Shown here in pieces: positions 1 through 64,000 of a stretch of 64,000 nucleotides of DNA. Both the position numbers and the translations under genes were made by a program. The notes under the pieces were generated by a model that was given only the letters and a program-made list of their open reading frames with translations, was not told the DNA's origin and made no database searches. Every line of letters starts with the position of its first letter. Position 1 is the stretch's first letter. Source of the DNA: Aequorivita aquimaris (GTDB lineage Bacteria > Bacteroidota > Bacteroidia > Flavobacteriales > Flavobacteriaceae); assembly GCF_001573155.1 (NCBI RefSeq), contig NZ_JRWG01000003.1:372001-436000 (forward strand). Direction: 5' to 3'.

Positions 1-892
1 CAGAACCTGGATTACTGTTTTTGTAAATATTGAAAACCTCTTCTAACCTTTCATTGGGTTTAAGGCCGAACTGTAGATAAGAACTCATAATTCGTTCTTT
101 GGCATACCCATCTGGAAGATTTTCATCCACTTTTTTTAAATAAAGAATGGCTTGATCAACATTGCCATTTTCAGCGGCTGCCTCAGCTGCCAATCTGTTA
201 AAATGTGCATCGAGTAAGCTCTGGTAGGCCACTGAATTACGATACGCAAGGGTGTCCGTATAGTTTACATTTTTCAATTCATCGTAAAAACTATCAGAAA
301 CTTTAAAATCTGTATTACCGTTGTAATAGCGATGTGCCTCTTGGTAATTCTCCAACATTATGGCCCGTGCGTATTTATCCTCCACGGAAAGTTTTTCTTT
401 GAAATTTTCATTAGTTATACTATTGGCGGTGTAGAGACTATCAAAGCTTTTCTGATTCTTGTCCAATTGCTTAAAAAAGTCAGCTTCATCCATTGAAAAA
501 ATTTCTTTATAGTCTAGATTTTGCTCGTTCCAAAGATATTTTGCAGCTAAAAAGTTATTGATGTTGCCCAAATCGCCAGTATATTTTAGCGTTTCATCAA
601 ATTCATTAGCGTTCAGTGTTACTGAAAGTGTTTTCCCTTTTTCCAAATAAATTCCGGTACGTTCACGGCCTACATACATTTCATAAAAACCGTCCGTTTT
701 TATATGAAGTGTATCTAAAAAGGAGCCGTTTTCACCTATTTGTGTTCTTTGTTCAAAATCGTTTCCGCGCACAAATACGGTTTCTGCAGTATTATTTTCA
801 ACAGTACCGCTGAGTATGGAGTATTGTGGTTTTTCTTCCTGCTCACAGGCAATTACTAGAAGTACCAAAAAGAATAAGCCTATTTTTTTCAT
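1..892 (-). CDS. Lipoprotein, TlpA/DUF4369-like N-terminal part (partial)
   Basis: Read from an ATG at 892 and running off the left edge, this frame stays open for about 297 codons. The N-terminus is a lipoprotein signal (KKIGLFFLVLLVIAC, lipobox Cys at about residue 16), followed by a beta-rich segment and then a helical middle. This is the usual layout of Bacteroidota lipoproteins with a DUF4369-like N-terminal domain and a C-terminal thioredoxin (TlpA-like) domain. The thioredoxin part, if present, lies outside the window, so the redox role is inference. It is transcribed away from hutH; the 180 nt between them must carry both promoters. Other secreted lipoproteins with a similar N-terminal fold remain possible. 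Confidence 0.7.
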   Translation of the reverse strand, partial: MKKIGLFFLVLLVIACEQEEKPQYSILSGTVENNTAETVFVRGNDFEQRTQIGENGSFLDTLHIKTDGFYEMYVGRERTGIYLEKGKTLSVTLNANEFDETLKYTGDLGNINNFLAAKYLWNEQNLDYKEIFSMDEADFFKQLDKNQKSFDSLYTANSITNENFKEKLSVEDKYARAIMLENYQEAHRYYNGNTDFKVSDSFYDELKNVNYTDTLAYRNSVAYQSLLDAHFNRLAAEAAAENGNVDQAILYLKKVDENLPDGYAKERIMSSYLQFGLKPNERLEEVFNIYKNSNPGS

Positions 893-1045
893 TTACTGTA
901 TTTTTTATAATTTCACCGTAAAATTACATATAGAAACTACATTTCCATTAACAATGACAGTTAATTTTAGTAACTGCATATTAATATATAGAACTTCTAC
1001 CTAGCTTTTGAAACGAGGAAAGGTGGCATAGCAATTAAAAAACAT

Positions 1046-1053
1046 TATTTTTG
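1046..1053 (+). promoter_or_regulatory. Putative -7 element for hutH
   Basis: TATTTTTG matches the Bacteroidota -7 consensus TAnnTTTG exactly and ends 19 nt before the hutH ATG. I find no TTG at the usual distance upstream, so the match is one-sided and the call is weak. Confidence 0.3.
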
Positions 1054-1072
1054 CCGAAAGAATACCTTCCCA

Positions 1073-2581
1073 ATGAAAACACATTATATTAGTTCAGAAA
1101 TCCTCGATTTGTCCACAATCAAGGATATTATTGAAAATCATACCAACCTTGCCCTTTCCGAGGAAGCCCAACTAAATATAAAAAAGTCCAGAGAATATCT
1201 TATCAATAAAATGAAAGACAACCAAACTCCGGTTTATGGTATAAACACGGGTTTCGGCTCTTTGTGCAATGTGAAGATTTCCTCAGAAAATCTATCAAAA
1301 CTGCAGGAAAATTTGGTGATGTCCCACGCCTGCGGCACTGGGGAATTTGTTCCAAAACCAATTATAAAATTGATGCTTTTGCTAAAAATACAATCATTAA
1401 GTTATGGTTACAGTGGAGTTCAGATTGAAACCGTAGAACGATTGATTGATTTTTTCAATAATGATATATTGCCTGTAATTTACTCGCAGGGAAGTTTGGG
1501 TGCCTCTGGCGATTTGGCGCCCTTGGCCCACCTTTCATTGCCCCTGTTGGGCAAGGGCGAAGTATATTACGGCGGCGAGCGTATGCAAGCTGATAAAGTG
1601 CTGAATAAATTCAATTGGGAACCCATAACCCTACAGGCAAAAGAGGGGTTGGCTTTGCTAAATGGAACTCAATTTATGAGCGCCTATGGCGTGTATTGTC
1701 TTTTAAAAAGTTACAAACTATCCTATTTGGCAGATTTAATAAGCTCCGTATCCATTGATGCCTTTGATTGTAATATGAGTCCTTTTAATGCTTTGGTTCA
1801 TCTGGTGCGGCCACACCGAGGGCAGGTAAAAACTGCCGAGCAAATATTAGAGTTTTTGGAAGGTAGTGAACTGGGACTTTCTGAGAAGAAAAATGTGCAG
1901 GATCCCTATTCTTTCCGGTGCATTCCACAGGTTCATGGAGCAACAAAAGATACTATACATTTTGTTCACAAAACCTTTAAGACTGAAATTAATTCGGTAA
2001 CCGACAATCCGAATATTTTCGTGAAAGAAGACGTTATTATTTCCGGTGGAAATTTTCACGGACAACCATTGGCACTAGCTTTGGATTATTTAGCAATCGC
2101 AATGGCAGAATTGGGTAATATTTCAGAAAGAAGAACCTATCAATTGGTTTCTGGGCTTCGGGAATTACCGGCATTTTTAGTGAACAATCCTGGTTTAAAC
2201 AGTGGCTTTATGATTCCGCAATATACTGCCGCCAGTATTGTGAGTCAGAACAAACAATTGGCCACGCCAGCTTCCGTAGACTCTATAGTATCATCAAATG
2301 GACAGGAAGACCACGTGAGTATGGGAGCCAATGGCGCTACCAAATGTTTGCGCATTATTGAAAACCTAGAAACTATTCTTTCCATTGAATTAATGAATGC
2401 CTCACAGGCATTAAAATTTAGGGAGCCGAAGAAATCTTCACCTTTTATAGAATCATTTTTAAAACCATATAGGTCTATTGTTCCATTTATTGAAGACGAT
2501 AGGTTGCTTGCCGATGATATTCACGCAAGTATAGCATATATACAGTCAATGGATGTGGATGGGGAAATACTTTTTGGATAA
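1073..2581 (+). CDS. hutH: Histidine ammonia-lyase
   Basis: Cytosolic aromatic amino-acid lyase that deaminates L-histidine to trans-urocanate, the first step of histidine catabolism. The autocatalytic MIO triad Ala-Ser-Gly is visible at residues 144-146 inside GSLGASGDLAPLAH, and the catalytic-loop Tyr sits in VYGINTGFG near residue 54. The length of 502 residues is normal for bacterial HutH. The start is the ATG at 1073, preceded closely by a -7-like box. No hutU, hutI or hutG is adjacent, so the rest of the pathway, if present, is elsewhere. A tyrosine or phenylalanine ammonia-lyase of the same fold is an alternative, but overall likeness and length favour HutH. Confidence 0.93.
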   Translation: MKTHYISSEILDLSTIKDIIENHTNLALSEEAQLNIKKSREYLINKMKDNQTPVYGINTGFGSLCNVKISSENLSKLQENLVMSHACGTGEFVPKPIIKLMLLLKIQSLSYGYSGVQIETVERLIDFFNNDILPVIYSQGSLGASGDLAPLAHLSLPLLGKGEVYYGGERMQADKVLNKFNWEPITLQAKEGLALLNGTQFMSAYGVYCLLKSYKLSYLADLISSVSIDAFDCNMSPFNALVHLVRPHRGQVKTAEQILEFLEGSELGLSEKKNVQDPYSFRCIPQVHGATKDTIHFVHKTFKTEINSVTDNPNIFVKEDVIISGGNFHGQPLALALDYLAIAMAELGNISERRTYQLVSGLRELPAFLVNNPGLNSGFMIPQYTAASIVSQNKQLATPASVDSIVSSNGQEDHVSMGANGATKCLRIIENLETILSIELMNASQALKFREPKKSSPFIESFLKPYRSIVPFIEDDRLLADDIHASIAYIQSMDVDGEILFG

Positions 2582-2620
2582 AAGCGGTATCTTAACCATT
2601 TGAACCAAATATGGTATGTT

Positions 2621-3508
2621 ATGAAATCTTTCTTAGTAATAGTTTTACTTTTTTTAAGTTGTCAACCAATTTTTGCACAAGACTATAAGCCCATTTTAGA
2701 TTACCGAAACGAATGGCATTTCACTACTTGTAATTTTGGTTGTTATACCGATAAATATTATACTGATGGAGATACCTTGGTTGATGGAAAGATGTATAAA
2801 ATACTTGAAGGGTACCATTTTATATCCAGAACTTTTTTGTTACGGGAAGATGTTTCAGAAAGAAAATTATACTTTTTGAGGATACGCCCCAGTGGTGGCC
2901 TTGAGGAATATTTGTTATACGATTTTACTCTTGAAGTGGGGGATACAATAAATATGCAAAACCCAATAACGCCATTTCCTCAAGACGGAGGTTACTTTAG
3001 GTTAGATTCAATTGTGCCAAGACCATTGGTAGATGGCCTAGATTACGATTATTTCTACTTTTCACCAACACCTTCAAACCCTATAAGTACAGAGAATGCA
3101 GTTTGGGTGGAAGGAGCAGGCTCACTTTCACTCATTAATGCTCCGGGAGGATATCCTAATCTTAACGGCGTGGGTGCTTTGAGTTGCTATTTTAAAAACA
3201 CTGAGGTTTTTTATGCAAATTTAGATTCTATTGACGATTGTGTGCCAGTTTATATGAATGTGAAGGAGAATCCGCTGGAGGAGGTGATTGTTTCAAAATC
3301 CACTAATAGCGGTGTTTATTTGTTGAACAATACAATGAGCGTGAAAGATGCTAATGTGTATGATTTAAGAGGTAAGAAATTGATAACCCTTCAAAATAGC
3401 TTTAATAAGACGATGGCTATTGATCTATCTGGCTATAGCCCAGGAATGTATATTGTAGTTATACGTTCAATAGCGGATACAAAAAGAACTTTTAAGGTAA
3501 TAAAATAA
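2621..3508 (+). CDS. Secreted protein with type IX secretion C-terminal sorting domain
   Basis: The 295-residue protein starts best at the ATG at 2621, because it opens directly on a signal peptide (KSFLVIVLLFLSC ending near FAQ); an upstream TTG at 2600 is open in frame but would bury the signal. The last ~80 residues have the T9SS type A sorting-domain pattern: a strand with VYDLRGKKL, then LSGYSPGMYIVVI and a basic end (FKVIK). By family knowledge such proteins pass the outer membrane by the Por/Gld type IX system and are released or anchored. The central region is not recognised and no catalytic motif is seen. It follows hutH by 39 nt on the same strand; co-transcription is possible but a functional link is not evident. 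Confidence 0.8.
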   Translation: MKSFLVIVLLFLSCQPIFAQDYKPILDYRNEWHFTTCNFGCYTDKYYTDGDTLVDGKMYKILEGYHFISRTFLLREDVSERKLYFLRIRPSGGLEEYLLYDFTLEVGDTINMQNPITPFPQDGGYFRLDSIVPRPLVDGLDYDYFYFSPTPSNPISTENAVWVEGAGSLSLINAPGGYPNLNGVGALSCYFKNTEVFYANLDSIDDCVPVYMNVKENPLEEVIVSKSTNSGVYLLNNTMSVKDANVYDLRGKKLITLQNSFNKTMAIDLSGYSPGMYIVVIRSIADTKRTFKVIK

Positions 3509-3520
3509 GAGCCTAGACCA

Positions 3521-3898
3521 CTAAAAATCCTCATTCTCAATAAGTTGATTGACCCAATTTTTGGCATCATCAAGATTCGAAAAGACTTCTAATGGTTTTT
3601 TAAGAAAAAGCCTTTCAATCTCAGCATTCTTTATTTTATGTTCCTCATTTGAAACTATTGCAAAAGCGACTAGATTTTCAATTTGTGAAGTTTTCAAATA
3701 AACCATTGGGTCTACCGCATAGCTGTTTTTACGGTAAGTAATATATGCAAATGGTCTATTGTGAAAATAAGTATGGGCAATTTCAACAAGATGATCATTG
3801 TATTCAGGTTTAACTGTGGTGCCTTCTTTCATTATGGCAATAACGAAATTTTTGAAGACATTAATTTCACCAAACTCATAAAATAATGCTTTAATCAT
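3521..3898 (-). CDS. Small STAS/SpoIIAA-like hypothetical protein
   Basis: This 125-residue soluble protein has no signal peptide or membrane segment. The alternating pattern (FGEINVFKNFVIAIMKEG, then PFAYITYRKNSYAVDP, then an NLDDAKNWV helix near the C-terminus) resembles the STAS/SEC14-like small proteins common in Flavobacteriia, but no catalytic residue can be named. It lies downstream of clpC on the same strand, separated by 86 nt that contain a strong hairpin, so it is probably a separate unit. It converges on the T9SS-domain gene with a 12-nt gap. The assignment is tentative; treat it as a conserved hypothetical protein. Confidence 0.65.
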   Translation of the reverse strand: MIKALFYEFGEINVFKNFVIAIMKEGTTVKPEYNDHLVEIAHTYFHNRPFAYITYRKNSYAVDPMVYLKTSQIENLVAFAIVSNEEHKIKNAEIERLFLKKPLEVFSNLDDAKNWVNQLIENEDF

Positions 3899-3911
3899 AA
3901 ATAAAAATATT

Positions 3912-3940
3912 ACTCCCTAAAATACAAAATTTTAGGGAGT
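3912..3940 (-). terminator. Hairpin downstream of clpC
   Basis: A perfect 12-bp inverted repeat (3912-3923 with 3929-3940, 5-nt loop) sits between the clpC stop and the next minus-strand gene. On the minus strand it is followed by an AT-rich run with five T's, so it can act as an intrinsic terminator for clpC. Confidence 0.6.
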
Positions 3941-3984
3941 CATTATTGTTTTGAAAATCTGTTGTCCTTAAAAAGGAAAAGAAC

Positions 3985-6537
3985 CTACGATTCCGTTGGT
4001 TTCTTTTGCTTCTTGATTTTTATGGTGAGTTCATTGGACTTTTCGTCAAGATCCATAGTTATTGTATCACCTTCCTGCAGGTTGCTTTTTATGATCTCTT
4101 CTGCTAGGGCATCTTCAATATATTTCTGAATGGCCCTGTTTAGCGGTCGTGCACCGTATTGTTTGTCAAAACCTTTATCGGCAATAAAATCCTTCGCTTT
4201 TTCGGTTAGCTTTAATTCATACCCTATATCTGAAATGCGGGCATATAGTTTATTCAATTCAATATCAATAATTTTATGGATATCTTCTCTTTCCAAGGCA
4301 TTGAATACCATAACGTCATCAATACGATTCAAAAACTCTGGTGCGAAAGTTTTCTTTAGGGCATTTTCAATAACACTTTTGGTGTGCGATTCCTCCTGGC
4401 TCTTTTTTGCAGCGGTACCAAAACCAACGCCTTGACCGAAGTCTTTTATTTGACGGGCTCCAATGTTGGAAGTCATAATGATAATAGTATTTCTAAAATC
4501 AATTTTTCTTCCAAGGCTGTCTGTTAAATAACCATCATCCAAAACTTGAAGCAACATATTAAACACATCTGGATGCGCTTTTTCAATTTCATCTAAAAGA
4601 ACAACTGCATAAGGTTTTCTTCTAATTTTCTCGGTAAGTTGTCCACCTTCTTCATAACCCACATACCCTGGAGGAGCTCCCACTAAGCGGGAAATAGCGA
4701 ATTTTTCCATATACTCGCTCATATCAATGCGAATCAACGCATTCTCAGAGTCAAACAATTCACGGGCCAATACTTTTGCCAATTGTGTTTTACCAACACC
4801 CGTTTGTCCTAAGAAAATAAAGGAACCTATAGGTTTATTTGGATCTTTCAATCCGGCACGGTTTCTTTGAATTGCTTTAACCACTTTAGCAACTGCTTCA
4901 TCCTGACCAATTACTTTTCCTTTAATTCGGTCGGGGAGTGCAGCGAGTTTTGTGGTTTCGGTCTGTGCAATTCTGTTTACGGGAACACCGGTCATCATGG
5001 AAACTACTTCCGCCACATTTTCCTCATCAACAGTTTCCTTGTGAAGTTTTGAATCGGCTTCCCATTTTTCTTGTTCTACAGCAAGCTCTTTTTCAAGATT
5101 CTTTTCATCATCTCGAAGTTTTGCCGCTTCTTCATATTTCTGCTTTTTAACTACGGTATTTTTCAGTTCGCGGACTTCCTCCAATTGTTTTTCAATTTTC
5201 AGAATTTTATCTGGAACATGGATGTTTGTAATATGCACACGAGAACCAGCTTCATCCATAGCGTCAATAGCCTTGTCTGGAAGAAAACGCTCAGTCATAT
5301 ATCTATTTGTAAGTTTCACGCAAGCCTCAATAGCTTCATCTGTATATATTACATTGTGGTGTGCTTCGTACTTATCTTTTATATTTTTAAGGATCTCGAT
5401 GGTTTCTTCAACGGTTGTGGGTTCCACCAATACTTTTTGAAAACGTCTTTCAAGAGCGCCATCTTTTTCAATATATTGACGGTATTCATCGAGGGTAGTG
5501 GCACCGATGCATTGAATTTCGCCTCTGGCAAGTGCAGGTTTGAACATATTTGAAGCATCCAAAGAACCCGTAGCGCCACCAGCACCAACGATTGTGTGAA
5601 TTTCATCGATAAAAAGAATAATGTCGTCATTCTTTTCAAGTTCGTTCATTACGGCTTTCATACGCTCTTCAAACTGTCCGCGGTATTTGGTGCCAGCCAC
5701 TAGGCTTGCCAAGTCTAGCGTTACCACTCTTTTGTCATAAAGAATACGAGAAACTTTACGTTGAATTATTCGTAATGCCAAACCTTCTGCAATTGCTGAT
5801 TTTCCTACACCAGGCTCACCGATTAGCAACGGATTGTTTTTCTTTCTTCTACTTAAAATTTGGGAAACACGTTGTATTTCACTTTCTCGACCCACAACGG
5901 GGTCTAGCTTGCCTTCTTCGGCCAAAGCAGTCAAATCTCTTCCGAAATTATCCAAAACAGGGGTTTTGGACTTTTTGTTTGTTTTTGCAGTAGTTCCGGA
6001 AAATAAGTTTTCCTTGTTGGCATCCTCAGCCGAAGTATCATCATCATTTGGAAATGATTCTGCACTCGGGGTGTCTATATAATCGTCGTCGTTTGTAATC
6101 ATAAGTTTAAATTGATCCTTAACCACATCATAGTCCACCTTCATTTTGTTCAACAGTTTTGTCGTCGGATCGTTTTCGTTCCGAAGAATACACAACAGCA
6201 AATGCGCCGTGTTAATGGAATTGCTCTGGAAAAGCTTTGCCTCCAAAAAGGTAGTCTTCAGCGCCCTTTCCGCTTGACGGGTTAAATGTAGGTTCTTCTT
6301 ATCGTTTGTATTTGTAGTAATGCCGGGGTTGGCAGGACTTAGAATTTCCACTTTTCTTCTTAAGTGGTTCAAGTCAATGGCCAATGCGTTGAGAATGGTT
6401 ACAGCCTTACCGTTACCATCTCTTAAAAGCCCGAGCATTAAGTGCTCTGTGCCAATAAAATCGTGGCCTAGGCGAAGGGCTTCTTCTTTGCTATAGGCAA
6501 TTACATCTTTTACTCTTGGGGAAAAATTATCATCCAT
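3985..6537 (-). CDS. clpC: ATP-dependent Clp protease ATPase subunit ClpC
   Basis: Class I Clp/Hsp100 AAA+ unfoldase of 850 residues. Visible in order are two N-terminal Clp repeats (about 1-150), an acidic linker, the first AAA+ domain with Walker A GEPGVGKS (240-247) and Walker B LFIDEIH, a coiled middle region with a UVR-like segment (KYEEAAKLRDDE), and the second AAA+ domain with Walker A GQTGVGKT (about 574) and VLLDEIEKAH. A GVGFG loop in the second domain fits the hydrophobic tripeptide that docks on ClpP. The UVR-type middle region separates ClpC from ClpB and ClpA. It is divergent from gyrA across a 258-nt spacer. By family it unfolds damaged or regulated proteins for ClpP; no adaptor gene is nearby. 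Confidence 0.95.
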   Translation of the reverse strand: MDDNFSPRVKDVIAYSKEEALRLGHDFIGTEHLMLGLLRDGNGKAVTILNALAIDLNHLRRKVEILSPANPGITTNTNDKKNLHLTRQAERALKTTFLEAKLFQSNSINTAHLLLCILRNENDPTTKLLNKMKVDYDVVKDQFKLMITNDDDYIDTPSAESFPNDDDTSAEDANKENLFSGTTAKTNKKSKTPVLDNFGRDLTALAEEGKLDPVVGRESEIQRVSQILSRRKKNNPLLIGEPGVGKSAIAEGLALRIIQRKVSRILYDKRVVTLDLASLVAGTKYRGQFEERMKAVMNELEKNDDIILFIDEIHTIVGAGGATGSLDASNMFKPALARGEIQCIGATTLDEYRQYIEKDGALERRFQKVLVEPTTVEETIEILKNIKDKYEAHHNVIYTDEAIEACVKLTNRYMTERFLPDKAIDAMDEAGSRVHITNIHVPDKILKIEKQLEEVRELKNTVVKKQKYEEAAKLRDDEKNLEKELAVEQEKWEADSKLHKETVDEENVAEVVSMMTGVPVNRIAQTETTKLAALPDRIKGKVIGQDEAVAKVVKAIQRNRAGLKDPNKPIGSFIFLGQTGVGKTQLAKVLARELFDSENALIRIDMSEYMEKFAISRLVGAPPGYVGYEEGGQLTEKIRRKPYAVVLLDEIEKAHPDVFNMLLQVLDDGYLTDSLGRKIDFRNTIIIMTSNIGARQIKDFGQGVGFGTAAKKSQEESHTKSVIENALKKTFAPEFLNRIDDVMVFNALEREDIHKIIDIELNKLYARISDIGYELKLTEKAKDFIADKGFDKQYGARPLNRAIQKYIEDALAEEIIKSNLQEGDTITMDLDEKSNELTIKIKKQKKPTES

Positions 6538-6685
6538 ATTTAAAATCCTCTCTTCTTAATATAAGTACTAAATTAACCAAAATAGGACAAAAACTGTTCC
6601 TCTTTGATATCATTTTAGTAAAAGGACAAAATATATAGTGGAATTCAAAGGATATTCCAGGATACTTATTAACGATTTCACCCCC

Positions 6686-6693
6686 TAAATTTG
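6686..6693 (+). promoter_or_regulatory. Putative -7 element upstream of gyrA
   Basis: TAAATTTG fits TAnnTTTG exactly, about 100 nt before the gyrA start, in the clpC-gyrA divergent spacer. A matching TTG is not seen at the expected distance. It would imply a leader of about 100 nt. Weak call. Confidence 0.3.
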
Positions 6694-6795
6694 TTAATAA
6701 ATTCGTGAATAACAGCTGTCAAAAACCCCTGTTAAACCTAGGAAAAAGTGTATCTTGCTCCATTAGTTCAACAACGATAATTAAACCTATTTTTT

Positions 6796-9318
6796 ATGGC
6801 TGAAGGTGATAAAATAATCCCTATTAACATTGAAGATGAAATGAAATCTGCCTACATCGATTATTCGATGTCGGTCATAGTGTCACGTGCGCTGCCAGAT
6901 GTTCGCGATGGAATGAAACCCGTTCACCGAAGAGTTTTGTTCGGAATGCACGAACTGGGCATTAGAGCTACGGGCGCACATAAAAAATCTGCGAGAATTG
7001 TGGGAGAAGTTCTCGGTAAATATCACCCGCACGGTGATACCTCGGTTTATGATGCCATGGTGCGTATGGCCCAAGAGTGGAGCTTGCGCTATTTGTTGGT
7101 TGATGGCCAAGGAAACTTTGGTTCCGTTGATGGCGATAGCCCAGCAGCAATGAGATATACAGAAGCTAGGATGCAGAAAATTTCTGAAGAAATGCTTGCT
7201 GATATTGATAAGGAAACCGTTGACCATCAATTAAATTTTGATGATACCTTAAAAGAGCCAACCGTACTTCCAACCCGCGTTCCGGGGCTTTTGATCAATG
7301 GAGCTTCAGGTATTGCAGTGGGGATGGCTACAAATATGCCGCCGCACAACCTAACCGAAGTTGTAAACGGAACGATAGCATATATTGAAAATAACGATAT
7401 TGAAATTGATGAGCTGATGCAGCACATTAAAGCTCCTGATTTTCCTACCGGTGGAATAATTTACGGATATGAAGGGGTTCGCGAAGCTTTTCACACAGGT
7501 CGCGGTCGCGTGGTAATGCGTGCCAAGGCGAGTTTTGAAGAGGTAAACGGAAGGGAGTGTATTGTGGTTTCTGAAATTCCATATCAAGTGAACAAGGCAG
7601 ATATGATTAAAAAAACTGCCGATCTAGTAAATGATAAAAAAATCGAGGGTATTTCCAATATCCGCGATGAGAGTGATAGAAAGGGTATGCGCATTGTTTA
7701 TATATTAAAGCGCGACGCAATTCCGAATATCGTTCTTAATATGCTCTTCAAGTATACTGCATTGCAATCAAGTTTCAGTGTAAACAATATTGCATTGGTG
7801 AACGGAAGGCCGCAATTATTAAACTTAAAGGAATTGATTCACTACTTTGTGGAGCACCGCCACGAGGTTGTTGTGCGTCGTACAGAGTATTTGCTTCGCA
7901 AAGCCGAAGAACGGGCGCATATTTTGGAAGGTTTAATTATTGCCTCTGATAATATTGATGAAGTAATTAGATTGATCCGCGCTTCTTCCAATGCCGATGA
8001 AGCAAGGGAGCGGTTGATGGAATCCTTCAAACTTACAGAAATTCAGGCCAAGGCTATTGTTGAAATGCGACTTCGCCAATTAACAGGTCTGGAACAGGAT
8101 AAATTGCGCAGTGAGTATGACGAACTGATGAAAACCATTGGCGACTACAAGGAGATTCTAGCCAGTAAAGAGCGTAGAATGCAAATTATCAAAGAAGAAC
8201 TCGAGGAAATTCGCGATAAATATGGCGATGAGCGCCGCTCTACAATTGAATATGCAGGAGGGGATGTAAGTATTACAGATTTGATTGCAGATGAGCAGGT
8301 GGTTTTAACTATCTCGCACGCAGGCTATATTAAGCGTACTTCCCTCTCAGAATACAAAACACAGAATAGAGGAGGGGTTGGGCAAAAGGCTTCGGCTACA
8401 CGAAATGAAGATTTCTTGGAGCATTTATTTGTAGGAACTAACCACCAATACATGCTTTTCTTTACCCAAAAAGGAAAATGTTTCTGGATGCGCGTTTTTG
8501 AAATTCCCGAAGGAACACGAACTTCAAAAGGAAGGGCTATTCAAAACCTTATAAATATTGAGCCGGATGATAAAGTGAAAGCTTTCATCTGTACTCAGGA
8601 TTTAAAAGATGAAGCGTATATAAATAGCCATTATGTAATTATGGCCACCAAAAAAGGACAGGTTAAGAAAACCCCATTGGAGCAATATTCAAGGCCAAGA
8701 ACTAACGGTATCAATGCGATAACCATTCGAGAAGACGATGAATTGCTTGAAGCAAAATTGACCACTGGAAACAGCCAAGTAATGTTAGCTGTAAAATCTG
8801 GGAAAGCCATTCGTTTTGAAGAGGAAAAAACCAGACCAATGGGTAGAAATGCCTCTGGAGTTCGTGGAATTACACTCGGCAATGAAAAGGACGAAGTTGT
8901 AGGCATGATTGCAGTAGATGATGGCGATTCTGAAATCTTGGTTGTTTCAGAAAATGGTTACGGAAAAAGATCTTCTATTGAGGATTATCGAATCACCAAC
9001 CGAGGCGGAAAAGGAGTAAAAACTATTAATATTACCGAAAAAACCGGTAAATTAGTAGCTATCAAGAATGTAACCGATGATGATGACTTAATGATTATCA
9101 ACAAATCTGGGATTGCCATTAGAATGGCCGTAGCAGATCTTCGAGTTATGGGTCGTGCCACTCAAGGGGTGCGATTGATAAAAGTTAGAGAAGATGATGC
9201 CATTGCAGCAGTAGCAAAAGCTATGAAAGACGACGATGACGATGTAGAAATCTTAGAAGAACCCAATGATGGCACCACTCTTGATAATAACGAAACTCAA
9301 ACCGAAAATAACGAATAA
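6796..9318 (+). CDS. gyrA: DNA gyrase subunit A
   Basis: The breakage-reunion subunit of type II topoisomerase, which with GyrB introduces negative supercoils. The catalytic tyrosine is Tyr121 in AMRYTEARM. The quinolone-determining region reads [10 protein letters not shown], with Thr82 where E. coli has Ser83 and Asp86 where it has Asp87; natural variation at this position is common, so nothing about drug response follows. The C-terminal domain holds beta-pinwheel repeats with a GyrA-box-like RGGKG, which argues for gyrase rather than topoisomerase IV ParC. The tail after about residue 805 is acidic (runs of Asp and Glu), a known modulator of wrapping in other GyrA proteins. At 840 residues it has typical length. 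A TPR gene follows after 10 nt. Confidence 0.95.
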
Positions 9319-9328
9319 ACTTTAACAC

Positions 9329-10591
9329 ATGAAAACACGAATTTTAATAACAGGACTGGCTTTTGTATCTGCTATTTCATTTGGACAAAAAAAAGAAATC
9401 AAAAAAGCCGAGAAAGCCGTAAAATCTAATGAGTATAGTGAAGCATTAACATATTTGGGAGAAGCAGAAGCTATGCTAGGGAGTGCAGATAATGACATGA
9501 AAGCGGAATTTTATGCCGTGAAGGGAGAAGCTCTTTTAGGCTCAGCTGGAAGTGATTTCAAGAAATTAAAGGGTGCTGCTGAAGCGTTCAGTACTTCTAT
9601 TTCCCTAAACCCAAAAATTGAGTCTGAAATAAGTGAGCAATTGCAAAACTTAAGAGCCACACTAATCAATAGCGCAATAAAAGACCAAAATGCGCAACAA
9701 TATAAAATGGCAACTGATAAATTGTATACCAGTTATATGGTTACAAAGAAAGATACTTCTGATTTATATTTTGCAGCCGGAAATGCTGTGAATGGTCAGG
9801 ATTATGATACCGCTATTAAATACTACCAAATGCTATTGGATCTTGGCTATACGGGCGCTACAAAAGAGTTTGTAGCTACAAGTAAAGAAACAGGTCAAGT
9901 AGAAGCTTTTGAAAATGAGAACATTCGAAACATTGCAGTAAAGTCTGGTGAATTTATTAAACCTGAATCTCGTGTTACCGAATCCAGAAAAGGAGAAATA
10001 CTTCGCAATATGACACTTATTTATATTGAAAGAGGTGATACCGAAAAAGCAAAAGCATTAATTAAAACTGCAAGAGCAGAAAACCCTGATGATGTTTTCC
10101 TTATGAGAGCTGATGCTGATATGAGTTATAAAATGGGCGATAATGCAAGATATAACGAATTGATGGAAAAAATTGTAGCTTCTGATCCTGAAAATCCTGA
10201 GCTTTATTTTAACCTAGGTATTAGCAACGACCAATTGGGCAACCAAGAAAAAGCTTTGGAATATTACAATAAGGCATTAGAGCTGAGACCCGATTATGAG
10301 GCAGCGTTAATTAATCTTGCTGCTTTGAAGCTATCTGGAGAAGATAAAATTGTTGAGGAAATGAATAGCTTAGGAAATTCTGCCGCAGACAATAAAAGAT
10401 ACGATGAGCTTAAAAAACAACGCGAGCAATCATACAAAGAGGCGTTGCCATATTTAGAGAAGGCCAGAGCAATCAATCCTTCCAACCAAAATGTACTTAA
10501 ATATTTAATGAATATTTATAGTCAGATTGGGGAAGATGCAAAATACAAAGAAACTAAGGCCAAACTTGAAGCATTGGAAGCTCAAGGATAA
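9329..10591 (+). CDS. Exported TPR-repeat protein
   Basis: A 420-residue protein with a signal peptide (ILITGLAFVSAISFGQ) and mostly helical content. Clear tetratricopeptide repeats occur, for example PELYFNLGISNDQLGNQEKALEYYNKALEL near residues 287-316 (seen in pieces) and another at the C-terminus. TPR arrays serve as protein-docking scaffolds; the mature protein is expected in the periplasm. It starts 10 nt after the gyrA stop and ends at a strong terminator, so it probably shares the gyrA transcript, an arrangement I recall as frequent in Flavobacteriia. No enzymatic domain is visible and the partner is unknown. Confidence 0.8.
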   Translation: MKTRILITGLAFVSAISFGQKKEIKKAEKAVKSNEYSEALTYLGEAEAMLGSADNDMKAEFYAVKGEALLGSAGSDFKKLKGAAEAFSTSISLNPKIESEISEQLQNLRATLINSAIKDQNAQQYKMATDKLYTSYMVTKKDTSDLYFAAGNAVNGQDYDTAIKYYQMLLDLGYTGATKEFVATSKETGQVEAFENENIRNIAVKSGEFIKPESRVTESRKGEILRNMTLIYIERGDTEKAKALIKTARAENPDDVFLMRADADMSYKMGDNARYNELMEKIVASDPENPELYFNLGISNDQLGNQEKALEYYNKALELRPDYEAALINLAALKLSGEDKIVEEMNSLGNSAADNKRYDELKKQREQSYKEALPYLEKARAINPSNQNVLKYLMNIYSQIGEDAKYKETKAKLEALEAQG

Positions 10592-10612
10592 AAGCTTCAT
10601 AACTATATAATC

Positions 10613-10640
10613 AAAAACCCCTGAAATATCAGGGGTTTTT
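10613..10640. terminator. Bidirectional intrinsic terminator
   Basis: An A-tract, an inverted repeat (cccctga / tcagggg) and a T-tract lie between two convergent genes, the TPR gene on plus and the NlpC/P60 gene on minus. The A and T tracts on either side let it serve both strands. Confidence 0.85.
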
Positions 10641-10644
10641 CTTT

Positions 10645-11394
10645 TTATATAATTCTTTTTATTACTCTAAGTTTGTGGGTGTGGTTGCGCATTTCATAGT
10701 TGAAAATACCACTATGATCCAATCTATCAATGCGTACTTTTCCGTGGGCGTGGATAATGTAGTTATCCTTCATAATAATTCCTACATGGGTAATTTTCCC
10801 TTCGTCATTATCAAAAAATGCCAAATCGCCCGGCTCACTTTCCTCAATAAAACTCAAAGCTTCTCCTTGGGTTGCCTGCTGGCTTGCATCGCGGAGCAAT
10901 TTATAGCCATTAAGTTTATAGACCATTTGCGTAAAACCACTGCAATCAATACCAAAAGGCGTTTTGCCGCCCCATAGATATGGGGTATTTAAATAGAGTA
11001 GAGCAGTTTCGACCAAATGTTCCTTCGGATGTTTTGCCGAAACTGATTTTCCTTCGAAATGATGTTTTAAATAAGCAGCTGCGGAAATATTACTTCCCAA
11101 ACAAATGGAAAACAACTGATTATCCGGCGCGGTAACAAAATCTACCAAATCTGATGAAAGCCCCACCGGTTTCTTTTCAAAATCGGAATAATCTTCTTCG
11201 GCTATATTAAAAAATTGCTTGTTGTCTATCCAACCTTCATATTTGTCAAAAGCCAAGCGGATTCGACTCCACTTTTTACGGGTTTCCAATATTTTGAAAT
11301 GTTCGCCGTAAAGTACTTGCGTCACCATTTCACTCGCATCGGAAGCTTCGGCTCGAAGTGGGACCACACTTAAATTACAGATACCGTAATCCAT
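10645..11394 (-). CDS. NlpC/P60 (C40) peptidase with SH3-like domain
   Basis: A 249-residue protein: an N-terminal SH3-like region (about 1-60, with KWSRIRLAFDKYEGWI) then a C40 papain-fold peptidase. The catalytic Cys is in FGIDCSGF (about residue 150) and the His in ITHVGII (about 200), followed by a polar HAHG segment. Family members cleave the gamma-D-Glu to diamino-acid bond in peptidoglycan stem peptides. No signal peptide is visible: the N-terminus is MDYGICNLSVVPLR. It may therefore act in the cytosol on recycled muropeptides, as YkfC-type enzymes do; this is inference. It lies 32 nt after the thiolase gene on the same strand, so the two are probably co-transcribed. Confidence 0.85.
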   Translation of the reverse strand: MDYGICNLSVVPLRAEASDASEMVTQVLYGEHFKILETRKKWSRIRLAFDKYEGWIDNKQFFNIAEEDYSDFEKKPVGLSSDLVDFVTAPDNQLFSICLGSNISAAAYLKHHFEGKSVSAKHPKEHLVETALLYLNTPYLWGGKTPFGIDCSGFTQMVYKLNGYKLLRDASQQATQGEALSFIEESEPGDLAFFDNDEGKITHVGIIMKDNYIIHAHGKVRIDRLDHSGIFNYEMRNHTHKLRVIKRII

Positions 11395-11426
11395 TCAGAA
11401 TTTATTGAAGATAGTTACGGTTTTTT

Positions 11427-12605
11427 TTAGATTCTTTCAATTACCATTGCAGAAGCGCCACCGCCGCCATTGCAGATAGCTGCTGCACCAATTTTGGCAT
11501 CATTTTGCTTAAGCACATTCAAAAGCGTAATCAAGATACGGACGCCACTACAACCCAGCGGATGACCAAGAGATACGGCGCCACCGTTAACATTCACATT
11601 GCTATCGTTTAATCCTAAAATTTTCATATTCGCTAATCCCACAACTGCGAATGCTTCATTAAATTCAAAATAATCTACATCTTTAATATCAATCCCTGCT
11701 TTTGCAATCGCTTTTGGAAGTGCTTTTGCGGGAGCGGTGGTAAACCATTTTGGTTCCTGTGCGGCATCTGCGTAACTTTTAATAAAAGCCAGAGGAGTTA
11801 AACCTAATTCTTTCGCTTTGACCTCACTCATCAAAATCATTGCGCCAGCACCGTCATTAATGGTAGATGCGTTTGCGGCAGTAACGGTTCCGTCTTTTGA
11901 AAATGCAGGCCGTAAAGAAGCAATCTTGTCCATCTTTACGTTTTTGAATTCTTCATCCTCGGAAACAACTACCGATTCGCCACGACGCTGAGGCACTTCC
12001 ACAGAAACAACTTCATTCTTAAATTTTCCTTCGGCCCAAGCTTTTGCGGAGCGTTCGTACGATTTGATGGCGAAAGCATCCTGATCTTCCCGAGAGAAAT
12101 TATATTCGGTAGCACATAGATCTGCACAGGTTCCCATTGCGTTGTGGTCGTAAGCATCTACCAAACCGTCTTTTTGCATTCCGTCAATCAAAGTAGCGGG
12201 GCCAAATTTTGTTCCACTGCGCATATGTACATAATGAGGTATATTGCTCATACTTTCCATTCCGCCGGCCACTATTACATCGGCATCACCAAGTGCGATG
12301 GCTTGTGCGGCTTGCATTACAGCTTTCATTCCCGATGCACATACTTTATTAACTGTGGTTGCAGGTACAGTATCTGGAATTCCGGCACCCAAAGCAGCTT
12401 GGCGCGCTGGGGCTTGACCCACACCCGCCTGAACCACATTGCCCATATATACTTCCTGAACGGCAGAAGGATCAAGATTTATTTTATTCAATGCGCCTTT
12501 AATGGCCGCTGAACCCAATTGGGTTGCGGTTAATGAAGATAGGCTTCCCATAAAACTTCCTATTGGTGTTCTGGCTGCAGATACTATAACTACTTTATTG
12601 TTCAT
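11427..12605 (-). CDS. Acetyl-CoA C-acetyltransferase (thiolase)
   Basis: Thiolase of 392 residues that condenses or cleaves acyl-CoA, forming acetoacetyl-CoA from two acetyl-CoA in the biosynthetic direction. The nucleophile is Cys89 in VCASGMKAV. The second signature GHPLGCSG carries the catalytic His near residue 348, and CNGGGGA near the C-terminus carries the second catalytic Cys. Length and the lack of an extended N-terminus fit the tetrameric thiolase II type (AtoB/PhaA-like). No partner beta-oxidation genes adjoin. It has its own well-formed promoter and is followed by the C40 peptidase gene. Substrate chain length cannot be told from sequence. Confidence 0.92.
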   Translation of the reverse strand: MNNKVVIVSAARTPIGSFMGSLSSLTATQLGSAAIKGALNKINLDPSAVQEVYMGNVVQAGVGQAPARQAALGAGIPDTVPATTVNKVCASGMKAVMQAAQAIALGDADVIVAGGMESMSNIPHYVHMRSGTKFGPATLIDGMQKDGLVDAYDHNAMGTCADLCATEYNFSREDQDAFAIKSYERSAKAWAEGKFKNEVVSVEVPQRRGESVVVSEDEEFKNVKMDKIASLRPAFSKDGTVTAANASTINDGAGAMILMSEVKAKELGLTPLAFIKSYADAAQEPKWFTTAPAKALPKAIAKAGIDIKDVDYFEFNEAFAVVGLANMKILGLNDSNVNVNGGAVSLGHPLGCSGVRILITLLNVLKQNDAKIGAAAICNGGGGASAMVIERI

Positions 12606-12636
12606 GCTACTGTTTTTTAATTTGAAATAAGGACTG

Positions 12637-12667
12637 CGAAATTACGGATTTCTAACTTAAATATCAA
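12637..12667 (-). promoter_or_regulatory. Promoter of the thiolase gene
   Basis: On the minus strand TTG (12667-12665), a 20-nt spacer, and TAATTTCG (12644-12637) fit the Bacteroidota -33/-7 pattern with one mismatch. The start codon is about 32 nt downstream. Confidence 0.5.
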
Positions 12668-12685
12668 TCTTTGCAAGTATTGGTT

Positions 12686-12717
12686 TTGGGATAACTCATT
12701 CCTTATTTATACCTTTA
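12686..12717 (+). promoter_or_regulatory. Promoter of the 7TM-HD gene
   Basis: TTG (12686-12688), a 21-nt spacer and TACCTTTA (12710-12717, one mismatch to TAnnTTTG) precede the start by 17 nt, implying a very short leader. It lies back to back with the thiolase promoter. Confidence 0.45.
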
Positions 12718-12734
12718 CTTTAAGTTATTATTAT

Positions 12735-14780
12735 ATGAAGAACCTTTTTTCCTTGTTTGCGAAAAACCAGTCTCTTATTTATAAGGTTTTTCTATTTATA
12801 GCCTCAACGCTTTTAGTAATTTATTTTCTTCCGAAAGGTGGGCAGTTTAAATATAATTTCCAAAAAGGAAAGCCTTGGCAGTATGAAAATCTGTACGCAC
12901 CCTTTAGTTTTACCATAAAAAAAGACGAAGACACGCTTAAAAAAGAGCGGGAAGAAATTAGAGGTAATGTAATACCATATTTTGAATACAACGATGAAAC
13001 AGAGCTAAGAGTTGTTGAGACTTTTAATGAAAATCTCGAAATAAAATATGTGGACAGCCTTTACAGCACACCATATAAAACCGTGGAAAGATTGGGCGGT
13101 TCCCTAATTTCAGAGGTATATAAAAATGGTGTTACTGATGAAATACATAATTATGAAGGCGATAGGCTCATATATTTAAAGAACGGTAACGAAATAGAGG
13201 AACGAACCTATTCACAATTGTTCAAGAAAGAAAATTTGAACAAAAAAGTCAGGGAGTTGATTGAAAAGAGCAACACGGAAGATGTACAAGTACTGCTTTA
13301 CAATCTTTTAAATGAAGTGCTTGAGCCCAATGTATCGCTAAATACCAGATTGACAAATGCAGCTATTGAGGCAGAGATTGCGGCGTTAAACCCAAATCGT
13401 GGAATCATTGAAAAAGGAGGGCGAATCATTGCCAAGGGCGAAGTTGTTGAAGGCGATAAGTTTCAGATTTTAAATTCCCTAAAAGCCGAATTTGATAGCC
13501 AGATCTGGAGCAAGAACAACTTCCTGTGGTTGTTGGTTGGTTATTCCATGTTGGTTTCCTTGGTATTTTTAATGCTTTTTCTATTTCTGAAGAATTACAG
13601 GCCCGTAATCTATAATAACAACACCAAGGTTACTTTTATCTTTTTCAATGTCCTTTTAATGGTTTTTCTTACCACGCTCGTGGTAAAGGTGCATGCCGAT
13701 TATGTTTACGTGGTACCCATTTGTATTTTACCGCTTATTCTCAAAGCGTTCTTTGACCCACGCGTAGGTTTGTTTGTTCATGTTTTAACCATACTGTTGC
13801 TCGGGTTTATTGTACCAAACAGTTTTGAATATATGTTTCTTCAGTTTATAGCGGGAATCGTTACCATTCTTACCGTTTCGGAACTATATAAACGTGCAAA
13901 TCTTTTTATTTCCGTAGGGCAGATTACCTTAATTTATATTTTGGGATATTTCGCATTTTTCGTAATCCAGGAAGGAAATATTCAAACGATGCAGTGGCAA
14001 AATTTCCAGTATTTTATTCTTTGTGGTTTGGCTACACTGTTTGCCCATCCGCTGATTTATTTTTACGAAAAGATATTCGGATTGGTTTCCGATGTGTCGT
14101 TGCTGGAACTGAGCGATACCAATTCAAAATTGCTGAAAGAGCTTTCAAATAAGGCTCCGGGAACATTTCACCATTCATTGAATGTTGCAAATCTGGCTGA
14201 AGCCTCGGCCAACGAAATTGGAGCTAACAGCATGCTGGTTAGGGTAGGAGCGCTATACCACGATATCGGAAAAATGCTAAACCCAACGATGTTTACAGAA
14301 AATCAAGTAAATTCTATCAATTCGCATAACGAATTAGACCCGAAAGAAAGTGCGCAAATAATAATAGATCACGTAATTAAGGGCATTGAAATAGCCAGAA
14401 AGAATAATCTTCCCGATAGGGTGATTGATTTTATCAGGACCCACCACGGAACGAGTTTGGTGTACTTTTTTTACAGAAAGGAGCGGGAGCAGCAAGGTTC
14501 AGCAAATAAGGAAGATTTCATCTATCCTGGACCTATTCCTTTTTCAAAGGAAACGGCTATTTTAATGATGGCCGACAGTGTGGAGGCTGCCAGCAAGAGC
14601 TTAAAGGAGCCTTCTTCCACAATTATAGATGAGTTTGTTGAAAAAATAATCAACAATCAAATGGCCCAGGGACAGTTTTTAAACGCAAACATTACTTTTA
14701 AGGAAATTGAGACTATAAAAAAGGTACTCAAGAAGAAACTGAACAATATTTATCACCTTCGGGTAGAATATCCAGAATAA
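12735..14780 (+). CDS. 7TM-HD (PgpH-type) phosphohydrolase
   Basis: Membrane protein of 681 residues. In order: one N-terminal transmembrane helix (about 14-32), a large extracytoplasmic 7TMR-HDED-type domain (about 40-255), a block of seven hydrophobic helices (about 265-450), and a cytosolic HD domain. The HD metal ligands are visible in FHHSLNVANLAE and YHDIGKM (about residue 509), with a downstream THHGTS. PgpH homologues of this architecture hydrolyse cyclic di-AMP to pApA; by analogy this is a c-di-AMP phosphodiesterase, but activity here is inferred. It stands alone between the thiolase pair and the tRNA cluster and ends at a bidirectional hairpin. Confidence 0.88.
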   Translation: MKNLFSLFAKNQSLIYKVFLFIASTLLVIYFLPKGGQFKYNFQKGKPWQYENLYAPFSFTIKKDEDTLKKEREEIRGNVIPYFEYNDETELRVVETFNENLEIKYVDSLYSTPYKTVERLGGSLISEVYKNGVTDEIHNYEGDRLIYLKNGNEIEERTYSQLFKKENLNKKVRELIEKSNTEDVQVLLYNLLNEVLEPNVSLNTRLTNAAIEAEIAALNPNRGIIEKGGRIIAKGEVVEGDKFQILNSLKAEFDSQIWSKNNFLWLLVGYSMLVSLVFLMLFLFLKNYRPVIYNNNTKVTFIFFNVLLMVFLTTLVVKVHADYVYVVPICILPLILKAFFDPRVGLFVHVLTILLLGFIVPNSFEYMFLQFIAGIVTILTVSELYKRANLFISVGQITLIYILGYFAFFVIQEGNIQTMQWQNFQYFILCGLATLFAHPLIYFYEKIFGLVSDVSLLELSDTNSKLLKELSNKAPGTFHHSLNVANLAEASANEIGANSMLVRVGALYHDIGKMLNPTMFTENQVNSINSHNELDPKESAQIIIDHVIKGIEIARKNNLPDRVIDFIRTHHGTSLVYFFYRKEREQQGSANKEDFIYPGPIPFSKETAILMMADSVEAASKSLKEPSSTIIDEFVEKIINNQMAQGQFLNANITFKEIETIKKVLKKKLNNIYHLRVEYPE

Positions 14781-14793
14781 TAATATTTATAAA

Positions 14794-14821
14794 ACAAAAA
14801 ACCTCCAGTAAATGGAGGTTT
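14794..14821. terminator. Bidirectional intrinsic terminator
   Basis: An A-run followed by the 9-bp inverted repeat aaacctcca / tggaggttt with a 5-nt loop lies between the 7TM-HD gene (plus) and tRNA-Arg (minus). It can end both transcripts. Confidence 0.75.
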
Positions 14822-14824
14822 CAG

Positions 14825-14898
14825 TGATCGCGACAGGATTCGAACCTGTGACCGTCTGCTTAGAAGGCAGATGCTCTATCCAGCTGAGCTACGCGACC
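14825..14898 (-). tRNA. tRNA-Arg (anticodon TCT)
   Basis: A 74-nt cloverleaf on the minus strand. The acceptor stem pairs GGTCGCG with CGCGATC, the T-loop contains GGTTCGAATCC, and the anticodon loop CTTCTAA gives TCT, which reads AGA/AGG arginine codons. The discriminator is A, and CCA is not encoded. It is the last of three tRNA genes read in the same direction. Confidence 0.95.
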
Positions 14899-14910
14899 AT
14901 TGTTAAACAA

Positions 14911-14937
14911 AAAAACCGAACTGTGTGTCCGGTTTTT
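14911..14937 (-). terminator. Terminator-like hairpin between tRNA-Pro and tRNA-Arg
   Basis: AAAAACCG and CGGTTTTT form an 8-bp stem with an 11-nt loop, and on the minus strand it ends in seven T's. It lies 12 nt before tRNA-Arg. It may end the tRNA-Pro transcript partially or mark a processing site. Confidence 0.5.
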
Positions 14938-14938
14938 G

Positions 14939-15013
14939 TCGGGGTGGCAGGATTCGAACCTGCGGCCTCCTGCTCCCAAAGCAGGCGCGATAACCGGGCT
15001 ACGCTACACCCCG
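14939..15013 (-). tRNA. tRNA-Pro (anticodon TGG)
   Basis: A cloverleaf on the minus strand. The acceptor CGGGGTG pairs with CACCCCG with discriminator A. The T-arm has GGTTCGAATCC, and the anticodon loop TTTGGGA gives TGG, which reads CCN proline codons. CCA is not encoded. Confidence 0.95.
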
Positions 15014-15073
15014 TGAACAGCAATTATATTGTTCACTGTAATTTTGGAGTTTTTTTGTCTAAACTCTATAATG

Positions 15074-15157
15074 CGGAGAGACAGGGACTCGAACCCTGGC
15101 GACGGTTGCCCGTCGACAGATTAGCAATCTGCTCCGTTACCACTCCGGCACCTCTCC
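15074..15157 (-). tRNA. tRNA-Ser (anticodon GCT)
   Basis: An 84-nt class II tRNA on the minus strand with a long variable arm (GACGGGCAACCGTC). The anticodon loop TTGCTAA gives GCT for AGC/AGU serine codons. The discriminator is G, as expected for tRNA-Ser. It is the first gene of the three-tRNA cluster. Confidence 0.95.
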
Positions 15158-15193
15158 AGTTTTTTATGAACGTGTCATCCTAAAATGCGGTTG

Positions 15194-15224
15194 CAAATGT
15201 AAGCCTTCAATTGTAATAACGCAA
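15194..15224 (-). promoter_or_regulatory. Promoter of the tRNA cluster
   Basis: On the minus strand TTG (15224-15222), a 20-nt spacer and a perfect TACATTTG (15201-15194) lie 37 nt before tRNA-Ser. This is one of the best matches to the Bacteroidota consensus in the window. Confidence 0.6.
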
Positions 15225-15308
15225 ACAAAAAATAGCCTTTTTTAAAGTTAAATTTTAAAGCGGTTTAAATCAAGTATATGCTGATTAAATTGATTTAAAA
15301 AAAGAGCT

Positions 15309-16478
15309 CTAAATTTTAGAACAACGAATCATCTCTTTTTTTTCTTCTAGATTCGTCACAAAAAACAAATACACATCCCCGCCATCTGCAATTTTCCACT
15401 TTTTACGAAGTGTTTCCACACTTTCCGGAAAGTTTCTAGTAGCAATATTGGCTTTCCCAAAATTCAAAGCCGTACGCATTTGCTTTTTTGAATAGGGCAC
15501 TGTTTGCTCAATTGAAAAACGTCTTCCGGGAAAATCAATTAAGTTTTTGCTGGTGTAAAGATGGGTATTTTTATGAAGCTTGTTCACTTTTAATTTTTCG
15601 GAAACCAAATCAAACGCGCCACTTTTTAGGATTGCAGCATTGGGTTCGTATAGATATTTTTGAAGCAAACTGTAATTTGCCGATGAAAGTTCATCCCAAT
15701 TAAAATCAAATGATTCAAGGCCAGATTTGGTGAAATTTACGGTTTTTATCTTTGGTTCGTCGTAAACGTCTTTTTGTAGTAACCATAGTAATTCTTTCAC
15801 TTCATTATCCACAGCTACAATATGAATTTCTGAAACGTGCTGCAATTCATTTAAGCCAACAGTAATATCGAGCATTGGTGAAGTTTTAACAAGGAACTGA
15901 TTGCAATGGTTTAATATCTCTGAAATATTTTCGGGTATATTTGGCTCACAATCATTTAAGAAAAAAACCTTGCCCTTGCTATCGTGGCGGCGGGAGGGGT
16001 CTGCATATATCACGTCATATTTATTGTTCAAAGCAGCTTGCAATCCATCCGCGGCGTGGCAAAGGATGTTTTCCTTGCCGAAAACCCTAAAATTGTTTTT
16101 CGCTAATTCTGCGAGATTTGCATTGGTCTCGAAATGGTGGACGGTTTCAAATTTTTCAGCGAAGAAAAAACTATCTACCCCAAAACCGCCAGTAATATCC
16201 GCTATCGTTGTTCCTTTGACCAGCGACGCCTTGTATTTTGCGGTAATTTCCGAAGAGGTCTGCTCCAAATTCAACTTGGGTGGGAATATAATATTTGAAG
16301 TACCAAACCAAGTGGGTAGTTTTTTTTCTATTCTTCTTCGGCTTTCAATTTGTTGGATAAGCTCTTGGACGGAAATGCTTTCAAAGGGACTTCCCGCAAA
16401 AGCGAGTTTGGATATATCACCCTCAAAATTTCGTATAAATTGCTGTACTTCTTTATTTAAAAGCGGAGGTATAAGCAA
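15309..16478 (-). CDS. Class I SAM-dependent methyltransferase, THUMP-like C-terminus
   Basis: A 389-residue cytosolic protein. A Rossmann methyltransferase core is visible with the motif I-like TIADITGGFGVDS (about residues 91-103), HHFETN for the acidic ribose-binding residue, and DVIYADPSRR as the motif IV-like catalytic segment. The basic C-terminal region fits the THUMP-like domain of a Bacteroidota family annotated as class I SAM methyltransferases, so an RNA substrate is plausible but not shown. It is the last gene of a minus-strand run; 3 nt separate it from the AI-2E family gene upstream. Target base unknown. Confidence 0.8.
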   Translation of the reverse strand: MLIPPLLNKEVQQFIRNFEGDISKLAFAGSPFESISVQELIQQIESRRRIEKKLPTWFGTSNIIFPPKLNLEQTSSEITAKYKASLVKGTTIADITGGFGVDSFFFAEKFETVHHFETNANLAELAKNNFRVFGKENILCHAADGLQAALNNKYDVIYADPSRRHDSKGKVFFLNDCEPNIPENISEILNHCNQFLVKTSPMLDITVGLNELQHVSEIHIVAVDNEVKELLWLLQKDVYDEPKIKTVNFTKSGLESFDFNWDELSSANYSLLQKYLYEPNAAILKSGAFDLVSEKLKVNKLHKNTHLYTSKNLIDFPGRRFSIEQTVPYSKKQMRTALNFGKANIATRNFPESVETLRKKWKIADGGDVYLFFVTNLEEKKEMIRCSKI

Positions 16479-16481
16479 GGG

Positions 16482-17576
16482 TTATAGGTTATGTGTAAGA
16501 CGTTTTACGATTTTATATTCTGAAAGAAATTCCTTTGCAACCACTTTTAAGGTAGTATAGGTAGGCACGGCAAGTATCATACCCGGGATACCGAAAACAA
16601 AACCAGCGGTAAGTATAACAATAAAAATCTCTAATGGATGGGAGCGTACACTGTGCCCAAAAATAACAGGTTGTGATATAAAATTATCGAAAATTTGTGC
16701 TACGGCATATCCGCCGGTTGCAATAAAGAGCAGTGGCAATAGACCGGATGAAAAATCGGCGCCAAGATTATTAGATACTATTACGAGCAACATTAAACCC
16801 CAGCCAATGATGGGGCCCAAATAGGGTACAATATTTAAAAAAGCACAAATTAAGGCTACCGCAACAGCATCACGAATATCCAGGTAAAGCAGTAGTACAG
16901 AATAAAACAGCGCGAGAATAAAAATTTGAAGCAATAGCCCTATGAAATATCTTGAAAGCAGTTCCTTGATTTTTATTAGAATTCTTTTAAACTTTTGTTC
17001 GTCGCCACTTTTTGCAAAAACCAAGACAGAGCGGGCAATGAGGCTTTCATCCTTCAAAAGAAAAAAGGAAATAAATAATACTGAAAAAATACCAATAATA
17101 GTACCGGCAATATTTCCGAAGAAAATATCTATAAAGCTGGGAATAATTTCAACATCGAGGTTTTGAACGTAAGTGGTGCGTTTTATGGCTTCTACCAATT
17201 GAAAATGATCTACGCCAAGATAATCGCTGGCTTGAATGTTCAGCTCATTTAAATCACGCTTTACTTGTTCAAAATCTATTTGTGAAATATGCTTGCCCTG
17301 CTCAATAATTATTGGAACAAATATACTGAGCACCATTCCTATGGAGCCAATAATAAGTAATAAGGTAATTACAGATGCAAGGGTATTTCCGAACTTGAGC
17401 TTTTTTTTAAAAAAGAGAACTACGGGTCGGCCAATTAGTGATAATACCAATGCCAGACCAATATAAAGGATAAGGGCCTGAATTTGGTACAGGATCCAGA
17501 GCAAAATTATTATGCCCACCAATACCGCCAGTGCTCTTAAAATACCAAGGGTTATAGCTTTTGCAGTTTTTTTCAC
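16482..17576 (-). CDS. AI-2E family transporter (PerM-type membrane protein)
   Basis: A 364-residue inner-membrane protein. The N-terminus has paired hydrophobic helices (about 10-65), there is a middle polar domain (about 80-140), and the C-terminal half has more helices with the family pattern LNIVPYLGPIIGW and a conserved glycine-rich end (GFVFGIPGMILAVP). Family members include TqsA (autoinducer-2 export) and Na+/H+ antiporter-like proteins, so the substrate cannot be assigned. It lies inside the minus-strand run, 96 nt after the DUF4159 gene and 3 nt before the methyltransferase gene. Confidence 0.85.
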   Translation of the reverse strand: MKKTAKAITLGILRALAVLVGIIILLWILYQIQALILYIGLALVLSLIGRPVVLFFKKKLKFGNTLASVITLLLIIGSIGMVLSIFVPIIIEQGKHISQIDFEQVKRDLNELNIQASDYLGVDHFQLVEAIKRTTYVQNLDVEIIPSFIDIFFGNIAGTIIGIFSVLFISFFLLKDESLIARSVLVFAKSGDEQKFKRILIKIKELLSRYFIGLLLQIFILALFYSVLLLYLDIRDAVAVALICAFLNIVPYLGPIIGWGLMLLVIVSNNLGADFSSGLLPLLFIATGGYAVAQIFDNFISQPVIFGHSVRSHPLEIFIVILTAGFVFGIPGMILAVPTYTTLKVVAKEFLSEYKIVKRLTHNL

Positions 17577-17672
17577 TTCGTAAATATACTATATTCCAAA
17601 GTAGAAAAAATCAAAGTTTTGTTAAGGGTGCTAGTTGCTAGATGACGCATGAAAGATGAGTGCGTTATGAAA

Positions 17673-18326
17673 TCAATTTTCAAAAACATATTTAATAATA
17701 TTGGCACCCATTTGCAAAGCTTTTAGCCTTACTTCCTGCGGGTCGTTGTGCACTTCGGGATTTTCCCAACCATCGCCCAAATCTGTTTCAAAAGTATAAA
17801 GTAGCACTAATCTGTCTTCCACAAAAATTCCAAAGGCTTGAGGGCGTCCACCATCGTGTTCGTGAATTTTAGGCATTCCCTGCGGAAATTTATATACGTA
17901 GCTAAACATTGGAAAATTAGCGGGGAGTTCTTTCAGTTCTTTGTTGGGGAATATTTTAATGATTTCTTTTCGGATGTATTCATTCATTCCATAATTGTCA
18001 TCAATGTATAGAAAACCGCCGCTCATTAAATAATTTCTGAGGTTTTGGGCTTCTTCGGCAGAGAAAAAAACATTCCCGTGACCAGTCATGTGTACAAAAG
18101 GGAAATCAAAGATATCTACACTTCCGGGAGTTACGGTCTGGGGTTTTTCCTTTATTGCTGTGTTTATATTTTGATTACAATATTTTACCAAATTGGGCAG
18201 GGCAGTTGGATTGGCATACCAATCGCCACCGCCGCCGTATTGTAATAGTGCAATTTCCTGTGCAGAAATATTTCCGAGGAAAACTAAAAAGAAGAAGGTG
18301 AAAAGTTTTATTTGCATAGTTTTCAA
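17673..18326 (-). CDS. DUF4159 domain protein, exported
   Basis: A 217-residue protein with a signal peptide (KLFTFFFLVFLGNISAQ). The mature part shows the DUF4159 pattern: LQYGGGGDWYANPTALPNL, then FPFVHMTGHG and GGFLYIDDNYG. The fold resembles a flavodoxin/GATase-like domain, but no catalytic set is established. Mature protein should be periplasmic. It lies between rsmE and the AI-2E gene on the same strand, an order I recall from other flavobacteria. Function unknown. Confidence 0.8.
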   Translation of the reverse strand: MKTMQIKLFTFFFLVFLGNISAQEIALLQYGGGGDWYANPTALPNLVKYCNQNINTAIKEKPQTVTPGSVDIFDFPFVHMTGHGNVFFSAEEAQNLRNYLMSGGFLYIDDNYGMNEYIRKEIIKIFPNKELKELPANFPMFSYVYKFPQGMPKIHEHDGGRPQAFGIFVEDRLVLLYTFETDLGDGWENPEVHNDPQEVRLKALQMGANIIKYVFEN

Positions 18327-18360
18327 AAGTACGAAATAGGAGAGATAAACCTAATAGGTA

Positions 18361-19074
18361 TTATATTTCATTGCTAAAAGCAACGCTATGGCAAGCAACA
18401 ATTGCAGCAGTTTCAGTGCGTAAACGACTTTCCCCTAAAGTGACAGGAATAAACCCATTAGCCTTTGCAAGTTCAATTTCTTCAGTAGAAAAATCGCCTT
18501 CTGGACCTATGAGAATCAATACCTTTTCCTTCGGAAGCAGTACAGATTTCAAGGATTTTTTATCGTCTTCCTCACAATGTGCTATGTATTTTGAACCATC
18601 AAAAGTCTTTTCAAAACCCATGAAATCCTTAAATGAAATAGTATCGTTTAATATTGGCAGGTAAGCTTTTAAGGATTGTTTCATAGCGCTTTGCAGAATT
18701 TTTTCGTAACGTTCTGGCTTTATTGTTTTTCGTTCACTGTGGTCACAGATTATTGGAGTTATTTCTGAAATACCAATCTCTGTAGCCTTTTCCAGAAACC
18801 ATTCATAACGATCATTCAATTTTGTAGGCGCAACTGCCAAGTGAAGTTGATAGGGCAGTGGAGGCTGTTTTTCTTTAGAAATTATCTTCACCACGCAACT
18901 CTTTGGGCTTGCACTTATAATTTCAGCTGAAAAAAAGGAGCCTTTGCCATTTGTAATTTTGAAAGAATCACCTTCCTTCATTCGCAATACTTTTACAATA
19001 TGACGGCTTTCCTCTTTTTCAAAAGTTATTTCTTTTGCACCATCAGAAATATTTGGGTTGTAAAAGAGTTGCAT
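18361..19074 (-). CDS. rsmE: 16S rRNA (uracil-1498-N3)-methyltransferase
   Basis: SPOUT-class methyltransferase of 237 residues that makes m3U1498 in 16S rRNA in E. coli numbering. An N-terminal PUA-like domain (about 1-70, with EESRHIVKVLRMKEGD) is followed by the trefoil-knot domain carrying LILIGPEGDFSTEEIELA and LGESRLRTETAAI, which are the SAM-binding knot signatures of RsmE. Start and stop abut the TfoX-like gene, with no gap (19074/19075), indicating co-translation in the tsaD-led run. Confidence 0.93.
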   Translation of the reverse strand: MQLFYNPNISDGAKEITFEKEESRHIVKVLRMKEGDSFKITNGKGSFFSAEIISASPKSCVVKIISKEKQPPLPYQLHLAVAPTKLNDRYEWFLEKATEIGISEITPIICDHSERKTIKPERYEKILQSAMKQSLKAYLPILNDTISFKDFMGFEKTFDGSKYIAHCEEDDKKSLKSVLLPKEKVLILIGPEGDFSTEEIELAKANGFIPVTLGESRLRTETAAIVACHSVAFSNEI

Positions 19075-19407
19075 TTATTTCAATTTTGTTTTTGCGTGCG
19101 CAACGCCCATTTCGGCCCATAGTTGAAGTTTTTCTTCCGTTTTGAAACCTTCGGTAGTTACAAAAATAAATTCCTTCATCGGCTTGCCCGTAAAACCCAT
19201 TGGTTTTACAAAACGACTCTGTGTTGTCTCTGTCATTCTTACCGCCGGAATCCTTACCATAAGCCGTTCTTTGGTTTCGCCCACACACATTTTTCCTTTA
19301 AAAAGAAAACAGGTGCCACCAAACATACGTTTTTCTTCAATGTCTTTTCCCCAAGGCTGGAGCGCGACTCTAATTCGTTTTAATATTTCTTCGGAATTGG
19401 GATTCAT
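19075..19407 (-). CDS. TfoX/Sxy family N-terminal domain protein
   Basis: A 110-residue protein with the TfoX-N fold pattern: RIRVALQPWG, EKRMFGGTCFLFKGKM, then RPMGFTGKPMKEFIFV-like text (here KPMGFTGKPMKEF). In gamma-proteobacteria, TfoX/Sxy regulates competence with CRP, but single-domain TfoX-N proteins in Bacteroidota have no proven role. It abuts rsmE and follows tsaD by 8 nt, so it is translated in the same unit. I would not infer a competence function. Confidence 0.85.
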   Translation of the reverse strand: MNPNSEEILKRIRVALQPWGKDIEEKRMFGGTCFLFKGKMCVGETKERLMVRIPAVRMTETTQSRFVKPMGFTGKPMKEFIFVTTEGFKTEEKLQLWAEMGVAHAKTKLK

Positions 19408-19415
19408 TTATAGTT

Positions 19416-20438
19416 TTAAAATTTCATCCGTGCCGAAGCTACAACATTATTTTCAGCAAAATTCTGGGATTTATATTTCAACTCGCCCACAATGGCAATC
19501 ATCGCAGCATTGTCTGTACAAAACTCAAATTTGGGGATGTGGGTTTTCCAACCGTATTTTTTTTCTGCTTCCTTCAAAGCCTTGCGAATACCGCTATTGG
19601 CAGAAACACCGCCACCGATTGCAACTTCCCTAATACCTGTTTTCTTCACAGCATTTTTCAGCTTATCCATTAAGTAATCAACAATTGTAAATTGAACACT
19701 GGCACAGATGTCTTCTATGTTTTCAGAAATAAAATCGGGGTTTCGGCTCACTTCTTTTTCAACGAAATACAGCACAGAGGTCTTCAAACCACTAAAGCTA
19801 AAATCCATCGGGCCAACTTTAGGTTTTGGAAATTGGAACGCTTTTAGATTTCCCTGTTGGGCATATTTGTCAACCAAAGGGCCACCGGGATAGGGCAGAC
19901 CGAGTATTTTTGCACTTTTGTCAAAAGCTTCACCCACTGCATCATCAATGGTTTGCCCAATTATTTCCATTTCAAAATAATCGGTCACTTTTACAATTTG
20001 CGTATGGCCGCCGCTAATTGTCATAGCCAAAAATGGAAAGTTGGGAGCCGTTTGCCCTTCGGCCTTGATGAAATGTGCCAAAATATGGGCTTGCATATGG
20101 TTCACGTCTATTAGCGGAATGCCTAAGCCAAGCGCCAATGATTTTGAAAATGAGGTGCCTACGAGCAAGGAACCCATCAAGCCAGGTCCGCGTGTAAAAG
20201 CGATGGCAGATAACTGATTTTTATCGATATTTGCTTTGTGTAAAGCCTGATGGACTACAGGAACAATATTTTGTTGATGCGCTCGTGAGGCAAGTTCAGG
20301 TACCACGCCACCGTATTGTTCATGAATTGCCTGTGTGGCAACAACATTGCTGAGTATTTTTCCGTTGTTGATTACGGCAGCAGCAGTGTCGTCGCACGAA
20401 GATTCAATACCGAGGATATAGCAATTTTTCTGTATCAA
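19416..20438 (-). CDS. tsaD: tRNA threonylcarbamoyladenosine transferase TsaD
   Basis: A 340-residue ASKHA-fold enzyme that with TsaB and TsaE transfers the threonylcarbamoyl group to A37 of tRNAs reading ANN codons. The metal-binding HMQAH (His114, His118) is visible, along with the N-terminal GIESSCDDTAAAV and the later FAFDNAAMI-like segment, here CTDNAAMIA. Normal length. It is the first gene of the minus-strand run and is divergent from the tamB-like gene; about 40-100 nt separate the two starts, depending on the tamB start. Confidence 0.95.
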   Translation of the reverse strand: MIQKNCYILGIESSCDDTAAAVINNGKILSNVVATQAIHEQYGGVVPELASRAHQQNIVPVVHQALHKANIDKNQLSAIAFTRGPGLMGSLLVGTSFSKSLALGLGIPLIDVNHMQAHILAHFIKAEGQTAPNFPFLAMTISGGHTQIVKVTDYFEMEIIGQTIDDAVGEAFDKSAKILGLPYPGGPLVDKYAQQGNLKAFQFPKPKVGPMDFSFSGLKTSVLYFVEKEVSRNPDFISENIEDICASVQFTIVDYLMDKLKNAVKKTGIREVAIGGGVSANSGIRKALKEAEKKYGWKTHIPKFEFCTDNAAMIAIVGELKYKSQNFAENNVVASARMKF

Positions 20439-20487
20439 AGTGAAAAGGGTATATTTATTGGGTTGTAAAATTAAACATTAAAAACGT

Positions 20488-23400
20488 ATCAAAAAATTTC
20501 GAAAAATAATAGTTCGCACCTTTGTAATCATTGTATTGCTGCTCGTGCTTATAGTGATTATTTTTTCTATTCCTTCGGTGCAAACTTGGGTAGCCAAAAA
20601 GGTAACCACCAATCTTAATGAAACTTACGGGACCGATATAAACATTAAAAGGTTAGGCCTTAACTGGAAAGGGGAAGTAGATATTCGGGAAGTATATATT
20701 GCAGACCACCACAACGATACGCTTATTTATAGCAAGGAAGTGCAAACTAATATTATTAGTTTTCAAAACTTAATAAAGGGTGATCTTGGCTTTGGAGATA
20801 TTGCACTTGACCAAGCAAAACTATACGTAAAAACTTATAAAGATGAAGAAACCGACAACCTTTCCATTTTTGCGAAAAAGTTTGATACCGGCAAACCGAG
20901 TACTTCGCCTTTTTCACTTTTCAGTAACGATGTGAGTTTGACAAATAGTCGCGTTAAGATTATTGATGAAAATTTAGAAAATCCGGAAATATTTGTTTTA
21001 GATAATGTAAATGTTACTGCAAATAACTTAAAAATCAACGGTCCTGAGGTAAAAGTCAATATTGAGAATCTTTCATTGATTGCCGAACGTGGTTTTGTGA
21101 TTGAAGATATGCAGACGGACTTTTCTTATACTGAAACAAATATCACTTTAAATAATCTCAATTTAAAAACTACTGAATCCCACATTTTGGGAAATGTAGA
21201 TTTGGATTATTCCAAAAACGGATTTGCAGATTTTGTTAATGATGTAATTATTACAGCAACTTTAAAAGATTCCAAAATCGCAACAAACGATTTAAATGAT
21301 TTTTATAATGAATTTGGCCCCGACCAGTTGATTTTACTGGATACCGAAATGAAAGGTACTTTAAATGATTTCACCGCTACCAATTTAAAATTTCAGACGG
21401 GTGATACAAACATACAGGGGGACTACGCTTTTCAGAATATCCTAAATTCTGAAAATGGTTATTCCATAATCGCGACCAACCATTATATTGCCACCAATTA
21501 CTACGATTTAAGAAGGTTCATGCCCAGAATTTTGGGAGATGTTGTTCCTGCTGAATTGAAAGAACTTAAAAGCTTTAATCTTAGCGGAAATACTTCAATA
21601 GTAGGTGATGAGCTCAACACAAAAAGTAATTTACAGAGCGGCATAGGTCAAGCGACCCTTGACTTAAAAATAGGAAATATTACCAATATTGATAATGCAT
21701 ATTATAAAGGCAATGTGGTATTGAATAACTTTGACCTTGGAAAAATAGCCAAGACCACTTCCCTCGGAAAAATGACCGCCGACTTAGATTTTGATGGGCG
21801 CGGGTTTAATAAAAATACCGTAAACACCGAAGTTTCGGGCACGGTTTCTTCTTTTAATTTTGAAGGGTATAATTATAAAAACATTACAGTTTCAGGAAAT
21901 CTTAAAAACCCACTTTTTAATGGAGAACTTTCAATTAACGATCCAAACCTTAAGTTAGGTTTTAAAGGACTGATAGATGCATCTTCAGAAACAAACCAAC
22001 TTGATTTTGAAGCAGATGTAGAATATGCAGAATTGAACAAATTAAATTTGATAACACGTGATAGCATTGCCGTTTTTACAGGAAAAGTAGTAGTTGATAT
22101 GGAAGGAAAAACCATTGATGATGTTGTGGGAACCATTAATTTCAGTCAAACTTTTTATCAAAACGAACGGGATGATTTTTACTTTGATGATTTCACAATC
22201 ACTTCTTCTTTTGAGGGGCCAGTTAGGACTATAGAAATAAACTCCCCCGATATTTTAAACGGAAAGATTTCTGGAGAGTTCTTAATTCAAGATATACCCA
22301 ATCTCTTTCAAAATGGGATTGCAAGTATTTATACCAATTATATCCCGCAGGAAGTCACGACTAATCAATACATAGATTATGAATTTGTAGTATATAATAA
22401 AATAGTGGATGTTTTTGTGCCACAGTTGAAATTAGGAGACAATACCCGTGTGAAAGGTTCGGTTTCTTCTGACGAATCAAAGTTTGAACTCGATTTTCGC
22501 TCTCCCGAAATTCTTCTTTTCGACAATTATATAGGAAAACTAAATGTTCAAGTAGATAATGATAACCCATTGTATAACATATACATAGCAGCAGATTCGG
22601 TATACACTGGGTTTTATAACATTAAAAATTTAAATGTAATTAATAAAACCTTGAATGATACTATGTACGTGCGTTCAGAGTTTGCAGGTGGCCCAAAAAA
22701 GGAAGATATTTTTAATCTTTCACTTTACCACACAATTAATCCCTCCGGCAAGTCTGTGATTGGCGTTAAAAAATCAGATATTACTTACAAAGACAACGTT
22801 TGGTACTTGAATGAAGATAACAACCGCTTGAATAAAGTAGTTTTTGATGATAATTTCAGAGAAGTTCGTATCGATTCCTTAGAGCTTAGCCATAATGACG
22901 AATTGATACAAATGGCGGGCGTTCTTCGGGATTCTACATATAAAGATTTGAAAGTTCGTTTTAAAGACGTAAACATTGGTAACATTACTCCAGAAATAGA
23001 CAGCTTGCGGCTTAAAGGAAATATGAACGGTAAGTTTGATTTTCTTCAGAAAAATGGAGCGTATTACCCCAACAGCTCTGTTACAATAGACAATGTGGAA
23101 ATCAATGAAATTCCTTTCGGAGATTTGAATTTGAAAATTGACGGTAACGAAGACCTTACCAAATACCGTATCAATACTTCATTAACAAACAACAATGTAA
23201 AATCAATAAATGCTGTGGGCGAAATAGATGTTTCGGCACAAAACCCACAAATACAGCTCAACGTTGATTTAAATCAGTTTAATATGCAGGCGTTCAGTCC
23301 ATTTGGGGCCGATGTGATTACCGATATCAGGGGATTGATAACTGGAAATGCAAAGGTTTCGGGCAATTATAAATCACCAGATATTTTAGGGCGTTTTACT

Positions 23401-24927
23401 TTGGAAAACAGCGGATTAAAAATACCTTATTTAAACACCGATTTTGACATTGAAACAGGTGCGCAAATAATTGTAACAAAAAATAAATTTGAAATTGACG
23501 GTACCCAGATAACCGATACCAAGTATGAAACAGTAGGTGTATTGTATGGAAATGCCACCCACAATAATTTTAGTGACTGGGAATTGGATTTACATATCGA
23601 AGCTCCTGAAAGATTAGTAGTTCTAGACAAACCGCCAGAAGAAGACGCGCTGTATTACGGCACTGCATTTATAAGCGGAAGAGCCGATATTACAGGACCT
23701 ATAGATGAACTTGTGATTGACGTGGAAGCTACAACACAAGAAGGAACCACCTTTAAAATTCCAATTAGCGATACAGAATCAATTGGTGATGACTCATTTG
23801 TGCATTTCCTTTCACCCAAAGAGAAAGAAGCACGTATTAATGGAGAAACTCTTGTTAATGAAGACGTGAAAGGTTTATCGTTAAACTTTGAATTGGACAT
23901 TAACAAAAATGCTGAAGTAGAAGTTGTGGTGGATCAAGAAAATAATTCAACACTAAAAGGGCGCGGTGCGGGGATTCTTCTTATTGAAATAAATACTAAC
24001 GGGAAGTTCCAGATGTATGGAGATTTTCAAGTTTACGAAGGAGAATTTGATTTTAGGTACGGTGGCATCATCCAGCGAAAAATTGGTGTAGTTCCTGGAG
24101 GAAACATCACTTGGGATGGCGCTCCCGAAAAGGCCAATTTAGATTTGAGCGCTGTTTATAAAACCCAAGCAAACCCATCGGTTTTATTGGATAATCCTTC
24201 TATCAATACAAAAATACCAGTTGAAGTTTATGTTGACTTAAATGGCGAACTGGCCCAACCTGAACTTAGCTTCAATATAGATTTTCCGAGGGTTAGTTCT
24301 ACTTTAAAAAGTGAGTTGCAATACAAACTTCAGAATCAGGAACAAATGCAGAACCAAGCGCTGTTTTTATTGGCTTCCAATTCTTTTGTGAACGATAATT
24401 ACGCAGGTTCAAACGCTTTTGCAGGAACCGTGGCCGATAGGGTTTCTGGTTTAGTAAACAACCTTTTTGCTGATCAAGATGGCAAATTTCGTGTAGGTCT
24501 GGATTATTCAATTGGCAATAGAACGCCCAATCAAGAAACCTCTGATCGTTTTGGCATTACGCTTTCTACACAAATAAATGAACGTATTCTTATAAATGGA
24601 AAGGTGGGGGTGCCAGTAGGCGGTGCTAACGAAACGGCAGTGGCCGGCGATGTGGAAGTGCAATGGCTAATAAATGAAGACGGAAGCTTACGGATGAAAT
24701 TCTTCAACCGACAAGCAGATTTACAGTTCATAGGTGAAGATCAGATTTTTGAACAGGGTACGGGAATTTCATATTCCGTAGATTTTAATACCTTTCAAGA
24801 GCTTTACAGAAAGCTTTTCAACAAGAAAGTGATCATTGACACAGAGCTACCCGTAATTCCGGATGATAATAGCTTCCCTGTTGACTTTAACCCCAAGGGA
24901 ACGCAAACCGAAGAGGAAGGGGAGTAG
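20488..24927 (+). CDS. tamB: TamB-family translocation/assembly protein (DUF490)
   Basis: A protein of about 1,470 residues with an N-terminal membrane anchor, a long array of amphipathic beta-strand repeats, and a C-terminal DUF490/TamB domain (visible as FQVYEGEFDFRYGGIIQRKI and the LNGELAQPELSFNIDFPR segment). TamB-like AsmA-superfamily proteins bridge inner and outer membranes and are tied to phospholipid transport and outer-membrane protein assembly. The start is odd. The first canonical codon in frame is TTG at 20536, which falls inside the hydrophobic anchor. The basic KKFRK segment expected before the anchor lies upstream, after a TAA at 20479. I give 20488 (ATC) as a notional start; the true one is unsettled. 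Confidence 0.85.
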   Translation: MKKFRKIIVRTFVIIVLLLVLIVIIFSIPSVQTWVAKKVTTNLNETYGTDINIKRLGLNWKGEVDIREVYIADHHNDTLIYSKEVQTNIISFQNLIKGDLGFGDIALDQAKLYVKTYKDEETDNLSIFAKKFDTGKPSTSPFSLFSNDVSLTNSRVKIIDENLENPEIFVLDNVNVTANNLKINGPEVKVNIENLSLIAERGFVIEDMQTDFSYTETNITLNNLNLKTTESHILGNVDLDYSKNGFADFVNDVIITATLKDSKIATNDLNDFYNEFGPDQLILLDTEMKGTLNDFTATNLKFQTGDTNIQGDYAFQNILNSENGYSIIATNHYIATNYYDLRRFMPRILGDVVPAELKELKSFNLSGNTSIVGDELNTKSNLQSGIGQATLDLKIGNITNIDNAYYKGNVVLNNFDLGKIAKTTSLGKMTADLDFDGRGFNKNTVNTEVSGTVSSFNFEGYNYKNITVSGNLKNPLFNGELSINDPNLKLGFKGLIDASSETNQLDFEADVEYAELNKLNLITRDSIAVFTGKVVVDMEGKTIDDVVGTINFSQTFYQNERDDFYFDDFTITSSFEGPVRTIEINSPDILNGKISGEFLIQDIPNLFQNGIASIYTNYIPQEVTTNQYIDYEFVVYNKIVDVFVPQLKLGDNTRVKGSVSSDESKFELDFRSPEILLFDNYIGKLNVQVDNDNPLYNIYIAADSVYTGFYNIKNLNVINKTLNDTMYVRSEFAGGPKKEDIFNLSLYHTINPSGKSVIGVKKSDITYKDNVWYLNEDNNRLNKVVFDDNFREVRIDSLELSHNDELIQMAGVLRDSTYKDLKVRFKDVNIGNITPEIDSLRLKGNMNGKFDFLQKNGAYYPNSSVTIDNVEINEIPFGDLNLKIDGNEDLTKYRINTSLTNNNVKSINAVGEIDVSAQNPQIQLNVDLNQFNMQAFSPFGADVITDIRGLITGNAKVSGNYKSPDILGRFTLENSGLKIPYLNTDFDIETGAQIIVTKNKFEIDGTQITDTKYETVGVLYGNATHNNFSDWELDLHIEAPERLVVLDKPPEEDALYYGTAFISGRADITGPIDELVIDVEATTQEGTTFKIPISDTESIGDDSFVHFLSPKEKEARINGETLVNEDVKGLSLNFELDINKNAEVEVVVDQENNSTLKGRGAGILLIEINTNGKFQMYGDFQVYEGEFDFRYGGIIQRKIGVVPGGNITWDGAPEKANLDLSAVYKTQANPSVLLDNPSINTKIPVEVYVDLNGELAQPELSFNIDFPRVSSTLKSELQYKLQNQEQMQNQALFLLASNSFVNDNYAGSNAFAGTVADRVSGLVNNLFADQDGKFRVGLDYSIGNRTPNQETSDRFGITLSTQINERILINGKVGVPVGGANETAVAGDVEVQWLINEDGSLRMKFFNRQADLQFIGEDQIFEQGTGISYSVDFNTFQELYRKLFNKKVIIDTELPVIPDDNSFPVDFNPKGTQTEEEGE

Positions 24928-24930
24928 CTA

Positions 24931-25401
24931 TTAATAATCTGCAGTAAGTTTTTTTAACAATGAAATTTGTCCTAAATGATAGTAACAATGTTCTATCATT
25001 CCTTCAATATTGCGCTGATAGGTGCCGTATTTTTCATCTGCAAATATTTCATTTAGTTTTTCATCTGAAAAGGATTCAATGAATTTTGCGAATTTTTCTG
25101 AATTTTCAAACAAGCTTTCCCTAAGTACGTCCCAAGCCTCAGCTGAGTTAATGGGCGCAAAAGTGAAGCTATATTTATCGTGGATCTCCAGTTTACCACT
25201 TTCGAAGAAATTACATAAACCGGCAATATAATAATTAACGTGAAAGGTTAAAGCCGCAATTGTATTTAACGAACCCGTTTTTTGTGTAGCCTGTTGCCAA
25301 TTGATATTTGAAAGAGATTCTTTAAAATTTGTATTCGCAATCCATTTTCCGTCCAAAAGAACCTCTCTAAATCTTTCGGCTAGTTGAGATGAAGTTTTCA
25401 T
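24931..25401 (-). CDS. DinB-like four-helix protein
   Basis: A 156-residue all-helical protein resembling the DinB/YfiT metal-binding four-helix bundle family: TIAALTFHVNYYIAGL supplies one putative metal His, and MIEHCYYHLGQISLLKKL supplies two more near the C-terminus. Family members include thiol-dependent enzymes that can use bacillithiol, which is of interest because bshA is in this window, but substrate and activity are not shown. It is on the minus strand after RidA with a 60-nt gap, and converges on the tamB-like gene. Confidence 0.75.
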   Translation of the reverse strand: MKTSSQLAERFREVLLDGKWIANTNFKESLSNINWQQATQKTGSLNTIAALTFHVNYYIAGLCNFFESGKLEIHDKYSFTFAPINSAEAWDVLRESLFENSEKFAKFIESFSDEKLNEIFADEKYGTYQRNIEGMIEHCYYHLGQISLLKKLTADY

Positions 25402-25461
25402 TTGCTAGCGTTTTAAAATATGGAACTATAAGTTAAGCGAAGTTTTTGCAAATATTTCTTT

Positions 25462-25842
25462 TTAAAGTGAAGCAATTACAGAAATTTCAACATTTACAAA
25501 CTTAGGTAAATTTGCAACTTCCACAGTTTCGCGGGCAGGGGCAGTGGCCTCATTAAAATAAGCAGCATATACCTCATTAATAGCTGAAAAATTATGCATA
25601 TCACTTATAAAAATGCTTGTTTTCAGTACATTCTCAAAAGTCATTCCCGCTTCGGTTAGAATTGCTTTTAGGTTTTCCATAACCAGTTTAGTTTCGGTCT
25701 TTATATCGTCAATTACCAAATTACCCGTTTTTGGGTCTATGGCTATTTGCCCAGAAGTATAAAGCATATTTCCTTTTAAAACCGCTTGATTATAAGGGCC
25801 AATTGGGGCTGGGGCATTGGAGGTTGTGATAATTTTTTTCAT
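25462..25842 (-). CDS. ridA: RidA family reactive-intermediate deaminase
   Basis: A 126-residue YjgF/YER057c/UK114 family protein. The family motifs APAPIGPYNQAV at the N-terminus, LYTSGQIAID, and APARETVEVANLP (catalytic Arg at about residue 107) are all visible. RidA hydrolyses 2-aminoacrylate and related enamines or imines from PLP enzymes, protecting the cell. Normal length. It is 42 nt downstream of lptD and likely on the same transcript, with no obvious functional tie. Confidence 0.92.
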   Translation of the reverse strand: MKKIITTSNAPAPIGPYNQAVLKGNMLYTSGQIAIDPKTGNLVIDDIKTETKLVMENLKAILTEAGMTFENVLKTSIFISDMHNFSAINEVYAAYFNEATAPARETVEVANLPKFVNVEISVIASL

Positions 25843-25884
25843 AAAATATATGTATATGATTCTTTTTTATTATCCAGCGACACG

Positions 25885-28599
25885 CTACAACTGTTTGTCA
25901 CTTTCTCTTCGCTTATCGTATTTGATATCACTAAGTACTGAGGATTTTATTCCGATAAAGAAATACCAAGCTGTATTTATACTGCCTATGGGTGTCCAAT
26001 TAAAACTCATTTGCCAACTTTCCAAATCACGCTGGAAGCGGAACTGCGTAAGGGTAACGCCTTTGTTCTTAAAATCATAACCTGAGGATACACCAACGGT
26101 CCATCGTGGTGCAAGCTCCATATTAGTGCTAACCATAAGTGATTGGCTGGAAATTTCATTCTGCCGCTGGCTGTTGCCATACGTTATAGTGTAGGCCAAG
26201 CGCATATCCCAAGGTATTTTGTAGTTGTACCAAGCTATATTTGTTTTATCTACATCTTCATCGTCTTCTTTATAAATTTGTCCGTCATAAATATCAGTAG
26301 CATCCCCAAAAAGATCATCTGGGCGACCTCCATTTCGGAAGGTTTCATTTTCTGTTCTATCCAAATCCTTTTTGCCGCTACCATCAAAATCTTTGCTGGA
26401 AAAGGAATAATTGATACTCACATTGGCATTTGTAAGCCTAAAAAGGCTTCCGCCGTTATCAATATTGAAAACATCAATTTTTTGATTGTTGTTGTCCAAT
26501 GCATACGGATCCAAGCTTCCGCTAAAATTGAAATCGAGCTTTGGCACTATAGGAATACTTCCCGTAAATTGCAATGGGCTCCAATTCAAAGAATCGCCTG
26601 CAAGATTATAAGCAGTTGAAAAATTCAAATTGTTAAGCAGCGTAACTTTTTTGGGTTCCACAGCAGTTGTATCGCGATCGCGCACCTTTGCCTCAAATGT
26701 ATTACTGAGCGACATCCCGATGCTGCTGGAATACACTTTATTGGGTGGGCCGTAGAGAGTGTTTTCAAAACGGGAATATTCTACAACTTCGCCAGCAGCC
26801 TCATTTGCAGTTTCAGGAATGATAAATTCATCATAATACCTATCAAAAGCAGGGTTTATATTATAACTGATCGATGGACGAACCACATGGCGTACCGCTT
26901 GTATCTTGTTATTTTTTCCAAAGTTGAAAAGTCCGTAAAGCGTGGTTCCCAAACTTGTGGAAAAATTATACGTCCGGTAACTTTCAAAACCCGAAACCGT
27001 ATCTTTTACAATACCTCCCAAACCATTGTTTATGGCTTGGTCATAACGCTGTCGCGTACTTTTGAGCACCCAGGTTTCACGAAAATTGGTTCCTGCGGAA
27101 GCGCTCAGGTATTTTAAAATTTTGAAATTTGTAGTAACGGGAATATTGTGTTGGGCGCCAATTTGTGCGCTGTTGAACATTTCCGACTTAAAGAAAAGCG
27201 AATCGGTAGTTTGGATTCGATTTTCTGCAGAAAGGTCGTATTGAAAATTTATATTCTGGATAATACCTTTTTTAACGCCATCTTTTGGTGCAAAGGGATA
27301 AATTCTGGAAACGCTTGTATTCAGATTGGGAAGCGACATAGATATGGCTTCGGTATTTGTGTTTTGAGAATGGGTTGCCGCTACAGAAAGATTAACCTGT
27401 GGTTCACCTTCAAAAGATTTTGAATAGGAAATAGAAGAACTTAAGGTATTTACAAGAGCGCTAGCATTGTTTGTTTGATTGATGGATTGTGAAAAATACT
27501 TACTGCTCCCAATATTTACCGAAGCTGAAAAACGAGAGCTGGGACTACTTTTAGTGTCTTGGGAATGTGACCACCGAATATTGTAAATGCTAGTCTCGCT
27601 AAAATTTGGAAACCCTCTTTCTTCTTCCACAAGTTTTTCAAATCTTGCACTTACATTTCCTTTAAATTTATACCGAAGCGCATATGATGTTTCTCCCCGC
27701 AAGGCATAGCTACCGTTGGTATAATAATCTCCCAAGAGGCTCAAATCCAGATATTCACTTATAGCGAAATAGTAACCTCCATTTTGAAAAAAGAAACCCC
27801 GACTGTTGTTATCCCCAAATGAAGGGATTATAAATCCCGAAGTACGATCTTCAGTCAACGGAAAATATGCAAACGGTAAACCTACAGGCGTGGGAACGTC
27901 GGCAATGTACATATTTGTTAAACCTGTAACCACTTTCTTTTTAGGAACAAATTTGGCCTTTCTGGTATAGAAATAATATTCGGGGTCATCAATATTTTTT
28001 GAAGTGGTGAACTTTACGTTGCGCAGATATACCACTGAGTCGTTTACTTTTTTCGTAACATCTGCAATTACCCTAAATCCGTTTTGCTCGGTCCGGCTGT
28101 TGTAAACCAAGGCCTTTTCGGTATCAAAATTATAACGGATGGAATCTGGCTCAACTTTATTGTTCGCCTGTACAAAAACAGGGCGTTGGCTATAAACCCC
28201 CGCGCTGTCTATTCCTTTGGCATATACTTCGTTTTTATTGTAATCAAGGATTATCAAACCTGCATCTATCCGCATATCGCCATAGATAATGTAGGCTTTG
28301 TTATACATATACACCTTGTTTTCCTTTCGGTTTAGCAACACATAATCTTCACCATAATAGTCCACAACATCCGTTAAAGTCTCCTTTTCAGGTTTAATGG
28401 TGTCAGTTTTTACGGTATCCTGTGCTTTTTCATTTACCTCGTCAATAACGGGTTTTAAAATTACCGTAAGCGTATCATCCTGAGTAGTTTTTGGCAGATT
28501 TGTTTCATTCTTTGGCGGAATATCCTGTGCATGCAGAAGAGCGCTGCAAAGTAGCAGAAATGTTAAGAAGATTGTTAAGTAATGCCTGTTTGTCTGCAA
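25885..28599 (-). CDS. lptD: LptD-like outer-membrane LPS-assembly protein
   Basis: A 904-residue outer-membrane protein. It has a signal peptide (LTIFLTFLLLCSALLHAQ), an N-terminal OstA/LptA-like jellyroll (about 80-200, with YGDMRIDAGLIILDYNKNE), and a large C-terminal barrel rich in alternating aromatic strands. LptD with LptE inserts LPS in the outer leaflet; the Bacteroidota version is diverged in its barrel. The start is TTG at 28599, since a TAA lies two codons upstream and no ATG precedes the signal peptide. A -7-like box lies about 50 nt upstream. It is divergent from the amidase gene, so two envelope genes share this spacer. Confidence 0.85.
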   Translation of the reverse strand: MQTNRHYLTIFLTFLLLCSALLHAQDIPPKNETNLPKTTQDDTLTVILKPVIDEVNEKAQDTVKTDTIKPEKETLTDVVDYYGEDYVLLNRKENKVYMYNKAYIIYGDMRIDAGLIILDYNKNEVYAKGIDSAGVYSQRPVFVQANNKVEPDSIRYNFDTEKALVYNSRTEQNGFRVIADVTKKVNDSVVYLRNVKFTTSKNIDDPEYYFYTRKAKFVPKKKVVTGLTNMYIADVPTPVGLPFAYFPLTEDRTSGFIIPSFGDNNSRGFFFQNGGYYFAISEYLDLSLLGDYYTNGSYALRGETSYALRYKFKGNVSARFEKLVEEERGFPNFSETSIYNIRWSHSQDTKSSPSSRFSASVNIGSSKYFSQSINQTNNASALVNTLSSSISYSKSFEGEPQVNLSVAATHSQNTNTEAISMSLPNLNTSVSRIYPFAPKDGVKKGIIQNINFQYDLSAENRIQTTDSLFFKSEMFNSAQIGAQHNIPVTTNFKILKYLSASAGTNFRETWVLKSTRQRYDQAINNGLGGIVKDTVSGFESYRTYNFSTSLGTTLYGLFNFGKNNKIQAVRHVVRPSISYNINPAFDRYYDEFIIPETANEAAGEVVEYSRFENTLYGPPNKVYSSSIGMSLSNTFEAKVRDRDTTAVEPKKVTLLNNLNFSTAYNLAGDSLNWSPLQFTGSIPIVPKLDFNFSGSLDPYALDNNNQKIDVFNIDNGGSLFRLTNANVSINYSFSSKDFDGSGKKDLDRTENETFRNGGRPDDLFGDATDIYDGQIYKEDDEDVDKTNIAWYNYKIPWDMRLAYTITYGNSQRQNEISSQSLMVSTNMELAPRWTVGVSSGYDFKNKGVTLTQFRFQRDLESWQMSFNWTPIGSINTAWYFFIGIKSSVLSDIKYDKRRESDKQL

Positions 28600-28647
28600 T
28601 GCTTAGATGCTATTATTTTGTAGATTTGGCTTAGTATTTGAAACGGT

Positions 28648-28655
28648 CAAAAATA
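28648..28655 (-). promoter_or_regulatory. Putative -7 element for lptD
   Basis: On the minus strand TATTTTTG is an exact TAnnTTTG match 49 nt before the lptD TTG start. No clear -33 TTG partner is seen. Confidence 0.35.
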
Positions 28656-28816
28656 AACATATTTTTTCGGGTACGTTTTTTTAAATCATTTTTTTAAAAT
28701 ATCAAATATTCTTAATCGTTAACAGCTATATGAAATGCCCATTAACTATTTGCAGAACAATAAAAATGAATAAGCTAGGCATTCCATCTTCCATTTTATC
28801 AATTATTCTTGTACAG

Positions 28817-29938
28817 ATGAAAACGAAACTTTTTTCTTCTTTCGTATTAATTATTGCAATTTCATGTTTCCCTTTTGCAGCTTCAGCTGCCGAAAACCCT
28901 ACAAAACCATTTGTTGTTGTACTTGATGCTGGTCACGGTGGGCACGACCACGGAAACAAGGGCAATGGCTACAAGGAATCTGAAATATCTTTAAATATCG
29001 TCTTAAAAGTGGGAGCGGAACTGGAAAAGTTGCCTAATGTAAAAGTAATTTATACACGAAAAACCGATGTGTTTATTGAGCTCCGCGAACGGGCGGCAAT
29101 AGCAAACAAAGCAGATGCCGATCTTTTTGTGTCTGTCCACTGCAACGCCCATAATTCAGACGCATATGGTGCCGAGACCTTTGTTTTGGGACTTCATAAA
29201 AGTCAAGCAAATTTTGAGGTTGCAAAAAAGGAAAACGAGGTAATCTATCTGGAGGAAAATTATCAGGAAAAATACGGCGGCTTTGATCCAAATGCGCCGG
29301 AATCATTGATAGGTATGGTGCTGATGCAAGAGGAATATTTGGACCAAAGCATACTGCTGGCAAGTTTGGTACAGAACAACGTTATCAATAATTTAAAACG
29401 AAAGGATAGAAGTGTGAAACAAGCTGGTTTTTGGGTACTTCACAATACGTATATGCCCAGTGTTTTGATTGAAACGGGGTTTCTTACCAATAAAAGCGAA
29501 GGCGCTTATCTAAATTCAGCCAAGGGACAGTCTGAAATGGCCCGGGAAATTAGCAATGCCATAAAATCTTACATCAACAGTCTTTCGGTTTCAACTGAAA
29601 AGATAAAGGATCCCGAAGTAAAGGAGCTCGAGGTTGAAAAAGCAATAGAGGTAACAAAAGAAGACATTTACGAAGGCATAATATTTAAAGTTCAACTAGC
29701 CGCAACCAGTAAAAAAATAGACCCAAAGCCCAACAACTTCAAGGGACTCAAAGATATAGCCCGCGAAAAGGAAAGCGGACTTTTTAAGTATTACTATGGT
29801 GAAACCTCAGACTATAACAAAATCCAGGTTATGAAAACCTATGTGCAGCAAAAAGGATATCCTTCAGCATATATTGTCGCTTTTAAAAAAGGAAAAAAAG
29901 TTAATCTACCTGAAGTGTTAAAATCGAAAGCCAATTAG
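28817..29938 (+). CDS. N-acetylmuramoyl-L-alanine amidase (Amidase_3)
   Basis: A zinc amidase that cuts the stem peptide from N-acetylmuramic acid. From the ATG at 28817 the 373-residue protein opens with a signal peptide (KLFSSFVLIIAISC... ASA); an ATG at 28730 is also in frame but adds 29 residues that spoil the signal. Zinc ligands and the catalytic Glu are visible: VVVLDAGHGGHDHG (His), SVHCNAHNS (His), and VLIETGFLTN (Glu). The C-terminal ~100 residues contain a SPOR-like segment (IIFKVQLAATSKKI ... YIVAFKKGK), which would bind denuded septal glycan. Followed by the MCE gene. Confidence 0.9.
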   Translation: MKTKLFSSFVLIIAISCFPFAASAAENPTKPFVVVLDAGHGGHDHGNKGNGYKESEISLNIVLKVGAELEKLPNVKVIYTRKTDVFIELRERAAIANKADADLFVSVHCNAHNSDAYGAETFVLGLHKSQANFEVAKKENEVIYLEENYQEKYGGFDPNAPESLIGMVLMQEEYLDQSILLASLVQNNVINNLKRKDRSVKQAGFWVLHNTYMPSVLIETGFLTNKSEGAYLNSAKGQSEMAREISNAIKSYINSLSVSTEKIKDPEVKELEVEKAIEVTKEDIYEGIIFKVQLAATSKKIDPKPNNFKGLKDIAREKESGLFKYYYGETSDYNKIQVMKTYVQQKGYPSAYIVAFKKGKKVNLPEVLKSKAN

Positions 29939-29992
29939 TGTGCATTCTTTATATTTATCATTTAAATTTGTTCACAAACTAAAACTATACTC

Positions 29993-30943
29993 TTGAGACT
30001 ATCGAAAGAAGTTAAAACCGGAATCCTCGCCATAGGGGCTATATTGCTGTTAATCTTTGGTTACAGTTTTTTAAAGGGCACTAATTTGCTCGACAAAAAC
30101 AGAGAATTCTATGTAAAATATGACAATGTGGAAGGTTTGGCCCAAGCCGCACCCGTTACCATAAATGGACTTACCGTTGGCAAGGTGCAGAATATTTCCT
30201 TTGCTAATTCCAAGGGAGGACTCGTGGTAAAATTCACTGTTGAAAAAGATTTCGATTTTTCAAAAAACAGTATTGTCAGAATTTACAGTACTGGGCTCAT
30301 TGGTGGAAAATCGTTGGGAATCTTTCCACAGTATGATGCTGGCAATATCGCAAAAAGTGGCGATACCCTTAGAGGCGATGTTGAAGATGGAATGCTTACG
30401 GCCGTTACGAAAGCTCTTGGTCCTTTGGAGAAAAAAGTGAACAACACCTTAGCCACCGTTGACACATTATTGTTGAGCGTGAATGCCATAATAGACGAGC
30501 AAACCCGTCAAAATTTAAAGGAGGCTATAAAAAATCTAAATACTACACTTAATTCATTCGCCGGGGTTTCAGAAAATTTGAATACCATACTTTCCAACAA
30601 CACCGGTAAACTGGACAATACATTTACCAACCTAGACAAAACTGCTGGAAACCTTTCTAAATTAACAGATTCCTTGGCACAATTGGAAACTGGTAAATTG
30701 GTTTCAGATCTGCAAAATGTGGTTGATAAAATGGACAAAATTGTTGCAGGCGTCGATAACGGCGAGGGTTCCATCGGCAAACTTTTAAAGGACGATAAAC
30801 TTTACCAAAATTTAGAAGGTGCTTCCAGGCAGCTAGAGCAGCTGTTGCAAGACGTTAAACTAAACCCGAAACGTTATGTGCACATTTCAGTTTTTGGAAA
30901 GAAGAATAAAGAATACGAACCACCAGCCAACCCAGACGAATAA
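29993..30943 (+). CDS. MlaD/MCE family protein
   Basis: A 316-residue protein with an N-terminal transmembrane anchor (ILAIGAILLLIFGYSFL), one MCE domain (about 35-115, with YDNVEGLAQAAPVTINGLTVG as its signature), and a long helical C-terminal part. MCE proteins form hexameric rings that carry phospholipids between membranes, with an MlaE/MlaF ABC transporter. No mlaEF genes are adjacent. The start is TTG at 29993, as no ATG precedes the anchor in frame. It lies 54 nt after the amidase gene and 6 nt before the Fe-S protein gene. Confidence 0.88.
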   Translation: MRLSKEVKTGILAIGAILLLIFGYSFLKGTNLLDKNREFYVKYDNVEGLAQAAPVTINGLTVGKVQNISFANSKGGLVVKFTVEKDFDFSKNSIVRIYSTGLIGGKSLGIFPQYDAGNIAKSGDTLRGDVEDGMLTAVTKALGPLEKKVNNTLATVDTLLLSVNAIIDEQTRQNLKEAIKNLNTTLNSFAGVSENLNTILSNNTGKLDNTFTNLDKTAGNLSKLTDSLAQLETGKLVSDLQNVVDKMDKIVAGVDNGEGSIGKLLKDDKLYQNLEGASRQLEQLLQDVKLNPKRYVHISVFGKKNKEYEPPANPDE

Positions 30944-30949
30944 TAAACC

Positions 30950-32281
30950 ATGCAGTACATTCCGAATATACTTTTTATTATTGCCCTTGCGGCAGGTATC
31001 GGGTATTTCACCCTTAACATTCGCAAGATAATCCGTAACATAAAACTTGGCCATCAAGTAGATGCTTCAGACCATACTTCGGAAAGATGGGGCAATGTAG
31101 TGCGCATTGCGCTGGGGCAGTCAAAAATGGTTGTACGCCCCATCCCAGGGCTTCTTCATATAATTGTTTATGTAGGTTTTATTATAATCAATATCGAAGT
31201 ACTTGAAATTATTATCGACGGTATTTTCGGAACCCATAGAGTACTTTCAACCGTCCTGCCCATTGGGCTGTATAACTTTTTAATCGCTTCTTTTGAAATT
31301 TTGGCACTTTTAGTTTTGGTGGGTGTCATACTTTTTTGGACTCGAAGAAATCTTCAAAAATTACGAAGGTTTTGGGCAAATGAAATGAAGGGTTGGCCCA
31401 AAAATGACGCCAATTATATTCTTTATTTTGAAATGGTCCTAATGATTCTGTTTTTGACCATGAACGCGGCAGATCAGCAATTGCAAACATTGGGCGCGGC
31501 CCATTATGTAGAGGCGGGTTCCTATCCTGTAAGCCAATTTATAGTTCCATTTTTGGATAGTTTTTCTGAAGCAACGCTAATTGCCATTGAGCGCGGAGCA
31601 TGGTGGCTTCACATTTTGGGAATACTTGTTTTTCTGAATTATTTATACTTTTCAAAGCATCTTCACATCATTTTGGCGTTCCCAAATGTTTACTTCGGAA
31701 AAGTAGTTCCAAAAGGAAAGTTTAATAATTTGGATTCCGTTACCAATGAGGTGAAAATGATGATGGACCCCAACGTAGATCCTTTTGCGGCACCCGCCGA
31801 AGGAGCATCTGAGGCTCCAGCAAAGTTTGGCGCCAGTGATGTAATGGATTTAAGCAGAATTCAATTACTGAGCGCATATACCTGCACAGAGTGCGGTCGT
31901 TGTACCAGCGAATGTCCCGCAAACATTACGGGGAAAAAACTTTCGCCGCGTAAAATAATGATGGACACCCGTGACCGTTTGGAGGAAATTGGAAAAAATA
32001 TTGACAAAAACGGAGAATTCAAACCAGACGGTAAACAACTGCTGGACGATTATATTACTCGTGAAGAGCTTTGGGCGTGTACAACCTGCAATGCCTGTGT
32101 TGAAGCCTGTCCCGTAAGTATCGACCCGCTGAGTATTATTATGGATATGCGCCAATATTTGGTGATGGAACAATCGGCAGCTCCCACGGAGCTAAACGTT
32201 GCGATGACAAACATTGAAAACAACGGAGCGCCTTGGCCCTATAACCAAATGGACCGTTTAAACTGGAAAGATGAGAATTGA
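30950..32281 (+). CDS. Membrane (Fe-S)-binding oxidoreductase, HdrC/NarI-like
   Basis: A 443-residue integral-membrane protein. The N-terminal half has about five hydrophobic helices (about 5-25, 65-90, 105-130, 155-175, 210-230) resembling a NarI/HdrE-type cytochrome b domain. The C-terminal half carries two 4Fe-4S motifs, CTECGRCTSECP (about 310-321) and CTTCNACVEACP (about 377-388). With the CCG-domain protein at 32809 it forms a split heterodisulfide-reductase-like or GlpC-like module that could pass electrons between quinones and a cytosolic partner. The actual donor and acceptor are unknown. Confidence 0.82.
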   Translation: MQYIPNILFIIALAAGIGYFTLNIRKIIRNIKLGHQVDASDHTSERWGNVVRIALGQSKMVVRPIPGLLHIIVYVGFIIINIEVLEIIIDGIFGTHRVLSTVLPIGLYNFLIASFEILALLVLVGVILFWTRRNLQKLRRFWANEMKGWPKNDANYILYFEMVLMILFLTMNAADQQLQTLGAAHYVEAGSYPVSQFIVPFLDSFSEATLIAIERGAWWLHILGILVFLNYLYFSKHLHIILAFPNVYFGKVVPKGKFNNLDSVTNEVKMMMDPNVDPFAAPAEGASEAPAKFGASDVMDLSRIQLLSAYTCTECGRCTSECPANITGKKLSPRKIMMDTRDRLEEIGKNIDKNGEFKPDGKQLLDDYITREELWACTTCNACVEACPVSIDPLSIIMDMRQYLVMEQSAAPTELNVAMTNIENNGAPWPYNQMDRLNWKDEN

Positions 32282-32293
32282 TAAAATTTTAGT

Positions 32294-32728
32294 ATGAAAA
32301 AAGAAGAAGTAGAAAAAATGCTGCACGATAAAGTAGAAAAAGGTGAACACGTAAGCCCAATTCTTCCCGAAGGGATAAAAAACTACTTAATAGATATTGA
32401 CGGTACCATTACAGACGATATACCAAATGAGGAACCTGAGCGGATGGCTACCTGCGAACCTTTTCCAGATGCTTTAAAAACCTTGAACAAATGGTACGAC
32501 GAGGGGCACATTATCTGTTTTTTCACCTCCCGCACCGAAGCCCATCGCGAGGTAACTGAAAATTGGCTAAACAAACACGGTTTTAAATACCACACCATGT
32601 TAATGGGAAAACCACGTGGTGGAAATTATCACTGGGTGGACAACCATTTGGTGAGAGCTACGCGATACAAAGGAAGATTTACTGATTTGGTTGAGAAGGA
32701 AGTAACCATTGAAGTATTTGAAGACTGA
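32294..32728 (+). CDS. HAD-superfamily phosphatase-like protein
   Basis: A 144-residue cytosolic protein with the HAD motif I, DIDGTITDD (nucleophile Asp at about residue 34), motif II in CFFTSRTEAHRE, and a later basic segment (MGKPRGGNYHWVDNH). Small HAD phosphatases with this profile hydrolyse sugar or nucleotide phosphates, but no cap domain is present to hint at substrate. It lies 12 nt after the Fe-S membrane gene and 80 nt before the CCG gene, in the same direction, so it may be part of that unit. Confidence 0.75.
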   Translation: MKKEEVEKMLHDKVEKGEHVSPILPEGIKNYLIDIDGTITDDIPNEEPERMATCEPFPDALKTLNKWYDEGHIICFFTSRTEAHREVTENWLNKHGFKYHTMLMGKPRGGNYHWVDNHLVRATRYKGRFTDLVEKEVTIEVFED

Positions 32729-32776
32729 TTATCAGTTAATAGAAAAACGTTAATAGCTAATAGGAAATCCCCGTTA

Positions 32777-32804
32777 ACAATTAACAACAAACAATTAACA
32801 ACAA
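32777..32804 (+). repeat. 14-nt perfect tandem duplication
   Basis: The unit acaattaacaacaa occurs twice head to tail (32777-32790 and 32791-32804), ending 4 nt before the ATG of the CCG-domain gene. It resembles intergenic low-complexity repeats of flavobacterial genomes. Confidence 0.75.
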
Positions 32805-32808
32805 AAAC

Positions 32809-33600
32809 ATGAGTGAACAACTAAAAGTTCCAACAATGGCCGAATATATGGTCCAAGGCAAGCAACCGGAAGTACTGTTTTGGGTTGGCTGCGCTGGGAG
32901 TTTTGACGACCGTGCAAAAAAAATAACCAAAGCCTTTGTGAAATTGCTCAATAAAGCAAATGTAGATTTTGCCGTTTTGGGAACTGAGGAAAGCTGTACC
33001 GGTGATCCTGCAAAAAGGGCAGGAAACGAATTTTTGTTCCAAATGCAGGCAATGACCAATATTGAAGTGTTAAACGGTTATGAAATTAAGAAGATAGTTA
33101 CCGCTTGCCCGCATTGTTTCAATACAATTAAAAACGAATATCCAGGGCTTGGTGGCAATTATGAAATTATGCACCACACCCAGTTCTTAAAATCCTTATT
33201 GGAAGAAGGACGCTTAAAGGTAGAAGGTGGAAAATTTAAAGGAAAGCGAATCACATTCCACGATCCCTGCTATTTGGGAAGGGCAAATGGCGAATACGAA
33301 GCACCACGCGACCTGCTTCAAAAACTTGAAGTGGAACTGGTTGAAATGAAACGTTGCAAATCTCGCGGATTGTGCTGTGGAGCCGGAGGCGCCCAAATGT
33401 TTAAAGAACCCGAGCCAGGAAATAAGGACGTTAATGTAGAGCGCACCGAAGAAGCTTTGGAAACAGAGCCAAAAATTATTGCAGCGGCCTGTCCGTTCTG
33501 CAATACTATGATGACCGATGGCGTTAAGGCAAAGAGTGCCGAAGACAGCATTCAAGTATTGGACGTTGCCGAGATGATTGCAAATGCAGAAGATTTATAA
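32809..33600 (+). CDS. (Fe-S)-binding CCG-domain protein, HdrB-like
   Basis: A 263-residue soluble protein with two cysteine-rich (CCG) domains, seen as ACPHCFN with DPCYLGR, and CCGAGGAQMF with ACPFCNTMM. This domain pair binds a noncubane 4Fe-4S cluster in HdrB and occurs in GlpC and LutA-like proteins. The fusion is split from the membrane Fe-S protein at 30950 by a small HAD gene; together they look like an HdrBC-like electron-transfer module. Substrate unknown. Confidence 0.82.
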   Translation: MSEQLKVPTMAEYMVQGKQPEVLFWVGCAGSFDDRAKKITKAFVKLLNKANVDFAVLGTEESCTGDPAKRAGNEFLFQMQAMTNIEVLNGYEIKKIVTACPHCFNTIKNEYPGLGGNYEIMHHTQFLKSLLEEGRLKVEGGKFKGKRITFHDPCYLGRANGEYEAPRDLLQKLEVELVEMKRCKSRGLCCGAGGAQMFKEPEPGNKDVNVERTEEALETEPKIIAAACPFCNTMMTDGVKAKSAEDSIQVLDVAEMIANAEDL

Positions 33601-33684
33601 AAACCTATTTGATTGTTTTTCTCCAAAGGCCATTTCGCAGCGCCAGAATGGGCATCTTATACAATCAACAAGATCATTTAAAAA

Positions 33685-34170
33685 ATGTTGACAGATTTTA
33701 AAAACCTGCCCGACGATTCCAGAATATGGATCTATCAGGCAAATAGAAAATTAAGCGACGACGAAGTTGCCGAAATCACCAAATTATCAGAAGATTTCTT
33801 GACCAAATGGACCGCCCACGGAGCTGAGCTTGAAGCGGGGGTAGAAATAAAATACAACCGTTTTATAGTACTAGGGCTCAATCAGGCAAATGCATCGGCA
33901 TCAGGCTGCAGTATTGATGCTTCGGTACATTTTATTCAGTCGCTTCAGGAAAAATTTGACGTAGATTTACTTGATAAAATGAACGTTACCTTCTATTCGG
34001 GTGAATACATCGCGTATAAACCTTTGGCCGATTTCAGAAAAATGGCGAAGGACAAATCTGTTTCAAAAAACACCATCGTCTTTAACAACCTCGTAAATAC
34101 CAAAGCCGAATATCTTGAAAATTGGGAAGTACCTGCACACGAAAGTTGGCACAATAGATTTTTATCATAA
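33685..34170 (+). CDS. Conserved flavobacterial protein, misnamed 'ABC transporter ATPase'
   Basis: A 161-residue soluble protein (LPDDSRIWIYQANRKLSDDEVAEI at the N-terminus in overview). Homologues in Flavobacteriia are often labelled ABC transporter ATPase, but this sequence has no Walker A, Walker B or LSGGQ motif, so that label cannot stand. A Cys-containing SASGCSIDASVHF segment near the middle is the most distinctive feature and may be functional. It lies 84 nt after the CCG gene on the same strand. Function unknown. Confidence 0.75.
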   Translation: MLTDFKNLPDDSRIWIYQANRKLSDDEVAEITKLSEDFLTKWTAHGAELEAGVEIKYNRFIVLGLNQANASASGCSIDASVHFIQSLQEKFDVDLLDKMNVTFYSGEYIAYKPLADFRKMAKDKSVSKNTIVFNNLVNTKAEYLENWEVPAHESWHNRFLS

Positions 34171-34186
34171 AGAGGAAATTTTACTT

Positions 34187-37105
34187 ATGAAGAACTTACT
34201 GCTCACTTTCCTTTTTGCATTTATATATATATCGGGTTTTTCCCAAGACAAGAATCCATTAATTGTAAAGAACGATTTTCAAAACCAAAAAAAATGGGTC
34301 GATAGTATCTATGATTCAATGACATTGGAAGAAAAATTGGGCCAACTGTTTATGGCTGATATTTTTTCGAGCGACCCAAAGACCAAGACCGATAAAATAA
34401 AAGACTTGATTACCAATTATCATCTGGGGGGTATCATTTTTTCAAAAGGTGGTCCGGTGCGCCAAGCTAAACTTAACAACGAGTTTCAGTCTTTGGCAAA
34501 AGTTCCCTTAATGATTGGTATGGACGCCGAATGGGGGCTGGCCATGCGACTGGATTCTACGTACGCTTTTCCGTGGAATATGACCTTGGGGGCGATTACG
34601 GATAATAAAATCGTTGAGAAAATTGGCCGCAGAATTGGCGAACAGTCCAAACGTTTGGGCGTACATATCAACTTTGCGCCGGTTGTGGACATAAACACAA
34701 ATCCTAAAAATCCAATCATTGGGAACCGCTCTTTTGGGGAGGATAGGGATAATGTAACCGAAAAGTCCCTCGCCTTTATGAAAGGAATGCAAAGTGCGGG
34801 AATTATGGGAAGCGCGAAACATTTCCCCGGCCACGGCGATACCGATATGGACAGCCACAAAACCTTACCAACTGTAGATTTTTCAAAAGAACGTTTGGAT
34901 ACTTTGGAATTAGCACCCTACAAAAGATTGATAGACGAAGGACTGAATAGTGTAATGGTTGCCCATTTGAATGTTCCAGCACTGGAAATCCAAATGAATT
35001 ACCCCTCTTCGCTCTCTTCAAAAGTGGTGACTGATCTTTTAAAAAATGAATTGGGTTTTAACGGGCTAATTTTTACCGACGCCCTGAATATGAAGGGCGC
35101 TTCCGATTTTAAAAAACCTGGCGAAATAGAACTTGCCGCATTCCTTGCGGGAAATGATATATTGCTGATTTCCGAAGATGTGCCAAAAGCTATGGAATTT
35201 CTTATAAATTCATACAACGAAAAAATTATTACTGAAAAGCGCTTGGCCTATTCAGTAAAGAAAATTCTTTATGCAAAGTATAAAGTTGGCTTAAACAATT
35301 ACAAACCTGTAAATCCTGCTTATTTAATTGAAGATTTGAATTCCGTAAATGACGATGCGCTCTATGAAGAAGCAATGGACAACGCATTAACGGTTATTAA
35401 AAACGACCGTGCAATTCTTCCCATAAAAGACCTTCAGGAAAAAAAGATTGCCTATATAAATTTTGGCGATGATTCTGGCGAAACTTTTTTGAATGAATTA
35501 AAAAAATACGGCAGAGTAGATTGGGTAAAAGCAAACAATCTTGATGATTACATCCAAAAACTTAAGGCGTATAATTACGTAATCATCGGTTTTCACAAAA
35601 GCAATGACAACCCATGGAAAAAGTTCGAGTTTTCTGAAAATGAACTCGTTTGGCTTTATGAAATCGCTCGTACAAATACTGTGATTCTCGATGTCTTTGC
35701 AAGACCCTATGCCATGCTCGATTTAAAAACCACCGCCAATTTTGAAGGCGTTGTAATGTCCTATCAGAATAGTGAAATATCACAAAAACTTTCTGCCCAG
35801 CTTATATTCGGCGCACGTGAAGCCAAGGGAAAACTTCCGGTTTCTTTGGGTGAGGATTTTCCTTTAAATACTATTTTAAAGACCAAATCCATTCGAAGAC
35901 TTCAGTACGGAACACCGGAAAGTGTGGGCGTTAACAGTTATAAATTGAAAAAAATCGATTCGCTTGCAAATGTGGGAATCAGCGAGGGAATGTATCCGGG
36001 AGCCCAAATTTTGGTGGCTCGAAAAGGAAAGGTTATTTATCAGAAAAATTTCGGACACCACGAATATAATTCTAAAAATAAAGTGAAGGACAGCACCGTT
36101 TACGATTTGGCTTCGCTTACGAAGATTTTGGCTTCCTTGCCGCTTGTGATGCAGCTTGTGGATAAGAAAGAGTTGAGCATGAACACGAAGCTTTCGGAAA
36201 TGCTGCCAGAATACAAAAATTCAAACAAGGCAAATATTACTCTAAAGGAAATGCTTTCGCACTATGCGCGTTTAAAGGCTTGGATTCCGTTTTATCGTCA
36301 CACTTTCAACGAAGAAAAAACAGGAATTTCCTCAAAGTACTATTCAGATATTCCAGATAAGGATTTCAATGTGCAGGTAGCAGATAAGCTTTATATGCGC
36401 CGTGATTATATGGATACCATTTTTAAAACAATCCGTGAAAGTGACCTGAACTCGCGGCTTGAATATAAATACAGCGACCTTCCGTATTATATTTTGAAAA
36501 AATATTTGGAGCGTAAATTTGCCAAACCGATGGAACTTATTGTACAGGAAAATATTTACGAATCCCTGGGCGCAAACTATATGACCTATCTTCCGTTGGA
36601 AAAATTTTCAAAGGAAAATATTCCGCCAACCGAGCAGGACAATATTTTCAGGAATCAGAAAGTTCAGGGTTACGTACACGACCAAGGCGCTGCGATGCTT
36701 GGGGGCGTGAGCGGCCATGCGGGGCTATTCAGTAATGCGAATGATGTGGCCAAACTTATGCAAATGTACCTTTGGAAAGGTTTTTACGGTGGCGAACGTT
36801 ATTTTAATCCGGATGTTTTAGACCTTTTCAATACCTGTTATTATTGCGATAAAAACGTGCGAAGAGGCGTGGGTTTTGACAAACCGCAACTTGGAACATC
36901 GGGGCCAACCTGTGGTTGTGTTTCCATGACCAGTTTTGGACACAGCGGATTTACAGGTACATTTGCTTGGGCAGATCCAGAGCAGGAAATTGTTTACGTA
37001 TTTTTATCAAACCGAACTTTTCCCGATGCGGAAAACCGAAAATTGATAAAGAGCGATTTGCGAAGCAAAATACAGGAAGCCATTTATGAGGCAATTGATT
37101 ATTAA
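34187..37105 (+). CDS. GH3 beta-N-acetylglucosaminidase fused to serine hydrolase
   Basis: A 972-residue exported protein. The ATG at 34187 is chosen because it starts a signal peptide (LLLTFLFAFIYISGFSQ); an upstream ATG at 34115 lies in the previous gene. The N-terminal half is a GH3 domain with the NagZ-type KHFPGHGDTD (about residue 210, His-Asp dyad) and FTDALNMKG with the nucleophile Asp (about 297). The C-terminal part is a beta-lactamase-fold serine hydrolase with SLTK (about 642) and a YSD in the Tyr motif place. The fusion joins a muropeptide-type sugar hydrolase to a DD-peptidase/esterase-like module, suggesting cell-wall turnover in the periplasm. Confidence 0.87.
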   Translation: MKNLLLTFLFAFIYISGFSQDKNPLIVKNDFQNQKKWVDSIYDSMTLEEKLGQLFMADIFSSDPKTKTDKIKDLITNYHLGGIIFSKGGPVRQAKLNNEFQSLAKVPLMIGMDAEWGLAMRLDSTYAFPWNMTLGAITDNKIVEKIGRRIGEQSKRLGVHINFAPVVDINTNPKNPIIGNRSFGEDRDNVTEKSLAFMKGMQSAGIMGSAKHFPGHGDTDMDSHKTLPTVDFSKERLDTLELAPYKRLIDEGLNSVMVAHLNVPALEIQMNYPSSLSSKVVTDLLKNELGFNGLIFTDALNMKGASDFKKPGEIELAAFLAGNDILLISEDVPKAMEFLINSYNEKIITEKRLAYSVKKILYAKYKVGLNNYKPVNPAYLIEDLNSVNDDALYEEAMDNALTVIKNDRAILPIKDLQEKKIAYINFGDDSGETFLNELKKYGRVDWVKANNLDDYIQKLKAYNYVIIGFHKSNDNPWKKFEFSENELVWLYEIARTNTVILDVFARPYAMLDLKTTANFEGVVMSYQNSEISQKLSAQLIFGAREAKGKLPVSLGEDFPLNTILKTKSIRRLQYGTPESVGVNSYKLKKIDSLANVGISEGMYPGAQILVARKGKVIYQKNFGHHEYNSKNKVKDSTVYDLASLTKILASLPLVMQLVDKKELSMNTKLSEMLPEYKNSNKANITLKEMLSHYARLKAWIPFYRHTFNEEKTGISSKYYSDIPDKDFNVQVADKLYMRRDYMDTIFKTIRESDLNSRLEYKYSDLPYYILKKYLERKFAKPMELIVQENIYESLGANYMTYLPLEKFSKENIPPTEQDNIFRNQKVQGYVHDQGAAMLGGVSGHAGLFSNANDVAKLMQMYLWKGFYGGERYFNPDVLDLFNTCYYCDKNVRRGVGFDKPQLGTSGPTCGCVSMTSFGHSGFTGTFAWADPEQEIVYVFLSNRTFPDAENRKLIKSDLRSKIQEAIYEAIDY

Positions 37106-37156
37106 TATCAGAAATGCTTCTATAGGCCTAAAAACTTTGAATTTGAAATCTATAAA

Positions 37157-38299
37157 ATGAAAATAGCAATAGTATGTTATCCAACCTTTGGCGGAAGCGG
37201 GGTAGTGGCCACAGAGCTGGGTTTGGCATTGGCCGAGCACGGACACGAAATTCATTTTATTACGTACAAACAACCCGTTAGGCTTGAATTGCTCTCTAAG
37301 CATATACATTTTCACGAGGTTTCCGTGCCTGTGTACCCACTTTTTCATTATCAGCCGTATGAGCTTGCCCTTTCCAGCAAATTGGTGGATATGGTGAAAC
37401 TTCACAAAATTGAAGTATTGCACGTACACTATGCAATACCCCACGCTTACGCAGGCTATATGGCAAAGAAAATGCTTGAGGAAGAAAATATTTTTATTCC
37501 TATGGTGACCACACTTCACGGAACGGATATTACTCTTGTGGGAAACCATCCCTTTTATAAGCCAGCGGTAACTTTTAGCATTAACAACAGCGATGTGGTA
37601 ACTTCAGTTTCTAAAAGTTTAAAAGAAGATACACTGCATCTTTTCGATATTAAAAAAGAAATACATGTAGTTCCAAACTTCATAGATATTCCGAAGAAAA
37701 TTAACACTTTTACCGATTGTCAGCGTGATTTAATGGCAGACAAAGACGAACGCATAATTACACATGTAAGTAATTTACGCCAAGTGAAGCGGGTAAAGGA
37801 CGTTATTGAGGTTTTTGATCGTATTCAGAAAAAAATTCCATCAAAATTAATTATAGTGGGCGAGGGGCCAGAGCGAGAGGCTTGTGAACAGCTTTGCGAG
37901 CGGAAAGGAATTGAAGAAAAAGTACTTTTTGTGGGCAATAGCAATGAAGTGGACAAAATTCTGTGTTTTACCGATCTTTTTATTCTGCCTTCGGAAAAGG
38001 AAAGCTTTGGTCTTGCTGCCTTGGAAGCAATGGCCTGTGGCGTTCCGGTAATATCGAGCAATACTGGCGGATTGCCAGAAGTAAATATTCAGGGGGTAAG
38101 TGGCTTTTTGAGCGACGTTGGCAATGTGGATGAAATGGCCGAAAATGCCTTAAAAATTTTAGCTACAGACGAAATGCTAAACAAATTTAAAAAACAGGCT
38201 ATTGAATCTGCTATGGTTTATGATACCAAAAAAATTGTTCCATTGTATGAAAAACTTTATGAAGGAGCAATTGCTGAAAAAAATACTTCGAAGGTTTAA
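37157..38299 (+). CDS. bshA: N-acetyl-alpha-D-glucosaminyl L-malate synthase
   Basis: A 380-residue GT-B glycosyltransferase (family 4) that joins UDP-GlcNAc to L-malate, the first step of bacillithiol synthesis. The BshA-specific N-terminus KIAIVCYPTFGGSGVVATELG is visible in outline (residues 2-21), as is the LHGTDITLVG segment and the nucleotide-sugar motif EKESFGLAALEAMACG with its EX7E glutamates. BshA is widespread in Bacteroidota. BshB and BshC are not in the window. It overlaps the convergent M19-like gene by 4 nt. Confidence 0.92.
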   Translation: MKIAIVCYPTFGGSGVVATELGLALAEHGHEIHFITYKQPVRLELLSKHIHFHEVSVPVYPLFHYQPYELALSSKLVDMVKLHKIEVLHVHYAIPHAYAGYMAKKMLEEENIFIPMVTTLHGTDITLVGNHPFYKPAVTFSINNSDVVTSVSKSLKEDTLHLFDIKKEIHVVPNFIDIPKKINTFTDCQRDLMADKDERIITHVSNLRQVKRVKDVIEVFDRIQKKIPSKLIIVGEGPEREACEQLCERKGIEEKVLFVGNSNEVDKILCFTDLFILPSEKESFGLAALEAMACGVPVISSNTGGLPEVNIQGVSGFLSDVGNVDEMAENALKILATDEMLNKFKKQAIESAMVYDTKKIVPLYEKLYEGAIAEKNTSKV

Positions 38300-39750
38300 T
38301 AATTTTTTTCAATAAATTCCATCGCATTTACGTGCATTACGCGCTCAACAATGGCCAATGCCTCTATTCTGTTGTAATCATTCAACATGATTAGATTTTT
38401 TGAAAGATAATTTTCAGCGTGGTTTAGCATTTCTTCGGCTAAATCCTTCATGTTTTCCGCAGTCCACAAACCGTTGATGGGGTTTACGATTCCGTCAAAA
38501 TCACTTCCGATGCTTTGAATTCCCCAACAAAAAAGGCCTTCCTTGTCCAAAACTTCGGCAATGTGCTGAACTTGCCTCCACACCAATAGTGCTTTTTTAT
38601 TAAGTTGCTTTCGCTTATTTGGAAAAATCATTTTGCTGTCAGAAATAGCTTTGCTACTGCCTATACGGCGCTCATCCAACTGGATCCCGAAAATTCCATT
38701 GCTGCGTGCAATCCGAATTAATTCTTCATCATAGAAATTTATATCAATGTCACAAAACCAATCTGCATGTTCAGAAATATCAATTTTGTTCCACTGCACA
38801 ATGGAGTGCTTCCCGTTACAGGCACCGTGGCTAGCAATTACAGGAATTTTTTCTGCATTGTATTTTGTGTCAAGTAATTGATAGTACGCTTTTCGGGAGG
38901 CAGTGCTTAAATGCTTCACATCAATTGGTATTCTTTTTCCCTCAGTATTATCCAAAAGTAGGTCAATTACTTCCACACCTAACTCTGTGATGCCGGTATT
39001 CAAGCCCCTGTCTTGGTTTTTTTTCAGCATTCCTATTGAAATACTTCGTGCATGTCCACAAAGTTCATTGTAAAAGTGGTGTGCAAGTGTGATGAACATA
39101 GGGCGATGTTCCCAATTTTTAATAGTCTTGATGTTTCCTATAACTTCGCTGCGGCTTGCCATATCTTTCTGCATATCCAGTCCAGTATTGAAACTATGTC
39201 CGCCTTCAATACTCAAAACAATATTTATAATTTTTTTGGAATCGGTTTCCTGTGCAAAATTGGTTTCAATGTCCTGAAAACTTCGAACCAATCGGTAGGT
39301 GTAGATTTTTCCATCAATATTTACAACCTGATTGTGAAGTTGTTGGTAATAATGGTATTCATCCATCAAATCGGCAAAATAATCATTGTTGCTGCGTATG
39401 TAATCCATTCGCGACTGGCTTATGCTTGCAGCAAGGTTCACCAAAACGTCCGTCACTCCTTTAATTCCTATTATTTCCTTTCCGAAAAAATGTTTTTCAA
39501 AAGGATAAAGAGAAACCACTACCACTTTGGTTTTAGCCTTTGCAAGAGCCATCAAGTCTGTTTGTGTAAATTTGGTAAGGGTAACAATTCGATTCACAAA
39601 CTTTTCAAGAAAATTGGGAGGGCTGTAATGCCAAATGGAGTTTTTTCTATTTGGGTCCAGCGCGTTTTGTTTGGTAGGATTGTACTTAAAACTTTTACTG
39701 TACGGTTTTAGAGAAGGGTGACAATGCAAATCTACATAATGCTTTTCCAT
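38296..39750 (-). CDS. M19 membrane-dipeptidase-like metallohydrolase
   Basis: A 484-residue TIM-barrel amidohydrolase-type protein. Metal ligands include the N-terminal HCH (His9, His11 in DLHCHPS), a Glu in IEGGHSF, a His in IASHGACNG, and the C-terminal Asp in GSDFDGIVNP, which together match the peptidase M19 (renal dipeptidase) plan. It is longer than typical M19 enzymes (about 350-400), with an extra N-terminal segment. No signal peptide is visible, so a cytosolic site is likely. Substrate unknown. Convergent with bshA with a 4-nt overlap. Confidence 0.78.
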   Translation of the reverse strand: MEKHYVDLHCHPSLKPYSKSFKYNPTKQNALDPNRKNSIWHYSPPNFLEKFVNRIVTLTKFTQTDLMALAKAKTKVVVVSLYPFEKHFFGKEIIGIKGVTDVLVNLAASISQSRMDYIRSNNDYFADLMDEYHYYQQLHNQVVNIDGKIYTYRLVRSFQDIETNFAQETDSKKIINIVLSIEGGHSFNTGLDMQKDMASRSEVIGNIKTIKNWEHRPMFITLAHHFYNELCGHARSISIGMLKKNQDRGLNTGITELGVEVIDLLLDNTEGKRIPIDVKHLSTASRKAYYQLLDTKYNAEKIPVIASHGACNGKHSIVQWNKIDISEHADWFCDIDINFYDEELIRIARSNGIFGIQLDERRIGSSKAISDSKMIFPNKRKQLNKKALLVWRQVQHIAEVLDKEGLFCWGIQSIGSDFDGIVNPINGLWTAENMKDLAEEMLNHAENYLSKNLIMLNDYNRIEALAIVERVMHVNAMEFIEKNY

Positions 39751-39829
39751 GGTTCAATTTATTGAATTCTATAAAATTGCAATAAAATGCTAACTTATGA
39801 AACAGGATTTTTCCTGTTTTTTTAAAAGG

Positions 39830-39858
39830 GAAATGCCCCTTTTAATGTGGGGCATTTC
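39830..39858 (-). terminator. Hairpin downstream of the outer-membrane protein gene
   Basis: gaaatgcccc and ggggcatttc form a perfect 10-bp stem with a 9-nt loop, 26 nt after the minus-strand stop at 39884. It is followed on the minus strand by CCCTTTTAAA. A second smaller stem lies at 39800-39819. Confidence 0.6.
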
Positions 39859-39883
39859 GTTCAAAATATATTTATAAAGTTTT

Positions 39884-40384
39884 TTAAAATTGATATCTCG
39901 CACTTATTCCTACGTCGAAATTAACATCATCTCGATAGTTTAAATTTACCTGCGGTCTAAAGTCGAAGGAAACCAGCAGTGGAAAATCAAAGCTGTATTC
40001 TATACCCACATCACCTGTAAAAAAAGCAAAAGCTTCCGAATCCTTGTTTCGATAATAAGGATAGTTATCGTCATAATAACGATCAAAACTTTCAATTCCG
40101 GCGCCTAAACCAGGTCCAGCATACCAATTAAAGCCACCGTCAATGTTCCAAACCCATTGATAAATTGCAGTAAATTTTACATCCTCCCAATAACGTTCGC
40201 TATGCCATGCCAGCCCTAATTCCAGGCGGTTTGCATCGCCCAATGCACGTTGATAATTAACCTCTGGGCCAAAGCCATTACTTTCACTAAGACGAATTCC
40301 AATAGCGTTTTTTGAAATCTCTTGTGCATTAGCTTGCATTCCCACACCAATAACTAGTAATATTAATAAAGCTGATTTTTTCAT
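39884..40384 (-). CDS. Small outer-membrane beta-barrel protein
   Basis: A 166-residue protein with a signal peptide (ALLILLVIGVGMQANAQ) and a mature part of alternating polar and aromatic strands ending in an aromatic residue (ISARYQF), the usual outer-membrane barrel insertion signal. It resembles the small OmpW/porin-like barrels of Bacteroidota. No ligand or transport role can be named. It has its own promoter-like pair and a downstream hairpin, so it looks monocistronic; it is divergent from the FAD oxidase gene. Confidence 0.78.
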   Translation of the reverse strand: MKKSALLILLVIGVGMQANAQEISKNAIGIRLSESNGFGPEVNYQRALGDANRLELGLAWHSERYWEDVKFTAIYQWVWNIDGGFNWYAGPGLGAGIESFDRYYDDNYPYYRNKDSEAFAFFTGDVGIEYSFDFPLLVSFDFRPQVNLNYRDDVNFDVGISARYQF

Positions 40385-40411
40385 AATTTTTTCTTTTAGT
40401 TATAAACGTTG

Positions 40412-40439
40412 TAAATGTAGGAGTATTATAAAGCTACAA
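40412..40439 (-). promoter_or_regulatory. Promoter of the outer-membrane protein gene
   Basis: On the minus strand TTG (40439-40437), a 17-nt spacer and TACATTTA (40419-40412, one mismatch to TAnnTTTG) precede the start codon by 27 nt. Confidence 0.4.
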
Positions 40440-40517
40440 TCGTTAACGGGATGCTAATCCCAAATGCAAAAATTACAAAGTTTTGTTAAGGAATTTTCTA
40501 CATTTACAGTACCGACA

Positions 40518-43442
40518 ATGAAAAAGCAATTCCAAGATTTTCAAAAGATATTCAATGGTGAATTTTTAATGGATTCACTCCATACATCATTGTATGCTAC
40601 AGATGCTTCGGTTTACCGAAAAGTACCGATGGCAGTGGCTTATCCTACTAACGAACGGGGCATCAAACAACTTGTGGCGTTTGCGGAAGAAAATGGAGTG
40701 TCTCTCATTCCAAGAACTGCGGGCACATCGCTTGCAGGACAATGTGTGGGCGAGGGGATAGTGGTTGATGTTTCTAAACATTTCACCGAAATTTTAGCTG
40801 TTAATGTTGAAAAGAGAACCGTTACACTTCAGCCCGGAGTAATCCGCGATGAATTGAACCGCTACTTAAAACCCTTCGGACTATTCTTCGGCCCAAATAC
40901 TTCCACCAGCAACCGCTGTATGCTTGGCGGCATGGTGGGCAATAACAGTAGCGGCACGACTTCCATTCAGTACGGTGTAACGCGCGATAAAGTCTTAAAA
41001 CTGAAAACCATCCTTTCCGATGGAAGTGAGGCTGTTTTTGAGCCTCTTTCAAAAGAAGCATTTTTGAAGAAAACCGAACTCAATTCCCTGGAAGGAAAAA
41101 TTTATAAAACAATCAATGAGGAATTGACCTCCGAAGAAGCAAAGCAGGAAATCTGGAAGGAATTTCCAAAACCCGAAATACACCGAAGAAACACAGGCTA
41201 CGCAGTTGACAGTTTGCTAAATACTTCCGTTTTTGGTGAATTTTATGAAGAAATCAATCTCTGTAATTTGCTCTGCGGAAGTGAGGGAACCCTTGCCTTT
41301 ACAACCGAAATTACACTTCAGCTAGATCCATTACCGCCACAATTCACAGCAATGGTAGCTACGCATTACGAAACATTGGAGGCCTGTCTGAATGACGTGG
41401 TAGTAGCCATGCATCACAATCTGTTCACTTGTGAAATGATGGACAACGTGATTTTGGATTGTACCAAAAAAAACAAAACTTACGAGCCCTACCGTTTTTT
41501 TGTAAAAGGAAACCCGAAGGCAATTCTGCTTTTGGAATTGAATAGCAATTCGGAAGAAGATTTGCAGAATCAAATAACTGCATTATTGGACTCACTTAAA
41601 ATTTCTGGCTATAGCTATCACAGTCCCGTTTTAAGAGGCGAGGAGATTGAAATGGCTTTGGAACTGCGCAAGGCAGGCTTGGGTCTTTTGGGGAATATGG
41701 TCGGCGACCGAAAAGCGGTTGCCTGTATTGAAGACACGGCGGTTGCTTTGGAAGATTTACCGGCCTACATCGGGGAATTTTCCGCTTTGATGAAAAAGTA
41801 TGGACAGCAGGCGGTTTATTATGCCCACGCCGGCGCAGGAGAGCTGCATTTGCGGCCCATCCTCAATTTGAAAGAGAAGGAAGGCGTGGAATATTTCAGA
41901 AAAATAACGACCGATGTGGCTTTGCTCTGTAAAAAATACAAGGGCTCATTTTCTGGCGAACACGGCGACGGCATTGTACGCGCCGAATTTATTCCCTTGA
42001 TGATTGGTGAAAAAAACTATGCGCTTTTAAAAAGAATTAAAGCAGCTTTTGATCCGCAAAATATTTTCAATCCTGGAAAAATTGTGGATGCTTTTAAAAT
42101 GGACGAGTCTCTGAGGTATGAGGTGGGTAGGGAAGAGCCGATAATCGAGACATTAATGGATTTCAGTGATTCCGAGGGAATTCTTCGCTTGGCTGAAAAA
42201 TGCAACGGCAGCGGCGACTGTAGAAAAACGGCGGAAGCAGCCGGAGCCATGTGCCCCAGTTATCACGCCACCAAAAACGAAAAAGACACCACTCGGGCGC
42301 GTGCCAATGCATTGCGCGAGGTTTTTACTAATAATGAGGCTGTAAATAAGTTCAATTCAAAGGAATTGAAAGAAGTTTTTGATCTCTGCATCAGTTGCAA
42401 GGCCTGCGCCAGCGAATGTCCCAGCAATGTGGATATAAGCACTGCTAAAGCAGAATTTTTATATCAGTATAACAAAGCGAACGGAGTTAGTTTTTCGAAT
42501 AAACGCTTCGGAAAAAGTACACAATTGAATAAAATGGCTTCAAGATTTCCGAGGCTTTCCAATTGGGTTTTCACGAATGGTTTCACTTCAAAAATTATAA
42601 AGAATATGGGCGGCATCCATCAAAATAGGTCGTTGCCAAAAGTTTCAAACAACAGTTTTAGTAAGACGTTTCAAATAATTAAAAATGAACACTTTAATAA
42701 AGAAAATAACAATAAAGAATTAATTATTTTCATAGATGAATTCAGTAATTATTTGGATGCAGAAATTGCGCTCGATTCTTTTATACTTTTAAAATCTTTG
42801 GGTTATAAAATTGAGATCATTGATACTTTGGACAGTGGCCGGGCCTTGATTTCAAAAGGATTTTTGGAAGAGGCAAAAGAGCAAGCTAATAAAAACATTG
42901 CGTTTTTAAAAGATAGGGTATCTAAAGAAACTCCTTTGGTTGGCATCGAACCCTCTGCAATTCTTTCGTTTCGGGACGAATACCTTCGTTTGGCGGACGA
43001 TAAAAGTTCCACAGAAAAACTTTCAAAGAATACATTTTTAATTGAGGAATTTTTAGCTGCCGAAATCCAAAATGGAACCATTTCCGCAGCCCAGTTTACT
43101 TCCGAAGAAAAACATATTAAAATCCACGCGCATTGCCACCAAAAATCGCTCAGCAACCAGAAAGTAACTTTTGACATTTTGAACCTTCCCGAAAATTACA
43201 AGCCAACCATCATACCGTCGGGTTGTTGCGGGATGGCGGGCAGTTTTGGATATGAAAAAGAACATTACGATGTGAGTATGAAAATAGGGGAATTAAAGCT
43301 TTTCCCGGCATTGCGGAAATCTTCTAAAGATACTATTGTTGCGGCAAATGGAACGAGCTGCCGCCATCAAATTTTTGACGGCACGGGCAGAAAAGCACTA
43401 CACCCGGTGACGATTCTTAAAAATGCACTGCTTCAATCCTGA
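40518..43442 (+). CDS. FAD-linked oxidase with Fe-S and CCG domains (YdiJ/D-2-hydroxyacid dehydrogenase-like)
   Basis: A soluble fusion of about 974 residues. In order: a PCMH-type FAD-binding domain (with PRTAGTSLAGQC and SSGTTSIQYGV), a FAD-oxidase C-terminal domain (about 230-530, with HAHAGAGELHLRP as YYAHAGAGELHLRP), 4Fe-4S motifs CNGSGDCRKT and CISCKACASECP (about 560 and 624), and a C-terminal CCG segment GCCGMAGSFG (about 901). This is the YdiJ-like plan of 2-hydroxyacid or 2-hydroxyglutarate dehydrogenases. The ATG at 40518 is preferred because it sits just ahead of the conserved FNGEF...ATDASVY block; an ATG at 40464 is in frame. Divergent from the outer-membrane protein gene. Confidence 0.83.
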   Translation: MKKQFQDFQKIFNGEFLMDSLHTSLYATDASVYRKVPMAVAYPTNERGIKQLVAFAEENGVSLIPRTAGTSLAGQCVGEGIVVDVSKHFTEILAVNVEKRTVTLQPGVIRDELNRYLKPFGLFFGPNTSTSNRCMLGGMVGNNSSGTTSIQYGVTRDKVLKLKTILSDGSEAVFEPLSKEAFLKKTELNSLEGKIYKTINEELTSEEAKQEIWKEFPKPEIHRRNTGYAVDSLLNTSVFGEFYEEINLCNLLCGSEGTLAFTTEITLQLDPLPPQFTAMVATHYETLEACLNDVVVAMHHNLFTCEMMDNVILDCTKKNKTYEPYRFFVKGNPKAILLLELNSNSEEDLQNQITALLDSLKISGYSYHSPVLRGEEIEMALELRKAGLGLLGNMVGDRKAVACIEDTAVALEDLPAYIGEFSALMKKYGQQAVYYAHAGAGELHLRPILNLKEKEGVEYFRKITTDVALLCKKYKGSFSGEHGDGIVRAEFIPLMIGEKNYALLKRIKAAFDPQNIFNPGKIVDAFKMDESLRYEVGREEPIIETLMDFSDSEGILRLAEKCNGSGDCRKTAEAAGAMCPSYHATKNEKDTTRARANALREVFTNNEAVNKFNSKELKEVFDLCISCKACASECPSNVDISTAKAEFLYQYNKANGVSFSNKRFGKSTQLNKMASRFPRLSNWVFTNGFTSKIIKNMGGIHQNRSLPKVSNNSFSKTFQIIKNEHFNKENNNKELIIFIDEFSNYLDAEIALDSFILLKSLGYKIEIIDTLDSGRALISKGFLEEAKEQANKNIAFLKDRVSKETPLVGIEPSAILSFRDEYLRLADDKSSTEKLSKNTFLIEEFLAAEIQNGTISAAQFTSEEKHIKIHAHCHQKSLSNQKVTFDILNLPENYKPTIIPSGCCGMAGSFGYEKEHYDVSMKIGELKLFPALRKSSKDTIVAANGTSCRHQIFDGTGRKALHPVTILKNALLQS

Positions 43443-43459
43443 ATTTTAAACCGTGAGTC

Positions 43460-43490
43460 TTGAATTATTAAACCCGAAAGTTTACATTTG
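43460..43490 (+). promoter_or_regulatory. Promoter of aroC
   Basis: TTG (43460-43462), a 20-nt spacer and a perfect TACATTTG (43483-43490) lie 14 nt before the aroC ATG. This implies a leader of under 10 nt. Confidence 0.6.
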
Positions 43491-43504
43491 TTGAAAACCA
43501 ACCT

Positions 43505-44569
43505 ATGGCGGGCAATTCCTTCGGAAAAATCTTTAAGCTTACCACTTTTGGCGAATCGCATGGTCCTGCCATTGGCGGAATTATAGATGGTTGTCCAGCA
43601 GGTCTTTCCATTGATTTTGAAGCGATATATGCCGAAATGCAACGCCGTAAACCGGGCCAATCTGCAATTGTTACCCAACGGAAAGAGGAAGACAATGTAA
43701 AGTTTCTCTCGGGAATTTTTGAAGGAAAAACCACCGGAACGCCTATTGGATTCATTATTGAAAATACAGACCAAAAAAGCAAGGATTACAGCCATATAAA
43801 GGATGTTTACCGCCCTTCGCACGCAGATTACACCTACGATAAAAAATACGGAATACGCGACTATCGCGGCGGCGGACGCTCATCGGCACGTGAAACGGCT
43901 TGTAGGATGCTGGCTGGGGCCATTGCAAAGCAATTGCTTCAGAATATAAAAATTACTGCTTATGTCTCTTCCGTTGGCGAAATGGAGCTAAAAAAACAGT
44001 ATTCCGAAGTAGATTTTTCAGAAATAGAAAAAAATCCTGTGCGTTGTCCCGATGCCGAAATGGCTTCAAAAATGGAAGACTTTATCAAATCTATCCGAAA
44101 AGAGGGCGATACCGTAGGCGGAACGGTTACTTGCGTTATCCAAAATGTACCTGTTGGTTTGGGCGAGCCCGTTTTTGATAAATTGCACGCAGAGCTTGGC
44201 AAGGCAATGCTTTCCATAAACGCCGTAAAAGGTTTTGAGTATGGAAGCGGATTTGCTGGAACGAGTATGAAAGGCAGCGAGCATAATGATGCATTTAATG
44301 AAGACGGAAGCACAAAAACAAACCACAGCGGCGGAATCCAGGGCGGAATAAGCAATGGGGAAAATATTTATTTTAAGGTAGCTTTTAAACCCGTTGCAAC
44401 CATTATGCAAAAACAGCAGACCATTGACAGCAAAGGAGATAAGGCCGTAGCTGAAGGAAAAGGCCGTCACGACCCTTGTGTTGTGCCACGTGCCGTCCCC
44501 ATTGTGGAGGCTATGGCAGCTTTGGTATTAGCAGATTTCTATTTATTGAACAAAATTTCAAAAATTTAA
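43505..44569 (+). CDS. aroC: Chorismate synthase
   Basis: A 354-residue FMN-dependent enzyme that converts 5-enolpyruvylshikimate-3-phosphate to chorismate, the last shared step to aromatic amino acids. Family signatures are visible: [10 protein letters not shown] at the N-terminus, [11 protein letters not shown] near residue 120, and the late [18 protein letters not shown]. Normal length. It has its own good promoter and is followed after 15 nt by a dicarboxylate symporter gene on the same strand. Confidence 0.95.
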
Positions 44570-44584
44570 AGACATATTATTTTT

Positions 44585-46030
44585 ATGAAAAAACTCGCGC
44601 TACACTGGAAGATAATCATCGGACTTGTTTTAGGTATCATTTGGGCATTGCTTTCCAGTCAACTGGGATGGAGTGAGTTTACGATAGACTGGATAGCGCC
44701 GTTTGGAAAAATTTTCATCAATCTTTTAAAATTGATTGCCGTACCGTTGGTATTGGTTTCAATTATAAGTGGAGTTGCGAATATTGGCGACCCATCCAGC
44801 CTTGGAAGAATGGGGGGTAAGACACTTTTGGCTTATTTAATTACCACGCTTTTCGCTGTGAGCATGGGACTATTATTGGTAAATGTAATTCAGCCTGGAA
44901 AATTGATTGACGAGCAAAGCCGAATTGACAATAGGATTAGTTATGAAATTTGGGCCGCTTCCGAAGGCCACGAAATAAAGGATGGAATAAATTATCTGCA
45001 GGATCCCGCTTTCTTTGAGCGCGCGCAAAAAATAACCGATCTTTCAAAAGGGGAACTTAAAGATGCTTCGGTAACCGAAAAAATGCAGACGGCTGAGAAA
45101 ACCAAGGAATCAACACCTTTGCAGCCTTTGGTAGATATTGTACCTGAAAATTTCTTCTTTTCCTTGACAGACAATGGATTGATGCTGCAAATTATTTTCT
45201 TTGGAATATTTTTCGGGGTGTGTTTGTTATTGATTCCGAATGAAAAATCAAAACCTGTTACAGATTTTATGGACAGCGCCATGGAAGTATTTCTAAAAAT
45301 GGTGGATTTGGTTATGCAGGCAGCGCCATTTTTCGTATTTGCACTTTTGGCGGGTGTTGTGAGCAAAATGGCCGGGGACGATATAAGCAAAGTTTATGAA
45401 ATATTTAAAGGACTAAGCTGGTATTCCCTTACCGTTTTTCTAGGGCTTATGCTGATGATTTTCCTTATATATCCGTTGTTGGTTAAAATATTTGTGAAGA
45501 AAATACCCTATAAAGGCTTTTTTAAAGCAATGGCACCTGCGCAGACTTTGGCTTTTTCAACTTCTAGTAGCGCAGCAACCCTGCCAGTTACGATGGAATG
45601 TGTGGAAGAAAACTTAGGAGTGGATAAAAAAATAACAAGCTTCGTGTTGCCAATTGGTGCTACGGTAAATATGGACGGAACCTGCCTTTACCAAGCCGTA
45701 GCGGTTGTTTTTCTTGCCCAGTTGCATATGATTGATTTGACGCTTGGACAACAGCTTACAATAGTCCTAACAGCCACCTTGGCATCCATTGGTTCTGCGG
45801 CCGTGCCAAGTGCCGGACTGGTAATGCTTATTATTGTTTTGGAATCTGTAGGACTAAACCCTGCTTGGATAGCAATCATCTTCCCTGTGGATAGAATTTT
45901 GGATATGTTCCGCACGGTTGTAAACGTTACGGGAGATGCTACCGTTTGTACCATTATTGCAAAAGGGGAGGACATGTTAAATTATGTTCCACACGATAAT
46001 CCTTCGGAGACTTTTGATTTGGATTCGTAA
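44585..46030 (+). CDS. Dicarboxylate/amino acid:cation symporter (DAACS)
   Basis: A 481-residue inner-membrane transporter of the glutamate/aspartate/C4-dicarboxylate family, with about eight transmembrane helices and two re-entrant loops. The serine-rich loop STSSSAATLPVTMECVE and the NMDGTCLYQA segment are the substrate and cation-binding signatures. A polar insertion of about 70 residues (about 110-180) occurs between early helices, longer than in GltP-type members. It is 15 nt after aroC and likely co-transcribed. Substrate (glutamate, aspartate or C4-dicarboxylates) cannot be fixed. Confidence 0.9.
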   Translation: MKKLALHWKIIIGLVLGIIWALLSSQLGWSEFTIDWIAPFGKIFINLLKLIAVPLVLVSIISGVANIGDPSSLGRMGGKTLLAYLITTLFAVSMGLLLVNVIQPGKLIDEQSRIDNRISYEIWAASEGHEIKDGINYLQDPAFFERAQKITDLSKGELKDASVTEKMQTAEKTKESTPLQPLVDIVPENFFFSLTDNGLMLQIIFFGIFFGVCLLLIPNEKSKPVTDFMDSAMEVFLKMVDLVMQAAPFFVFALLAGVVSKMAGDDISKVYEIFKGLSWYSLTVFLGLMLMIFLIYPLLVKIFVKKIPYKGFFKAMAPAQTLAFSTSSSAATLPVTMECVEENLGVDKKITSFVLPIGATVNMDGTCLYQAVAVVFLAQLHMIDLTLGQQLTIVLTATLASIGSAAVPSAGLVMLIIVLESVGLNPAWIAIIFPVDRILDMFRTVVNVTGDATVCTIIAKGEDMLNYVPHDNPSETFDLDS

Positions 46031-46085
46031 CATTTTCTCAATAGTTTCTTAAGAATGGAATAACCTTTTCAATAAAATGTAAACG

Positions 46086-46093
46086 TAATTTTG
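46086..46093 (+). promoter_or_regulatory. Putative -7 element upstream of the LTD-like gene
   Basis: TAATTTTG is an exact TAnnTTTG match about 134 nt before the next start. The upstream TTG partner is not clear, so the call is weak. Confidence 0.3.
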
Positions 46094-46207
46094 CTTTCCC
46101 AGGTTTACTATTAAAAATATATTGCAAGAAATATTAATTTATATTAAATTAGATTTCTCCCCAGAAGCATAGACCCAATCTATATTTCTGAACCCTTGCC
46201 TTCTTAG

Positions 46208-46224
46208 CTATGTAAATTACATAG
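46208..46224. promoter_or_regulatory. 17-nt palindrome before a start codon
   Basis: ctatgtaa and ttacatag flank a single central base, ending 2 nt before the ATG at 46227. The symmetry is perfect over 8 bp per arm. It could be a repressor operator or an mRNA hairpin hiding the ribosome-binding region. Confidence 0.45.
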
Positions 46225-46226
46225 TT

Positions 46227-47027
46227 ATGAGAAAATCACTTTTATTCTTTGTTGTTGCAGCTATTGCAACCGTATCTTATTGCCAAGTTGGCATTGGTAC
46301 CACCACACCATCACCTGCGTCCATGCTTGAAGTAAGTAGCACTTCAGATGGGGGTACTACCTATAAAGGGTTTATGCCTCCACGTGTTCCTAATGTAGCT
46401 GCGCGGGATGCAATTAATGCAGGTTATTCAGATTTTGGGCTAACCATTTTTTTATTGGATTACCCTAATAATCAAGGGTGTTTGCAAATGTGGGATGGGG
46501 ATAGTTGGGAGTCAATCCATTGCGTTACTCTTGCCAGCCCAGTGGCCTGGATTAATGAATTTCATTACGATAATAGTAGAACCGACACTGGTGAGTTTAT
46601 TGAAATAGCAGGCCCTGCAGGTTTGGATTTGAGCAGTTATTCCATTGAACTTTATAATGGAGCGAACGGTCAAGTTTATACTATAACCAATCTAGCGGGA
46701 ATAATTCCAAACCAATCAAATGGGATTGGAACGCTTAGTTTTACATACCCAACAGATGGAATCCAAAATGGTTCTCCTGATGGAATCGCCTTAATTGATT
46801 CTGGATCGGTACTTTATTTTATTAGTTATGAAGGATCGTTTACAGCTATCAATGGCACGGCAGTAGGTTTGACTTCCACAGATATTGGTGTTTCGGAACC
46901 GGCAAATACTCCTGTCGGACAGTCCCTTCAACTCACCGGCACGGGCCGTCAATACCACGACTTCTCTTGGAGCGCGCCGGCTGCTGAATCGCCGGGCGGC
47001 ATTAATGCGGGGCAGACCATTAATTAA
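46227..47027 (+). CDS. Secreted protein with lamin-tail-like domain
   Basis: A 266-residue exported protein: a signal peptide (LLFFVVAAIATVSYCQ), a Bacteroidota tail-fibre-like linker (VGIGTTTPSPASMLEV then GFMPPRVP), and a C-terminal segment whose pattern WINEFHYDNSRTDTGEFIEIAGP followed by LSSYSIELYNGANGQ matches the lamin tail domain (LTD) found in secreted bacterial nucleases and adhesins. No T9SS sorting domain is seen and no catalytic motif is apparent, so it may be a surface or matrix protein. The start sits 2 nt after a 17-nt palindrome. Confidence 0.78.
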   Translation: MRKSLLFFVVAAIATVSYCQVGIGTTTPSPASMLEVSSTSDGGTTYKGFMPPRVPNVAARDAINAGYSDFGLTIFLLDYPNNQGCLQMWDGDSWESIHCVTLASPVAWINEFHYDNSRTDTGEFIEIAGPAGLDLSSYSIELYNGANGQVYTITNLAGIIPNQSNGIGTLSFTYPTDGIQNGSPDGIALIDSGSVLYFISYEGSFTAINGTAVGLTSTDIGVSEPANTPVGQSLQLTGTGRQYHDFSWSAPAAESPGGINAGQTIN

Positions 47028-47093
47028 AAAAAAATGGACTAAATGCGTTATGATATTTGTTTAGCTGAAAAAATTATGATATAGAAAACGGAA

Positions 47094-47498
47094 TTATAAG
47101 AATTTATTCTTGAGCTTTGCAGTCGGTATCATACAGCTTTCCCTCTTCCCAAACCATCTATAGCGGTTGCGCGCAATGTAATCGTAAACCGAATCTCGGA
47201 TAAATTTCGGAAGAATCATAAACCCAAAAAGTAGGGGATAAGCGCCCGACAAGTATTTGGCAATGCGGAGCGCCGCCGAGGATTTTTCGTAATGGGTATC
47301 GCCATCAATAAGAATGATGGAATCTACTTGGGAGGTATCTATATTGAATTTTGAAGTCAGTTCTTGCCCAATTTCACTTTGCAGCGCCGCAAACTTAAAA
47401 ACGTTCTTTTTGTCCCGCTTGATAATAAAAACAACCGCACCGTTGCAGAGATTGCAAACGCCGTCGAAGAGGATTATTTTGTGGTCTTTACTTTTCAT
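47094..47498 (-). CDS. DCC (DUF393) thiol-disulfide oxidoreductase-like protein
   Basis: A 134-residue protein of the DCC family. The signature FDGVCNLCNG places a CxxC pair at Cys15 and Cys18, the presumed redox site, and the later FAALQSEIGQEL is family-typical. DCC proteins are predicted thioredoxin-like oxidoreductases; partners are unknown. No signal peptide. It is transcribed ahead of mutS2's 3' side on the same strand, but the two are separated by a dispersed repeat and are read as separate units. Confidence 0.85.
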   Translation of the reverse strand: MKSKDHKIILFDGVCNLCNGAVVFIIKRDKKNVFKFAALQSEIGQELTSKFNIDTSQVDSIILIDGDTHYEKSSAALRIAKYLSGAYPLLFGFMILPKFIRDSVYDYIARNRYRWFGKRESCMIPTAKLKNKFL

Positions 47499-47508
47499 AA
47501 ATAGTATT

Positions 47509-47570
47509 CAGTCGCAGTCTCAGTTAGCAGTTTCACTGAAAACTGCGACTGAAAACTGAAAACTTTTTTC
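47509..47570. repeat. Dispersed repeat with inverted arms at the mutS2 3' end
   Basis: cagtcgcagt (47509-47518) and its complement actgcgactg (47542-47551) are inverted arms, followed by gaaaactgaaaacttttttc. A near-identical core recurs at 52569-52578 and 52952-52961. It sits directly after the mutS2 stop. Confidence 0.6.
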
Positions 47571-49743
47571 AGACTTTTTCAAGTTCTTCCAAACTAACAT
47601 TCGTTGTAAACATTCCATAATTCACAATGGCCTTATTTTTTTCAATGGTATCAATCGTGCCGATGGCGCGGCCGTCAATCATTCGTACTCTGTCGCCAAT
47701 TTTTAGGGTAACTTTCGGTTTTGGTGGCGGTAGTTTTTTTGCTTTTTCTTTTTCTTCTTTTTTGCGTTCCCGGATTACTTCCACCTTTTTTTCAACTTCC
47801 TGTATCACTTTCTTTTCCTTGGCTTTTACGGCTTTTTTGACTTTGGGCGCCAGCTTTTTGCGTTTGCTGTTTTCAATCATCACAAGTTTCATCAACTCGT
47901 CAATCAATTGCTTTTTCTGCTTGTTGTTGAAATATTTCTCAGAAAGCACATCAACCTTTTTGCCCAAACTGATCAGTTTTTGGTTGGCATCAAACAATTC
48001 CTGATAGCTTTCCAGTTTCTCCTGCACGCGGGCATTTACTTCTTCCAGCTGCTTGCTTTCAATCCGTGCCTTTTGTTCTTCGGTTTTTAAAGATTCCGAA
48101 GTTTTCCGAAGATTGCTCCGCTCTTTTTGAAGATTGGCTATGGTCTTGTCAAAGCGCACTTTACCGCGTTCAATCTTCTTTTTCGCTTTATTTATCAAAC
48201 TATAGGGAATGCCGTTTTTCTGCGCAACCTCAAACGTATAACTGCTTCCGGCCTCACCTAAATGCAGCTGATACAACGGTTCCAGCGATTTATTGTCGAA
48301 TTGCATATTGGCATTGATGGCGTGGGGCAGTTCATTTGCCAAAAGTTTTAAATTTGTATAATGCGTTGTGATAATCCCGAAAGCTTCGCGCTCGTAAAAA
48401 ACCTCCAAAAACGTTTCGGCCAAAGCCCCGCCGAGTTCCGGATCGCTGCCCGTGCCAAATTCATCAATCAGAAAAAGTGTTTTTTTATCGCACTTTTTCA
48501 GGAATTGGTTCATCTTTTTTAATCGGTAACTATAGGTGCTCAGGTGGTTTTCAATGGATTGGTTATCGCCGATGTCGGTCAAAACTCGTTTGAAAAAGCA
48601 CATTTCGCTTTGCGCATCCGCAGAAATCAATAGCCCGCTTTGCAGCATTACTTGTAAAAGCCCAACGGTTTTTAGTGTGATACTTTTCCCGCCGGCGTTG
48701 GGTCCGGAAATTACAATGATGCGTTTTTCGGGAACCAATTCAATGCGCTGCGGAAATGTTTTTTCTTTCCGTTTGTTATTTGAAACCAGCAACAGCGGGT
48801 GATAGGCCTTTATTAAAGAAATTTTTTTCTCGGAAACGATAATCGGCAACACGCCGTTTATTTTCATCGCGTATTTCGCCTTGGCATAGAGCACGTCCAT
48901 CGCAATCAAGTATTCCTGATAGCTCGCCAAAAGCGATGCATGCGGCCGTACAAATTCTGTCATCGCCTTTAAAATGCGCTTTATTTCCTCGTCTTCCTCG
49001 TATAAAAGATTGCTGAGCTCGTTGGCGTATTCCAGCGTTTCCTGCGGTTCAATATAAACAATGCTTCCCGTTTTTGAACTGCCCAACACGGCGCCTTTTA
49101 CCTTTTTGCGGTGCATAGCTTTTACCGCCAAAACACGACGGTTTTCAACAACCGACTCGCGGATTTCATCCAAATAATCACTCTGTGCGTATTGTGAAAG
49201 GGCTTTTGTGAAAGAGGAATTAATTTTTCCCTTTACCACGTTCAATCTCCTGCGAATGGCGCCAAGTTCCGTGGAAGCTTCGTCCTTTATTTCGCCGTAT
49301 TTGTCAACGCGTTTGTTGATTTCTTCGGAAATGATCGAAGTATAATTTACTTCTTCCGAAAAGGAATTTAAGTGAATATAAAACTCTTCAAATTTTTTAA
49401 AGAATTTCAGAAGAATCCGCGTGGTTTCAGAAATGGAAAGAATTTTTCGGAAACCGGAAATTTCCAGACTGCTGTTTTCAATTTCAAGCAAACGCAGCTC
49501 TCTAAAAATTGGATCGAACCCGTGGTTTGGGATGCGGTTTTCTCCATCAAAAGAGGCCGTGAATTCTTTTACGCGTTTCAGTTCCGGCTCAATTTCATCA
49601 AAATCCTGAAAAGGGATTATAGCCAAAACCTTTTCGCGGCCGGGCTCTGTAACACAAAATTCAGCAACCTGCCGAAGCACGGCAGGAAATTCTAAATCCT
49701 CTAAAGTTTTACTGTCAATACGGGCTTTCCGTTTTATTTCCAT
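47569..49743 (-). CDS. mutS2: MutS2-type DNA/ribosome-associated ATPase
   Basis: A MutS2-family protein of about 724 residues. The ATPase core has Walker A GPNAGGKS (about residue 345) and the Walker B-like TLFLIDEFGTGSDP, then a long basic coiled coil (about 500-660) and a short C-terminal KOW-like segment (KIGDRVRMIDGRAIG). No Smr nuclease domain is present, in contrast to many MutS2 proteins. By family it acts in suppression of recombination or rescue of collided ribosomes. The ATG at 49743 is chosen because a perfect -7 box ends only 2 nt before the alternative ATG at 49767. Divergent from ung. Confidence 0.9.
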   Translation of the reverse strand: MEIKRKARIDSKTLEDLEFPAVLRQVAEFCVTEPGREKVLAIIPFQDFDEIEPELKRVKEFTASFDGENRIPNHGFDPIFRELRLLEIENSSLEISGFRKILSISETTRILLKFFKKFEEFYIHLNSFSEEVNYTSIISEEINKRVDKYGEIKDEASTELGAIRRRLNVVKGKINSSFTKALSQYAQSDYLDEIRESVVENRRVLAVKAMHRKKVKGAVLGSSKTGSIVYIEPQETLEYANELSNLLYEEDEEIKRILKAMTEFVRPHASLLASYQEYLIAMDVLYAKAKYAMKINGVLPIIVSEKKISLIKAYHPLLLVSNNKRKEKTFPQRIELVPEKRIIVISGPNAGGKSITLKTVGLLQVMLQSGLLISADAQSEMCFFKRVLTDIGDNQSIENHLSTYSYRLKKMNQFLKKCDKKTLFLIDEFGTGSDPELGGALAETFLEVFYEREAFGIITTHYTNLKLLANELPHAINANMQFDNKSLEPLYQLHLGEAGSSYTFEVAQKNGIPYSLINKAKKKIERGKVRFDKTIANLQKERSNLRKTSESLKTEEQKARIESKQLEEVNARVQEKLESYQELFDANQKLISLGKKVDVLSEKYFNNKQKKQLIDELMKLVMIENSKRKKLAPKVKKAVKAKEKKVIQEVEKKVEVIRERKKEEKEKAKKLPPPKPKVTLKIGDRVRMIDGRAIGTIDTIEKNKAIVNYGMFTTNVSLEELEKV

Positions 49744-49768
49744 TAATTTTACTTTTTCAGCAATCATA

Positions 49769-49776
49769 CAAAAGTA
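49769..49776 (-). promoter_or_regulatory. Putative -7 element for mutS2
   Basis: On the minus strand TACTTTTG matches TAnnTTTG exactly. It ends 2 nt before the ATG at 49767, so a transcript starting 5-7 nt downstream would exclude that codon and favour the ATG at 49743. A TTG lies at 49795-49793, at a rather short 16 nt. Confidence 0.45.
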
Positions 49777-49782
49777 ACAATA

Positions 49783-50448
49783 ATGGAGGTAACAATTGAG
49801 CCGGGTTGGAAAGCCATTTTAAAAGATGAGTTCGAAAAACCCTATTTCAAGAATTTAGTTGAATTTGTAAGGAAAGAATATGCTTCTACCACATGTTTTC
49901 CTCCGGGAAAGCAGATTTTTTCAGCCTTCAACCACACACCCTTTGATGAAGTGAAAGTTGTGATAATCGGCCAGGACCCATATCACGGACCGGGGCAAGC
50001 CCATGGTCTATGTTTTTCGGTAGGCAAAGAAGTAGCTATGCCGCCTTCGCTTAAAAATATTTTTGAAGAGATACGGACCGATGTGGGTACGGCCATTCCG
50101 AACAACGGAAATTTGCAACGTTGGGCGGACCAAGGCGTTTTGCTTTTAAATGCCACGTTGACGGTTCGGGCGCACCAAGCGGGAAGCCATCAAAATAAGG
50201 GATGGGAAAAATTTACGGACGCCGTAATCGAAAAACTTTCAACGGAAAGGGAAGATCTGGTTTTTATGCTTTGGGGCGGGCCGGCAAAGAAGAAAGGGGC
50301 TAAGGTGGACAATTCCAAACATCTGGTGCTGACCACCGGACATCCCTCGCCATTGGCCGCGAATAGAGGCTATTGGTTTGGCAACAAACACTTCAGTAAG
50401 GCAAATGAATTTTTAAAGGAAAAGGGAAAAGTTCCTATTAATTGGTAG
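49783..50448 (+). CDS. ung: Uracil-DNA glycosylase
   Basis: A 221-residue family 1 UDG that removes uracil from DNA to start base-excision repair. Family motifs are visible: the water-activating GQDPYHG with Asp65, the HGLCFSV uracil pocket strand, and the DNA-intercalating HPSPLAANRG near residue 186. Normal length. It is divergent from mutS2 with a gap of only 15-39 nt, so the two repair genes share one short promoter region. Confidence 0.96.
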   Translation: MEVTIEPGWKAILKDEFEKPYFKNLVEFVRKEYASTTCFPPGKQIFSAFNHTPFDEVKVVIIGQDPYHGPGQAHGLCFSVGKEVAMPPSLKNIFEEIRTDVGTAIPNNGNLQRWADQGVLLLNATLTVRAHQAGSHQNKGWEKFTDAVIEKLSTEREDLVFMLWGGPAKKKGAKVDNSKHLVLTTGHPSPLAANRGYWFGNKHFSKANEFLKEKGKVPINW

Positions 50449-50470
50449 TGCTTCGGCTTCGCTCAGCAAC
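50446..50470 (+). repeat. Short dispersed-repeat-like element after ung
   Basis: The 3' edge of ung runs into tagtgcttcggcttcgctca, a composition resembling the cttcgactacgctcag-type intergenic repeats common in Bacteroidota genomes. Only one copy is seen in this window, so the call is tentative. Confidence 0.25.
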
Positions 50471-50570
50471 ATTTTTGGAAGAAATTCTCAGCAACCTTAA
50501 AAAGGAAAGCCTAAATAAACAATTAGAAATAAAATTAAATAATTAAAGAATAGAAACGGGGAGAAATTTT

Positions 50571-50678
50571 CTATTCTTCTTCAGGTGTTTCGGGTTCTGT
50601 GGCGTCGTTGCAGCTAAACTGCAATAGCAAAAAGTTTGTGACTAATAACGCCCCCAGAACGATTAAGAAAGTAGTCAT
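50571..50678 (-). CDS. 35-residue single-span microprotein
   Basis: An ATG at 50678 opens a 35-codon frame ending in TAG. It encodes one hydrophobic helix (TTFLIVLGALLVTNFLLLQF), then SCND and an acidic tail of Thr, Pro and Glu (ATEPETPEEE). The composition is far from random for such a short frame, and the position, alone in the 285-nt space after ung, fits a small membrane protein gene. No homologue is recognised. It lies on the same strand as the binding-protein-like gene upstream. Confidence 0.5.
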   Translation of the reverse strand: MTTFLIVLGALLVTNFLLLQFSCNDATEPETPEEE

Positions 50679-50733
50679 AATAGTTGTTTTTATATAAACA
50701 AGATGCACTTAGCTCGGTAGGGTTGCGTAAATA

Positions 50734-51600
50734 TTAAGATTTTTTTTGGAAATGATATAAAATGCTGTCTTCCTGTATTTTATCGTCAATTAAATCCAAA
50801 TCTATCAGTTTTTGTTGAATATTTTCCAGCTCTTTTGAAGTCAACTGGCGGTCGCTCCATTCGGTTAAGGATAGCCATTCGCGCACGTCCTCGATTTTTT
50901 GGCCGTAGCGTTTGGCAATCATTTCATCAATGTTTGGTAGGGTTTTAAAATTCTCGGTTACAGCGTTTATAACTTCTAAGATAGCTTCTATGCTTTCGTC
51001 ATCTTTCTCCAAAACATCATTTCGAACGGCTATTACAAAACTTGGCCAGGGGGTTGGGGACTCACCGACCAATCGGAAAGTTCCGTTGTCCACATAGGGT
51101 TTGGTCATAAATTTTTCCCACATAAAATAATCGCCCTCTCCCTTTGGTAGCCCTTCCAAGGCGCCATCCAAATCCTGGATCACCTTAAATTTTAAATCAT
51201 TCTTTAAATCCCAGTTATGATTTTCCGCATTTACGAAAGCCATTAAGTGCGAGCCCGAACCATAGCGGCTAATGGCCGCATCGGTCCCTCTTAAATCGCT
51301 CACTTCTTCGTATTCGGAAGCATTGGCCACGTGAATTCCCCAGAGCAACGGCGATTTCACAAAAACCTGCACAATCTTGCAAGGGTTTCCATTGATTATG
51401 TCGCGCACAATGCCCTCGGTAAGGATAACGGCCATATCTATCTCCTTTTCACGCAAGGCTTGCGCCATTTCCCCGGTGCCGCCGGGGTAATCCTTCCACC
51501 GTAGGTTGATTCCTCGTTTTTGAAATTCCTTATCGCGAAGGGCAATATACCAAGGTAGGTTAAAGTGTTCCGGCACGCCGCCGATTAAAAAATTTTTCAT
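50734..51600 (-). CDS. Periplasmic-binding-protein-fold protein without signal peptide
   Basis: A 288-residue protein with the type 2 PBP fold of the NMT1/THI5-like or Ca3427-like group: IGGVPEHFNLPWYIAL at the start, GEMAQALREKEIDMAVILTEG, and DLRGTDAAISRYGSGSHLMAF. It lacks a signal peptide or lipobox and no permease or ATPase genes adjoin, so a transporter role is doubtful. It overlaps the nucleoside phosphorylase by ATGA (51597-51600), so the two are translated together; a cytosolic enzyme or binding role linked to nucleosides is the natural reading (inference). Confidence 0.8.
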   Translation of the reverse strand: MKNFLIGGVPEHFNLPWYIALRDKEFQKRGINLRWKDYPGGTGEMAQALREKEIDMAVILTEGIVRDIINGNPCKIVQVFVKSPLLWGIHVANASEYEEVSDLRGTDAAISRYGSGSHLMAFVNAENHNWDLKNDLKFKVIQDLDGALEGLPKGEGDYFMWEKFMTKPYVDNGTFRLVGESPTPWPSFVIAVRNDVLEKDDESIEAILEVINAVTENFKTLPNIDEMIAKRYGQKIEDVREWLSLTEWSDRQLTSKELENIQQKLIDLDLIDDKIQEDSILYHFQKKS

Positions 51601-52478
51601 TTCGCAATTTTTTCCAAAGTATATTGAATAAGGGCATCGATGGTTTTTGAGGCATTCTCACTAAAGCTTCCCGAGGTGCGATTGGCTACGATAGCGTTCA
51701 TTGAAACTGCGCGATGACCCAAAAGTTTCGCCATTCCGTACATTGTGGCGGTTTCCATTTCCAGATTGGTTATTTTTTTCCTTTTATATCGGAAGGAGGT
51801 CAGTTTTTCGTTAAGGTTTTCATCCTTCAGTTTTGCTCGAAGTATCCGGCCCTGGGGTCCGTAAAAACCAACATTGGTAATAGTTATTCCCTGAATTGTT
51901 TTGCCAGAGGTGAGTTTTTTCAACAATCCTTTATCGGCTTCGACGGCATAGGGAACTGAATTGTCTGGATTCCATTGGGTGTGGTCTATAAATGACTGGG
52001 CAAAATCGCGATTGAAGATTTTATCGGTTTTATCGTAATAGTGCATCACGTTATCCAATCCTATTCCCAAAGCACTCACCACAAAACTATCTACTTCAAT
52101 TTCAGGGGTTAGGCCTCCGGAAGTGCCAATTCTTATAATATCAAGTGAAGTGAGCTTTCTGTTGACTTGGCGTTTTTCAAAATCTATATTCACCAATGCG
52201 TCCAGTTCATTAAAAACAATGTCGATATTGTCCGGACCAATTCCCGTGGAAATCACACTGATGCGTTTTCCTTTGTAAGTTCCCGTATGGGTTTTGAATT
52301 CGCGATGTTGGGCGGTAGTTTCAATAGTGTCAAAATATTTTGAAACCATTTGCACGCGACCCGGATCGCCAACGGTAATTATCGTGGGCGCCAATTGGGA
52401 AGGAGCAAGGTCTAAATGATAGATTTTGCCTTCGGGCGTTAAAATGAGTTCGCTGGGTTGTATAGTTTGAGATTTCAA
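51597..52478 (-). CDS. Nucleoside phosphorylase (uridine phosphorylase-like)
   Basis: A 293-residue enzyme of the NP-I family. The phosphate-binding TVGDPGRVQMVSKYFD near the N-terminus, the STGIGPDNIDIV stretch and the GTSGGLTPEI segment (about residue 120) are family signatures, and LEMETATMYGMAKLLG near the C-terminus carries the ribose-contacting Met-Glu. These enzymes split nucleosides by phosphate to base and ribose-1-phosphate; the uridine preference is inferred from likeness only. The next gene on the strand overlaps by 4 nt. Confidence 0.88.
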   Translation of the reverse strand: MKSQTIQPSELILTPEGKIYHLDLAPSQLAPTIITVGDPGRVQMVSKYFDTIETTAQHREFKTHTGTYKGKRISVISTGIGPDNIDIVFNELDALVNIDFEKRQVNRKLTSLDIIRIGTSGGLTPEIEVDSFVVSALGIGLDNVMHYYDKTDKIFNRDFAQSFIDHTQWNPDNSVPYAVEADKGLLKKLTSGKTIQGITITNVGFYGPQGRILRAKLKDENLNEKLTSFRYKRKKITNLEMETATMYGMAKLLGHRAVSMNAIVANRTSGSFSENASKTIDALIQYTLEKIAK

Positions 52479-52555
52479 TTTGTTTAAATTTTTAAGGGTT
52501 TATGAGCCTGCACGCTTAAGAGGATTAAATGTTAGAAGGTTTAGAAATGGTGGGT

Positions 52556-52579
52556 ACTGCAAACTGCCACTGCGACTGT
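52556..52579 (+). repeat. 24-nt direct repeat, copy A (downstream of SUI1)
   Basis: Positions 52556-52579 are identical over 24 nt to 52939-52962. The core actgcgactg also occurs at 47542-47551. It lies directly after the minus-strand SUI1 stop at 52589. Confidence 0.85.
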
Positions 52580-52588
52580 AAACTTTTT

Positions 52589-52945
52589 TCAACCGCCCAC
52601 ACGCTTCACCTTAAATCCTTTGTCTTTTAAAAACCCCATAATCTTATCGCGATAATCGCCTTGGATAATAATCTGTTCATTTTTAAAACTGCCGCCCACG
52701 CTCAACAACTGTTTCAATTCCTTTGCAAGTGTTTTAAAATCTGAATCAGCACCCGTATAACCTTCTATTATTGTTATTGGTTTTCCTTTTCGCTTTTCAT
52801 ATTTGCAAAGCAAGGGTTCGTCCTGCAGCCAAATAGTAGATTTTTCCTCTGCTTCAGGAATATCATTTGGCTCGTGGTCCGGAAATAGGTTTTTTAATTG
52901 GTCTTCTAAAGAATTCAATGTTTCAGGTTTCAGGTTCAACTGCAA
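52589..52945 (-). CDS. SUI1/eIF1-like translation factor (YciH-type)
   Basis: A small protein of about 110-118 residues with the SUI1 fold. The C-terminal half has the family pattern RKGKPITIIEGYTG, LKQLLSVGGSFKNEQIIIQGD and FLKDKGFKVKRVGG. Bacterial YciH-type SUI1 proteins act in start-codon fidelity or stress translation. There is no ATG in frame; TTG codons at 52945, 52939 and 52918 are open. The TTG at 52918 gives a start at NSLEDQLKNLFP, which best matches the conserved N-terminus; the earlier ones lie inside a repeat. The gene is flanked by identical 24-nt repeats. Confidence 0.82.
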   Translation of the reverse strand: MQLNLKPETLNSLEDQLKNLFPDHEPNDIPEAEEKSTIWLQDEPLLCKYEKRKGKPITIIEGYTGADSDFKTLAKELKQLLSVGGSFKNEQIIIQGDYRDKIMGFLKDKGFKVKRVGG

Positions 52946-52962
52946 ACTGCCACTGCGACTGT
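52939..52962 (+). repeat. 24-nt direct repeat, copy B (upstream of SUI1)
   Basis: Identical over 24 nt to 52556-52579, in the same orientation. It covers the start region of the SUI1 reading frame and ends exactly at the stop codon of the oxygenase gene (52963). Confidence 0.85.
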
Positions 52963-53913
52963 TTACTTTTTTATCAATCCAATCTCCACCAAACGTTGGT
53001 GCAGAAATTCGCCCGCGGTAATATCTTCGTAGGCTTTTGGGTGTTCTTCGTCAATACATTCTGGCAAACAATTCAATTTCATATCGCTGCGCGGATGCAT
53101 AAAGAAAGGGATGGAATAGCGTGGTTGGTCCCACTCTTCGCGCGGTGGGTTTACAACGCGGTGAATGGTTGATCGAAGTTTATTATTGGTATGCCTTTCA
53201 AGCATATCACCTACATTAATAACAAGTTCATCTTCGTTAGGAATTGCATCAATCCATTCGCCATCCTTACGCAACACTTGCAGACCACCTGCTGAGGCCC
53301 CCATCAACAATGTGATTAAATTGATATCTCCATGAGCTCCCGCACGTACTGCGCCTTTTGGCTCTTCGGTAATGGGAGGATAGTGGATGGGGCGCAAAAT
53401 ACTGTTGCCGTTCGTGGCCCAATGGTCAAAATAAAATTCATCCAGACCAATATAAAGCGCTAGTGCACGAAGAACATATATACCTGTTTTTTCCAGCATT
53501 CGGTATGCTTCCATGCCCGTGTGGTTGAAATCCGGCAATTCCTTTACTTGCACATTTTTTGGATATTCTTCAGAAAGGTTTGCGTCCTCAGTGGGTTCCT
53601 GCCCAAAATGCCAGAACTCCTTTAAATCGCCTTCCTTTTTGCCCTTTGCGTGTTCCTTTCCGAAGGATATATACCCGCGCTGCCCACCGAGGCCTTCAAT
53701 TTCATATTTTTTCTTTACTTCGAGCGGAAGCGCGAAAAAACTCTTCACTTCCTTATAAAGTTCATCTACCAAATTATCACTGAGGAAATGGTTCTTAAGC
53801 GAAACAAAGCCTATATCTTCATAGGCAGAACCTATTTGGTCCACAAATTTCTGTTTTCTTTTTGGGTCTTCGGAAAGGAAGTCTGCCAAATCTACGCTGG
53901 GTATATTATTCAT
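52963..53913 (-). CDS. Isopenicillin-N-synthase-like 2OG-Fe(II) oxygenase
   Basis: A 316-residue double-stranded beta-helix oxygenase. The conserved N-terminal DIOX_N region is followed by the iron ligands HxD in AHGDINLITLL (about residue 192) and His in HRVVNPP (about 248), with the 2-oxoglutarate Arg in RYSIPFF. In such bacterial proteins the substrate is unknown; plant-type gibberellin or flavonoid oxidases share this fold but nothing here points to those. It has an exact -7 box about 20 nt upstream and is divergent from the E1 fusion gene. Confidence 0.87.
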   Translation of the reverse strand: MNNIPSVDLADFLSEDPKRKQKFVDQIGSAYEDIGFVSLKNHFLSDNLVDELYKEVKSFFALPLEVKKKYEIEGLGGQRGYISFGKEHAKGKKEGDLKEFWHFGQEPTEDANLSEEYPKNVQVKELPDFNHTGMEAYRMLEKTGIYVLRALALYIGLDEFYFDHWATNGNSILRPIHYPPITEEPKGAVRAGAHGDINLITLLMGASAGGLQVLRKDGEWIDAIPNEDELVINVGDMLERHTNNKLRSTIHRVVNPPREEWDQPRYSIPFFMHPRSDMKLNCLPECIDEEHPKAYEDITAGEFLHQRLVEIGLIKK

Positions 53914-53933
53914 AGCATTTAAAATTTAAGCTA

Positions 53934-53941
53934 CAAAGATA
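53934..53941 (-). promoter_or_regulatory. Putative -7 element for the 2OG-Fe oxygenase gene
   Basis: On the minus strand TATCTTTG is an exact TAnnTTTG match, 20 nt before the ATG at 53913. No clear TTG at 17-21 nt upstream. Confidence 0.4.
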
Positions 53942-53989
53942 CCAAAATGTAAAAGTTTTTCCGCAGCTAAATATTCTCTTTAATAATCC

Positions 53990-54018
53990 TTGTTACAATG
54001 GGTTTTTTTCTACTTTTG
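53990..54018 (+). promoter_or_regulatory. Promoter of the E1 fusion gene
   Basis: TTG (53990-53992), an 18-nt spacer and a perfect TACTTTTG (54011-54018) lie 16 nt before the ATG at 54035, implying a leader of about 10 nt. Confidence 0.55.
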
Positions 54019-54034
54019 ATACTGCAAATTTTTT

Positions 54035-56044
54035 ATGATGAAACCAGAAACCTCTACCCAAATTTTCTTCGACTATAACCGAAAAGACCTCAATGACGCT
54101 ACTTTATTAAAATTATACCGCGGCATGTTGAAGCCGAGGCTGATAGAAGAAAAAATGCTGATTTTGCTTCGGCAGGGGAAGGTTTCAAAATGGTTCAGCG
54201 GCATAGGGCAGGAAGCTATTTCGGTAGGAATCACGGCGGTGTTGGACAAAGATGAATATATTTTGCCAATGCATAGAAACCTCGCTGTTTTCACCATGCG
54301 CGACATTCCGTTGCACCGCTTGTTTTCGCAATGGCAGGGAAAAGCAAACGGATTTACCAAAGGCCGTGATAGAAGTTTTCACTTTGGAACGCAGGAATTC
54401 CACATTGTGGGGATGATTTCGCATTTGGGGCCGCAGTTTGGCGTTGCCGATGGCATTGCACTGGCTAATAAGTTAAAGGGAAACAATAAAGTCTGTGCAG
54501 TATTTACTGGAGAAGGCGGAACAAGCGAAGGTGATATTCACGAGGCACTGAATGTAGCTTCTGTTTGGCAACTTCCAGTTTTATTTTGTGTTGAAAATAA
54601 TGGATATGGTCTTTCCACGCCTACAAATGAGCAATACAATTGCGAGCATATTGCAGACCGCGGAAAAGGCTATGGAATGGAGGCCCATATAATTGAGGGA
54701 AACAATATTTTGGAAGTTTACACAAAATTAAAGTACTTGGTAGAAAGTATGCGCACTAATCCGCGTCCGATTCTTTTGGAATTCAAAACCTTCCGAATGC
54801 GCGGTCACGAAGAGGCGAGCGGTACCAAATATGTTCCGACCAATTTAATTGACGAGTGGGGCTTGCGCGATCCGCTGTTGAATTATGAAACCTATCTGCT
54901 GAATGAAGGCGTCCTTTCCGAAGAAAAAATACAGCAATTTCGAGATGAGTTTAAACGGGAAATAGATGAAAATCTCGACATCGCCTTTGCGGAGCCAAAA
55001 ATAGAATTCAATGAAACAAACGAATTAAATGATGTTTATAAACCATTTAATTATGAAGAAGTTACTGCGAATTCTGCAAAGGAAAATATTCGCTTGATTG
55101 ATGCCATTTCCCAAGGATTAAAACAATCCATGGAGCGCCACGACAATCTTGTAATAATGGGCCAAGACGTGGCGGAATACGGGGGCGTTTTTAAAATTAC
55201 CGAAGGTTTTGTGGAGCAATTTGGGAAAGACCGCGTTCGAAATACACCTATTTGTGAATCTGCAATTGTTTCTGCGGCTATGGGACTTTCCATTAATGGT
55301 TACAAAGCGGTGGTGGAAATGCAGTTTGCCGATTTTGTAACTTCCGGCTTCAATCCAATCATAAATTATCTCGCGAAGAGCCATTACCGCTGGAACGAAA
55401 AAGCAGATGTGGTGGTGCGAATGCCCTGTGGCGCAGGAGTGGGAGCAGGACCCTTCCACAGCCAAACTAATGAAGCTTGGTTTACCCATACACCCGGATT
55501 AAAAGTAGTATATCCCGCATTTCCGTATGATGCAAAAGGGTTGCTGGCCACAAGTATTGAAGACCCAAATCCTGTGATGTTTTTTGAACACAAAGCATTG
55601 TATAGAAGTATTCGCCAAGATGTGCCAACGGATTATTACACACTGCCTTTGGGAAAAGCATCTCTTTTAAAAGAAGGAAATGACATTACAATTATAACGT
55701 ACGGAGCCGGCGTACATTGGGCTTTGGAAACATTGGAACAAAATCCGGAAATCAAAGCAGACCTTATAGATTTAAGAACACTGGTTCCTTTGGACACCGA
55801 AGCTATTTATAAATCAGTGAAGAAGACCGGCAAGGCTATCATCCTGCAGGAAGATTCAATGTTTGGCGGTATTGCTTCAGATATTTCGGCTTTGATCACC
55901 GAAAATTGTTTTGAGCATTTGGACGCTCCCGTTAAGCGTGTTGCGAGTTTGGAAACACCAATTCCCTTTGCCGCAAATTTAGAATCTGGCTATCTTCCTA
56001 AAGAAAAATTTAAAGAAAACCTATTGGAATTGTTGTCTTACTAA
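54035..56044 (+). CDS. 2-Oxoacid dehydrogenase E1, fused alpha and beta subunits
   Basis: A 669-residue thiamine-diphosphate enzyme joining E1 alpha (about 1-330) and E1 beta (about 345-669). The TPP-binding GEGGTSEGD ... NNGYG motif is at about 159-190, and the beta half has MGQDVAEYGG, an FADFVTSGFNP stretch and HSQTNEAWFTHTPGL. Fused E1 of this sort in Bacteroidota is usually annotated as branched-chain 2-oxoacid dehydrogenase. It decarboxylates 2-oxoisovalerate-type acids and passes the acyl group to an E2 lipoyl domain; E2 and E3 are not here. Branched-chain acyl-CoA made this way primes iso-fatty acids, common in this phylum. Confidence 0.9.
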   Translation: MMKPETSTQIFFDYNRKDLNDATLLKLYRGMLKPRLIEEKMLILLRQGKVSKWFSGIGQEAISVGITAVLDKDEYILPMHRNLAVFTMRDIPLHRLFSQWQGKANGFTKGRDRSFHFGTQEFHIVGMISHLGPQFGVADGIALANKLKGNNKVCAVFTGEGGTSEGDIHEALNVASVWQLPVLFCVENNGYGLSTPTNEQYNCEHIADRGKGYGMEAHIIEGNNILEVYTKLKYLVESMRTNPRPILLEFKTFRMRGHEEASGTKYVPTNLIDEWGLRDPLLNYETYLLNEGVLSEEKIQQFRDEFKREIDENLDIAFAEPKIEFNETNELNDVYKPFNYEEVTANSAKENIRLIDAISQGLKQSMERHDNLVIMGQDVAEYGGVFKITEGFVEQFGKDRVRNTPICESAIVSAAMGLSINGYKAVVEMQFADFVTSGFNPIINYLAKSHYRWNEKADVVVRMPCGAGVGAGPFHSQTNEAWFTHTPGLKVVYPAFPYDAKGLLATSIEDPNPVMFFEHKALYRSIRQDVPTDYYTLPLGKASLLKEGNDITIITYGAGVHWALETLEQNPEIKADLIDLRTLVPLDTEAIYKSVKKTGKAIILQEDSMFGGIASDISALITENCFEHLDAPVKRVASLETPIPFAANLESGYLPKEKFKENLLELLSY

Positions 56045-56141
56045 TAATTTAACATTCCTTGTTAAACTTTAGATAAAGACGGTCGAAACGTTAAAATTGT
56101 TATTTACTTTAGTAGCATACTAATCATTAAAACTACTTATT

Positions 56142-56303
56142 ATGTTACGTTGGATCGTTATTTTTCTAGTTATTGCAATTATTGCAGCAATTTTTGGATT
56201 TGGCGGTATTGCAGAAGGTGCCGCAGATATCGCAAAAATCATTTTTTACATTTTCTTAGTGCTTTTGGTACTATCATTACTTTCAAGATTATTCAGAAGA
56301 TAA
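56142..56303 (+). CDS. DUF1328-like small membrane protein (53 residues)
   Basis: An ATG at 56142 opens a 53-codon frame with two hydrophobic helices ([20 protein letters not shown] and [19 protein letters not shown]) and a basic end. This is the YtjA/DUF1328 family plan, including [16 protein letters not shown] between the helices. Members are small inner-membrane proteins often linked to stress; no biochemical role is known. It precedes the lipocalin-like and OmpA-like genes on the same strand (36 nt and then 5 nt), so the three may form a unit. Confidence 0.8.
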
Positions 56304-56339
56304 TCGCTACTTAAACAATTTAAAACTAATTTAAACTTT

Positions 56340-56819
56340 ATGAAAAAATTCCTCATTCTGGCTATAATTGCAGCCACAACATTCGCTTGCGGTACACCGA
56401 AGACCGTTCAAGAATCACGAAAAGTAATCAAAGGGTATTGGTCTTTGGACAATATAACCTATGACTCTTCAGGAACCTTTAATGTAACTTTATTCAATGA
56501 TACATCAGTAGAATGTATGGAAGGAAGTTCTTGGAGGTTTATACCAAACAATAATACGGGTAATTACAATATAGATAACTCTAATTGCCCAACTGGTGAA
56601 CGCAATTTCATCTTTACTATTCAGGAAATAGACCCTACATCGGGCTTGTATGATTTCCTATTAAAACCAACCAATGCCAAAGGCAAATCAGAAACAAATG
56701 CTGGTTATAGATTACGTTTGGCCCAACTAAATGATTCGTCTATGCGTTGGGAGCAAACTGTAAGTTTGGATGGTAAGCCATTTAAAATAAATATGAACTT
56801 TTCTAAAATTCAAGATTAA
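56340..56819 (+). CDS. Lipocalin-like lipoprotein
   Basis: A 159-residue lipoprotein: a signal with lipobox (LAIIAATTFACG, Cys at about residue 17), then a compact beta-rich domain beginning KGYWSLDNITYDSSG, the pattern of Bacteroidota lipocalin-like domains. The ligand is unknown. It lies 36 nt after the DUF1328 gene and 5 nt before the OmpA-like gene, so it is very likely co-transcribed with the latter and probably acts at the outer membrane. Confidence 0.78.
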   Translation: MKKFLILAIIAATTFACGTPKTVQESRKVIKGYWSLDNITYDSSGTFNVTLFNDTSVECMEGSSWRFIPNNNTGNYNIDNSNCPTGERNFIFTIQEIDPTSGLYDFLLKPTNAKGKSETNAGYRLRLAQLNDSSMRWEQTVSLDGKPFKINMNFSKIQD

Positions 56820-56824
56820 AAATT

Positions 56825-57532
56825 ATGAAGACATTTTTTAAACAAACCGCATTAATTGCTTTAGCTTTTACATTTGTTATCAGTTTAGCAAGTTGTGAAG
56901 CTACCAGAAATGCCAATAACAAACAGAAAGGTGCCGTAATTGGTGCAACTGGAGGAGCAATTCTTGGTGCAATAATAGGAAATAACGTTGGAAAAGGTGG
57001 AAACGGAGAACTTGGCGCTGTAATTGGTGGTGTTGTTGGTGGTGGTGCCGGAGTACTTATTGGTGCCAAAATGGACAAACAAGCCCAAAAAATTGAGCAA
57101 GAAATTCCCGGTGCCCAAGTAGAAAGAGTTGACGACGGTATAGTTGTTACTTTTGACGAAAATAGTGGTGTTTATTTTGATACTGCCAAGTATAATATAA
57201 ATTCCGCATCACAGGCTACACTGGACAAGTTATCAAACATTCTTAAGGAATACCCAGATACTAATGTGTTGGTTGTGGGGCATACCGACAGCGTAGGTGC
57301 TGACGAAATGAATATGACCCTTTCAAAAAATAGAGCACAGGCCGTTACTAATTATTTTACACAAAATAAAGGATTAAGTCCTTCAAGATTTACCACAAAT
57401 TGGTATGGTGAAACAGCTCCTGTTGCAGATAATTCAACTGCAGAAGGTCGCGCAAAAAACCGTCGTGTTAACCTTGCTATCGTTCCAAACGAAAAAATGA
57501 AGCAAGACGCACAAAATCAGGCAGGAGAATAA
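56825..57532 (+). CDS. OmpA-family lipoprotein with glycine-zipper domain
   Basis: A 235-residue lipoprotein. The signal ends near SLASCEA (Cys at about residue 24), a glycine-rich zipper follows (IGATGGAILGAIIGN, then GAVIGGVVGGGAGVLIG, about 39-80), and the OmpA C-like domain is at about 105-225, with VVGHTDSVG and the later NRRVNL peptidoglycan-binding signature. It should tether the outer membrane to peptidoglycan from the inner face. It follows the lipocalin-like gene by 5 nt and ends at an intrinsic terminator. Confidence 0.9.
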   Translation: MKTFFKQTALIALAFTFVISLASCEATRNANNKQKGAVIGATGGAILGAIIGNNVGKGGNGELGAVIGGVVGGGAGVLIGAKMDKQAQKIEQEIPGAQVERVDDGIVVTFDENSGVYFDTAKYNINSASQATLDKLSNILKEYPDTNVLVVGHTDSVGADEMNMTLSKNRAQAVTNYFTQNKGLSPSRFTTNWYGETAPVADNSTAEGRAKNRRVNLAIVPNEKMKQDAQNQAGE

Positions 57533-57551
57533 AAATTATATTTAACTTTAT

Positions 57552-57585
57552 AAATCCCGCACCATTTTTGGGCGGGATTTTTTTA
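57552..57585 (+). terminator. Intrinsic terminator after the OmpA-like gene
   Basis: aaatcccgc and gcgggattt form a 9-bp stem with an 11-nt loop and a T-run, 19 nt after the OmpA-like stop and just before the polyketide operon. It separates the operon from upstream transcription. Confidence 0.75.
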
Positions 57586-57598
57586 GTTTTAAAACAAA

Positions 57599-58726
57599 AT
57601 GATACACAAATACAAATGGAACGTTATTGTAATTGGAGGAGGGCTTGCAGGCCTTACCACAGCCTTGCATCTTGCTTCAAATAATTTTTCAGTTTGTTTG
57701 GTTGAAAGAAGCGAATATCCCAAGCACAAAGTGTGTGGTGAATATGTTAGTAACGAAGTATTGCCCTATTTAAAATCCCTCAGAATTGATCCATTTACAG
57801 TAGGAGCAAAGCAGATTTCCAAATTCAAAATAACTGATACGAACGGAGACCCCATAACAGCCACCTTACCGCTCGGTGGCTTTGGAATTAGCCGTTATAC
57901 GTTTGACAGTTTGCTTTTTGAGGCTTTAAAAAATAAAGCTGAAATAATTTTTGACACTGTTGAAAAAATAATTTTTGAAGAAAATCAATTTCGTGTTACT
58001 ACTCAAAACAAATCAGTACTACTGGCAGATTTTGTCGTGGGCGCTTTCGGGAAAAGATCAAATATTGATACTTTTCTAAAGCGAAAATTTATGCAGGAAA
58101 GTTCGCCTTGGCTAGGCGTAAAGGCTCATTACGATTATGATTTTCCCGATGATACTGTTGCCCTACACAACTTTAACGGAGGCTATTGTGGTTTGAGCAA
58201 AACTGAAACGGGAACTGTAAATGCTTGTTATTTGGCAACGTTTAAGTCATTTAAAAAATATGGCGATATTGAGGCTTTTCAAAAACAGGAACTTTCAAAA
58301 AATCCTTTTTTGGATAAATTTTTCAGTGGGGCAAAACCCCTTTTCGAAAGACCATTGACCATTAGCCAAATATCCTTTCAAGAAAAAAAACCTGTGGAAA
58401 ATCATATATTTATGGTGGGCGACAGCGCAGGACTTATACATCCACTTTGCGGCAACGGGATGGCAATGGCTATTAAGAGTGCACAGTTTTTTTCAGAAAT
58501 GCTTATCCAACTATTTCAAAAAGGAGAATTTGATAGAACGGCCATGGAACGGCAATATGCAAGTCAATGGCATAATGAATTTGATGAAAGAATAAAGACC
58601 GGAAAGTTTATTCAGCGAATTTTATTGAATCCATATTTAGCGAAGGCGGGTTTCGCAATGGTAAAAACATTTCCATCCCTAGTTCCAAAACTCATTCAAA
58701 AAACACACGGCAATCCAACCGAATGA
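57599..58726 (+). CDS. FAD-dependent oxidoreductase (geranylgeranyl-reductase-like)
   Basis: A 375-residue flavoprotein of the PHBH-like/geranylgeranyl-reductase superfamily. The dinucleotide fold GGGLAG is at residues 13-18, a CGEYVSNEVL segment follows, and the FAD-contacting GDSAGLIHPLCGNG is near residue 278. Relatives hydroxylate aromatic substrates or reduce isoprenoid chains. As the first gene of the polyketide operon, with an ATGA overlap to the methyltransferase gene, it is best read as a tailoring enzyme that oxidises or reduces the product, comparable in role to SrsC of Streptomyces griseus (analogy, not homology shown). Substrate unproven. Confidence 0.86.
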   Translation: MIHKYKWNVIVIGGGLAGLTTALHLASNNFSVCLVERSEYPKHKVCGEYVSNEVLPYLKSLRIDPFTVGAKQISKFKITDTNGDPITATLPLGGFGISRYTFDSLLFEALKNKAEIIFDTVEKIIFEENQFRVTTQNKSVLLADFVVGAFGKRSNIDTFLKRKFMQESSPWLGVKAHYDYDFPDDTVALHNFNGGYCGLSKTETGTVNACYLATFKSFKKYGDIEAFQKQELSKNPFLDKFFSGAKPLFERPLTISQISFQEKKPVENHIFMVGDSAGLIHPLCGNGMAMAIKSAQFFSEMLIQLFQKGEFDRTAMERQYASQWHNEFDERIKTGKFIQRILLNPYLAKAGFAMVKTFPSLVPKLIQKTHGNPTE

Positions 58727-59442
58727 TAACCTTCAGCAATAAATATAGATCTGCCCAAACAGAAATAATGGACGACTTGGATTTTCAAGGAGTTGAAATG
58801 AAAAATTTATTGAAAGATCTAAAAGTTGTCAACAAATGGCTGGGCGGGAACACGATTACAATTGATGGAATAAATAAATTGCTACAAGACCACTCCAAGG
58901 CTGAGAAGGTAACAATTTTAGATATTGGTTGTGGCGATGGTGAATTGCTTCGGAAATGCGCCGATTTTGGAAATCAAAATAATTTCAATTTTAATTGTAT
59001 TGGCTTGGATTTTAACGAAAATATTCTAACCTATGCAAAAGAGAGTAGTACAAGTTATCCAAATATAAAATTTCGAAAAGTTGATGTTTTTTTGGAAGAA
59101 AATTTAATTCCAAATTGCGATATTGCAGTATGCACTTTGTTTTTGCACCATTTCAATAATAAAGAGATTGAAGGCCTTTTGAAAAAACTTATGCATAAAA
59201 TAACCATTGGAGCAGTAATAAACGATCTGCACCGAAATAATCAAGCTTTCAACCTTTTTAAATTGGTAAGTACCCTGTTTTTAAAAACTAAAACGGCAAA
59301 ACATGATGGATTGGTTTCCATCGCAAGAGGTTTCAAAAAGGATGAATTAGAAAAAATATCAAGACAAATCCCAAATCAAAAGAGTAAAATTCAATGGCGC
59401 TGGGCCTTCCGCTATCAATGGATACTCAAAAAGGAACTATGA
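58723..59442 (+). CDS. SAM-dependent methyltransferase, polyketide tailoring
   Basis: A 239-residue class I methyltransferase. Motif I is ILDIGCGDG (about residues 65-73), followed by a conserved FNFNCIGLDFNENIL acidic segment and a hydrophobic C-terminal half. It starts with an ATGA overlap on the FAD gene and ends with another on the type III PKS gene, so all three are translationally linked. The family recurs beside type III PKS genes in other phyla, which supports O- or C-methylation of the polyketide product (inference). Confidence 0.85.
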   Translation: MITFSNKYRSAQTEIMDDLDFQGVEMKNLLKDLKVVNKWLGGNTITIDGINKLLQDHSKAEKVTILDIGCGDGELLRKCADFGNQNNFNFNCIGLDFNENILTYAKESSTSYPNIKFRKVDVFLEENLIPNCDIAVCTLFLHHFNNKEIEGLLKKLMHKITIGAVINDLHRNNQAFNLFKLVSTLFLKTKTAKHDGLVSIARGFKKDELEKISRQIPNQKSKIQWRWAFRYQWILKKEL

Positions 59443-60491
59443 GCGTAAAGATAACCACCGTGGCAAAACAACTGCCGCAATACAGCAGAAAAACTGAAGA
59501 AGTAATTCCTTTTGTAAAACAATGGATGCACGGACAGGAAAACCGTTTTCAACGAAAAGTCATTAAGATATTTGAAGGCGCTGGGGTAGATAAGCGTTAT
59601 TCAATCATGGATCCCGTGGAGGTATTTACCAATACAAGTTTTGAGGAACGCAATGATATTTACGTGCGCGAAATAACAAAACTTGGCAAACAATGCCTGC
59701 AAAATGCATTCGACAAAGCTAACTGGAGGCCTACGGACATCGATTTCATAATAACCGTAAGTTGCACGGGAATTATGATTCCATCCGTAGATGCCTATTT
59801 AATTAATGAGCTGAAAATGCGGCAGGATGTTGTACGGCTTCCCGTAACTGAAATGGGCTGTGCCGCAGGTATTTCGGGAATAATTTATGCAAACAACTTT
59901 TTAAAGGCCAATCCCGGCAAGCGCGCTGCGGTTATAGCTTTGGAAGCGCCCACTGCAACCTTTCAACTAGAGGATTTTTCAATGGTGAACATTGTCAGCG
60001 CCGCCATTTTTGGCGACGGGGCAGCCTGTGTTCTAATGTCATCAAATCAAGAGGACAGTGGTCCTGAAGTTTTAGCCGAGGAAATGTACCATTTTTATGA
60101 TGCTACAGACATGATGGGCTTTAAACTAGTAAACACAGGCCTTCAAATGATACTCGATAAATCTGTTCCCGAAAAAATAGCGGAACATTTCCCAAATATT
60201 GTACATCCATTTTTGAAAAAGAATAATTTGAAAATAGAAGACATCGATCATCTTATATTTCACCCCGGCGGAAGAAAAATAGTGGAAACGGTAGAGGATT
60301 TATTCGGAAGTCTCGGCAAAAACATTGAAGATACCAAAGAAGTACTTAAATTGTACGGTAATATGAGCAGTGCAACCGTGTTATATGTTTTGGAGCGTTT
60401 TATGGATAAAAAACACAAAAAGGGCGATTTGGGCCTGATGCTCAGTTTTGGCCCCGGGTTTTCGGCGCAACGTGTATTGTTGAAATTTTAA
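59439..60491 (+). CDS. Type III polyketide synthase
   Basis: A chalcone-synthase-superfamily ketosynthase of 350 residues. The catalytic triad is complete: Cys141 in EMGCAAGISG, His275 in IFHPGGRK and Asn308 in YGNMSSAT. It extends an acyl starter with malonyl-CoA and cyclises it; alkylresorcinol and alkylpyrone synthases share this plan. The ATG at 59439 is preferred because it forms the ATGA overlap with the upstream stop; ATGs at 59394 and 59418 lie earlier in the previous gene. Starter specificity cannot be read from sequence. Neighbours suggest an ACP-bound starter. Confidence 0.94.
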   Translation: MSVKITTVAKQLPQYSRKTEEVIPFVKQWMHGQENRFQRKVIKIFEGAGVDKRYSIMDPVEVFTNTSFEERNDIYVREITKLGKQCLQNAFDKANWRPTDIDFIITVSCTGIMIPSVDAYLINELKMRQDVVRLPVTEMGCAAGISGIIYANNFLKANPGKRAAVIALEAPTATFQLEDFSMVNIVSAAIFGDGAACVLMSSNQEDSGPEVLAEEMYHFYDATDMMGFKLVNTGLQMILDKSVPEKIAEHFPNIVHPFLKKNNLKIEDIDHLIFHPGGRKIVETVEDLFGSLGKNIEDTKEVLKLYGNMSSATVLYVLERFMDKKHKKGDLGLMLSFGPGFSAQRVLLKF

Positions 60492-60493
60492 TT

Positions 60494-61267
60494 ATGGGCG
60501 AATTTAAAAATCAATGGGCATTGATACTTGGAGGCAGTAGCGGTTTGGGTCTTGCCACCGCAAAAAAACTCGCTTCCGAAGGAATGAATATCTGTATTGT
60601 CCATCGCGATCGAAAAAGTAATTTGAAAAAATTTGAAGCGGAAGTAAAGCAGATGCAATCTTCTGGAATTACTGTAAAAACGTTCAATAAAGATGCCCTA
60701 AAAGAAGAAGTAAGAGAAGAAATTATTAAAGATCTTCCCAAACACAGTGTCAAGATTTTACTCCACAGCATAGCAAAGGGCAGTTTAAAAACGATGAATG
60801 CTTCCAAAGAAACTATGCTTACAAAACAGGATTTCGATATAACCATTCACGCTATGGCAACAAGCTGGTATGAATGGACCCAAACATTGATTGAGCATCA
60901 AGGCTTTGCCAATGGAGCACGAAATATTGCTTTTACCAGTGAAGGAAACTCAAGGGTTTGGCCAGGTTATGCTGCAGTTTCCGCAGCCAAGTCAGTTTTG
61001 GAGGCTTTGATGCGAAATATGGCCGTAGAATTGGCTCCTTTAAAAATTACAACTAATTGCGTGCAGGCCGGAACTACTGAAACCCCTTCCTTTTTGGCAA
61101 TTCCGGGAAGTGAAAAATTGATTGAAATGGCGAAACTCCGAAATCCCCAAAATAGGCTTACAAAACCCGAAGACGTAGCAAATTCGGTCTATCTGCTCTG
61201 CAAAAAAGAAGCCGATTGGATCAATGGCACAATACTAAAGGTGGATGGAGGCGAAAGTTTGAGATAA
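60494..61267 (+). CDS. FabL/FabI-like enoyl-ACP reductase (SDR)
   Basis: A 257-residue SDR-fold protein. The NAD(P)-binding GGSSGLG is at residues 13-19, and the active-site pair is Tyr159-x6-Lys166 in YAAVSAAK. That spacing is the enoyl-reductase (FabI/FabL) type, whereas ketoreductases such as FabG use Tyr-x3-Lys. A FabL-like EALMRNMAVELAP follows. It would therefore reduce enoyl-ACP in the mini-FAS, not beta-ketoacyl-ACP. It starts 2 nt after the PKS stop. Activity is inferred. Confidence 0.84.
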   Translation: MGEFKNQWALILGGSSGLGLATAKKLASEGMNICIVHRDRKSNLKKFEAEVKQMQSSGITVKTFNKDALKEEVREEIIKDLPKHSVKILLHSIAKGSLKTMNASKETMLTKQDFDITIHAMATSWYEWTQTLIEHQGFANGARNIAFTSEGNSRVWPGYAAVSAAKSVLEALMRNMAVELAPLKITTNCVQAGTTETPSFLAIPGSEKLIEMAKLRNPQNRLTKPEDVANSVYLLCKKEADWINGTILKVDGGESLR

Positions 61268-61274
61268 ATATAAA

Positions 61275-61721
61275 ATGGATTATCAATATATTATAGACCA
61301 GCTTCCATATTCCGAACCTTTTTTGTTTGTGGATGAGGTGCTTTCGGTTTCGGAAGATAATATTTCAGGTACCTATACTTTTAAAAAGGATTTAACTTTT
61401 TACGAGGGCCACTTTAAAGACAATCCGGTTACACCCGGGGTAATACTTACAGAATGTATGGCACAGATTGGTCTGGTGTGTTTTGGTATTTATCTTTTAA
61501 AGGATGAAACTTCTTCGGAAAAAATAAATTTGGCATTGAGCAGTACCGAAATTGATTTCTATTGTCCTGTTTTTCCGGGAGAAAAAGTAAAGGTTGTCTC
61601 AGTAAAAGAATATTTTAGGTTCAATAAATTGAAATGTAAAGTAAAAATGATGAACGCTAAAGACGAAATAATTGCAAAAGGCACAATAAGTGGAATGATC
61701 GTGAATAGATATTTAAAATGA
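61275..61721 (+). CDS. FabZ-like 3-hydroxyacyl-ACP dehydratase
   Basis: A 148-residue hotdog-fold protein with the dehydratase residues His46 in EGHFKDNPVTPGV and Glu60 in LTECMAQ, the FabZ/FabA dyad. It removes water from 3-hydroxyacyl-ACP. The length and N-terminus fit single-domain FabZ. It lies 7 nt after the enoyl reductase gene and overlaps the ketosynthase gene by ATGA, so it belongs to the same operon and probably the same chain-building cycle. Confidence 0.88.
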   Translation: MDYQYIIDQLPYSEPFLFVDEVLSVSEDNISGTYTFKKDLTFYEGHFKDNPVTPGVILTECMAQIGLVCFGIYLLKDETSSEKINLALSSTEIDFYCPVFPGEKVKVVSVKEYFRFNKLKCKVKMMNAKDEIIAKGTISGMIVNRYLK

Positions 61722-62989
61722 AAAAGCGTGTTGTAATTACGGGACTTGGAGTTGTTTCGCCAAATGGTGTTGGTATTTCAGCTTTTTCCGAAGCCATAAA
61801 AAAGGGCGTTTCGGGTATTGAGTTCTTGGCCGAATTGCGTGATTTGAAATTTTCTTGCCAATTGGGCGCAGCGCCGAAAATTTCCGAAGAAAAAAAACGG
61901 GAATACCTTTCAGACCTTCAACTTCGTAATTTCAACAGCAGTGGTATTTTATACGGGGTAATTGCAGGAATGGATGCTTTGAAAGATGCAAAAATTGAGC
62001 CCGCGAAACCCGAAGAGGCACCACTTTGGGACTTGGGAATTATTTTCGGCACCGGTATAAGCGGCGTGGATAAATTTCGCGAGGCCATTCATAAAATAGA
62101 CGATAAAAACGTACGTAGATTGGGCAGTACTTCGGTAGCACAAACCATGACGAGTGGTGTGAGCGCCTATCTTGGCGGATTAATTGGTGCTGGAAATATG
62201 GTAACTGCCAACTCTTCTGCCTGTGCTACGGGAACAGAGGCCCTTTTAATGGGCTATGAGCATATTGCCGCAGGAAAGGCAAAATATATGCTTTGCGGCA
62301 GTAGCAGCGACTCCGGACCTTATATTTGGGGCGGCTTTGATGCCATGAAAGTTACGACCTATAAATACAACGATACGCCAAATAAAGTTGCTGGCCCAAT
62401 GAGTGAAGATGCGAGCGGTTTTGTACCTGGCAGTGGGGCAGGGGCGTATTTGCTGGAATCCTTGGAGAGCGCACAACAAAGAGGCGCAACCATTTATGCG
62501 GAAATCCTTGGCGGCGCTATAAATAATGGCGGACAAAGAGACGGCGGCAGTATGACTGCCCCAAATAGTGCTGCTGTACAAAAATGTATTTCTGAAGCGC
62601 TCAAAAACGCTAACGTTAGCGCTGCTGAAATAGATTACATCAACGGACATTTAACCGCAACCATCAAAGATCCCGATGAAATAGAAAACTGGAGTATTGC
62701 ATTGAACAGAAAGGGAAATCAGTTTCCGTTTATAAATTCATTGAAAGGAATGGTCGGTCATTGTTTGGCAGCAAGCGGAAGTATAGAAATTGTTTCTGCA
62801 ATTCTTCAACTACACGAAGGGTTCATTTTTCCCAATGTAAATTGTGAAAATTTGCATCCAAAAATAGCTTCTTTGATTTCTTCGGAAAAAATTTCGATGA
62901 AAACACAAAAAACATCGTTACAAACCATTGCTAAGGCCAGCTTTGGTTTTGGTGATGTAAACGCATGTGCTATCTTTAAAAAAATTTAA
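61718..62989 (+). CDS. KAS II-like beta-ketoacyl-ACP synthase
   Basis: A 423-residue thiolase-fold ketosynthase. Catalytic residues are visible: Cys169 in NSSACATG, His311 in INGHLTAT, Lys343 and His348 in LKGMVGH. The HxT motif reads GHLTAT, whereas FabF has AHGTST, a variant seen in specialised KAS proteins of Bacteroidota, such as those of aryl-polyene and similar loci. It starts with an ATGA overlap on the dehydratase gene and is followed 5 nt later by the ACP gene, so it forms a dedicated elongation pair. Confidence 0.91.
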   Translation: MKKRVVITGLGVVSPNGVGISAFSEAIKKGVSGIEFLAELRDLKFSCQLGAAPKISEEKKREYLSDLQLRNFNSSGILYGVIAGMDALKDAKIEPAKPEEAPLWDLGIIFGTGISGVDKFREAIHKIDDKNVRRLGSTSVAQTMTSGVSAYLGGLIGAGNMVTANSSACATGTEALLMGYEHIAAGKAKYMLCGSSSDSGPYIWGGFDAMKVTTYKYNDTPNKVAGPMSEDASGFVPGSGAGAYLLESLESAQQRGATIYAEILGGAINNGGQRDGGSMTAPNSAAVQKCISEALKNANVSAAEIDYINGHLTATIKDPDEIENWSIALNRKGNQFPFINSLKGMVGHCLAASGSIEIVSAILQLHEGFIFPNVNCENLHPKIASLISSEKISMKTQKTSLQTIAKASFGFGDVNACAIFKKI

Positions 62990-62994
62990 AGCAC

Positions 62995-63249
62995 ATGACT
63001 TCGGAAGAAATATACACAAAGCTTGAGCCTATCATCAAGACTTATTTGCCCGAGGATGTATCTGCCAAAGAAATAAGTCGCAAGAGTGATCTCACGCGCG
63101 AACTAAATATAAATTCTGCCCATTTGGTCGATATAATTTTGGACATAGAAGATGTTTTCAATATTGAGTTTAAAAATGAGGATATGGAACAGCTTCGGAA
63201 TGTGGATGATGCTATTTTGCTCATTAAGCAAAAAACTTTAGCTATATAA
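62995..63249 (+). CDS. Dedicated acyl carrier protein
   Basis: An 84-residue acidic helical protein of ACP type. The phosphopantetheine Ser is Ser41 in LNINSAHLVDII; the usual DSL reads NSA here, an unusual variant. A later helix (IEDVFNIEF) fits the second ACP helix. It is the last gene of the polyketide operon, 5 nt after the ketosynthase gene. The altered motif may bear on recognition by the phosphopantetheinyl transferase or on partner choice. Confidence 0.9.
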   Translation: MTSEEIYTKLEPIIKTYLPEDVSAKEISRKSDLTRELNINSAHLVDIILDIEDVFNIEFKNEDMEQLRNVDDAILLIKQKTLAI

Positions 63250-63291
63250 ATTCTGAAAATCCTTATCAGTTTGTTAACCTCTATTTATAAG

Positions 63292-63310
63292 CCGTTAAAG
63301 ACCGTTAAAG
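63292..63310 (+). promoter_or_regulatory. Paired ccgttaaag direct repeats
   Basis: Two identical 9-nt copies start 10 nt apart (63292-63300 and 63302-63310), i.e. one helical turn, 63 nt before the next start. This spacing fits a dimeric regulator binding site; no regulator can be named. Confidence 0.4.
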
Positions 63311-63372
63311 TAATTGGGATAGGTTTCTTTAATTATTAACTTGATAGAGAATCATTTAATAATTTAAAGACA

Positions 63373-63738
63373 ATGAAAAAGATAGCTTCAATTTTAATTT
63401 TATTACTTAGTATTTCCGCATTTTCCCAAGACCCAGTTTTTCAAAAGTCCAATCCCAAGGCAGAAGAAAGGGCTATTGAAATAACTAATAGTTATGACCT
63501 ACAGCTTTCTTTGACTGAAAAACAAGAGCTATTATTTCAGCAAAAAGTTGCCGAATTTTTAATACGTAGGTATAAAATTGAATCGGAATTTAGTGGAAAG
63601 GAAAAACTCGACCTGCTTTACAATCTTCAGAGAGAGGAAACCGCAGAGATGAATGATATTTTAACTAGACCCCAAATGGACGTTTATAAGCAGGTTAAGC
63701 CAACCATTCAACCTTTGGAAACAGTAGAGAAAGAATAA
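63373..63738 (+). CDS. Exported helical hypothetical protein
   Basis: A 121-residue protein with a signal peptide (ASILILLLSISAFSQ) and a mature charged helical part (LSLTEKQELLFQQKV, FSGKEKLDLLYNLQREE). The pattern recalls Spy/CpxP-like or LTXXQ-type periplasmic helical proteins, but no LTxxQ pair is present. It has direct repeats upstream and abuts the convergent gene with no gap (63738/63739). Function unknown. Confidence 0.7.
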   Translation: MKKIASILILLLSISAFSQDPVFQKSNPKAEERAIEITNSYDLQLSLTEKQELLFQQKVAEFLIRRYKIESEFSGKEKLDLLYNLQREETAEMNDILTRPQMDVYKQVKPTIQPLETVEKE

Positions 63739-64000
63739 TTAATCATTTTTTTCTATAAAGTTTTCATTATTTGTGGTTCGCTCAATATCGGGATCTTTGC
63801 CATTTGATGGGCTTTGTTCCAAACCTGCAGAATCCACTTCAAAAAATTCCATAATCTCTGGTGGATTATCAATTTGCTTTGTACGATTGCCAATAATTGC
63901 AATCGGCTTTGAGATTACGGAATCATTTTTTTGAATAATTTTCAGCCAATCATTGGAATCAAATTCTGAGGTACTTTCCACATCTATTTCCAATTGTCTT
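63739..64000 (-). CDS. Hypothetical protein (partial at right edge)
   Basis: An open minus-strand frame that continues past the right edge. The visible C-terminal ~87 residues are acidic and low in hydrophobicity (IAIIGNRTKQIDN, then EIMEFFEVDSAG, and a Ser/Asn/Asp-rich tail). A TTG at 63993 could be a start, but the frame is open upstream to the window end, so a truncated gene is more likely. No family is recognised. Confidence 0.55.
   Translation of the reverse strand, partial: RQLEIDVESTSEFDSNDWLKIIQKNDSVISKPIAIIGNRTKQIDNPPEIMEFFEVDSAGLEQSPSNGKDPDIERTTNNENFIEKND

What the first reader, a model, noticed from the sequence alone, without database searches (positions are those of the whole stretch)
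57599..63249. Seven-gene type III PKS operon with its own mini fatty-acid synthase
Seen: FAD oxidoreductase, methyltransferase, type III PKS, FabL-like enoyl reductase, FabZ-like dehydratase, KAS-like ketosynthase and ACP are contiguous on one strand; three junctions are ATGA overlaps and the rest are gaps of 2-7 nt. Known: type III PKS can take acyl starters from a dedicated FAS (ArsABCD of Azotobacter) and can be joined by methyltransferase and flavoenzyme (SrsABC of Streptomyces griseus). Inference: this operon combines both designs to make a methylated, oxidised phenolic or quinone-like lipid, probably for membrane or oxidative-stress use.
Basis: partly seen in the sequence, partly recalled or inferred. 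Interest (0 to 1): 0.78.

Follow-up and report, generated by a model that had tools for sequence, protein, structure and literature searches.

The report
Type III PKS operon with acyl-supply cassette
A conserved gene set in marine and soil flavobacteria appears to build its own fatty chain on a dedicated carrier protein and hand it to an enzyme that turns it into a methylated, oxidised phenolic or quinone lipid; the product has not been measured, but the chain-building part is a reusable module found beside other lipid-making enzymes too.

Summary
In detail: seven contiguous genes (57599-63249, + strand, Aequorivita, Flavobacteriaceae), three ATGA overlaps, gaps of 2-7 nt. Families are as stated and catalytic residues intact. 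The set is co-inherited: T3PKS and KAS share 72 genomes (74 and 73 carriers among 398). T3PKS-MT-FAD alone occurs across Bacteroidota; the flavobacterial clade adds dehydratase-KAS-ACP. Three corrections. (1) The 'mini-FAS' is not autonomous: no ketoreductase or malonyl transferase, and the FabL-like reductase is missing from most Flavobacterium. (2) The operon's fullest form ends in a dedicated phosphopantetheinyl transferase (67/115 loci; absent in Aequorivita). (3) The SrsABC likeness is functional only: methyltransferase family and PKS lineage differ. New: related reductase-dehydratase-KAS-ACP(-PPTase) cassettes occur without this PKS, beside darB/darH, a GNAT protein or a sugar acyltransferase, so the cassette is separable. 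Best explanation: the cassette plus housekeeping FabG/FabD builds acyl-ACP; the T3PKS adds malonyl units and probably forms a resorcinol (Phe228 at the ArsB-Trp281 site); MT and FAD enzyme give a methylated hydroquinone/quinone lipid. Product and role are inferred. New variant of a known kind.

The parts
57599..58726 (+). Gene A: FAD-dependent oxidoreductase, 375 aa (halogenase/monooxygenase/geranylgeranyl-reductase superfamily; predicted ring hydroxylase)
   Evidence: Pfam FAD_binding_3 and related; nearest solved relatives FADH2-dependent halogenases; model pLDDT 90, fold like PltA, ChlB4, 3-hydroxybenzoate 6-hydroxylase; no WxWxIP motif in 115 homologues
58723..59442 (+). Gene B: class I SAM methyltransferase, 239 aa
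   Evidence: Pfam Methyltransf_25/31; best NCBIfam PRK06202, below cut-off; fold search gives small-molecule O- and C-methyltransferases
59439..60491 (+). Gene C: type III polyketide synthase, 350 aa; Cys141-His275-Asn308, Phe228 at the ArsB Trp281 column
   Evidence: Pfam PF02797/PF00195 above cut-off; catalytic columns invariant in 113-114 of 114 homologues; PKS11 and THNS are the nearest solved structures
60494..61267 (+). Gene D: SDR, FabL-like enoyl reductase type, 257 aa, Tyr159-x6-Lys166
   Evidence: Best match FabL model (146.6 bits, cut-off 328) and FabL structure 3oic; present in about 52 of 115 loci
61275..61721 (+). Gene E: FabZ-like dehydratase, 148 aa, His46/Glu60
   Evidence: Pfam FabA-like domain; FabZ models best but below cut-off; conserved columns
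61718..62989 (+). Gene F: beta-ketoacyl-ACP synthase, 423 aa, Cys169/His311/Lys343/His348
   Evidence: Pfam ketoacyl-synt N and C; FabF 263.6 bits, cut-off 493.75; own clade apart from the genome's other KASs
62995..63249 (+). Gene G: acyl carrier protein, 84 aa, Ser41 in an INSA motif in place of DSL
   Evidence: NCBIfam ACP models (46.6 bits, below cut-off); Ser invariant, motif INSA in 105 and INSS in 3 of 108
57556..57590 (+). GC-rich hairpin followed by a T-run just before the operon, read by eye as a likely terminator of the upstream OmpA gene
   Evidence: Sequence CCCGCACCATTTTTGGGCGGGATTTTTTT; not listed by the scan, whose loop limit is 8 nt

Best explanation
The operon makes a methylated, oxidised long-chain phenolic lipid. 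The cassette D-E-F-G (reductase, dehydratase, KAS, own ACP), borrowing ketoreductase FabG and malonyl transferase FabD from housekeeping metabolism, builds or extends an acyl chain on its own ACP. The T3PKS takes that chain as starter, adds malonyl units and most likely closes a resorcinol ring by aldol condensation; the class I MT methylates it and the FAD enzyme hydroxylates it to a hydroquinone that oxidises to a quinone. Shown here: gene content, intact catalytic residues, co-inheritance, absence of KR/FabD from the operon, a dedicated PPTase in most relatives, and occurrence of the cassette beside other acyl-using enzymes. Inferred: direction of transfer, chain length, ring type, methyl position, oxidation, and physiological role (a membrane redox lipid like the polyketide quinones is the best guess, not shown).
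For: Six genes co-inherited. Catalytic residues intact. Dedicated PPTase after the ACP in 67/115 loci. The cassette occurs without the PKS beside darB/darH (L216, L217), a GNAT protein (L218-L220) and a sugar acyltransferase (L213), as expected of an acyl-ACP supplier. FabG and FabD are available in trans. Aromatic residue at the cyclisation-steering column in 114/114 (role of the column from PMC6274091). T3PKS+MT+oxidoreductase operons give methylated alkylresorcinols and quinones elsewhere (PMC10896814, PMC9927152).
Against: No metabolite evidence. KR and malonyl transferase are not in the operon. The reductase is missing from most Flavobacterium, so chain saturation is uncertain. PKS11, a pyrone synthase, also has an aromatic residue (Trp) at the steering column, so ring type is not decided. 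The nearest NCBIfam model of the PKS is DpgA, a malonyl-primed enzyme, though far below cut-off. The FAD enzyme's reaction cannot be told from fold.
Confidence: 0.55

Rival explanations
1. The cassette makes an unsaturated or polyene chain, so the product is an alkenyl or polyenyl phenol, pigment-like, comparable in logic to aryl polyenes and flexirubin.
For: Dehydratase and KAS are kept while the enoyl reductase is lost from most Flavobacterium; related cassettes sit beside darB/darH of the dialkylresorcinol family.
Against: Aequorivita and many genera keep the Y-x6-K reductase; a housekeeping reductase could replace it; the KAS is not in the clade of the genome's other KASs (long branches).
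Confidence: 0.18
2. The T3PKS is malonyl-primed and makes a small aromatic (DpgA- or THNS-like) that is methylated and oxidised; the cassette's acyl chain is attached separately or the PKS product itself is loaded on the ACP.
For: Best NCBIfam model is DpgA (174.7 bits); THNS is among the nearest structures; in the tree THNS falls on the same side as this clade, on a long branch.
Against: Score far below the DpgA cut-off of 425; Tyr of THNS is Phe here at the corresponding column; no acyltransferase in the operon to join two halves.
Confidence: 0.12
3. Same supply logic, but the T3PKS closes an alpha-pyrone and the tailoring acts on it, giving alkylpyrones.
For: PKS11 (alkylpyrone synthase) is the nearest solved structure; many T3PKSs make both.
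Against: Invariant Phe at the ArsB-Trp281 column favours a resorcinol by analogy; MT plus flavin oxygenase is the set that accompanies resorcinol-quinones (PMC9927152).
Confidence: 0.11
4. The PKS-MT-FAD set and the cassette are two pathways that merely share a transcript.
For: The halves are separable: cassette without PKS in L213 and L216-L220; PKS-MT-FAD alone in other Bacteroidota; in G352 they lie on two contigs (L160, L215).
Against: 72 of 75 carrier genomes keep both, including the genome where they are split.
Confidence: 0.04

Closest known systems
SrsABC (Streptomyces griseus) and polyketide-quinone operons pkqABC (Mycobacterium, Streptomyces; PMC9927152)
   Same: T3PKS, methyltransferase and flavin-type oxygenase in one operon; predicted alkylresorcinol-to-quinone logic
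   Different: SrsB is an ICMT-type methyltransferase (PMC6669644), here a class I SAM MT; gene order FAD-MT-PKS; no acyl cassette, ACP or PPTase in srs/pkq; different PKS lineage inferred from the Bacteroidota tree (srs sequence itself not compared)
ArsABCD (Azotobacter vinelandii)
   Same: Dedicated fatty-acid machinery beside a T3PKS, acyl handed over from ACP (PMC6274091)
   Different: Ars uses type I multidomain FAS and two PKSs (ArsB, ArsC); here discrete type II proteins and one PKS, plus MT and FAD enzyme
Hierridin operon hidABC (picocyanobacteria) and planctomycetal T3PKS operons (PMC10896814, PMC8086630)
   Same: MT + oxidoreductase + T3PKS operon giving methylated alkylresorcinols
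   Different: Three genes, order MT-oxidoreductase-PKS, no KAS/dehydratase/ACP
Cylindrocyclophane pathway (CylB ACP, CylI T3PKS)
   Same: Free-standing ACP and dedicated chain assembly feeding a T3PKS to a resorcinol (PMC8086630)
   Different: Chain extended by type I PKSs and halogenated; no dehydratase/KAS cassette of this kind
Dialkylresorcinol/flexirubin (darAB) loci of Bacteroidota
   Same: In L216 and L217 a related cassette lies beside darB/darH
   Different: No DarB in the window's operon; ring is made by a T3PKS

Membership tests
Type III polyketide synthase | Chalcone/stilbene synthase domains and Cys-His-Asn triad | tested here: met
   PF02797 76 bits, PF00195 70 bits, cut-offs 27; Cys141, His275, Asn308 invariant
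Alkylresorcinol synthase | Bulky aromatic residue at the ArsB Trp281 column | tested here: inconclusive
   Phe228 in 114/114, but PKS11, a pyrone synthase, has Trp there; column equivalence to ArsB inferred from motif spacing (ArsC Met293 = window Met237), ArsB itself was not aligned
Autonomous type II fatty acid synthase | KAS, KR, dehydratase, enoyl reductase, ACP and malonyl transferase all in the set | tested here: not met
   No KR or malonyl transferase in the operon; FabG and FabD found elsewhere
FabL-type enoyl reductase | Tyr-x6-Lys and FabL model | tested here: inconclusive
   Y-x6-K conserved; FabL is best model but 146.6 bits against cut-off 328
SrsABC / pkqABC | T3PKS + MT + flavin oxidoreductase in one operon | tested here: met
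SrsABC | Isoprenylcysteine carboxyl methyltransferase-type SrsB | tested here: not met
   Gene B matches class I MT families only; SrsB family from PMC6669644
ArsABCD | Type I FAS proteins and two T3PKSs | tested here: not met
   Only discrete proteins and one T3PKS in the genome over the PF02797 cut-off
Hierridin (hidABC) | PKS within the HidC clade | not tested
   No HidC sequence at hand; order differs (PMC10896814)
Flavin-dependent halogenase | WxWxIP motif | tested here: not met
   0 of 115 homologues
Dialkylresorcinol (Dar) pathway | DarB ketosynthase | tested here: not met
   Window PKS 26.9 bits, cut-off 550
Any of the above | Chemical product | not testable with these tools
   Needs lipid mass spectrometry

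The most novel reading that the evidence does not exclude
The SDR-dehydratase-KAS-ACP-PPTase set is an unrecognised, portable acyl-ACP supply cassette of Bacteroidota that has been plugged into at least four pathways: a T3PKS phenolic-lipid operon (a stable, widespread pairing in Flavobacteriales, with a distinct T3PKS lineage in place of the PKS of the three-gene PKS-MT-FAD cluster), dialkylresorcinol genes, a GNAT acyltransferase locus, and an exopolysaccharide acylation locus.
Probability: 0.5. Interest if true: 0.7.

Novelty: new variant of a known kind. Interest (0 to 1): 0.55.

Why it matters
T3PKS clusters make up about 9-11% of predicted clusters in Flavobacteriaceae (PMC7440613, PMC10734526), and I found no paper in the searchable library that assigns a product to this one. 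A conserved operon with its own carrier protein and, in most relatives, its own PPTase points to one shared kind of lipid across this group, directly testable in genetically tractable Flavobacterium. If it is a quinone, it would extend polyketide-quinone chemistry from Actinobacteria to Bacteroidota. The portable cassette would also help to read other orphan lipid loci in the phylum.

Tried and rejected
A TTG...TANNTTTG promoter pattern was rejected by the tool; sigma-70 style scans were at chance level, so no promoter is claimed. Halogenase function for gene A rejected for lack of WxWxIP. DpgA assignment of the PKS rejected: 174.7 bits against cut-off 425. Ketoreductase function for gene D rejected: no Tyr four residues before the Lys, Y-x6-K instead, and only 92 bits on the FabG model. 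Origin of the KAS from the genome's own flexirubin-type or housekeeping KASs not supported: they fall outside its clade (their branches are long). Literature searches for a characterised Bacteroidota T3PKS product of this type gave none in the open-access library; subscription papers are not covered. The fold of the MT did not separate O- from C-methylation. One fetched region was wasted by a wrong coordinate (L197).

Full report
What is there. The window lies in an Aequorivita genome (window = G000:C3:372001-436000; a named Aequorivita MAG is 99% identical in the PKS). The seven genes at 57599-63249 are as described. The only correction to the gene models is the PKS start, 59439 (ATGA overlap with the MT stop), not the mechanical ORF start 59394. 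Pfam and NCBIfam confirm the families, but no protein of the operon reaches the cut-off of a specific NCBIfam model, so each is a divergent member of its superfamily.

Catalytic integrity. Over about 50 to 115 orthologues each, the PKS keeps Cys141-His275-Asn308; the KAS keeps Cys169, His311, Lys343 and His348; the dehydratase keeps His46 and Glu60; the SDR keeps Tyr159-x6-Lys166, the spacing of FabI/FabL enoyl reductases rather than of ketoreductases (family knowledge); the ACP keeps Ser41, but in an INSA or INSS motif instead of DSL. All enzymes therefore look active. A ketoreductase and a malonyl transferase are absent from the operon and present elsewhere in the genome (FabG on C11, 339 bits; FabD on C4, 331 bits).

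Co-inheritance. In 398 genomes of the order, the PKS is in 74, the KAS in 73, both in 72; the two PKS-only genomes are incomplete assemblies (G091 66% complete, G350 80% and in about 530 contigs), and the one KAS-only genome is discussed below. The FAD gene is found in all 74 PKS genomes. In 115 loci the order A-B-C-(D)-E-F-G is kept with few exceptions. The seventh, the SDR, is in about 52 of 115 loci; in most Flavobacterium the dehydratase follows the PKS directly (median gap 22 nt).

A missing eighth gene. In 67 of 115 loci a further gene lies just after the ACP (median gap -1 nt). It matches the 4'-phosphopantetheinyl transferase superfamily (PF01648). Nine loci from several lineages have both SDR and PPTase, so the fullest form is the eight-gene A-B-C-D-E-F-G-X; the simplest reading is that Aequorivita lost X and most Flavobacterium lost D. 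The Aequorivita genome has a single PPTase-family hit elsewhere, on C10, and nothing close to X. A dedicated PPTase strongly suggests that the ACP works as a carrier in this pathway.

The three-gene core also exists alone. Elsewhere in Bacteroidota, T3PKS, MT and FAD genes occur in PKS-MT-FAD order with no cassette (L142, L144, L147, L149, L201-L203, L207-L209, L214). Their FAD proteins are 31-42% identical to the window's, but their PKSs only 26-31%. In a tree the cassette-linked PKSs are one clade (100/100) on a long stem (1.48), parted by supported branches from the PKSs of the three-gene sets, while the stem of the cassette-linked FAD proteins is only 0.23. I infer that the tailoring pair was kept and the PKS was exchanged, or changed rapidly, when the cassette was joined; rapid change cannot be excluded. 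At the column that I match to ArsB Trp281, which steers resorcinol against pyrone formation (PMC6274091), all 114 cassette-linked PKSs have Phe and all 33 other sampled Bacteroidota T3PKSs have Trp. The match rests on motif spacing (ArsC Gly284 and Met293 are nine residues apart, as are Phe228 and Met237 here), not on an alignment with ArsB itself.

The cassette is a separable module. Searching for the KAS gave six loci outside the PKS clade's operons. L213: G-D-E-F-X with no PKS, MT or FAD gene, inside what looks like an exopolysaccharide cluster and followed by a hexapeptide-repeat transferase. L216 and L217: D-E-F-G-X divergent from a run with darB (635 and 615 bits; cut-off 550) and darH (454 and 443; cut-off 300). 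L218-L220: E-F-G, with D in L220, beside a GNAT-family protein; L220 also has a PLP-dependent acyltransferase of the BioF/serine-palmitoyltransferase type about 4 kb away. These KASs and the operon KASs form one 100/100 group apart from the genome's own KASs (the outside branches are long). In each setting the neighbour is of a type that uses an acyl thioester, which is the best evidence here that the cassette supplies acyl-ACP.

Mechanism. Shown: composition, integrity, co-inheritance, occurrence of the cassette elsewhere. Inferred: acyl-ACP made by D-E-F-G with housekeeping FabG and FabD; transfer to the PKS, for which ArsA to ArsB/ArsC transfer in Azotobacter is the precedent (PMC6274091); aldol closure to a resorcinol; methylation by B; hydroxylation by A and oxidation to a quinone, for which SrsABC and PkqABC are the precedents (PMC9927152, PMC6669644). 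The FAD enzyme folds like PltA and ChlB4 halogenases and 3-hydroxybenzoate 6-hydroxylase, lacks the halogenase motif, and has an aromatic residue where aromatic-ring hydroxylases usually have the Asp of the DG motif (read from the alignment), so its reaction is the least certain step.

Relation to known systems. It is not of the ars type (no type I FAS, one T3PKS in the genome) and differs from srs in methyltransferase family and gene order. T3PKS clusters are counted in Flavobacteriaceae surveys (PMC7440613, PMC10734526; also reported for Aequorivita aurantiaca, PMC10608841), and the passages I read assign no product to this one. I call it a new variant of a known kind.

Limits.

Noticed in passing
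67 of 115 loci, e.g. L057 at +3115..+3606 from the PKS start: A dedicated 4'-phosphopantetheinyl transferase follows the ACP gene in most relatives but not in Aequorivita.
   Followed up: yes
L213 (G373:C1:344000-363900), 7903-11854: The cassette in the order ACP-SDR-dehydratase-KAS-PPTase without the PKS/MT/FAD genes, inside an apparent exopolysaccharide cluster and followed by a hexapeptide-repeat transferase.
   Followed up: partly
L216 (8276-11786) and L217 (8655-12206): A related SDR-dehydratase-KAS-ACP-PPTase set divergent from genes that include darB and darH of the dialkylresorcinol family.
   Followed up: partly
L218, L219, L220: Dehydratase-KAS-ACP (with SDR in L220) next to a GNAT-family protein; L220 also has a serine-palmitoyltransferase-like gene. 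Possibly a sphingolipid-type locus.
   Followed up: partly
L160 and L215 (genome G352): The operon is split: FAD-MT-PKS-SDR on one contig, dehydratase-KAS-ACP on another, the latter still beside the neighbours (nitroreductase, Hpf-like, TerC-like) seen downstream in Aequorivita (L190).
   Followed up: partly
L164 (genome G360), near 9069-10000: The T3PKS reading frame is broken into two frames while the neighbouring genes look intact: a recent loss or a sequencing error.
   Followed up: no
window 56340-57532: A small lipoprotein-like gene (159 aa) and a YiaD-type OmpA lipoprotein (NF053611, 227.8 bits over cut-off 175) lie just upstream on the same strand and are kept upstream of the operon in 32-33 of 115 loci from several genera.
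   Followed up: partly
L130-L140, L210: T3PKS genes of about 30-37% identity with no MT or FAD neighbour of these families form a separate group near PKS11 in the tree; their context was not studied.
   Followed up: no
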